NCBI GenBank assembly: GCA_019746425.1
Contig: JAIERY010000282.1
Coordinates: forward strand, 1-36,613
Reading direction: 5' to 3'
Length of the DNA stretch: 36,613 nt
Source of the DNA: Cytophagaceae bacterium
GTDB lineage: Bacteria > Bacteroidota > Bacteroidia > Cytophagales > Cytophagaceae
Made by a program: the position numbers and the translations under genes. The notes under the pieces were generated by a model. The model was not told where the DNA came from. It saw only the letters and a program-made list of their open reading frames with translations, and did not search any database. Position 1 is the stretch's first letter, and each line of letters starts with the position of its first letter. Below are positions 1 through 36,613 of the stretch, one piece after another.

Positions 1-1208
1 CTTTCTTCTCCGATATAATATCCATCACTGTTTACTTTCAGACTTACAGAAGCTCCCGTTGGCACGACTGTAACAAAACCTTTGTTAGTACCTGTAATTA
101 CATTTGCGCCTTCAGCGGTTATTCTTGGATTATATGCGTTACCTAATGCAGGCACCTGAATGTTCAATTTATTTCCACAGTTTCTATATAATGCCTGCAC
201 TGCAGCAGCCTGTACTTGTATCACCGGTTTAGTTACCGTATACTCTTCCGTATGAGTATAAATAGTATCAGTTCCGTCAGGCTTCGTTACTTTAATTTTC
301 CCTGTCCAGGTTTTCTTCACATTACCATGCGCATCATAAGGTCCGCCGGAAGCAGTGAAAGAAAATTTTCCTACACCGGTGGGATCCACTTCAATAGGAT
401 TTTCTCCCAGATACATTGCCGGCTTTTGTGAAGATGAAGTTGCCGCCATAAATAATTGCGCTTCATATTTTGTACCTGCCGCTACCACTTTAGAACTTGG
501 CCTTGCCATTGGTATCATCTTGTCTACCTTATAATCGTCAAGTGCGATTTTATCACCAATACCTGTTAAGGTTGTTGCCTGCATGGTAGATATCCTGGAT
601 TGAATCTCACTTAATATGGCAAGTCCTGCCACCAAAGGAGTCTGTCCGAAATTAAGATGTGCGAAATCCTTATTTTTTTGATCCTCATTATTCTGAAAAA
701 GCGGATCGTCTTTACCATCTAAAGCAAGAGGAGAAAATTTCACTCCTGTTTTATCAGACATAAATTTAACGTACTGATCAAGCTTATTCTTCATCTCATA
801 TGCCTTGCCGGAATTGTTCGCGCCGATCATAAGGACCTCCACTTTGGTTTCTTCTTTTGCGCCTTTCAGATTCCCGTCTTCATCATACCCTCCTGATTCT
901 GTGATGAGCTCTTTTTTAATCTTCTCGATGTACTCGATCATCTCAGCGCTTTTTGTACTTACCTCTTTTGCGGTAACTGCAAGATGTTTTTCATTGGATC
1001 TTTTTCTTTTTTCAACTTCAGAGAGAATAGCATTGAGCTTGAAATTATTTCTTGCACCAGTTTCTTTGGTTGTAAGCTCAAGGCTTTCATTCAAAGACTG
1101 AAATTTATATATCATGGCGCTGCTCACCTGCAATGCCAGCAAAGCTGTAAGCACCAGGTACATCATACCAATCATTCTTTGTCTCGGGGTTTCTTTATTA
1201 CTTGCCAT
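1..1208 (-). CDS. gldM: Gliding motility/T9SS protein GldM homologue, C-terminus truncated by window edge
   Basis: Reverse-strand reading from ATG at 1208: MASNKETPRQRMIGMMYLVLTALLALQVSSAMIYKFQSLNESLE..., open to base 1. The N-terminal motif (PRQ+MI.MMYLVLTALLALNVSS) is the GldM signature. Absent from the ORF track because it is partial. Confidence 0.9.
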   Translation of the reverse strand, partial: MASNKETPRQRMIGMMYLVLTALLALQVSSAMIYKFQSLNESLELTTKETGARNNFKLNAILSEVEKRKRSNEKHLAVTAKEVSTKSAEMIEYIEKIKKELITESGGYDEDGNLKGAKEETKVEVLMIGANNSGKAYEMKNKLDQYVKFMSDKTGVKFSPLALDGKDDPLFQNNEDQKNKDFAHLNFGQTPLVAGLAILSEIQSRISTMQATTLTGIGDKIALDDYKVDKMIPMARPSSKVVAAGTKYEAQLFMAATSSSQKPAMYLGENPIEVDPTGVGKFSFTASGGPYDAHGNVKKTWTGKIKVTKPDGTDTIYTHTEEYTVTKPVIQVQAAAVQALYRNCGNKLNIQVPALGNAYNPRITAEGANVITGTNKGFVTVVPTGASVSLKVNSDGYYIGEE

Positions 1209-1292
1209 ATTTCATAGAGATTAGTTTTAGTAAAAGTTCTATGCAGCTGCTGAAGGCATAATACAGGAGGAAGAAAAAAGATACAGATGGAG

Positions 1293-1444
1293 TGATAGTC
1301 CATGGTCGATAGTCCACAGAACCTGCGGTGATTAATAATAAATTATGAACTGAATATTTGTTTGTTGGGATAAAGTTTACGAATTCCTGAAAGGCTTCGC
1401 AAACTGAGCTTACCATGGACTATGGACCGTTGACTGTGGACTAT
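1293..1444. repeat. Second CCATGG-word inverted repeat pair flanking ~90 bp
   Basis: GATAGTCCATGGTCGATAGTCCACAG (left) and ACCATGGACTATGGACCGTTGACTGTGGACTAT (right); same words as 23757-23826. Confidence 0.8.
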
Positions 1445-2796
1445 TAAATCTTTTGCAGCACTCCTTTAATAATCTCTGTAAAATACGAGCCGCTGTATGG
1501 ACCATACCAATCCATATCGCGGGGTTCTCTGCGGGGTAGATCATAATATTTATCGGGAATGATATAGCCAATGTATCCGCCATTGAAACTGGTGATGACA
1601 AGATTTACTTTTTGCTGCGAAGATACCTTAGAAAATTCTTTTACCAGCTCACCACTGAAATCGCAGGGTGTACCGATGAGCACTACATCCCCTAATTTCA
1701 AAGCAGTAACTGCAACATCTTCTTCACCCAGCAAGGTACGAAAGACCCATGGACACACTTTCCAGTCTTCTGAAATTTTAAACTGCGGGTCACGCAGGTA
1801 CACCGGAAGATAAATATTTTCAATATCAATAGAATCTTTCACTTCTATATACTTTATATTATTCATCACGATTTCAGAAAGACCGGAAGAGACAAATTTT
1901 ATCAGTTCATAATTTTCTTTCTTAAAATCATTGCAGGTGTGCATGCCTACTGCACCTGCACAAAAAGCTGCAAAGTCAACATCTTTTGTTTTTTCAAGCT
2001 GCTCTACAAATTCTCCGGCATAATCTCCGGAAATGTGATTTATTTTTGAGCTGAGAATATTAGGGTGTGCCGCATAAGTAACAATCAGACCTGTTGTTCC
2101 CGATTTCTTCCGCACTTTAATTACCCGCAGCCAATGATCGACCGAAGCAGCATCTTTATTCAACCTGTTTTTCAGAAATTTTTTAGCTTCAAATTTTCCA
2201 AATCCTATTGAAGCCTCTTCCATATTTTCAGAAGCCTCCTGTATAGACAAAATTACTGCTTCCGCCAGTTGATTTACATATTTCTCATTATACTTTCCTG
2301 CTAAAACCCGCCCGCCTGTTTTTTCGGCCCATCCACCCGGAGCATTATGAGTATGTGTCGCAGATAAAAAAGTATTTTCAATCGTGAGGCCCACAGCAGG
2401 AAGTTTTCCTTTTAACAGCTTTACAACTGTAGGAGGAAAAATAAGCAGGTCCACCGTTACTACTGCCGTACGTTTTTTTCCATTATCAAATACATATGCT
2501 CTGCACCAGATGGAGTCATGCACCTGATCAAATTCATCTCTGAGGCCATATCCTGCCAGAGAAATTTTTTCGGAAGGTGTAATATTTACTTTTGCCCACC
2601 CTGCTTTAAAAGAATTTTTTACATGCTCCTTAGGAGGAATGCTTTTGATAGCATCCTGCATTTTCTGATAATGTTCTTTATCATGATAATGGTCGCGGTT
2701 GACCGGAGCAAATAAAAAAAGGCAGGCGAGCAGTAAAAAACCTGTCAGTATAAGAAAAGCCCTGAAAAGTATCCTTAAAATTTTTCTTCTTTTCAC
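1444..2796 (-). CDS. Neutral/alkaline non-lysosomal ceramidase-domain membrane/secreted protein
   Basis: 450 aa ORF. N-terminal TM, then AGWAKVNITPSEKISLAGYG...FLSATHTHNAPGG, typical of the neutral ceramidase N-terminal domain. Confidence 0.8.
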   Translation of the reverse strand: MKRRKILRILFRAFLILTGFLLLACLFLFAPVNRDHYHDKEHYQKMQDAIKSIPPKEHVKNSFKAGWAKVNITPSEKISLAGYGLRDEFDQVHDSIWCRAYVFDNGKKRTAVVTVDLLIFPPTVVKLLKGKLPAVGLTIENTFLSATHTHNAPGGWAEKTGGRVLAGKYNEKYVNQLAEAVILSIQEASENMEEASIGFGKFEAKKFLKNRLNKDAASVDHWLRVIKVRKKSGTTGLIVTYAAHPNILSSKINHISGDYAGEFVEQLEKTKDVDFAAFCAGAVGMHTCNDFKKENYELIKFVSSGLSEIVMNNIKYIEVKDSIDIENIYLPVYLRDPQFKISEDWKVCPWVFRTLLGEEDVAVTALKLGDVVLIGTPCDFSGELVKEFSKVSSQQKVNLVITSFNGGYIGYIIPDKYYDLPRREPRDMDWYGPYSGSYFTEIIKGVLQKI

Positions 2797-2900
2797 CTGT
2801 ATCTTTTTAAGTCAGCCTTCATTATATAAAAAAGGCCTGATAATAATTTCATAAAATACTAATTTCTTAATAAACCACCTTGAACCAAAATTATTTTATT

Positions 2901-3962
2901 ATGAAAAATATTAAATTTTTTATCCCGATAATTTTGATCACCATATTTTCCTGCGCAGAAAGAAATACAAATATAGGCAGGAAAGTGGTGGTAAAGCCGC
3001 ATTATGCTAAAGTAAATTTGCCGGAAAAAAATGAAATCAAAAACATTGATTATCTGAGCAGGCTGGAAACACCGAGTGAATACTTCTATATATTTCCCAA
3101 TTCAGACACTACCATTTACGGAGAAAAAGGAACGCAGATCACAATCCATGCAGGATGTATTACGTATAAAGATGACAGTGAAGTAAAAGGGGTGATTGAA
3201 GTAGAATTAAAAGAATTATTTTCCAAGGCAGACCTTGTGCTCACCAACAAACCAACGGTGGCCAACAGGCAAATGCTGATTAGCGCCGGGTCGCTTTACA
3301 TCAATGCCCGGGCAGAAGAGCAGGACCTTGCTATTATTTGTCCGGATGGAATTACAGTATCTATTCCAAGAAATATGGACAATGGGGAAATGGATTTATT
3401 CCTGGGGCAAATTACGAAACGGGGCAATGTAAACTGGGTGAAAGATTCTTCTCTTACAGAGCTCAGCATGAATGCAGCTCAAGACCCAAACTATGAAGAA
3501 GTATCTTACGAAAATCCTGAAAGCATATGGTATAATCCTGAAATGCTATACAGCAACGGAGACAATGTTTACGAAGAGGATTATATATCTACTTATCTTT
3601 TCACTACCGGAAAATTCGGCTGGATCAACTGCGATCGTTTTTATGATGATCCGGGGGAAAAAGTAAATATGGTGGTGAAGCTTAAAGAAACTTTACCGCT
3701 TCCTTACAAAACCAATATGTATGTAGTGTTTAAAAACATTAACTCTGTCATGCAATTATATACTGCAGACAATGAGATTTATGAGTCTACTGATCTACCC
3801 AAAGGAGAAGAAGTTTACCTGGTGACTGTGAGCGCCAATGAGGGAAGAAACTTTTTCAGTATTGAATCTCTGGTGGTTGAAGATAAAATGATTATGCCTG
3901 TAGTACCGCTGAAGGAGACGACCAAGGATGAGATTAAAAAGAGGTTGGAGGAGTTGAATTGA
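2901..3962 (+). CDS. Hypothetical lipoprotein
   Basis: ORF 2880-3962; start placed at MKNIKFFIPIILITIFSCAERN (lipobox-like C). No family recognised. Confidence 0.7.
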   Translation: MKNIKFFIPIILITIFSCAERNTNIGRKVVVKPHYAKVNLPEKNEIKNIDYLSRLETPSEYFYIFPNSDTTIYGEKGTQITIHAGCITYKDDSEVKGVIEVELKELFSKADLVLTNKPTVANRQMLISAGSLYINARAEEQDLAIICPDGITVSIPRNMDNGEMDLFLGQITKRGNVNWVKDSSLTELSMNAAQDPNYEEVSYENPESIWYNPEMLYSNGDNVYEEDYISTYLFTTGKFGWINCDRFYDDPGEKVNMVVKLKETLPLPYKTNMYVVFKNINSVMQLYTADNEIYESTDLPKGEEVYLVTVSANEGRNFFSIESLVVEDKMIMPVVPLKETTKDEIKKRLEELN

Positions 3963-3980
3963 GAATAGCCTTATTATTTT

Positions 3981-4049
3981 TGTCATGCTGAGGATAGCCG
4001 AAGCATTCGTTCTTTAACAATCAAGCCTTCGACTCTGCTCAGGCTGACA
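3981..4049. repeat. Imperfect inverted-repeat element (TGTCATGCTGAG...CTCAGGCTGACA)
   Basis: Arms TGTCATGCTGAGGATAGCCGAAGCATT (3981-4007) and revcomp TGTCAGCCTGAGCAGAGTCGAAGGCTT (4023-4049). Confidence 0.75.
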
Positions 4050-4052
4050 CAT

Positions 4053-4092
4053 AAAAAACCCCGCAGGGTTTTCAAGACTCTGCGGGGTTATA
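4053..4092. terminator. Bidirectional terminator between convergent genes
   Basis: AACCCCGCAG (4057-4066) / CTGCGGGGTT (4080-4089) stem with flanking A/T tracts, between convergent CDSs. Confidence 0.8.
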
Positions 4093-4108
4093 AATAGAAT
4101 TGAAGATT

Positions 4109-5455
4109 TTAAGCCTTAGTAGCCAATACCTTTTCAAACTCTTCCCCAAACAATCCTTCATTCAGTGCATTTAAAGCTTCATTCTTATGTATGGTATTTA
4201 CCAATAGAGAAATATTATGCGCGCTTCCTCCATAAGAAATCATTCTGATAGGAATGTGTCCTAGTGAGCTGAAAACTTTTTTAGCAATTCCTTTTTTCTC
4301 CGCAAGGAAATCGCCTACGATGCAAATGATGCTGAGGTCTTTGTCCACGTCTACGATGCAGAAGTCTTTTAATTCTTTTACGATTGGGTCAAGATTCTTA
4401 GCGTCGTCGATGGTAACAGATACGGCTACTTCAGAAGTAGTGATCACATCTATTGGTGTTTTGTATTTTTCAAACACTTCGAATATTCTTCTAAGGAAAC
4501 CATAAGCCAGCAACATTCTGCTTGATTTGATTTTGATGGCAGTGATATTGTCTTTTGCTGCAATGGCTTTTACTTCTTTGCTGGTGGTTTTAGTTGCAAT
4601 CAATGTTCCCTTTGCCTCAGGCTGCATGGTATTTAACAGCCTTACCGGTATGCCATATTTTTTTGCAGGAAGGATTGTAGCAGGGTGTAGGATCTTTGCT
4701 CCGAAATAAGCAAGCTCTGCCGCTTCGTCAAAGGTAAGTTCGGCAATAGGGAATGTCCTCTTCACAATTCTTGGATCATTGTTGTGCATTCCGTCTATGT
4801 CTGTCCAGATCTGGATCTCTTCTGCTCTTATCCCTGCGCCTACTAAGGAAGCAGTGTAATCGCTTCCTCCTCTTTTTAAATTATCCACTTCCCCTTTAGG
4901 ATTTCTGCATATATAACCCTGAGTGATGTAAAGATGCGCATCAGGATATTTTTTAATCTCAGCAGTAAGTTTTTCTTCTATGAATGAAAGCACTGGTTCG
5001 TTGTCCTCATCTATCTTCATGAATTCCAATGCGGGAAGAAGTACAGATTTATATCCGGCCTCGATTAAATATTCCTGGAAAAGTTGTGTGGAGATCAATT
5101 CGCCTTCGGCAAGCAATACCCTTTCTTCTTTTTCGGTGAAAGGCTTGCCCGCATGAGATTTTACAAACTCATAATGCTTATCAATGATGGCATTTCCTTT
5201 TGCCTGTCCTTCTTTGGTAGAATAAAGTTGCTTTACAAAATCTCTGTAAGGCGCAAACAGATTTTCAATAGCCTGCTTTCCTGCTTCCACATCATTTTTC
5301 AAAAGCTTGCTTGAAATATCTACTAGAGAATTTGTAGTGCCTGATACTGCGGAAAGAACTACTAATTTTTTGTCAGGGCTGGAAATAAGTTTTGCCACTG
5401 AATGCATTCTTTCCGGTTTACCTACCGATGTTCCGCCGAATTTTAGAACCTTCAT
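4109..5455 (-). CDS. lysC: Aspartate kinase (monofunctional)
   Basis: MKVLKFGGTSVGKPERMHSV N-terminus, RGGSDYTASLVGA, C-terminal ACT-type region. Confidence 0.93.
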   Translation of the reverse strand: MKVLKFGGTSVGKPERMHSVAKLISSPDKKLVVLSAVSGTTNSLVDISSKLLKNDVEAGKQAIENLFAPYRDFVKQLYSTKEGQAKGNAIIDKHYEFVKSHAGKPFTEKEERVLLAEGELISTQLFQEYLIEAGYKSVLLPALEFMKIDEDNEPVLSFIEEKLTAEIKKYPDAHLYITQGYICRNPKGEVDNLKRGGSDYTASLVGAGIRAEEIQIWTDIDGMHNNDPRIVKRTFPIAELTFDEAAELAYFGAKILHPATILPAKKYGIPVRLLNTMQPEAKGTLIATKTTSKEVKAIAAKDNITAIKIKSSRMLLAYGFLRRIFEVFEKYKTPIDVITTSEVAVSVTIDDAKNLDPIVKELKDFCIVDVDKDLSIICIVGDFLAEKKGIAKKVFSSLGHIPIRMISYGGSAHNISLLVNTIHKNEALNALNEGLFGEEFEKVLATKA

Positions 5456-5491
5456 TTATTTAAAGTTTATTTTTTACAGTTTTAATTTATC

Positions 5492-5565
5492 AAAATTACA
5501 AATCACAAGTATCAAATAATAAACCTATAGGGAGTTTGATATTTGGAAATTGGTATTTGGGTATT
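5492..5565. repeat. Word-type inverted repeat (TTGATATTTGGtATTTGG family)
   Basis: Left arm ATTACAAATCACAAGTATCAAAT and right arm TTTGATATTTGGAAATTGGTATTTGG, built from short degenerate words. Confidence 0.5.
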
Positions 5566-5568
5566 CTA

Positions 5569-6045
5569 TTAAAATGCTAACATTTTAATTGCCGTCACTG
5601 CCGCCTCATCACCCTTGTTCCCATGCTTCCCTCCCGCTCTGTCAAATGCCTGCTGCTGATTGTCAGTTGTCAAAACACCGAATATGACAGGCTTGTTATA
5701 TTTCAGAGATACATTCGTCAAACCCTGTGCCACAGCCTGGCAGATAAAGTCAAAATGTTTTGTTTCTCCCTGAATTACGCAACCGAGGCATATCACGGCA
5801 TGAATATCTTTTTTCTGCGCCATGAGCTGTGCACCAAAGCTTAGTTCAAAACTGCCCGGCACATTCCTTCTGATGATATTCTTTGGTTTGGCACCGTGCT
5901 TTAACAATACTTCAATGGCTCCGGTATATAAAGCTTCCGTAACTTCGCTATTCCACTCAGATACTACCAGCGCAAATTTCCTTTTGGAAATATCCTGGAT
6001 ATTATTCGGAGAGTAAGTACTTAAATTTTTTTTCGTTGAAGCCAT
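5569..6045 (-). CDS. ribH: 6,7-dimethyl-8-ribityllumazine synthase
   Basis: SEWNSEVTEALYTGA, VPGSFELSFGAQ, ICLGCVIQGETKHFDFIC motifs. Confidence 0.95.
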   Translation of the reverse strand: MASTKKNLSTYSPNNIQDISKRKFALVVSEWNSEVTEALYTGAIEVLLKHGAKPKNIIRRNVPGSFELSFGAQLMAQKKDIHAVICLGCVIQGETKHFDFICQAVAQGLTNVSLKYNKPVIFGVLTTDNQQQAFDRAGGKHGNKGDEAAVTAIKMLAF

Positions 6046-6104
6046 ATTAAAAAAAAAGATAAAGCATAATGCCTTATCCTTCGTTAATTTTTTATACCGG
6101 TAAA

Positions 6105-6821
6105 CTATTTTTTATCTGCAGGTCTTCCCATCAAGCTTGCTGCCTGACCCTTGTATTTTTTAGCATCATTGATATTGGATGCCATAGGATATTCTTCAAT
6201 GATTTTATTATAAGCTTTAACAGCAGCCTCGTAATCCTTATTGGCTTCGTAAGCAACCCCTAACTTCATCAGGTATCTTGGAGTGAAGCCTGGGTTAGGA
6301 TTATAACTTGCTGCCTTGTTATAATATTCAATAGCATTTTCTAAATCTTTCAGTTCAAGGTAAGCATCTCCTATGAGAGAATATGTCCATCCCTGTAATA
6401 ACAGATCGTTGGAGTTGAACTCTTTTAGTTTCTCAATAGCCTCTTCGAATTTTCCCTGCTTTAAAAGCGCTACTCCTACATAGTAATTCGCAAGGTTTCC
6501 TGCTTCTGTGTTAGGATAATCTTCCAGCACCTGATTCAATCCCTGAATAGCTTTATTTCCTTCCACTGCAGTTTTTAATGAATCTTTTTCCCATGCAAAT
6601 ACAGCATTGAACATATCTGCCTGTGCATTCTCATTATTCTGGTTGTTTTGGTATTTATAAAAAGCAAAGCCGCCAATCGCTACAGCCAGAGCAGCTAAAA
6701 TATAAGTGAACATCTTTTTATTCTTCTCAAAGAATAATTCAGAATCTTTAAATTTATCTACCAGAGCATTTGGGTTTTCCAGCACTTCGGGGCCCTTATT
6801 TCCTTTATTTGTCTTAGACAT
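6105..6821 (-). CDS. TPR-repeat membrane-anchored protein
   Basis: N-terminal TM (FTYILAALAVAIGGFAFYKYQ) followed by TPR-like repeats (NAIEYYNKAASYNPNPGFTPRYLMKLGVAYEANKDYEAAVKAYNKIIEEYP). Confidence 0.8.
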   Translation of the reverse strand: MSKTNKGNKGPEVLENPNALVDKFKDSELFFEKNKKMFTYILAALAVAIGGFAFYKYQNNQNNENAQADMFNAVFAWEKDSLKTAVEGNKAIQGLNQVLEDYPNTEAGNLANYYVGVALLKQGKFEEAIEKLKEFNSNDLLLQGWTYSLIGDAYLELKDLENAIEYYNKAASYNPNPGFTPRYLMKLGVAYEANKDYEAAVKAYNKIIEEYPMASNINDAKKYKGQAASLMGRPADKK

Positions 6822-6957
6822 TACGCTTTATTTTAGGGACACAAATTTAATCCCGTTTTTTAATTAAAAAAAGTTTTCATTGATAATCATATAATTAAAA
6901 CCCCATAAAATTCAGGGTTTAGCCTATATAAGTTTTGATAATTTCCTAAGGGGGCTA

Positions 6958-7989
<1,032 letters not shown>

Positions 7990-8151
7990 AACCTTAAATT
8001 AGGGTTTCTATTAGGAATTAAACGGTAAAAATAAACAAAATCATTTAATTTACAATAAGAAATCAGCCCTTAAAACATTGGAAAAATCCTATTTTAAAAT
8101 TTTATCAGTCCTATGCATAAAAGAGGTGAATTGGGGTTAATTTTAGGCACA

Positions 8152-8232
8152 ATCAATTGTTACATTGTTGAATGGTTGAATTGTTATATCTCACAGAACA
8201 TCAGCAATACAACTATAAAACAATTCAGCAAT
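8152..8232. repeat. Word-type inverted repeat (TTGTTGAATTGTT family) upstream of recF
   Basis: CAATTGTTACATTGTTGAATGGTTGAATTGTTATAT opposite AACTATAAAACAATTCAGCAATAAAAATT. Confidence 0.5.
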
Positions 8233-8239
8233 AAAAATT

Positions 8240-9343
8240 ATGCATTTAAAGAAAATCAGGCTTATAAACTTTAAGAATTACAAAGAAACCGAGCTTGCAT
8301 TTTCTCCCCAGATCAATGCCTTCACCGGACTGAACGGAAGCGGGAAAACCAACCTGCTGGATGCTATTTATTACCTTTCTCTTACCAAAAGCGCTTTTCA
8401 TACCAACGATGCTATGTCCATTTCGCATCACGAAGACTTTTTCAGGCTTGAAGCTGTTTTTGATAAAGCGGAACAGGAGTATAATGTAGAAACAGGGTTC
8501 AGCAATACGCAGAAAAAAATCTTTAAAGTAGATAAAACATCTTACGAAAAGATAAAAGATCACATAGGTAAATTTCCTGTAGTGCTCATTACTCCTTTTG
8601 ATACCGATGTGATAAGAGAAGGCAGTGAAGAAAGAAGGAAATTTTTTGATAATGTTTTTGCACAGCTTGATTCAGAATACCTGGAACATCTGCTGAAATA
8701 CAATCATATTCTTAAGCAGAGAAATTCTCTCCTCAAAAAGTTTAAAGAAGAAAATAAAACAGATGAAATTCTTTTAGCTGCCTATGATGAGCCCCTGATA
8801 GAGACAGCAGAAAAAATTTACGGGAGGAGAAAAAATTTTATTTCAGACCTGCAGCCTCTTTTTGAGAATCATTATCAGTCGCTTGCAGGAAAAAAAGAAA
8901 AAGTGAGCCTGATCTATCAATCTCATCTTGAAAATAAAGATTTTAAAAGCGCCTACAAGGCTTCTCTGCCGAGAGATATTTTCCTGGAAAGAACTTCCAA
9001 AGGAACCCATAAAGACGACTATGTATTCCTTATCAATGAAATGCCATTAAAGAATTTTGGATCGCAGGGGCAGCAGAAGTCATTTGTAATTGCCCTGAAA
9101 CTTGCACAATTTGATCTCATACATCAGGTGAAGAAAAATAAACCCATTTTACTGCTGGATGATATTTTTGATAAGCTGGATGATGAAAGGATTTCGCAGT
9201 TATTAAATATGGTAGCAAATGATAAATTCGGGCAATTATTCATTACAGATGCCAGGCCGGAAAGAACAAAAGAGTTTTTTAAAAATATAAAGGCAAAAAT
9301 CAGTATCTTTAGAATTGAAAATGGCAGGATAATTGATAATTAA
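8240..9343 (+). CDS. recF: DNA replication/repair protein RecF
   Basis: MHLKKIRLINFKNYKE, GLNGSGKTNLLDAIYYLSLTKS (Walker A), GSQGQQKSFVIALKLAQ, ILLLDDIFDKLD. Confidence 0.95.
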   Translation: MHLKKIRLINFKNYKETELAFSPQINAFTGLNGSGKTNLLDAIYYLSLTKSAFHTNDAMSISHHEDFFRLEAVFDKAEQEYNVETGFSNTQKKIFKVDKTSYEKIKDHIGKFPVVLITPFDTDVIREGSEERRKFFDNVFAQLDSEYLEHLLKYNHILKQRNSLLKKFKEENKTDEILLAAYDEPLIETAEKIYGRRKNFISDLQPLFENHYQSLAGKKEKVSLIYQSHLENKDFKSAYKASLPRDIFLERTSKGTHKDDYVFLINEMPLKNFGSQGQQKSFVIALKLAQFDLIHQVKKNKPILLLDDIFDKLDDERISQLLNMVANDKFGQLFITDARPERTKEFFKNIKAKISIFRIENGRIIDN

Positions 9344-9359
9344 ACGCTAAAGCAGAATC

Positions 9360-9671
9360 TTGAAAAAATCTTCACCAACTTCCAGGAAAGCAGATGTATC
9401 ACCGCTCAAAGATTGCATCAAAGACCTACTTGATGTATATAAGCTTAATGGAAAATTAAATCAGACAAACATCATTGCTTCGTGGGAGAAGATCATGGGA
9501 TCGCCTATAGCAAAACGCACGAGTAAGATTTATTTTCAGGAGAACAAACTTTTTGTAAAACTCAATTCTGCACCGTTGAAACATGAGCTGACTATGTCGA
9601 AGAGCAAGATCATTAAAATGCTGAATGAGGATGCAGGATCAAATGTTATCGAAGAAATTATATTCCTATAA
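9360..9671 (+). CDS. DUF721/DciA-like protein
   Basis: ~100 aa immediately downstream of recF; WEKIMGSPIAKRTSKIYFQENKLFVKLNSAPLKHELTMSKSKIIKMLNE pattern. Confidence 0.8.
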   Translation: MKKSSPTSRKADVSPLKDCIKDLLDVYKLNGKLNQTNIIASWEKIMGSPIAKRTSKIYFQENKLFVKLNSAPLKHELTMSKSKIIKMLNEDAGSNVIEEIIFL

Positions 9672-9675
9672 ATAT

Positions 9676-10233
9676 ATGTTAAAATTTTTTTTATTCTCCC
9701 TTGTATTTGTATTACCTCTTTTTTTATCTGCACAGGATACTACCGCGAATGAAGAAAAAAGCGGGGACGAAAGCAGTTATTTTATCGAAAAAATAAATTT
9801 GTCGGTTTCTTTCCCAAATAAGAGCTGGGTGGTAAAACCAAAAATCACGAATGTAGGGCATTCCACTGTTTATGAATTTATAAAGCAGAATAAAACAGAC
9901 TCTTTTCCTACGTTGCAGATTATTGTAGAGGAACTGCGCACTCCTACTGATCTTACTCCTTATTCATTATCCAAGCAAAAGGCTTACAAAGGACTTAAAG
10001 ATTATAAAGTTCAGAAAGTATTTACTGAAAGCGATGGGATGCTGAGACTGAACTATGCGGTGGGCAATAAGGCTACCTATACAGAAGCTTCAGGAAGGAA
10101 AAAAGTATTTTATTTCATTCATGCCATCCGCGACAAGCGCGCCCTGCAGGTTATTATAGACCTTCCCGCAGATAAATTTGCAAAGCTGGAATGGGAGATT
10201 GTTGAGATCATTCAGAGCCTGGAATATCAATAG
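9676..10233 (+). CDS. Hypothetical secreted protein
   Basis: Signal peptide MLKFFLFSLVFVLPLFLSAQDTT; internal start chosen within ORF 9625-10233. Confidence 0.7.
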   Translation: MLKFFLFSLVFVLPLFLSAQDTTANEEKSGDESSYFIEKINLSVSFPNKSWVVKPKITNVGHSTVYEFIKQNKTDSFPTLQIIVEELRTPTDLTPYSLSKQKAYKGLKDYKVQKVFTESDGMLRLNYAVGNKATYTEASGRKKVFYFIHAIRDKRALQVIIDLPADKFAKLEWEIVEIIQSLEYQ

Positions 10234-10257
10234 AATTTATTAATTGAATTAGTTATA

Positions 10258-10294
10258 GTCATCCGATGACCTCAGGTCATCGGATGACTTTTTT
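10258..10294 (+). terminator. Rho-independent terminator / perfect palindrome
   Basis: GTCATCCGATGACC-TCA-GGTCATCGGATGAC, 14 bp perfect stem followed by a T-run. Confidence 0.85.
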
Positions 10295-10304
10295 ATTGTT
10301 CCTG

Positions 10305-10330
10305 AAAAAACCACCGTCAAAGACGGTGGT
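10305..10330 (-). terminator. Minus-strand terminator hairpin with no matching CDS
   Basis: Minus-strand reading ACCACCGTCTTTGACGGTGGTTTTTTC: GC-rich stem plus U6. Confidence 0.6.
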
Positions 10331-10568
10331 CATGTCTGTTCAAAGGACTCCTTCGGAGAGAGGCTTTACCTTGTTTTGTAAATTAGGCTATGGTAAAGTA
10401 TAAACGACTTTCGCATACAATATACTCTTGTGTCTATCAGGTTGGAATAGATGAAGATAGATTGAAGATATGTGAAGTTTCAAGAGGATGAGGATAAGAA
10501 GCAGGAAGGTGATAGCAAGGACTTCAGTTTATTTTGAACTCGCCCCCCTGTGGGGGTAAAAACCATTT

Positions 10569-10676
10569 AAAAGAGGCTGCCTCAAAAGTCAATTTTGCTA
10601 AATTTTATCTTTTGTTTTTTTGAGCAAATTTCGAAGATATTTTTTCAAAAATCAGACTTTTGAGACAGCCTCTTTT
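10569..10676. mobile_element. MITE-like element with IS-type terminal inverted repeats
   Basis: AAAAGAGGCTGCCTCAAAAGTCAATTTTGC ... revcomp AAAAGAGGCTGTCTCAAAAGTCTGATTTTTGA; whole 108 bp can fold as one hairpin. Confidence 0.7.
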
Positions 10677-10680
10677 TTAT

Positions 10681-13600
10681 TTAAAACTTTGGAATTTTTA
10701 TTTTGTCCTGAAGTTTCTTTTTGGCTTCTTCCTCAGCCTTCTTTTTCTCCTCTTCTAATTTTCTCTTAGCTTCATCTTCCTGGCGTTTCTTCTCTTCCTC
10801 TAACTTTTTCCTCGCTTCTTCTTCGGCTTTTTTCTTCTCTTCTTCCAGTTTCGCCTTAGCGTCATCCACTTCAGCATTTACTTTATCCGTTACTACACCT
10901 TTAACGCCTTCTGTTGCCTGATCTTTTACGCTTCCGCCGGCAGGTCTTACTTTAGGATCGTTTACCGGGCCGGTAACTTTGAAATCAAGTTTCACATTTT
11001 TGTCGCCGCTTGGTGTCGCTCCTGTAAGTTTAGCCAACGCATTGTTTGCTGCAAGTCCGGCTGCACCGGCTGGTATATCCATTTTAAGAAGATAATCCAA
11101 GGTGCCTTCAAGGCTTTGCTTTCCGCTTACATTCATTTTCACATCACCGGCTTTCACGTCAAATGGTTCTACTTCCACATTTCCATCCACAATCTTGAAT
11201 TTTACATTCACATCTTTGATGTTCATCGGGTTCAGGTTTTTCATCTGAGTTAAAGTAGCAACACCTGCAAGCGCTTTATTGTCTTTTATAACAGCATCGC
11301 CCAGGTGAATTTTTCCGCCACCGTTCACTGTCTTGTAAACCGGCATCATATCCTGACCAAGACTTCCTGCTGAAGCCAGTTCCATATAAAGCTTGCCTTC
11401 CATGTTTTTCATTATTGGAGCATATTTTTTCACCATGCTGAAAGAATTGTAAGCTTGTTTTAATTCAAGATTGTCGATCTTCATGTTCATATCGAACTTA
11501 GGATCTTTCATGTTCTGAGTATTGTAAGCTCCGCTTAATTTGAATGCCCCCCCCATAGAGCTGAATGCATTGTTCAACTGTACAATGCCATCCTTCATGG
11601 TTATGATTCCTGTGAAGTTTTCCATGACCATACTATCATACAACACTTTATTCATGTTGGAATTGAATGTAAAATCCACATCTCTTGGAACTTCAAATAC
11701 GGTCATCGGTTCGTCTGCTTGAGGAGTAGCGGTGGCTGGAGTTTCTTCTTCCGTCATCCACTCATTCACGTCAAATTTTTTGGAGGTCAGCGCCAGGTTT
11801 CCGTGAATAGTGGTATCACCGCTTTTTCCAAACATGTAACCCATGTAGTTGGAGAAAGATCCTTTTAAGCTGATATCGCTTTTCCCAACAGTACCGTCCA
11901 TATTTTCAATTCCCATTTTCTCAGGAGTTAAAGAGAAATTGGCAGAAGAAAGCGTCATGCCTTGTGGCATATCTGTGCTGCTGTATTTGAAATCTTTCAC
12001 ACCCATCGTTCCGCTGGTAGTGGTTTTGTCATATCTGCCGGCTTCCACATCAGACATTTTTCCTTTGGTAGAAATGTCGGCGTTGATTCTTCCTGCAAGT
12101 GTCATTCCTTCCATAGGAACTACCTGTGTAAGTTTCGTAAGATCAACGATTCCTTTTATGCTTACGTCATAATTGATATCGTCGAAGTTTTTCACGAAGG
12201 CTTTCATTTCGAATGGCTCACCCTGCAGCATCATTTTGAAGCTTTCTACCAGTACGCTTGAGTTCGGCATGCTGCCATCGCTTACCGCCACTGCGCTCAT
12301 ATTAATTCCTTCAAGAGGGAATGGAACATCTTTTGATTTCACATTGCCATTTACAAGACTCATTTTAGCATTTACCAGAGGCATCTGCCTGGCGGCATCG
12401 TTGTAAGTTCCTTTGGCAGTTGCATCCAGGTTGAAAACGCCTGCAAGCGTTGTGCCTTCTATAGGATATACTTTGTTGATGTAGGCAAGATTTAAAGACG
12501 CTTTAATGCTGGCATCTATATCCGCTGGTCCAAATCCTTTGATCAGGGCTTTTGCTCTCACAGGGTTGTTGCCAATATCCAGGCTGAAGTTTCTTAGATC
12601 TACGACAGTTTTTGTCATACTTCCATCTTCATCTACTACATGAACATCTATATTGATATTTTTTACAGGATCAAGATTCGGGTATTTCATCATGGCATCT
12701 TTTACCACCAGATTCACTCCGAAGCCAGGCATCTGCGTATCGTTGAAGATGCCTTTATACCATCCTTCGAAACCAAGTTTTCCTTCGGTCTTGATATTTT
12801 CAAAATCTTTGGTGTAGAAGGCGGGGATCAGAGAGATAAGATTTTTGAAATCCATGTCTTCGGGTGTGCCGAACTTAAGATCCATTTTGATATCGTCAGT
12901 TGGCATGGCAATTTCACCGCCGAACTTTAATTTGAAATCATTGATCTTATATAAATTGTCTATGAAGGTATATACAGAATTTTTAAGGTCCATATTGAAC
13001 TTCACGTCTGCATCGAGAGAATGTTTGTTCAGATATGTTACGTTGTCATAACTTAAATACCACTCAGGTGTAGTGGTCTTGCTTTCCAGTATTTTGAAAA
13101 TGTCTCCTGCCATTTCACCTTTACCTTCATGCTCCACGTGTCTTAATTCTGTGTACATAGGAAGAGAGGCATCATCATAAATAATTATTCCGTCTGTTAT
13201 TTGCCATTTTTCTATTCCCAGGGAGAAGTTGCTTGCAGCAGTATCTGCCGGAGCGGCAGCTGTTGTATCAGCAGAAGGCTTGGTGATATCCCAGCTCATT
13301 CTTCCGTCTTTTAAAAATTTTGTCAGGATATAAGGCTTATCAAGGAAAATCCCTTTTACCTTCATCTGGTCGCCTGAGATCACACTCATAAGATCTACGG
13401 CTACGTTAAAATTTTCAGCGCTGAACAGCGTGTCGTTTTTAAACCCGTCTTTGGTGCCGATCATAGTCAGCTTCTCCAGGCCAAGAGTAAAGTTTGGGAA
13501 GTTGCTGAACAGACTAAGGCTGAAATCCTTGTAGTCAACTTTTGCATCGATGGTATTTGCGATCTCCGATTTGATCTTGGCATTGATCTCATCTTTGAAG

Positions 13601-13683
13601 AAAATAGGAATGATGGCCAGTGCAGCAATGATCACCACAATTAATCCTAAAAAAATTAACAGAACTTTTTTTAACACTTTCAT
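10681..13683 (-). CDS. AsmA-family protein with C-terminal charged 15-aa repeat tail
   Basis: N-terminal TM VLLIFLGLIVVIIAALAIIPIFF, AsmA-like architecture, DUF3971-like repeats; C-terminal KLEEEKKKAEEEAKK repeats. Confidence 0.8.
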   Translation of the reverse strand: MKVLKKVLLIFLGLIVVIIAALAIIPIFFKDEINAKIKSEIANTIDAKVDYKDFSLSLFSNFPNFTLGLEKLTMIGTKDGFKNDTLFSAENFNVAVDLMSVISGDQMKVKGIFLDKPYILTKFLKDGRMSWDITKPSADTTAAAPADTAASNFSLGIEKWQITDGIIIYDDASLPMYTELRHVEHEGKGEMAGDIFKILESKTTTPEWYLSYDNVTYLNKHSLDADVKFNMDLKNSVYTFIDNLYKINDFKLKFGGEIAMPTDDIKMDLKFGTPEDMDFKNLISLIPAFYTKDFENIKTEGKLGFEGWYKGIFNDTQMPGFGVNLVVKDAMMKYPNLDPVKNINIDVHVVDEDGSMTKTVVDLRNFSLDIGNNPVRAKALIKGFGPADIDASIKASLNLAYINKVYPIEGTTLAGVFNLDATAKGTYNDAARQMPLVNAKMSLVNGNVKSKDVPFPLEGINMSAVAVSDGSMPNSSVLVESFKMMLQGEPFEMKAFVKNFDDINYDVSIKGIVDLTKLTQVVPMEGMTLAGRINADISTKGKMSDVEAGRYDKTTTSGTMGVKDFKYSSTDMPQGMTLSSANFSLTPEKMGIENMDGTVGKSDISLKGSFSNYMGYMFGKSGDTTIHGNLALTSKKFDVNEWMTEEETPATATPQADEPMTVFEVPRDVDFTFNSNMNKVLYDSMVMENFTGIITMKDGIVQLNNAFSSMGGAFKLSGAYNTQNMKDPKFDMNMKIDNLELKQAYNSFSMVKKYAPIMKNMEGKLYMELASAGSLGQDMMPVYKTVNGGGKIHLGDAVIKDNKALAGVATLTQMKNLNPMNIKDVNVKFKIVDGNVEVEPFDVKAGDVKMNVSGKQSLEGTLDYLLKMDIPAGAAGLAANNALAKLTGATPSGDKNVKLDFKVTGPVNDPKVRPAGGSVKDQATEGVKGVVTDKVNAEVDDAKAKLEEEKKKAEEEARKKLEEEKKRQEDEAKRKLEEEKKKAEEEAKKKLQDKIKIPKF
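10700..10855 (-). repeat. Imperfect 45-nt tandem repeat coding KLEEEKK(K/R)(A/Q)E(E/D)EA(R/K)(K/R)
   Basis: Three 15-aa units at the C-terminus of the AsmA-like protein. Confidence 0.75.
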
Positions 13684-13945
13684 AGAGTTTGTATGAGTTT
13701 TTTGTTTTTGTTTGGAAGTATGAGCGTAATAATATTGTCTTTATACAGATGCTTTTAAAGCGATAATTCCACAAAAATGCAATGAAATTATTTTAAAGAC
13801 AGACTATAAATATAAGACTTTTTGAATACGTTTTTATTCGTGATTTATTGTTTTTTCTGAAAATTTAAGGGTATCAGATCCCTGTAATGAGACAATAATG
13901 CCTTTTTGGGCAAAAAGGGACAAAACGGTTCAGCTTTTTGTATTA

Positions 13946-14008
13946 AACCCGCAAGGATTCATGTAAGACTAAAATTTCTTCAAAATGGATTACAAATCCT
14001 TGCGGGTT
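13946..14008 (-). terminator. Long inverted repeat downstream of metX
   Basis: AACCCGCAAGGATT (13946-13959) / AATCCTTGCGGGTT (13995-14008), extendable by TGTAA/TTACA. Confidence 0.65.
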
Positions 14009-14018
14009 GGGGAGGCGC

Positions 14019-15056
14019 TTAAGAATGAATTTTCTCCTTACTCTTCTGATAGAAAGCCTTTATCAGGTTCCCTATTTTTTCGGTTTCAATTAAAAAGCCA
14101 TCGTGCCCGTACAAAGAATCAATTTCATGGTACACGGCATTCGGTATTTGCTGGCTTAACAGTATTTGTTCAGATACAGGGAAAAGAATATCGCTTTTTA
14201 TACCTATGAGCAAAGTGTTGGCCTTGACAGACTGAAGTGCGCTTTTAACGCTTCCTCTTCCGCGTCCAACATTATGAGAATCCATTGCTTTGGAAAGGTA
14301 CAGGTAAGAATGGCAATTGAAACGGTTGACCAGTTTTTCTCCCTGATAATTCTGGTAGGAACTCGCTTTATAATCATCCAGTTTGTTGACATCATCTTCT
14401 GACTGAGAATGCTCATAAGTATGGTAATTCCTGTAAGAAAGTAAAGCCACCGCGCGGGCAGCTTTCAAACCTTCTCTTCCTGCAGAGAGAGAATTATCCT
14501 GCCAGGTCGGGTCGGCTTTAATGGCCAGTCTTTGAGATTCATTGAAAGCAATTCCCCAGGGAGAATGTGACGCATTCGTAGCAAGCAGAATCAGGTTACT
14601 AATGAGTTCCGGTTTAATGATAGACCATTCCAATGCCTGCTGACCTCCGAGAGAACCGCCGATGCAGGTGTGAATTTTTTGAATCCCTAAATGAGCGCGC
14701 AGTAATTCATGAGCTGCCACCATATCCCGGATAGTGACCTGAGGGAATGAAAGGAAATATGGCTTGTTGGTTTGAGGATTTAGCTCGGCCGGCCCTGAAG
14801 TGCCATAGCATGAACCAAGTATATTTGCACAAACGATGAAATATTTTGCAGGATCAAACAATGAATTCGGCCCTACTAATCCGCACCACCATGCTTCCGC
14901 ATCTGAATTGGCTGTGAGTGCATGACAAACCCAGATAACATTATCCTGGTTGGCATTTAATTTTCCTGAAGTTGAATAGGCGATCTGGAAGCCATCAATT
15001 TTTTCTCCGGATTCCAGCGTAAACTTCTGAGTGTATTTATAAACTTGATTTTCCAC
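14019..15056 (-). CDS. metX: Homoserine O-acetyltransferase (GTG start)
   Basis: VCHALTANSDAEAWWCGLVG, NILGSCYGTSGPAELNP, CIGGSLGGQQALEWSI, GHDGFLIE; start codon reads GTG on the minus strand. Confidence 0.9.
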   Translation of the reverse strand: MENQVYKYTQKFTLESGEKIDGFQIAYSTSGKLNANQDNVIWVCHALTANSDAEAWWCGLVGPNSLFDPAKYFIVCANILGSCYGTSGPAELNPQTNKPYFLSFPQVTIRDMVAAHELLRAHLGIQKIHTCIGGSLGGQQALEWSIIKPELISNLILLATNASHSPWGIAFNESQRLAIKADPTWQDNSLSAGREGLKAARAVALLSYRNYHTYEHSQSEDDVNKLDDYKASSYQNYQGEKLVNRFNCHSYLYLSKAMDSHNVGRGRGSVKSALQSVKANTLLIGIKSDILFPVSEQILLSQQIPNAVYHEIDSLYGHDGFLIETEKIGNLIKAFYQKSKEKIHS

Positions 15057-15108
15057 AATAATTAGATCTTCTTTTTAAAATAATTTTTAAAGGCGGCTGC
15101 ACAATTTT

Positions 15109-15216
15109 CTAACAACAACAGGCTTTAAAAAGAAGTATGCCAAGCGAATGAAAACCAGCGACTGATCCCAATAGGAAATTCCTGAAGATTGTAATAATCA
15201 TTTTTGATAACATCAT
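15109..15216 (-). CDS. 35-aa upstream ORF (candidate leader peptide) in the metX leader, ending CCC-stop
   Basis: Minus-strand translation: MMLSKMIITIFRNFLLGSVAGFHSLGILLFKACCC*, with TGT TGT TGT TAG at 15120-15109. Confidence 0.6.
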   Translation of the reverse strand: MMLSKMIITIFRNFLLGSVAGFHSLGILLFKACCC

Positions 15217-15330
15217 AATTAATTTATATAAACCGCAATTGGCGGTTAGGATTTAGCACCTTATCTATTGTTGATAGGTTGCTAGAGGTTCACTGAGCCT
15301 GTTCTCTCCCCTCTTCTTTATAAATCAATT
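15217..15330 (-). promoter_or_regulatory. SAM-I-class (S-box) riboswitch upstream of metX
   Basis: Minus-strand AAAGAAGAGGGGAGAGAACAGGCTCAGTGAACCTCTAGCAACCTATC...GATAAGGTGCTAAATCC matches the S-box consensus (AUCAAGAGAGG..GAUGAAACCCGGCAACC..AAGGUGCUAAUUCC). Candidate P1: AAUUGAUUUAUA (15319-15330) / UAUAAAUUAAUU (15217-15228). Confidence 0.85.
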
Positions 15331-15611
15331 ACATTTTTGAGAAGGTAATTGACTTTGAGAAGCTCCCTTTTAAACGGGAAAAACAAAATTACATTGGAAA
15401 AAATAAATACCAAATATTTGGCTTAGAAATAGTTAATTATATTTCATTCAGAATCCAGATCAAAATATTATTCTTGAAAAGTAAACTTTGAAAAAATAAA
15501 AATTGGCCAAAGGAATTTTTACTTATTTTTTAAATTTTAGTAAAAAATATAGAATTTTTTGTATAAATTTGGTAAATTCTCCAATAAGCCACCCTTATTT
15601 GAAATTTTGAT

Positions 15612-15642
15612 CGGGTTAAGCAGTTTTGCTTAGCCCGTTTCA
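15612..15642 (-). terminator. Hairpin downstream of TonB-dependent receptor
   Basis: CGGGTTAAGCA / TGCTTAGCCCG stem. Confidence 0.5.
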
Positions 15643-15653
15643 TTTTAATACTC

Positions 15654-18011
15654 TCAGAAAGTAAGTCTGTACTGAACTACCGGAAAAATTCCCAGCTGTG
15701 GTATGACGATCAGTTTTTGCCGTTCAATATTATATTTCTGTATAAAAGCATTTTTTCTGTTGAATATATTCTGCACATCCAGGGCAAATTCCTGCGAGGC
15801 TTTTTTGCCGTTTAACCGGTAACCCACTTTAAAGTCACACCTGAAATAGTCAGGAAACTGCTCGGAGTATGCAAGACTGTCTATTACTTCACTGTTAGCA
15901 GCCACCGAAGCCGGAAGATTTACCGGCGTATATCTTCTTCCTCCTGCCCATATGACTTTACCATCTAAGGTAATCGCATTCTTTTCATTGATCCGGAATT
16001 CTTTTCCTCCCAATACATTGAATGTATAATTTCCATTGAAGGCTGAATTTCTTTCAACTCCATCGCTGCCTTTGTATCTGGAATTATAAATGGAAGCAGT
16101 GATGAGGAAATAATAATTGTGGCTGTAAAATTTTTCAAAGGTAATTTCAAATCCATAATTTTCCCCGGTTCCCTTGTTGACAAGGCTGTCGCTGGTAAAA
16201 ATTATAAAGTCAGCTCCCGAGTTCAGCATAGAAAAAGAAGAAGAATTTCTTTCTACTGCCGCATTAAATATATACTGATAATAAGATTCCACTCTCAGCC
16301 TGAGATTTTTATTAATGGAATAATCATAGCCAAGCACGGCCTGGTGACTTTTGGTAAAACCGAGGTCTTTGTTGGTTTTGATATAAGTGCCGTCAGGCAG
16401 AGGATCTTCTCTGAAGTATGCCTGAAATGCCTGCAGCTGACTATGAAGCCCGTATCCGAAGTTGATGGATTGATTCTCTCTGAATTTATATCTGAGTCCT
16501 AGTCTTGGTTCAAATGCATACTTCTTATTATAGGCAAAGAATTGTATATGCAATCCTGAATTTAAAATTAACTTTTCACTGAACCTGTGCTGCCAGGTAG
16601 TATAGGCCTGCGCAAGCATACTGTTTCCATCAAAATTTCTGAGAGTAATAAATTTTGTGCCCTGCAGCACACTGTCTACCAGGTTGAAGAAATAATAATC
16701 AAGTATTAATCCAGTAGTTAAAGTGTTTTTAGCGCTGAATTTTTTATTGATGGAATAATTTAAAGAATATTTTACCTGTCTGAATTCATTTCTGTAATCA
16801 GGTACGGGAGTCAATGAATAATTTCCAAGGCTGTCTTTGGGGATGGAGTCATTGCTTACAAACATCCTGGTGGCAGAAATGGCAAATACCGCTTTGCTAT
16901 AGGTGTTATTATTTATGAAGTAAGTATTTGAAAATCCGAGCACGCCCATATGAGATTGGAAAATGGTGTTATCTCCGGGATCACTATACAGATCTGTCGT
17001 GTCTGTGTTTTCCCCCTTCACTTTTACCTGACTTATTCCGCCTAAACCGAAAATGGTGAAAGTGCCTGCTTTTTCTGTCGGGAAATGTAATTTAAAATTA
17101 AGGTCCTGGTATTCCGGCAAGGCGCTTGTGCCAAAGTTAATACCGAGCGTTTTGAAAATTCCCAGCGTTGAATACCGGTAGTTTGCCAGATAAGATGCGC
17201 CATGATTTTTGCTGAATGGTCCTTCTGCGCCTAATTCCAGTCCATTAAATCCCATCTGTATCATATATTCTCTCTTCTGATTATTTCCGCGTCTCATCTG
17301 CAGATCAAAAACTCCCGCGAGGGCATTTCCATACTGAGAAGGCCATGCCCCGGTCATAAAATCAGAGTTGCTCAGCACGTTGTTATTCAGCATGCTGATC
17401 GGCCCGCCTGTAGTACCGAAAGTTCCAAAGTGATTAGGACTGGGAATATCAATTCCTTCCAGTCTCCATAATACACCCAGCGGAGTGTTGCCCCGGATGA
17501 TGATATCATTTCTTGCATCGCTTGTGCCTGTAACGCCGGCAAAGTTCATCGCCATTCTTGCTGGATCATTTCTGCTTCCGGCATACCTGCTAGTTTCCTC
17601 AATGCTGAATGTACGGTTGCTCACCACAGACATTTCATTGTTGGTTTTGGACTTGTCTTTGGTGGTTTCTATTACCACTTCTTCCATTTCCATTACCTGT
17701 TCTTCCAGTTCTATATTCAGAAAAATTTCTTTTCCGGCAGTAAGCAGGATATTGGGAATAATCTGTTCATTATAACCAAGTATAGTAATTCTCAGATCAT
17801 GCCTTCCAACCGGCACGTCGCTTATATTGAATTCTCCTTTATCGTCAGTATTTGCCCATTTCACCGGACTAAGACTTATTACTTCTACAGTAGCGCCTTC
17901 GATAGGAAATTTAGATTGCTTGTCAGCGACCTTTCCTCTGACAGTTTGCGTGATCTGTGCATTCAGTAAAAACGGAAGGAATATAAGCTGGAGAAAGAGA
18001 ATCTTTTTCAT
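15654..18011 (-). CDS. TonB-dependent receptor with carboxypeptidase-regulatory-like N-terminal domain
   Basis: VRGKVADKQSKFPIEGATVEV (CarboxypepD_reg-like), plug-like SRNDPARMAMNFAGVTGTSDARNDIIIRGNTPLGVLWRLEG, C-terminal beta-barrel ending LTF. Confidence 0.88.
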   Translation of the reverse strand: MKKILFLQLIFLPFLLNAQITQTVRGKVADKQSKFPIEGATVEVISLSPVKWANTDDKGEFNISDVPVGRHDLRITILGYNEQIIPNILLTAGKEIFLNIELEEQVMEMEEVVIETTKDKSKTNNEMSVVSNRTFSIEETSRYAGSRNDPARMAMNFAGVTGTSDARNDIIIRGNTPLGVLWRLEGIDIPSPNHFGTFGTTGGPISMLNNNVLSNSDFMTGAWPSQYGNALAGVFDLQMRRGNNQKREYMIQMGFNGLELGAEGPFSKNHGASYLANYRYSTLGIFKTLGINFGTSALPEYQDLNFKLHFPTEKAGTFTIFGLGGISQVKVKGENTDTTDLYSDPGDNTIFQSHMGVLGFSNTYFINNNTYSKAVFAISATRMFVSNDSIPKDSLGNYSLTPVPDYRNEFRQVKYSLNYSINKKFSAKNTLTTGLILDYYFFNLVDSVLQGTKFITLRNFDGNSMLAQAYTTWQHRFSEKLILNSGLHIQFFAYNKKYAFEPRLGLRYKFRENQSINFGYGLHSQLQAFQAYFREDPLPDGTYIKTNKDLGFTKSHQAVLGYDYSINKNLRLRVESYYQYIFNAAVERNSSSFSMLNSGADFIIFTSDSLVNKGTGENYGFEITFEKFYSHNYYFLITASIYNSRYKGSDGVERNSAFNGNYTFNVLGGKEFRINEKNAITLDGKVIWAGGRRYTPVNLPASVAANSEVIDSLAYSEQFPDYFRCDFKVGYRLNGKKASQEFALDVQNIFNRKNAFIQKYNIERQKLIVIPQLGIFPVVQYRLTF

Positions 18012-18147
18012 AAGAAATCTTTATAGCTATAAAAGTAAATGCTTTGCAGTAAAGAAAAATATAAAGTAAGTAATTTTATTACATAGAGAAGTATAGCAGT
18101 TACTTCTATAGGGAGAAAGCGTATATATTAAAAAACAAACAAAAATT

Positions 18148-18231
18148 ATGATCCTTCTGTTGCTTTCCCTGTTGTGTTGTTTTGTGGCGGTGAAAATCAT
18201 GATGAATGATCAACCCGTGCTGCGTAAATAA
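18148..18231 (+). CDS. Candidate 27-aa transmembrane mini-protein
   Basis: ATG...TAA: MILLLLSLLCCFVAVKIMMNDQPVLRK, preceded by an A-rich leader (AAAAAACAAACAAAAATT). Confidence 0.4.
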   Translation: MILLLLSLLCCFVAVKIMMNDQPVLRK

Positions 18232-18331
18232 CCTTACGTATTGATTCCTGACCAGGATATATATTCTTCGTAGAACAATATTTTAAAGGCTATTGCTTTT
18301 ATTTATAAATTGCAGGGTATTCAAGCAGTTT

Positions 18332-19396
18332 ATGAATAAGACATTCAAAGTAGTTTTGTGGCTGATTATTGTGGGAGGAATTATAGTCCTTTTAGCCCTG
18401 CCTAAAATCCGTCAATCCGAAAAAAAACAATCTTCACCCCAAGGCGCTGCCAATGAAGAGCTTCCTGTTAATATTTTAATTGCAAGATCTGCTCCGTTGG
18501 AAATGGAGTTAAAAGCTTCCGGAACTATACTGGCTAATGAAGAGGTAGAACTTAAAACGGAAGCCAGCGGCAAAGTGACCGGCGTATATTTTAAAGAAGG
18601 ATCTGTAATACCTAAAGGAAAGCTGCTGGTAAAAATCAATGACTCCGAATTGCAGGCTCAATACCAAAGAGCAGAACACAGGATACAACTAAGCCAGGAG
18701 AATGAAAGAAGATCAAAAATTCTTTTGGAGAAAGGCGGTATCAGTCAGGCAGAATATGATGCGGTAATCAATGAATTAAATATCTTAAAATCAGAGCGTG
18801 CCTTAATAAGCGCACAAATCGCTAAAACGGAAATCACCGCTCCTTTCTCCGGCACGATCGGATTGAAAAATATTAGCGAAGGAAGCTATGTTTCTCCTTC
18901 AGTTACAGTTGCTACGCTCCAGGACATCAGTAAAATCAAAATCGAATTCAGCATTCCTGAAAAATATGTAGCAAGAGTAAGAGCGGGAAACAAAATTGTC
19001 TTTGATGTAGAAGGAATAGGTAAAAATTTTTCGGGAGAAATTTATGCCATCGATCCTAAGATTGATCCCCTTACCCGTACAGTGCAGATCCGTGCTATAG
19101 CGGTAAATCCCCGAAGCAACATTTTCCCGGGAGCCTTTGCCAGTATTACTTTGGTCTTTGATAAAATCCCTGATGCGATCCTGGTTCCCAGTGAAGTAGT
19201 GATTCCGGATATGAAGGGGTATAAAATTTATTTATATAAATCAGGTAAGGCCGAAATGGCAAAAGTGGAATTAGGAATAAGAAAAGAAAAAGAAGTGCAG
19301 ATAGTGCAGGGACTTGCATCAGGCGATACCATTATTACTACAGGTATTTTACAACTGAAGCCCGGCAAGAGGGTCAAAATTAAAACAGGGAATTAA
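18332..19396 (+). CDS. RND efflux periplasmic adaptor (membrane fusion protein)
   Basis: LKASGTILANEEVELKTEASGKVTGVYFKEGSVIPKGKLLVKIND, ITAPFSGTIGLKNISEGSYVSP; start at MNKTFKVVLWLI within ORF 18293-19396. Confidence 0.92.
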   Translation: MNKTFKVVLWLIIVGGIIVLLALPKIRQSEKKQSSPQGAANEELPVNILIARSAPLEMELKASGTILANEEVELKTEASGKVTGVYFKEGSVIPKGKLLVKINDSELQAQYQRAEHRIQLSQENERRSKILLEKGGISQAEYDAVINELNILKSERALISAQIAKTEITAPFSGTIGLKNISEGSYVSPSVTVATLQDISKIKIEFSIPEKYVARVRAGNKIVFDVEGIGKNFSGEIYAIDPKIDPLTRTVQIRAIAVNPRSNIFPGAFASITLVFDKIPDAILVPSEVVIPDMKGYKIYLYKSGKAEMAKVELGIRKEKEVQIVQGLASGDTIITTGILQLKPGKRVKIKTGN

Positions 19397-19401
19397 GGCT
19401 A

Positions 19402-22400
19402 ATGAGATTATCTTCAGTAAGCATCAACAAGCCTGTTCTGGCGATTGTATTTTCCCTTGTGATACTTTTATTCGGGATAGTAGGATTTCTGTTTCTCGGA
19501 ATCAGAGAATATCCTGCTGTTGACCCTCCTGTAATCACCGTTACTACTACTTACCCCGGTGCGAATGCTGCTGTAATGGAATCGCAGGTTACCGAACCTA
19601 TTGAAGAAAGGCTTACCGGAATAGAGGGCATTAAAGAAATCACTTCTACCAGCCGCGAACAGGTAAGTATTATAAGAGTGGAATTTAATGTGGATGTAGA
19701 ACTGGAAGCTGCGGCCAATGATGTGCGTGACAAAGTTTCCATTGCCAGAAGACAGCTTCCCGCTGATGTAGAAAATCCTGTAGTGGAAAAATCCGATGCA
19801 GATGCACAGCCTATTATTTTTATGACTGTTTCCAGTGAAAAAAGAAATTCCCTGGAGCTTAGTGAAATTGCATCTACTACCATCAGAGAAAAAATCCAAA
19901 CTATAGAAGGAGTAAGCCGGGTAAATGTTTTCGGGGAGAAAAAATTTGCGATGAGGCTTTGGTTTGATCCGGCTAAAATGGCTGCCACCAATGTTACGCC
20001 GCAGGATGTTCTTTCTGCCTTAAATAAAGAAAACGTAGAACTTCCTTCCGGAAGAATAGAAGGAGAGAGCACCGAACTTACCGTAAAAACTTCCGGCCTT
20101 CTGGAAAATGAAGAAGATTTTAATAACCTGCTGATCAAACAGGAAGGAAATAAATCTATAAAATTTCGTGATATCGGTTATGCAGAGCTAGGCGCGGAAA
20201 ATCCTCGTACGGGTTTAAAGAGGAGAGGGGAGCCCATGGTAGGAGTTTCTGTAAACCCACAGCCGGGCGCTAATGCAGTAGATATAGCAGATGAGTTTTA
20301 TAAAAGACTGGAACAATTGAAAAGTGAGGTTCCTTCCGATGTGAAAATTGAAATTGGTTATGACTTTACTACATATGTAAGGAAGGCAATCACCGAAGTA
20401 GAAGAGACCTTATTTATTGCATTCGGATTGGTAGTGCTTATCATTTTTATTTTTCTTCGTGACTGGCGATCTACACTTATTCCGGTTGTAGCGATTCCTG
20501 TTTCCATTATCTCTGCATTTTTCATTATGTACCTGGCAGGATTTTCCATCAACATCCTGACCTTAATGGCAATAGTGCTGGCCATCGGACTGGTATGCGA
20601 TGATGCTATCATTGTGCTGGAAAATATTTATAAAAAAATTGAAGAAGGAGAAGAAGTAAAGGAGGCAGCGCATAAAGGTTCTGCAGAAATTTATTTTGCT
20701 ATTATCTCTACTACTATTACTCTCGCAGCAGTTTTTCTCCCGGTTGTTTTCCTTCAGGGTTTGACCGGAAGATTATTCAGAGAATTCGGAATTGTAATCG
20801 CAGGATCAGTGTTGGTCTCTGCCTTCGTTGCTTTGACCTTGAGTCCGATGATGAGCGCTTTTCTTTTAAAGAAAGGTGATAAAAGAAATTGGCTATATCG
20901 CAAGACCGAACCTTGGTTTGAAAGATTGAATAAAGGATATGAAAATTCACTGAGCAGCTTTATGAAAATGCGCTGGCTCAGTTGGATTATTATTATTGTG
21001 TGCGGAATTCTGATTTATGTTTTTTTAAATGTAGTTCCGAAAGAGCTTGCTCCTCTGGAAGACAGATCCAATATCAGAATTTCTGCTACTGCTCCGGAAG
21101 GCGCCTCCTTCGAATACATGGAGAAACATATGGATCTGATTACCGAATTAGCCATCAGCAAAATTCCGGAAATTAAAACGCCTATCACTATTACGGCTCC
21201 AAGCTTTGGAGCTATCGGTGCAGTGAACAGCGGTACTTTAAATTTATATATTACCGAACCCGATCAGCGGGAAAGATCACAGCAGGAAATATTCGAACAG
21301 ATTTCTAAAGATATTAAAGAAGTTACTTCAGTTAGAGTGAATGCTGTGCAGCCTCCTACCATTGGCAGCAGGTTCGGCGGACAGCCATTGCAATATGTAT
21401 TGCTTGCCCCCAGCTTTGACTCGCTGAAAAAGTTTTTGCCATTATTTATGGAAGAAGCCAGAAAAATTCCCGGACTTACTTTTGTTGACAGTGATCTGAA
21501 ATTTAACAAACCTGAAATTTTTATTACAATCGATAGAGCTAAAGCGGCAGAGATGGGCGTGTTTGTGGAAGACATTGCCCGTACTTTACAACTGGCATAC
21601 AGCGGACAGAGATTGGGATATTTCATCAGGAATGGGAAGCAATACCAGATTATAGGGCAAGTGAAAAGAGAAGACCGTGATGATCCGCAGGATTTGAAAA
21701 ATTTATATGTGCGGGGTAAAAACGGACAAATGGTAGCGCTCGATAATTTTGTAAATATGGAAGAGCAGGCAAATCCTACGGCGCGTTTCCGCTATAACAG
21801 GTATGCCTCTGCTACTATCAATGCGGGTTTGAATAAAGGCTATAGTCTGGGAGAAGGTATAGATGCGATGAACAGTGTAAAGGAAAAAGTATTACCAGAT
21901 TATATTTTAACTAGATTGTCAGGACAAGCAAAAGATTTTACAGAAAGCTCTTCGAGCTTATTGCTGGCATTTTCTCTTGCACTGGTTTTAATTTATCTGG
22001 TGCTTGCCGCGCAATTTGAAAGCTTCACAGATCCTTTGATTATTTTAATAACTGTACCGCTGGCTATGGCTGGAGCCTTGCTTGCGCTGTGGTATTTTAA
22101 TTTTACATTTAATATTTTCAGTCAGATCGGGATCATCATGCTGGTTGGATTAGTTACTAAAAACGGAATTTTAATTGTGGAATTTGCCAATCAAAGAAAG
22201 AGAGAAGGAATGGAAAAAGTAAATGCGGTGATTGATGCTTCTGTGCACAGGCTAAGGCCGATCTTAATGACAAACCTTGCTACAGTGTTTGGTATTTTGC
22301 CAATCGCTTTATCACTTGGCGCTTCTGCCGGAAGCCGCCAGTCGCTGGGCGTTGCAGTAGTGGCAGGATTAATTTTTTCAGGCTTGCTTACTTTATATGT

Positions 22401-22452
22401 TATTCCGGGGATTTATACTTTCATGTCAGGAAACAGAAAAAATGTTGCGTAA
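19402..22452 (+). CDS. RND efflux permease (AcrB/HAE1-like)
   Basis: 1016 aa; EYPAVDPPVITVTTTYPGANAAVMESQVTEPIEE, DDAIIVLENIYK, GLVTKNGILIVEFANQ. Confidence 0.95.
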   Translation: MRLSSVSINKPVLAIVFSLVILLFGIVGFLFLGIREYPAVDPPVITVTTTYPGANAAVMESQVTEPIEERLTGIEGIKEITSTSREQVSIIRVEFNVDVELEAAANDVRDKVSIARRQLPADVENPVVEKSDADAQPIIFMTVSSEKRNSLELSEIASTTIREKIQTIEGVSRVNVFGEKKFAMRLWFDPAKMAATNVTPQDVLSALNKENVELPSGRIEGESTELTVKTSGLLENEEDFNNLLIKQEGNKSIKFRDIGYAELGAENPRTGLKRRGEPMVGVSVNPQPGANAVDIADEFYKRLEQLKSEVPSDVKIEIGYDFTTYVRKAITEVEETLFIAFGLVVLIIFIFLRDWRSTLIPVVAIPVSIISAFFIMYLAGFSINILTLMAIVLAIGLVCDDAIIVLENIYKKIEEGEEVKEAAHKGSAEIYFAIISTTITLAAVFLPVVFLQGLTGRLFREFGIVIAGSVLVSAFVALTLSPMMSAFLLKKGDKRNWLYRKTEPWFERLNKGYENSLSSFMKMRWLSWIIIIVCGILIYVFLNVVPKELAPLEDRSNIRISATAPEGASFEYMEKHMDLITELAISKIPEIKTPITITAPSFGAIGAVNSGTLNLYITEPDQRERSQQEIFEQISKDIKEVTSVRVNAVQPPTIGSRFGGQPLQYVLLAPSFDSLKKFLPLFMEEARKIPGLTFVDSDLKFNKPEIFITIDRAKAAEMGVFVEDIARTLQLAYSGQRLGYFIRNGKQYQIIGQVKREDRDDPQDLKNLYVRGKNGQMVALDNFVNMEEQANPTARFRYNRYASATINAGLNKGYSLGEGIDAMNSVKEKVLPDYILTRLSGQAKDFTESSSSLLLAFSLALVLIYLVLAAQFESFTDPLIILITVPLAMAGALLALWYFNFTFNIFSQIGIIMLVGLVTKNGILIVEFANQRKREGMEKVNAVIDASVHRLRPILMTNLATVFGILPIALSLGASAGSRQSLGVAVVAGLIFSGLLTLYVIPGIYTFMSGNRKNVA

Positions 22453-23752
22453 AAAAATATATCTGCAGATTATTTTAATTTTCTTCACCTTCAAAGGTTT
22501 TGCTCAGGATACATTGAGCTTATCAAGAGCAGTTCGGGCGAGTCTTGCGAATAACTATGACATCATCATTTCAGGCTACGATCAAAAGATTGCACAGAAT
22601 AATAATTCCTGGGGGAATGCAGGGCGATATCCTTCTGTTGTATTCAATGCGGCGCAAACCAACTCGTGGGCAAATATCAATACACCGGGTTCGTTTCTTG
22701 CCGGACAAATTGAGCGTCATGGAGTAGCGGGAAATATTGACCTTGCATGGGTTTTATTTGATGGCTTTAAAGTAAATATCAATAAAAGAAGATTTGAAAA
22801 ATTAGAACAGCTCAGTAATGGCAATGCAGCAGTAATAGTAGAAGGCACTGTCCAATCTGTAGTGCTTGGATATTACCAGGTATTATTGGAAAGAGAAAGA
22901 TTGAATGTGTATGAAAAAATATTAAAGCTGTCAAAAGACAAATATGAACTGGCGAAGCTTAAGAAAGATATCGGCACAGCCAGTGAATTTGATCTGCTGC
23001 AGGCACGCAATGATTATTTAAGCGATTCTACCAACTACTTATACTCCAGGTTAAATTTTCAGAATGCCGTAAGGAATCTGAATTTGCTGATGGCGGTAGA
23101 TTCTGAAAAGAACTATTCATTCAATGACCAATTGAATTTTTCAGGAATTGATTTTGTAAGGGATACTTTGTATGCGAAGATGATCAGCAACAATCAGACT
23201 TTAAGAAATCAGTATATCAACCAGGCGATCTTAAGGGAGAATGTAAAATTCCAAAGAAGTAATTTGTTTCCGCGCATTTCTATTAATACAGGTATGAATG
23301 CAGGCTTAACTTATCTTGACCGGGAAGGACAGCCTGTGCGTACGGGAGATTCGTATGATTTTTATGCCAACCTTTCTTTGAGCTATACCTTATTCAATGG
23401 AGGAAGAATAAAAAGAGGAATTGAAAATGCTGAGCTGGAAGCGGAAATGGACAGCGTGGGTATCCAGCAGCAGATTTTCCTGATGAAGAATCAGCTTGCG
23501 TCGTTTTATGATCTGTATAATATCCGCAGAAATATTTTTGCGCTGAGCGAAGAGAATTTAAAAACGGCAGAAGCAGAATTAAGTCTGGCAGAGACAAAAT
23601 ACCGAACCGGCAATTTTTCCGCCTTTGATTACCGACAGGTGCAGCTGAGTTATCTGAATGTGGCTCTGCAAAGATATCAATTGATCTATGATCTGATTGA
23701 TGTGCATACTTCTCTGGCGAGGATTACCGGTGGGATTTTGGATATGAGATGA
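22442..23752 (+). CDS. TolC-family outer membrane efflux protein
   Basis: Signal peptide MLRKKIYLQIILIFFTFKGFAQD; TolC-like repeat coiled-coils; start overlaps the end of the RND permease gene. Confidence 0.9.
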   Translation: MLRKKIYLQIILIFFTFKGFAQDTLSLSRAVRASLANNYDIIISGYDQKIAQNNNSWGNAGRYPSVVFNAAQTNSWANINTPGSFLAGQIERHGVAGNIDLAWVLFDGFKVNINKRRFEKLEQLSNGNAAVIVEGTVQSVVLGYYQVLLERERLNVYEKILKLSKDKYELAKLKKDIGTASEFDLLQARNDYLSDSTNYLYSRLNFQNAVRNLNLLMAVDSEKNYSFNDQLNFSGIDFVRDTLYAKMISNNQTLRNQYINQAILRENVKFQRSNLFPRISINTGMNAGLTYLDREGQPVRTGDSYDFYANLSLSYTLFNGGRIKRGIENAELEAEMDSVGIQQQIFLMKNQLASFYDLYNIRRNIFALSEENLKTAEAELSLAETKYRTGNFSAFDYRQVQLSYLNVALQRYQLIYDLIDVHTSLARITGGILDMR

Positions 23753-23756
23753 TAGT

Positions 23757-23826
23757 TGATTAGTCCATGGTCGATAGTCCATGGAAACTTCCATGGACTA
23801 TGTACCATGGACTATGGACTATGGAC
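23757..23826. repeat. CCATGGACTATGGAC-type inverted word repeat
   Basis: TTAGTCCATGGTCGATAGTCCATGGAAACTTCCATGGACTATGTACCATGGACTATGGACTATGGAC. Confidence 0.85.
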
Positions 23827-23842
23827 ATAATATTTAATTCTC

Positions 23843-24529
23843 ATGAAGCTATACATTTTTTTACTGCCCATTTTTTTCATTTCCTGTTCCCCGCGGATTG
23901 CATACGATGCTTCCTGGGATAAGAAGACATACCGCAAAGCCAACACGGCAAGGTTTGCATTTTATCTTTCCAAAAAGTCAAAAGAAAGCATTCGCCTGAT
24001 GAACCTGGCGCGCATGAACGGCCCGCTCTTTGCTAAAGCCTATTACCTGGATTATCTTGTGTCCCGGGAAGTTATCAAATCAAAAGATGATATCGAAGGC
24101 CTGATGAAGCTGCCTTATTATGGAAGCCTTTATGCAGATCTAAACAGGACAAAAGACCTTCCGCGGCTACGTCCTTCTTTTTCTCTCCACTTATCTTCTG
24201 CCTTTCATGCATTCACTTCCGGCCTTTCGGGCTATGAAGGCCATGACAGGCCTTTCAGATGCGAAGTAAGATTTAAAATTTTCGGAAACTTTGCCGGCAA
24301 CTGGGGAGAGAATTGTGATTATGGTTGGAAGCAGGCGATGGATGCAGTGATGTCGCTCATGGTAGATCAAGATGTTTCGATGCTGGGACATCGTAAAAAT
24401 ATTTTCAATAAAAAATTCATACGGGTGGGATGTTCTTTCAAGTATCACAGGGATTACGGGCATAATTACGTGCAGGACTTTTCCAACGGGAATCTATTTC
24501 AGAGGATGTTTAAAAAGAAAAAGAAGTAA
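23843..24529 (+). CDS. CAP-domain (SCP/PR1-like) lipoprotein
   Basis: MKLYIFLLPIFFISCSP lipobox; LMNLARMNGPLFAKAYY, LSSAFHAFTSG, GENCDYG, MLGHRKNIFNKKFIRVG. Confidence 0.75.
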   Translation: MKLYIFLLPIFFISCSPRIAYDASWDKKTYRKANTARFAFYLSKKSKESIRLMNLARMNGPLFAKAYYLDYLVSREVIKSKDDIEGLMKLPYYGSLYADLNRTKDLPRLRPSFSLHLSSAFHAFTSGLSGYEGHDRPFRCEVRFKIFGNFAGNWGENCDYGWKQAMDAVMSLMVDQDVSMLGHRKNIFNKKFIRVGCSFKYHRDYGHNYVQDFSNGNLFQRMFKKKKK

Positions 24530-24548
24530 TCCTATGTGGGAATTACTC

Positions 24549-24576
24549 GTCAGACGACTCAGAGTCGTCAGAAGAG
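24549..24576. repeat. Palindrome GACGACTCAGAGTCGTC
   Basis: GACGACTC-A-GAGTCGTC within TACTCGTCA...AGAAGAGTA. Confidence 0.6.
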
Positions 24577-24592
24577 TAGTACCCGGTACAAT

Positions 24593-24622
24593 AAAAAACC
24601 CGCTCTTTTCAGAAACGGGTTC
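24593..24622 (-). terminator. Terminator for the REC-domain gene
   Basis: Minus reading AACCCGTTTCTGAAAAGAGCGGGTTTTTTAT. Confidence 0.75.
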
Positions 24623-24646
24623 CGTGTTCACTTAAATTAATAGGGA

Positions 24647-25150
24647 TTATTTAGTGAGATAATATACAAAGAAGCCTATAATGCCGGCGATCATTAATAT
24701 CATTACCATTAAGGCAGTTCTGGATCTTTTGCTGCTGGAACGTAACTTCACATTTTCCGCATGCAATTTTTTTCTTGTAATAAATGCCTTCAGAGAATAT
24801 ACAATTTTATCTACTGCACTCCTGTCTTTATAAATGTAATCGTAAGCCCCTGCATGCTTAACTGAATCTACCATTTTGGTATCGGTATTACTGGAAAGAA
24901 CTATTACTTCAGTACCCGGACTTTTACGTTTTACCGCTTTTAAAGTGTCTACCAGGTTTTCATTGGTGTATTGCTGATCAACAATAATGACGTCGAGGTC
25001 TTTATAGAGGCCCAGGTCTTTTAACAGACCTTTGCCATTTTTATGGATTTTTACATCCTGCTTAAATTCTTCTTTGATTTTTTGAGTTAGCAGTACAGAG
25101 CTCATTTCGTCTTCTACTACAAGAATATCCAATACAGGGTCGGTGATCAT
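24647..25150 (-). CDS. Response regulator receiver domain with C-terminal transmembrane helix
   Basis: DPVLDILVVEDEMSSVLLTQKI...DLDVIIVDQQYTNE...VIVLSSNTD...IYKDRS; ends TALMVMILMIAGIIGFFVYYLTK. Start placed at MITDPVLD. Confidence 0.8.
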   Translation of the reverse strand: MITDPVLDILVVEDEMSSVLLTQKIKEEFKQDVKIHKNGKGLLKDLGLYKDLDVIIVDQQYTNENLVDTLKAVKRKSPGTEVIVLSSNTDTKMVDSVKHAGAYDYIYKDRSAVDKIVYSLKAFITRKKLHAENVKLRSSSKRSRTALMVMILMIAGIIGFFVYYLTK

Positions 25151-25267
25151 AAAGTGCTTATTTGATTCCTGTAGATAATTGTTCTTTGTTAAGAAATGTT
25201 TAAAATATTTATTTCCGCTTAACAAATTTTTCCCCGCACATGTTATATATCTAAATCCAACTTACAT

Positions 25268-25561
25268 ATGACGAAACTTAAACTAGTATTATATACATTC
25301 TTTATGGTATTTTCCACAATCAGTGTGTATGCTGCATCCCCTGCAGAAGCAAGTCCGCTTACAAGCTCTTTATTTGTTTTTATTCCAACAGCCCTATTGG
25401 CGGTTTTGGCAGGAATGCTTATCTGGAAATTCAGAGAAAGAAAGAAAAAAGACAATGTGATACATTTCAACAACCGCGGACCGGTTAGAAAAACCATTAT
25501 TGGATATAAAAGAAGAAAAGCTTTACACGGATACGTGAAAGCTCATGAAGTAATACTATAA
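25268..25561 (+). CDS. Small membrane protein, hypothetical
   Basis: 97 aa with signal/TM and basic tail; promoter region shared with the divergent REC gene. Confidence 0.6.
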   Translation: MTKLKLVLYTFFMVFSTISVYAASPAEASPLTSSLFVFIPTALLAVLAGMLIWKFRERKKKDNVIHFNNRGPVRKTIIGYKRRKALHGYVKAHEVIL

Positions 25562-25570
25562 TCTTCTTTG

Positions 25571-25744
25571 TTACATATCCCTTCTCGGGGTGTTTTTCAG
25601 CAATTGAAAAAGAAAAGGCGTGGCAATAAGTGTTATAAGAATAATGATGATACCTTCACCTATTGATACAAGTTTTGTAGTCATTCCTACAATACCCATT
25701 GCCAATATTATTAATATTCCGAAGGTTAAGTGAATTCTGCTCAT
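25571..25744 (-). CDS. Small membrane protein, hypothetical (possibly 25571-25840)
   Basis: MSRIHLTFGILIILAMGIVGM...LLKNTPRRDM; the longer ORF overlaps the methyltransferase 3' end. Confidence 0.5.
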   Translation of the reverse strand: MSRIHLTFGILIILAMGIVGMTTKLVSIGEGIIIILITLIATPFLFQLLKNTPRRDM

Positions 25745-25797
25745 GGTATTTATGATTGGTTTGATAAATAACCATGAGCGATTTGATTTGTTGGGAA

Positions 25798-26508
25798 TTA
25801 TATCCAGAGTATTATCTGAAATCGGAAGGCCCATTTCCATTCGATTGTATACCTGCTGAATCCTGTGTCCTGTATTATTTTTTTTAGTTCGTCTTTAGTA
25901 AATCCCCGTAGTACCGAAAGTTTTGCATCATTTTTCACCATTGCCGATTTTGAGAACAGCTGAGTTAGAAATTTTATAGAATGATAAGCCAGCCAGTGGC
26001 GATGAAGGTCATTGATGATCACCGCATGCCTGCATTGCTTTCTCAACTGGCTTAATAAATCAGTGAGTTCCTGGTTGGTAAAATGGTGACAGAATAGGGT
26101 ACAGTTGACTATATCAAATTTTTCATTTTTAAATTTCTCCGAAAATACATTGGCATCTATATATTTTATTTCAGGAAATTTTTCTGAATGCTTTTTGGCA
26201 TAATCAATTATAAATGGATTGGCATCTACTCCGGTTAACTCAACTTTGTAATTTTCTCTCCGCGCTTTTTTAGCAATAAGCTTAAGCATGTCCCCGCTGC
26301 CACAGCCCAGATCACTGATATGGAGAGGCTTGGTTAAATTTTCTCCATCAATCTGTTGTACACATTTTTTTAAGGCCCCCAGTGTAACATTATTTCCGCC
26401 TAACCATTCATTGATAAACTCCAGCTCCCTGAGCGTTTGGACAACCACTTCTCCTTTGCAGTCGAGATCATCCATGATCTCTGTAGTTGTGGATCTGTTT
26501 CGGAACAT
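25798..26508 (-). CDS. SAM-dependent methyltransferase
   Basis: LHISDLGCGSGDMLKLIAKKAR (motif I), ELTGVDANPFIIDYAKKHS, FDIVNCTLFCHHF. Confidence 0.85.
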   Translation of the reverse strand: MFRNRSTTTEIMDDLDCKGEVVVQTLRELEFINEWLGGNNVTLGALKKCVQQIDGENLTKPLHISDLGCGSGDMLKLIAKKARRENYKVELTGVDANPFIIDYAKKHSEKFPEIKYIDANVFSEKFKNEKFDIVNCTLFCHHFTNQELTDLLSQLRKQCRHAVIINDLHRHWLAYHSIKFLTQLFSKSAMVKNDAKLSVLRGFTKDELKKIIQDTGFSRYTIEWKWAFRFQIILWI

Positions 26509-26518
26509 AATAATGAGT

Positions 26519-27679
26519 TTAAAGTGCGATTTCTTTTTCTTCAGCAGAAGCAAATTTCTTTTCCGGTTTTTCCGGGCAGTTCACTTTCAGCAGCATCGAT
26601 TCCAGTGTGAGCCCGGGACCGAAAGCAAAACCTAAAATATTTTTTTGATGATCTTCCTGCTTCAGCGCTTTTAAAATATAATAAAGTACAAATAAGACTG
26701 TGGGGGAAGACATATTGCCGTAGTTCTTCAATACCTCGTAAGCATATTTATTTTTTTCTTTTGGCAATTGCAATTCTTCTTCTATCACTTCTAAAATTCT
26801 TTTCCCGCCGGGATGAATGGCGTAAAGGTCTATGTCCTGCGGATCAAGCTGAATATTATTTAACAAATTTTTTGTCAGCTTTTTTATCCCTCCTTTGATC
26901 ATGTCGGGAATATAAGATGAAAGTGTCATTTCAAATCCAAAATCAGAAATGTGCCAGGCCATATCATTTCTTCCTTCTATCGCTATATCGCAGAAAAAAG
27001 ATTCAAGACTCAGAGAAGGCTGCGCGGCAGGTTTGTTTCCCTGCATCATCACTGCTGCCGCTCCATCTCCGAAAATTGCATTGGACAGCAGGTGATCCCA
27101 GTTTTTATTTTTCTGATAATGTATCGTGCACAACTCTACGCATACCACCAGTACTTTGGCATCGGTTCTGGCGCTACAGATGGCATTGGCAACCTTCAAT
27201 GCATTGAATGCTGCATAACATCCCATATAGTTGATGCATGTTCTTTCAATATTTTTTTTCAGTTGTAGCCTGTCCACTATTTCCAGGTCAATGCCCGGTG
27301 CATACATGCCCGTACAGCTTACAGTAATCAGGTGAGTAATATCTTTTTTATCAAAGGAAGAATCTTTCAGGCAATCATCAATGGCATCCAGCGCAAGCGG
27401 CAGAGCTTTTTTCTCAAATAGTTTCATTCTTTCGGATACAGAAGGAAAGGGTTCCATATCGGCAGTATTTGGAAAAAAGGTATAAGATCCTTTTTCTTTT
27501 CCGAAGTCCGGAATGACACTATATCTCTTTGTAATGCCCGAAGCTTTATATAAGGCGAATAGCCTTTTTCTTTCTTCGGCATTCATATTTACGGCATTGG
27601 CCATGAATGCGGCAATTTCCATTTGCGGGAAAGAATATTCAGGATTTGCAATTCCGATTGATGAGATGTAGGTTGCCAT
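26519..27679 (-). CDS. Type III polyketide synthase (chalcone/stilbene synthase-like)
   Basis: TVSCTGMYAPGID, YMGCYAAFNALKVA (catalytic Cys), AIHPGGKRILEVIEEEL (His), NYGNMSSPTVLFVL (Asn), GFAFGPGLTLESMLL. Confidence 0.92.
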   Translation of the reverse strand: MATYISSIGIANPEYSFPQMEIAAFMANAVNMNAEERKRLFALYKASGITKRYSVIPDFGKEKGSYTFFPNTADMEPFPSVSERMKLFEKKALPLALDAIDDCLKDSSFDKKDITHLITVSCTGMYAPGIDLEIVDRLQLKKNIERTCINYMGCYAAFNALKVANAICSARTDAKVLVVCVELCTIHYQKNKNWDHLLSNAIFGDGAAAVMMQGNKPAAQPSLSLESFFCDIAIEGRNDMAWHISDFGFEMTLSSYIPDMIKGGIKKLTKNLLNNIQLDPQDIDLYAIHPGGKRILEVIEEELQLPKEKNKYAYEVLKNYGNMSSPTVLFVLYYILKALKQEDHQKNILGFAFGPGLTLESMLLKVNCPEKPEKKFASAEEKEIAL

Positions 27680-27720
27680 AAAAAGTCTTAACAAAAAAAG
27701 AGCTAACTTGTTAGAAATCC

Positions 27721-28590
27721 ATGATTAAGAAAAGCACTATACTGCATCTAAGGATACCGTTTTCTCTGTATTTAATGCCCTTCTTTCTATTTGCAGCAAG
27801 CCAGGCTTCCCGGCCTAATTTAGTTTTTTTGGTATTATCCTTCTTTATTATTCATCTTTTTTTCTATCCGGCCAGCAATGCATACAATAGCTATTTTGAT
27901 AAGGACGAGGAAAGCATAGGCGGTTTGGAGAATCCGCCTCCGGTTGATAGAGAATTGTATGTCGTAAGTCTGGTATTTGATTTGATTGCCCTGGTGTTAA
28001 GTTTTATGATCAGCTGGCAGTTTGCGGTAATGATTTTTTTTATTGGTGTTGCTTCCAAGGCATATAGTCATCCTGCAGTTAGGCTGAAAAAATTTCCTGT
28101 GATCGGTTTACTGACAGTAGCTTTTTTTCAGGGGGCCTATACCTATTTAATGTCTTTTCATGCCATCGAAGAGATTGCTCTCGGCGAACTGTTTAATAAC
28201 CGTACTTTATCTGCGGCAGGATTATGTTCTTTAATGCTTTTTGGTTCTTATCCCATGACGCAGGTATATCAGCATCAGGAAGACGGAAGGAGAGGCGATA
28301 ATACTATGAGCAGGATGCTGGGAATAGAGGGAACGTTCCTGTGGACAGGCGGAATATTTTTTCTGGCTACGATGGGATTTGTCTATTATTTTATCTCTTA
28401 CTATTCATGGCAGCTCGCCCTCATATTTATGACCTTCCTTTTCCCAACACTGGTTTATTTTTTTCTTTGGTTTTTCAGAGTGAGAAAAAATAAGAAAGCA
28501 GCAGATTTTAAATCCACTATGAGGCTGAATGCTTTGTCTTCGCTGAGCTTTATAGCCTTTTTTGTTTTTTTGTTTTTTTATTCGAAGTGA
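27721..28590 (+). CDS. UbiA-family prenyltransferase
   Basis: NAYNSYFDKDEESIGG, YSHPAVRLKKFPVIG, QVYQHQEDGRRGDNTMSRMLG, multiple TM segments. Confidence 0.85.
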   Translation: MIKKSTILHLRIPFSLYLMPFFLFAASQASRPNLVFLVLSFFIIHLFFYPASNAYNSYFDKDEESIGGLENPPPVDRELYVVSLVFDLIALVLSFMISWQFAVMIFFIGVASKAYSHPAVRLKKFPVIGLLTVAFFQGAYTYLMSFHAIEEIALGELFNNRTLSAAGLCSLMLFGSYPMTQVYQHQEDGRRGDNTMSRMLGIEGTFLWTGGIFFLATMGFVYYFISYYSWQLALIFMTFLFPTLVYFFLWFFRVRKNKKAADFKSTMRLNALSSLSFIAFFVFLFFYSK

Positions 28591-28621
28591 TTTGCCATCA
28601 TATTAGAAAGTGAGCAAAACA

Positions 28622-28652
28622 AAAGAGACGCGATTGCTCACGTCTCTTGCAA
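28622..28652. terminator. Hairpin between convergent genes
   Basis: AAGAGACG...CGTCTCTT. Confidence 0.55.
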
Positions 28653-28670
28653 ATACAAACGAATATTAAA

Positions 28671-28847
28671 CTAAACGTTGCTTACTGTCTCTTTTTTAGA
28701 GAGAATTACAAAGGCATGGATTACTCCGGGTAACCAGCCTACAATGGTAAGCAATAAATTAAGCAGGAATTTTCCGCCAAATCCGTATCTCATCAACACT
28801 GAAATAGGTGGAAAGAAAACCGCTAGTATCATTTCTGCTATCGACAT
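28671..28847 (-). CDS. YqaE/Pmp3-family membrane protein
   Basis: MSIAEMILAVFFPPISVLMRYGFGGKFLLNLLLTIVGWLPGVIHAFVIL matches the UPF0057 pattern. Confidence 0.9.
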   Translation of the reverse strand: MSIAEMILAVFFPPISVLMRYGFGGKFLLNLLLTIVGWLPGVIHAFVILSKKETVSNV

Positions 28848-28943
28848 ACATCCTCCTTTGTCCAACAACTATTTTAACAGTAATAGCTAAAATATTAACA
28901 TGTGGCTTTTGAAAATAGTTTCGAATTATTGATAGTTAGAAAT

Positions 28944-29744
28944 TTATCTTCTCTTTTTTATCCTGACTTTGGATTCTTTTACAAAAAATTTTATCGTACG
29001 GTTGTCCGTATTTATATAGTAAGTACCTTCTTTTAAATTTTTAGTTTCTATCTCTTTCTTATATCCGCTTTCCAGTATGTTTCCATATGCGTCAAGAAGT
29101 TCATAGGGTGCTTCCCGCGAAAATAAAATTTTCCTTTCCATGGATGGAGTAATTTCAAGCCGAGGAATGTCCGATTCATATTCGGCCACCTGGGAATAGA
29201 ACACCTGGCCGTTTTTATCTATATATTTTACTCTGTACTTGTTCAGGTGCGAATGATGTATAGAAGGAGCGGAGTATGAAGAATCTTTCCGTACATTTAT
29301 TTTATTGATAATCGTCCAGGTATTATTTACAAATTGTTCCAGCTTGTATTCTCCTTCTTTTTCCCCTTTGGTTTTCCATGTAATACTATCTGATCTTACT
29401 TCAAATGAAAGAAATGCAAAGCTATGCATATGACGTCTGAAAGGATAATTCAGAATTTTTGGTTTGCAATCGTTATGATGAAATATTTTGATTTCGACCG
29501 TATCATTTATTCTAAAACCTGAAAGATCTATTTCATAAGCAGACTGAAAGGAGGAAGTTGCAATACTATCGTATACCAGTTTCCCATTGATCCATACTTC
29601 TTTGGTGCAGAATGTTTTCATATCGCTTGTGAACGGGTTCTGTACATAGAGATTTTTCCCTGTGTATATTCCTTTTATTTTAAGCTGCTGGGCGCATAAG
29701 GAAGACTTAATCAATAATAGCGTGCAAAAAATAAAAAATCTCAT
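28944..29744 (-). CDS. Hypothetical secreted protein
   Basis: 266 aa with signal peptide MRFFIFCTLLLIKSSLCAQ. Confidence 0.65.
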   Translation of the reverse strand: MRFFIFCTLLLIKSSLCAQQLKIKGIYTGKNLYVQNPFTSDMKTFCTKEVWINGKLVYDSIATSSFQSAYEIDLSGFRINDTVEIKIFHHNDCKPKILNYPFRRHMHSFAFLSFEVRSDSITWKTKGEKEGEYKLEQFVNNTWTIINKINVRKDSSYSAPSIHHSHLNKYRVKYIDKNGQVFYSQVAEYESDIPRLEITPSMERKILFSREAPYELLDAYGNILESGYKKEIETKNLKEGTYYINTDNRTIKFFVKESKVRIKKRR

Positions 29745-29796
29745 AGGTGTTTTTCACAGATATATTCCCGGAAGGGACGATAGGTAAACCGAGGTT

Positions 29797-30147
29797 TTAT
29801 TCTTTTCCCCCTTCCACAATCCACCATTGATTTCCGAAGGGATCTTCGATACCGGCGGTATAGCCATAACCTTGTTGCTGTGGTTTCATTAAATCTTTGG
29901 CACCTTTATTTAAAGCAGTCTGATAAATGCGGTCTACCTCTTTTACATATATAAACATGCCAGCAGGTTTTTCTTTCCATGCCTCAGATGCTTCGGCAAA
30001 CATAATTACTGCATCATGAATTTTTATTTCACCATGCATGATCTTGTCATTTTCTCCACGGGCCATATATTGTTCTGTCGCTCCGAAAACCGATTTTGCA
30101 AATTCATAAAATGCCTTTGAATTTTTTAAAATCAGGTAAGGCATCAC
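29797..30147 (-). CDS. VOC-family (glyoxalase/PhnB-like) protein
   Basis: MPYLILKNSKAFYEFAKSVFGATE...MHGEIKIHDAVIMFAEASEAW...GYTAGIEDPFGNQWWIVEG. Confidence 0.9.
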   Translation of the reverse strand: MMPYLILKNSKAFYEFAKSVFGATEQYMARGENDKIMHGEIKIHDAVIMFAEASEAWKEKPAGMFIYVKEVDRIYQTALNKGAKDLMKPQQQGYGYTAGIEDPFGNQWWIVEGGKE

Positions 30148-30241
30148 AGGGAGGTATTATTGGGGGATTTTCATAAGTTATAATTTATTAATGTATTTCT
30201 TGTTATGTTGTGTTTATAAAAGTACCAAAAAATTATTTAAC

Positions 30242-30373
30242 CGTCATTCCCCTAAAGGGGCAAGCCGCGCAGGTGGGAATCTCCGGATAGAGAAATAAAA
30301 ACTGTTTTATGCATTCTGCTTCTTATTTAATCGAGTACAAAAGGACGAGATTCCCGCCTGCGCGGGAATGACG
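30242..30373. repeat. CGTCATTCCCGCGCAGGCGGGAATCTC inverted-repeat element
   Basis: Left arm CGTCATTCCC-(insert)-GCGCAGGTGGGAATCTC; right arm revcomp CGTCATTCCCGCGCAGGCGGGAATCTC. Confidence 0.8.
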
Positions 30374-30407
30374 CATAGAGTAGATATGATGCAATCATCA
30401 CAGAAAA

Positions 30408-30442
30408 TAAAAAAACCCGCAGAGAAAATTCCCTGCGGGTTC
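30408..30442 (-). terminator. Terminator of the metalloprotease gene
   Basis: AACCCGCAG...CTGCGGGTT with flanking A/T runs. Confidence 0.75.
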
Positions 30443-30464
30443 ATATTTTGTTTTATGGTAAAGA

Positions 30465-33068
30465 TTATTCTGTCCTGATAATATTTTTCACAGATACACC
30501 ATTGCTGGTTAGCACGTGAATGATATATAATCCCGGACCGAAGTTTTGTCCTACCGTAACTTCTGCAGACTCGATAGTTCCGGTGTTAAATATTTCCTGT
30601 CCCTGCACATCGTATACTTTTACAGAAAGAATGCTTTCTCCATTCTGTGCAGTAATCGTTGTCTGGTCTTTGAACGGATGCGGAGCAGTTACGATAGCTG
30701 CCGCTTGCGGTGTTGCGCAGCCTCCGACCTGAACAGTTTTGTTGTATTGTTTATACCATGGAGTAACGCTGTAATTTGCTCCAACGCTTAAAGTATATGT
30801 GCCCGCTGCTGCATAGACTACAGTTGCTTTTTTTGTATCTGCATCAACTGTAACAGTTGCCTGTCCGGATGTCCACCAGCTTGCGCTTGAGAATGAGAAT
30901 TCAGGAGAGAAAGTGAATTGTACAGCCTGTCCTACGTTCACGCATGCCGGTCCATTGATACCTGCTGCCGTAGTGCTTGCTACTGTAACAGTGACCACAG
31001 AAGATGTTCCTGTCGCACCTGCATTGTCAGTGGCTACCGCTTTCAAACTGTAAGTTCCTGCTGCTGCATTGGCAATTACAAATGAATAAGGCGCAGAAAC
31101 ATCAGAGCCCAGTAAAGTAGAACCGTTGAAGAAATCAACTTTGCTTATTGTTCCGTCAGCATCGCTTGCTGTTGCATTGATAGTGATGCTGGTGCCTGGG
31201 GTAAATGTTTGTCCGTTTGTCGGAGAAGTTATAGATACTGTCGGCGCTGTATTTCCTGTCGGCACATAGACCTGTATGTTGATGGATGCAGAATTTCCGA
31301 TACCGCCTGCATTGTCAGTAGCTCTTGCAGTAACATTATAGGAACCTGCAGTTGATGTATTCCATGTAAACGAGTAAGGGGCTGAAAGATCTTCTCCGAG
31401 TTTTGTAGTGCCGTTGAAGAATTCGACTTTAGCAATGGTGCCATCAGCATCCGATGCAGTTGCATTGATCACAATGCTTGCAGGCGCTGAATAAGTAATT
31501 CCGTTTGGAGGAGAGGTAATGCTTACAGTTGGGTTCTGATTCGGAGTAGCAGATACAGGCACTGTGCCTGAAATGAAATATTCTCCTATGGAAGCATAAT
31601 CAGAGTAGCCATCTGTCGCCGGATTTTTATCTCCCACTCCATCCACATGCAGGTAATAAGTTCCTGCAGCAAGGTTGATGGATACTGAAGCGTTCAGCAC
31701 AGTGCCGGTAGGGCTGCTGGTTGCCAATACATTTCCAGCGTCATTGGTAAGATTGATCAGCACATCCAGGTCAGGATGTGTAGGGGATGGATTTACAGTT
31801 AAACTTACAGTACCTCCTGAAGTAGTAAATCTGTAAACATCTATATCTGTTCTTTGCGTAATGATTCCATAATTGGCAGTACCTGTTACTGATCCGTTGG
31901 AAGCAATTGTCAGAGCTTTGGCAGCAGCGATAGTGTTTCCTGCCTCATCTGCTCTATAAGTAATACCATGTTTAGCCTGGGTGATAAGTGCAAGATCATC
32001 TTCTGTATTGTTGGCAGAAGTATACTCGCCTCTGCTCCATTGTGCAAGCGTTTTGTAGTAACCTACTCCCATGATAGGAGCCCAGTTACCCTGTCCCTGA
32101 TAGTAACCTTCGCTTGGAGTGATTCTTCCATCATGGCTTAAGCCGAAAGTATGTCCTACTTCGTGAGAACCGGCTTCTCCCGCTCCTTTTACTCCGCTGT
32201 TAAACACCCAGCATGGTGTATTGTCTCCCCAACTGAATGAATTTAAGTAAGCAACTCCTCCTGCTGTGGGCGCAGCAGTTTTGGTTGGAGTGAATATGCA
32301 GCGCATTTTTCTGTTGGCTGGGGCAGCATTAAAGATAGCTTCATTGGTGGTGATGTTAAGATTGAATGGACGGAAATCTTCGCTGATCATTTTCCAGATC
32401 TCTGTGATTTCTGCCTCAGTCATGTTAGCTGGCTGTGCGTCGATGGGATTTCCTCCATTCCAACGTGTACCAGAAACATATTGGCCGTCAAAGTCAAGGT
32501 ATACTACTCCCACTGCACCCGGCAGACTCTGTAAATTATATACAGATGAGCTGGCAGGGGGTGCCTGCTCTGCGAGCGGCGTGGCACCATTTTCTATATT
32601 CATGTTGATACAGATCACATCATGAGCATCCACTTCTTTTACAAATACATTTCCCTGTGCATCGGAATAGTATTCATAGGCTTTCTCTTCGGAAGGGATC
32701 ACGGCTGTTCCTTCGAGCTTGCCGTTTTTAACAGTGAAGAATACATTGGATCCTGCGCTTCCTTTTACTTCTCCGATAATGGTTTCCGTTCCATTAGAAG
32801 AAGTGTTTACATTAATTACTGCGGAAAGAGGCGCTTCGCTGGTCGGAATGCTTTTCTCATTTCCTCCGCGTGCATTTTTAATAGTTACGCTTGAGTAAAA
32901 CTCTGAAACGGTTCCGAGTTTTACCGGCGTATGCCCTTCGTGGTCATGCTGTGCAAGTGCAGCAGATGAAAATGAAATTACCGCGGCGGCAGTAAAAACA
33001 TTTTTCATCAAAGAAGAGCACTGTTGTAAGAATTTTGTTTTCACATTCCTGTGTGCAAGTGTCATCAT
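30465..33068 (-). CDS. Secreted zinc metalloprotease with PPC domain, two Ig-like repeats and T9SS C-terminal sorting domain
   Basis: GSHEVGHTFGLSHDG (HExxHxxGLxHD); TDIDVYRFTTSGGTVSLTV...GTYYLHVDG (PPC-like); two PTVSITSP.NG repeats; C-term SILSVKVYDVQGQEIFNTG...GLYIIHVLTSNGVSVKNIIRTE. Confidence 0.88.
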   Translation of the reverse strand: MMTLAHRNVKTKFLQQCSSLMKNVFTAAAVISFSSAALAQHDHEGHTPVKLGTVSEFYSSVTIKNARGGNEKSIPTSEAPLSAVINVNTSSNGTETIIGEVKGSAGSNVFFTVKNGKLEGTAVIPSEEKAYEYYSDAQGNVFVKEVDAHDVICINMNIENGATPLAEQAPPASSSVYNLQSLPGAVGVVYLDFDGQYVSGTRWNGGNPIDAQPANMTEAEITEIWKMISEDFRPFNLNITTNEAIFNAAPANRKMRCIFTPTKTAAPTAGGVAYLNSFSWGDNTPCWVFNSGVKGAGEAGSHEVGHTFGLSHDGRITPSEGYYQGQGNWAPIMGVGYYKTLAQWSRGEYTSANNTEDDLALITQAKHGITYRADEAGNTIAAAKALTIASNGSVTGTANYGIITQRTDIDVYRFTTSGGTVSLTVNPSPTHPDLDVLINLTNDAGNVLATSSPTGTVLNASVSINLAAGTYYLHVDGVGDKNPATDGYSDYASIGEYFISGTVPVSATPNQNPTVSITSPPNGITYSAPASIVINATASDADGTIAKVEFFNGTTKLGEDLSAPYSFTWNTSTAGSYNVTARATDNAGGIGNSASINIQVYVPTGNTAPTVSITSPTNGQTFTPGTSITINATASDADGTISKVDFFNGSTLLGSDVSAPYSFVIANAAAGTYSLKAVATDNAGATGTSSVVTVTVASTTAAGINGPACVNVGQAVQFTFSPEFSFSSASWWTSGQATVTVDADTKKATVVYAAAGTYTLSVGANYSVTPWYKQYNKTVQVGGCATPQAAAIVTAPHPFKDQTTITAQNGESILSVKVYDVQGQEIFNTGTIESAEVTVGQNFGPGLYIIHVLTSNGVSVKNIIRTE

Positions 33069-33513
33069 AGTGATTTTGTTTAGTTAGAAAATTGAACTGG
33101 GTATATGAACAGCACATAAATATTACAGGCAAATGCCCCTTTGCCGCATAATGAGTTTAAGTACTGCTTATTGAAAGTCATTTTTGAGAACGCTGAGTGG
33201 GACTTGTGACCAGCATAATCTCAACTTTAGATGTGTGGGGTTGATGCAAGTAAAGTAAAATTAAAATTACAGGCAAGCGAATTTTACTAAAAAAATATTT
33301 TTTAGGATTATACCTTGAATATTTGAGTGTGGTATTAAAAGATTGCGGTGTGCGGCGGTAACGTACACTTATAAATGAGTATATTTTGAGGGTATAATAA
33401 TTTCATCTGAAAAAAATATCATTCGGAGCGAAATGAAAAATCCCGGGAATTATCTTCACCAGGATTTCTTACTTTATTTGAAACGATATAATATAATATG
33501 TCTATCGCTTTAA

Positions 33514-34458
33514 TTATCCTCCCGCTTCGTTCTTTTTATTCTTGTATTCTCCCATAGTAATAGACATCAGTTCTTTCATCGTTCTTTGCATATTGTCTGC
33601 AGAGCCGTCAAGGAAAATAGTATTGCCTTTACCGTGTTCGGAGAAATGTTTCAAAGCTTCTGTCCACATGGAAAATAAGATTACCGAAGCATGCAGATTG
33701 GCTTCCTGCATTTCTTTTGCAGCCTGAGTCATACCTTTTGCAACTTCCTGTCTGAAAAGCGCCACACCCTGTCCGCGCAGCATTGCCGCTTCACGTTCTG
33801 CATTCGCCGCAATTTTGATAGCGTTGCCCTCCGCTTCGGCTGCCTTTGTTTTAGTAATCAATAGGGCCTGTCCTTCATTTTCTGCCGCAGCTTTAAGGTT
33901 GTTGGATGCCACAACCTGCGCCATAGATCTCATGATGTCTTCATCGAAAGTGATATCGTTTAATTGAAGATCCTGCAAGTGATATCCCCAGGTTTCCAAT
34001 GTGTGGTCCAGCTGCTGCTTTACATCTTCCACAATATCTCTTCGAAGAGATAAAACTTCAGATTGTTTCTTGGTAGCTACATAACTTCTTATGGATCCTT
34101 CAATGGTTCTTGTCAGCGCCTGCATCAGACTTATTTTATCTACGAATTTAAAAGCTACGTTTTTTATAGTCTCAGGATCCTGGTTCAATACAGAATAAAG
34201 AAGCATGGCCTTGAAGTGTACATTGGCCTGGTCAATTGTGGTAGCCTGAAATTCCAATTCAACGGAGTGGTTCTGAACAGAAACTCTTCTGTAGATCTGC
34301 TCGATGATGGGAATTTTTAGACTAAGCCCGGGAGTTAAGATTCTTCTGTACTTCCCGAATACAGTGATTACTGCAACTGTTCCCTGACGAACGGTTACAA
34401 AAGACATAAATAAAATAAGAACTCCGAGTACGATGAGTACAATTGTTGAAATTTCCAT
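33514..34458 (-). CDS. SPFH/Band 7 (stomatin-like) protein
   Basis: VRQGTVAVITVFGKYRRILTPGLSLKIPIIEQIYRRVSVQNHSVEL; coiled-coil AAEAEGNAIKIAANAEREAAMLRGQG. Confidence 0.88.
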   Translation of the reverse strand: MEISTIVLIVLGVLILFMSFVTVRQGTVAVITVFGKYRRILTPGLSLKIPIIEQIYRRVSVQNHSVELEFQATTIDQANVHFKAMLLYSVLNQDPETIKNVAFKFVDKISLMQALTRTIEGSIRSYVATKKQSEVLSLRRDIVEDVKQQLDHTLETWGYHLQDLQLNDITFDEDIMRSMAQVVASNNLKAAAENEGQALLITKTKAAEAEGNAIKIAANAEREAAMLRGQGVALFRQEVAKGMTQAAKEMQEANLHASVILFSMWTEALKHFSEHGKGNTIFLDGSADNMQRTMKELMSITMGEYKNKKNEAGG

Positions 34459-34692
34459 AATTATATTTATTAGGGTTAGAGAAAGATATTACTGTTGGTA
34501 AATTGATTGCAAATATTGAATATAGGAGTAAGACTCTAAGGAAGCAATATTATGAGTGTATTTGTAATAAAAAGATTAAAATAGATGAAAAGGAGATAAA
34601 ACAAAATTTTCATTTGAGAATTTTAGATATATACTTTTAATACCTTAATTAAATAAAAGGCAAATTGCTTGTGAATATTTTAGTATAGAACC

Positions 34693-34902
34693 ATGGAAAA
34701 TCAGATAAGGGCAAATCTGCATCCCGGACTGGCAGTAGATATTATTCAGAAAAAAGATCAGCGCACAGGAAAACTTACCAGAGGTATTATAAAAAATATT
34801 CTTACCAGTGCCCCAAGGCATACACGTGGAATAAAAGTAAGGCTGGAAGATGGCACAGTCGGAAGGGTGCACAAAATTATAGAGGATAAAGAAGATATGT
34901 AG
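34693..34902 (+). CDS. ywbE: YwbE-family protein
   Basis: MENQIRANLHPGLAVDIIQKKDQRTGKLTRGIIKNILTSAPRHTRGIKVRLEDGTVGRV. Confidence 0.88.
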   Translation: MENQIRANLHPGLAVDIIQKKDQRTGKLTRGIIKNILTSAPRHTRGIKVRLEDGTVGRVHKIIEDKEDM

Positions 34903-34918
34903 AATGTTTAAAAAATGC

Positions 34919-34990
34919 TGTCATCTCGAGGTTAGGAGAGCTCCTGGCACACTTAAACTTTCCATGATTTCTCCTTACGTCGAAATGACA
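34919..34990. repeat. TGTCATYTCGA-type inverted-repeat element
   Basis: TGTCATCTCGAGGTTAGGAGA... / revcomp TGTCATTTCGACGTAAGGAGA. Confidence 0.75.
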
Positions 34991-35281
34991 AAAGTCAAAT
35001 CGCCTCATAATAAGCTGGCAGGCCATTCTTCCTCTTTCACATGCCCGACTTCATTGCTATTGTTGATGCTTGCAAAAACAAAATCTACGGCTTTGCGGCT
35101 TTCTTCGGTATGTTTGAAAAGTTAACATTGGAGCTTGTTTCTCCTGAAGAAGAAGGCAGTGAATAGCTCATGGAAAAATCCGGCAAGGAAACAGACGCCT
35201 TGTAAGTATAAGATCATGTTGCGTGAACAAACAAACTGTATGGCATGATGAAAGCATACTGGATGCTGATAGAGCTTGGTT

Positions 35282-35692
35282 TCAGAAGGATACTTGCTCT
35301 ATCCACTCTTTTGCTTCTGCAGGTTTTTCAAACCATGCCGCTTTCATTTGATTTCCGGCTTTAGAAAGCATGACATTTTCTATGCAGACCCGGGCATGAG
35401 GTTCGCTGGGTTTGATAAAGCTTACAGCCTGAAAGCCATTGGACGTTGCGTAAGGCAGGAATTCTTCTTCCAGCCAGGTGCAGTCGTTGTAACTGATGTA
35501 TTTCATTTCGTAGCAATCCACCAGCACTTTATTCAGGTTGAATTTTTTTAATTGCTCAAACATTTCGAGTGTATTCTTTCTGAAATCTGTTCCTTCCATA
35601 AGGCCCTGCACTTTCATGGTAATGAAAGAAGTAAACGGAAGATGGGAAAGCGAAAAGTTGTATTCCGGGGAATTGGCAAGATAAGTAGTCAT
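35282..35692 (-). CDS. STAS-like domain protein
   Basis: 136 aa; NLNKVLVDCYEMKYISYNDCTWLEEEFLP alpha/beta pattern resembling STAS-type proteins. Confidence 0.6.
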   Translation of the reverse strand: MTTYLANSPEYNFSLSHLPFTSFITMKVQGLMEGTDFRKNTLEMFEQLKKFNLNKVLVDCYEMKYISYNDCTWLEEEFLPYATSNGFQAVSFIKPSEPHARVCIENVMLSKAGNQMKAAWFEKPAEAKEWIEQVSF

Positions 35693-35775
35693 AAAAAAAT
35701 CTGTTTCGTAAAAATCAATAACCGTATTTTCCGCAATTTGTTTATTTTTTTATCTTACTGTATAAATTCTATTTT

Positions 35776-35871
35776 ATGAAAAAAGTATTGTTAACACTTT
35801 TGATTCTCGCAGTCTCTTCGGGAATATTTATTTATTGTACTGATTCTTCTGAAGAAGCAGGCTGGCAATAG
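35776..35871 (+). CDS. Candidate 31-aa mini-lipoprotein
   Basis: MKKVLLTLLILAVSSGIFIYCTDSSEEAGWQ*; basic N-terminus, hydrophobic core, Cys, short acidic tail. Confidence 0.4.
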   Translation: MKKVLLTLLILAVSSGIFIYCTDSSEEAGWQ

Positions 35872-36022
35872 AATAGCTGAGTGAAAAATTAAAAAAACAG
35901 AAAGAATGAATTTCATGAATGGCAAGCAGATTATTTTGGATCCAATGGTAATACGTAAGGAAAAAAAAGAGGGCTGCCAGACCAGAGATACTTTAGGACA
36001 TCACTAAAAATTCTCAATTTAT

Positions 36023-36066
36023 CACCTCGGCTCTCCCCTTCTCCTAAATGAGAGGGGGAGAAGGTG
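36023..36066. repeat. CCTTCTCC...GGAGAAGG inverted repeat
   Basis: CCTTCTCC (36037-36044) / GGAGAAGG (36057-36064), 12-nt loop. Confidence 0.5.
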
Positions 36067-36140
36067 TTTTTAGGGATACCCTTTATTATTAAATTAGAAT
36101 GGAAACAGAGTGCGATATTCTACAGGCTAAAATGATTATA

Positions 36141-36578
36141 TCAAGGAAGAAAATCACTGTTATCCTGGCCACCTTTCGCGTATTCTGATGGCGTGATTCC
36201 GATATATTTTTTAAACGTCCTGTTAAAAGCAGCTTTGGATCCAAAACCACTATCGAAAGCGATGGCTTCGATGGTAAAGTTAACAGAGGAAGATTTTAAT
36301 AATTTTCTGGCTTCATTTATCCGGTAATTGTTTATAAATTCAAAAAAATTCTTCTGCCCAACTGTATTTATAGCATAAGACAGCTGGTGCATAGACACTT
36401 TTAGCTCTTCTGCGATTTCTCCAATGGTAATTTCAGAGTCCAGGTAAAGCTTTTTTTCTTCTATATATTGTACTGCCTTGTTATAAAGTTCAATAGTTGA
36501 TTTATCAACTTCCTTCTTATCCGACAGTTTATTTTCTTGGATCACATTTATTTTCTGGGGAGTAACCTCATTAGGCAA
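36141..36578 (-). CDS. AraC-type helix-turn-helix protein (N-terminus uncertain)
   Basis: ITIGEIAEELKVSMHQLSYAINTVGQKNFFEFINNYRINEARKLLKSSSVNFTIEAIAFDSGFGSKAAFNRTFKKYIGITPSEYAK. Called start is TTG; in-frame TGA just upstream. Confidence 0.85.
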   Translation of the reverse strand: MPNEVTPQKINVIQENKLSDKKEVDKSTIELYNKAVQYIEEKKLYLDSEITIGEIAEELKVSMHQLSYAINTVGQKNFFEFINNYRINEARKLLKSSSVNFTIEAIAFDSGFGSKAAFNRTFKKYIGITPSEYAKGGQDNSDFLP

Positions 36579-36613
36579 ATAATTTCTCCAATCTAAACAG
36601 GAAGAATTTCACA

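Follow-up and report, generated by a model that had tools for sequence, protein, structure and literature searches.

The response regulators characterised so far mostly work on DNA, have enzymatic activity or diffuse freely, as CheY-like proteins do. A few described systems offer points of comparison for the protein considered here. In the exopolysaccharide synthesis of Myxococcus xanthus, the phosphorylated single-domain regulator EpsW activates the initiating transferase EpsZ post-translationally by direct contact (PMC12802240), having earlier been viewed as a relay intermediate (PMC4671073). In Bacteroidota, PorX, the response regulator of the type IX secretion system, has been reported to bind the PorL subunit (PMC5005315, PMC10951265). 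Membrane-anchored response regulators have been described in Methanoregula, as four archaeal proteins with the arrangement MetOD3-REC-MetOD2 (PMC5847659).

Here, we analysed a 36,613-nucleotide stretch of DNA (hereafter, the window) from a bacterium of the Cytophagaceae, which encodes a receiver (REC) domain ending in a transmembrane (TM) helix, hereafter REC-TM. Like EpsW, the window protein is a receiver without output domain, encoded by an orphan gene and carrying a phosphorylatable Asp (PMC4671073, PMC12802240). The likeness extends to the class to which it belongs, whose members also occur in Wzx/Wzy-type exopolysaccharide operons, and EpsW contacts an inner-membrane enzyme. However, the literature presents EpsW as a CheY-like protein with a single domain, whereas the window receiver is tethered by a TM tail and its target is only proposed. 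With PorX, a Bacteroidota response regulator reported to contact a subunit of the secretion machine, the resemblance is that of generic REC similarity alone; PorX differs in its large C-terminal part and in lacking a TM tail, and the window protein, at 22.7 bits, stays below the cut-off of 300 of the NCBIfam PorX equivalog. The Methanoregula proteins are likewise anchored, but their anchor lies in a separate 180-aa domain N-terminal to REC, which is then followed by MetOD2 (PMC5847659). The closest receivers in both sequence and fold, including an extended alpha5/linker, belong instead to NtrC-family sigma-54 regulators (Aquifex aeolicus NtrC1 and a Bacteroidota operon regulator), yet the window protein has a TM helix where their AAA+ and helix-turn-helix (HTH) domains would be.

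In titles and abstracts of the open-licence literature we came across no bacterial receiver described as having a C-terminal anchor, although absence is not thereby proven. Single-domain regulators are known, as is the differently built anchored regulator of Methanoregula; the C-terminal TM helix on a bacterial receiver appears to be the new element.

A predicted tail-anchored receiver domain

The REC-TM gene (24647..25150, minus strand), called from open reading frame, domain and TM evidence, runs from an ATG at 25150 to a stop codon ending at 24647 and encodes 167 aa. A TTG start at 25225, which would give 192 aa, is disfavoured, as the orthologue alignment begins at the ATG. Since an intrinsic terminator-like hairpin (24595..24623, minus strand; 11 pairs, then a T-rich tail) lies just past the stop codon and the downstream gene is convergent, REC-TM is probably transcribed singly. 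A 17-nt near-perfect palindrome, GACGACTCAGAGTCGTC, distinct from this hairpin, is found at 24551-24570, in the interval that separates REC-TM from the CAP-domain gene.

The original prediction had described a receiver-type domain followed by a short basic linker and a TM helix at the very C terminus, with no DNA-binding output, and our analysis bears out each of these elements. Response_reg is the sole Pfam domain above cut-off (24821..25126, minus strand; residues 9-110, 46 bits against a cut-off of 30.2), and the expected active-site positions are all filled, with an acidic pair (E13/D14), the phospho-acceptor D58, S86 and K108. Pfam and NCBIfam profiles detected no HTH, AAA+, Sigma-54 activator or other output domain in the window protein. 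It thus has the phosphorylatable Asp, acidic pair, Ser/Thr and Lys of a single-domain response regulator and no folded output domain, the receiver being followed by just a linker and one TM helix. It nonetheless departs from the soluble, REC-only form, owing to the strength of this predicted helix.

The linker (residues 126-146; 24713..24775, minus strand) contains 8 K/R and 1 D/E and is modelled as one helix with alpha5. Hydropathy and the orthologue alignment place the TM helix and the last residues at positions 147-167 (24650..24712, minus strand). The segment 147-165 has a mean Kyte-Doolittle value of 2.5 over 19 residues and a summed Hessa-2005 scale value of -2.7, compared with +15 for the best non-tail segment of the protein, and just two residues follow it. 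Of 20,000 composition shuffles, 185 matched this hydropathy anywhere in the protein, and fewer would be expected to do so at the C terminus. With a single TM helix no further than about 30 residues from the C terminus, no other TM segment and no signal peptide, the protein has the layout of a tail-anchored one. By the positive-inside rule, the charge of the linker predicts that the receiver lies on the inner side of the membrane, in keeping with the cytoplasmic N-terminal domain of such proteins.

AlphaFold2, given the single window sequence alone, returned a (beta-alpha)5 receiver fold (mean pLDDT 73, pTM 0.62), in which one continuous helix, residues 112-166, joins alpha5 to the membrane segment. 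The closest PDB relatives by sequence and by fold were NtrC1-type sigma-54 regulators, NtrC1 of Aquifex ranking first by both, and the sequence alignment to NtrC1 extends to residue 139, within the linker. In NtrC-type regulators the corresponding linker helix contributes to dimer formation. By sequence, by fold and within the limited resolution of a 127-column tree (see below), we assign the receiver to the NtrC lineage, although the AAA+ and HTH domains of that family are missing from the window protein.

Orthologues and the wider class

Full-length orthologues, TM helix included, are present in four genomes, each a different species and all from one other genus of the family, with 44-47% identity. 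In all four the TM helix occupies the same place and a C-terminal YY-x-T pattern is kept. No further strict orthologues were found beyond these two genera among 292 genomes of the order at 1e-15, and with just the window sequence as query, GTDB genome contigs yielded generic receivers alone. Among the four orthologues, dN/dS was 0.016-0.05 for the receiver and 0.05-0.17 for the linker plus TM helix. Both halves are under purifying selection, the tail being looser than the receiver, and the low values in the linker plus TM helix indicate that the tail is maintained as a protein.

When relatives were included in the search, we recovered 28 distinct short receivers that carry a TM helix at the C terminus, from 7 Bacteroidota families. 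They separate well by hydrophobicity: 28 of 85 distinct short receivers fall below +3.5, with just one further below +8. All 28 proteins have D58, K108 and either S or T at position 86, and 26 have D at position 14. A membrane-tethered single-domain regulator had been flagged as unusual; the architecture holds, but the protein is no singular oddity, since its class has 28 distinct representatives across 7 families. In the window's own genome the Response_reg profile finds 54 receiver domains, and the short receiver proteins retrieved there included no second one with a C-terminal TM helix. One REC-TM subgroup (L017, L027, L055 and L162) has a conserved short tail past the TM helix, G-x-I-[STN]-D-[NS], predicted to be periplasmic, which suggests a function outside the membrane; two of these four are encoded beside a CHASE3 hybrid kinase.

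A tree of 159 receiver domains was built on 127 columns and contains many weak forks. One clade (SH-aLRT 96) takes in all 26 TM-bearing rows, along with 29 NtrC-type sigma-54 regulator receivers and 21 short receivers; no TM helix occurs in the remaining 80. As the set was collected by similarity to the TM forms, sampling accounts for part of this clustering. Gain or loss of the helix has to be invoked at least twice when strongly supported branches are counted, and five times on the tree as drawn.

Genomic context

Gene clustering around 22 loci, with gene identities assigned by Pfam, defined an operon whose order is conserved with local changes: an NtrC-type regulator (Sigma54_activat plus REC), a kinase or HPt gene, a short receiver with or without TM helix, and then export genes. 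The latter comprise Poly_export/SLBB (Wza-like), GNVR (Wzc-like), a protein of ~420 aa without Pfam match that is flippase-like by position, a glycosyltransferase and Wzy_C. In 7 loci from 4 families the Wza-like gene directly follows REC-TM, and most of these loci also have NtrC-type regulator and kinase/HPt genes close by. REC-TM abuts a hybrid kinase gene in 3 further loci, and a REC-HPt protein in one genus; other class members are stand-alone genes, like that of the window. In one genome (G012, L147:17226-18876), a second REC-TM gene shares 8 nt with the end of a Glycos_transf_4 (WecA-type) gene, an overlap that suggests translational coupling to an initiating transferase and makes the two a candidate regulator/transferase pair.

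Several receivers in the same operon slot have no TM helix, so that the anchor is not required for that role everywhere. In three loci with such a TM-less short receiver (L153, L158 and L163), a gene for a FIST-domain protein, Pfam-tested in L153, separates the NtrC-type regulator gene from that of the hybrid kinase.

The window gene is not directly upstream of a Wza-like gene; its neighbours encode efflux components, a CAP-domain protein, a methyltransferase and a type III polyketide synthase, and no kinase, partner or initiating phosphoglycosyl transferase gene adjoins it at the locus. The original prediction had put forward as a possible partner the divergently encoded small membrane protein of 97 aa (25268..25561, plus strand), separated from REC-TM by a 117-bp intergenic region (25151..25267, delimited by sequence inspection). 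The co-occurrence check spoke against this pairing: the small gene is not conserved with REC-TM, and none of its relatives adjoins any REC-TM orthologue. Against the genomes of 59 relatives, the 97-aa protein gave three chance-level matches (E 2e-4 to 8e-4); all have stop codons in the reported frame, and none is taken for a homologous gene.

In the 4 species, the orthologue is preceded on its own strand by an AMP-binding (acyl-CoA synthetase-like) gene and followed by MBOAT and AlgX genes, an arrangement of the alginate O-acetylation type. These polysaccharide-type neighbours are conserved solely within that one genus. The window's genome has two Poly_export genes, on other contigs, and a close copy of the operon's NtrC-type regulator was not found in it (best match 38% identity, vs 62% in G006). 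With neither an adjoining partner or kinase nor a close copy of the operon regulator, the window protein is linked to polysaccharide by its class alone.

Proposed mechanism and alternatives

We favour, with a probability of roughly 0.45, a reading of REC-TM as a phospho-switched, membrane-tethered adaptor whose output is protein contact at the membrane, in the manner of EpsW, the targets of the class being envelope polysaccharide machinery. Structurally, alpha5 of an NtrC-lineage receiver would run through the basic linker into the single C-terminal anchor, which takes the place of the AAA+/DNA-binding output. Given the intact chemistry and the relatives encoded beside hybrid kinases and HPt domains, D58 is presumably phosphorylated by a histidine kinase or HPt phosphorelay encoded elsewhere. 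Phosphorylation would then alter the alpha4-beta5-alpha5 face of the membrane-held receiver, which may in turn bind or release an inner-membrane partner, so that the output would be a post-translational protein contact and not transcription. By analogy to soluble EpsW acting on EpsZ, the likeliest targets of the wider class would be the initiating transferase, the polymerase and the co-polymerase.

For the window protein itself, the O-acyltransferase/AlgX-like pair adjoining its orthologues makes surface polysaccharide modification the first candidate process. The extension to polysaccharide is weaker here than for the operon relatives, because its genome holds no close copy of the operon regulator and its neighbours are unrelated to polysaccharide. 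A bolder version would have sigma-54-related tethered receivers throughout Bacteroidota switch enzymes of polysaccharide initiation, modification or export at the inner membrane, one phosphorelay controlling both the genes of the operon, via the NtrC-type regulator, and its enzymes, via the tethered receiver, with the window protein as a stand-alone offshoot; this we consider doubtful.

Alternatively, REC-TM may have no effector target of its own and serve as a membrane-localised phosphate sink or negative adaptor, either competing for phosphate from membrane hybrid kinases or docking on a kinase and inhibiting it. The three REC-TM genes that directly abut hybrid kinase genes would fit this role, kinase-inhibiting single-domain regulators are known (reviewed in PMC12471899), and the anchor would position the receiver beside membrane kinases. 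On the other hand, conservation of many class members inside polysaccharide export operons, ahead of Wza-like genes, favours an effector, and no kinase gene adjoins the window gene; we judge such a role unlikely.

The HPt and REC-HPt genes that adjoin class members also accord with a membrane-held phosphorelay intermediate, which would pass phosphate between a hybrid kinase and an HPt domain or NtrC-type regulator, the anchor providing spatial insulation. EpsW was itself first proposed to be a relay intermediate (PMC4671073), but the later study found direct effector contact (PMC12802240), and the window gene is a singleton, which leaves this option rather improbable. A further proposal, that the TM helix and linker sense the state of the membrane and change receiver dimerisation or phosphorylation, draws on the continuous helix from alpha5 into the membrane in the AlphaFold2 model and on the subset of relatives with a conserved short tail past the TM helix. 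Since the window protein has almost nothing beyond its hydrophobic stretch, and no sensory domain, we give it little credence. Finally, the protein could be a relic without selected function, its output domain lost and its hydrophobic tail a chance acquisition. This would suit the narrow distribution of true orthologues (2 genera) but is hardly credible in view of the low dN/dS in receiver and tail, the intact active site and the 44-47% full-length identity between genera.

If REC-TM proteins are indeed tethered adaptors, a conserved membrane-anchored class would keep the phosphorylated signal at the membrane surface, and would suggest that Bacteroidota control envelope machinery directly and post-translationally. 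The EpsW/EpsZ pair provides a ready experimental template, and the idea is testable in cultivated species that have the operon form.

Other features of the window

Three further loci were noted in the window. A tripartite efflux operon at 18293-23752 encodes an HlyD-type adaptor, a 1016-aa RND-type pump and an outer-membrane-factor-like protein, the last two recognised by sequence inspection. The region 25571-28590 is likely a small biosynthetic cluster, with genes for a SAM methyltransferase and a type III polyketide synthase (chalcone/stilbene synthase family), and a UbiA prenyltransferase gene on the opposite strand. Lastly, 30465-33068 encodes a secreted protein of 867 aa that has Big_7 repeats, a type IX secretion sorting tail and, by inspection, a metalloprotease-like motif, HEVGHTFGLSH.
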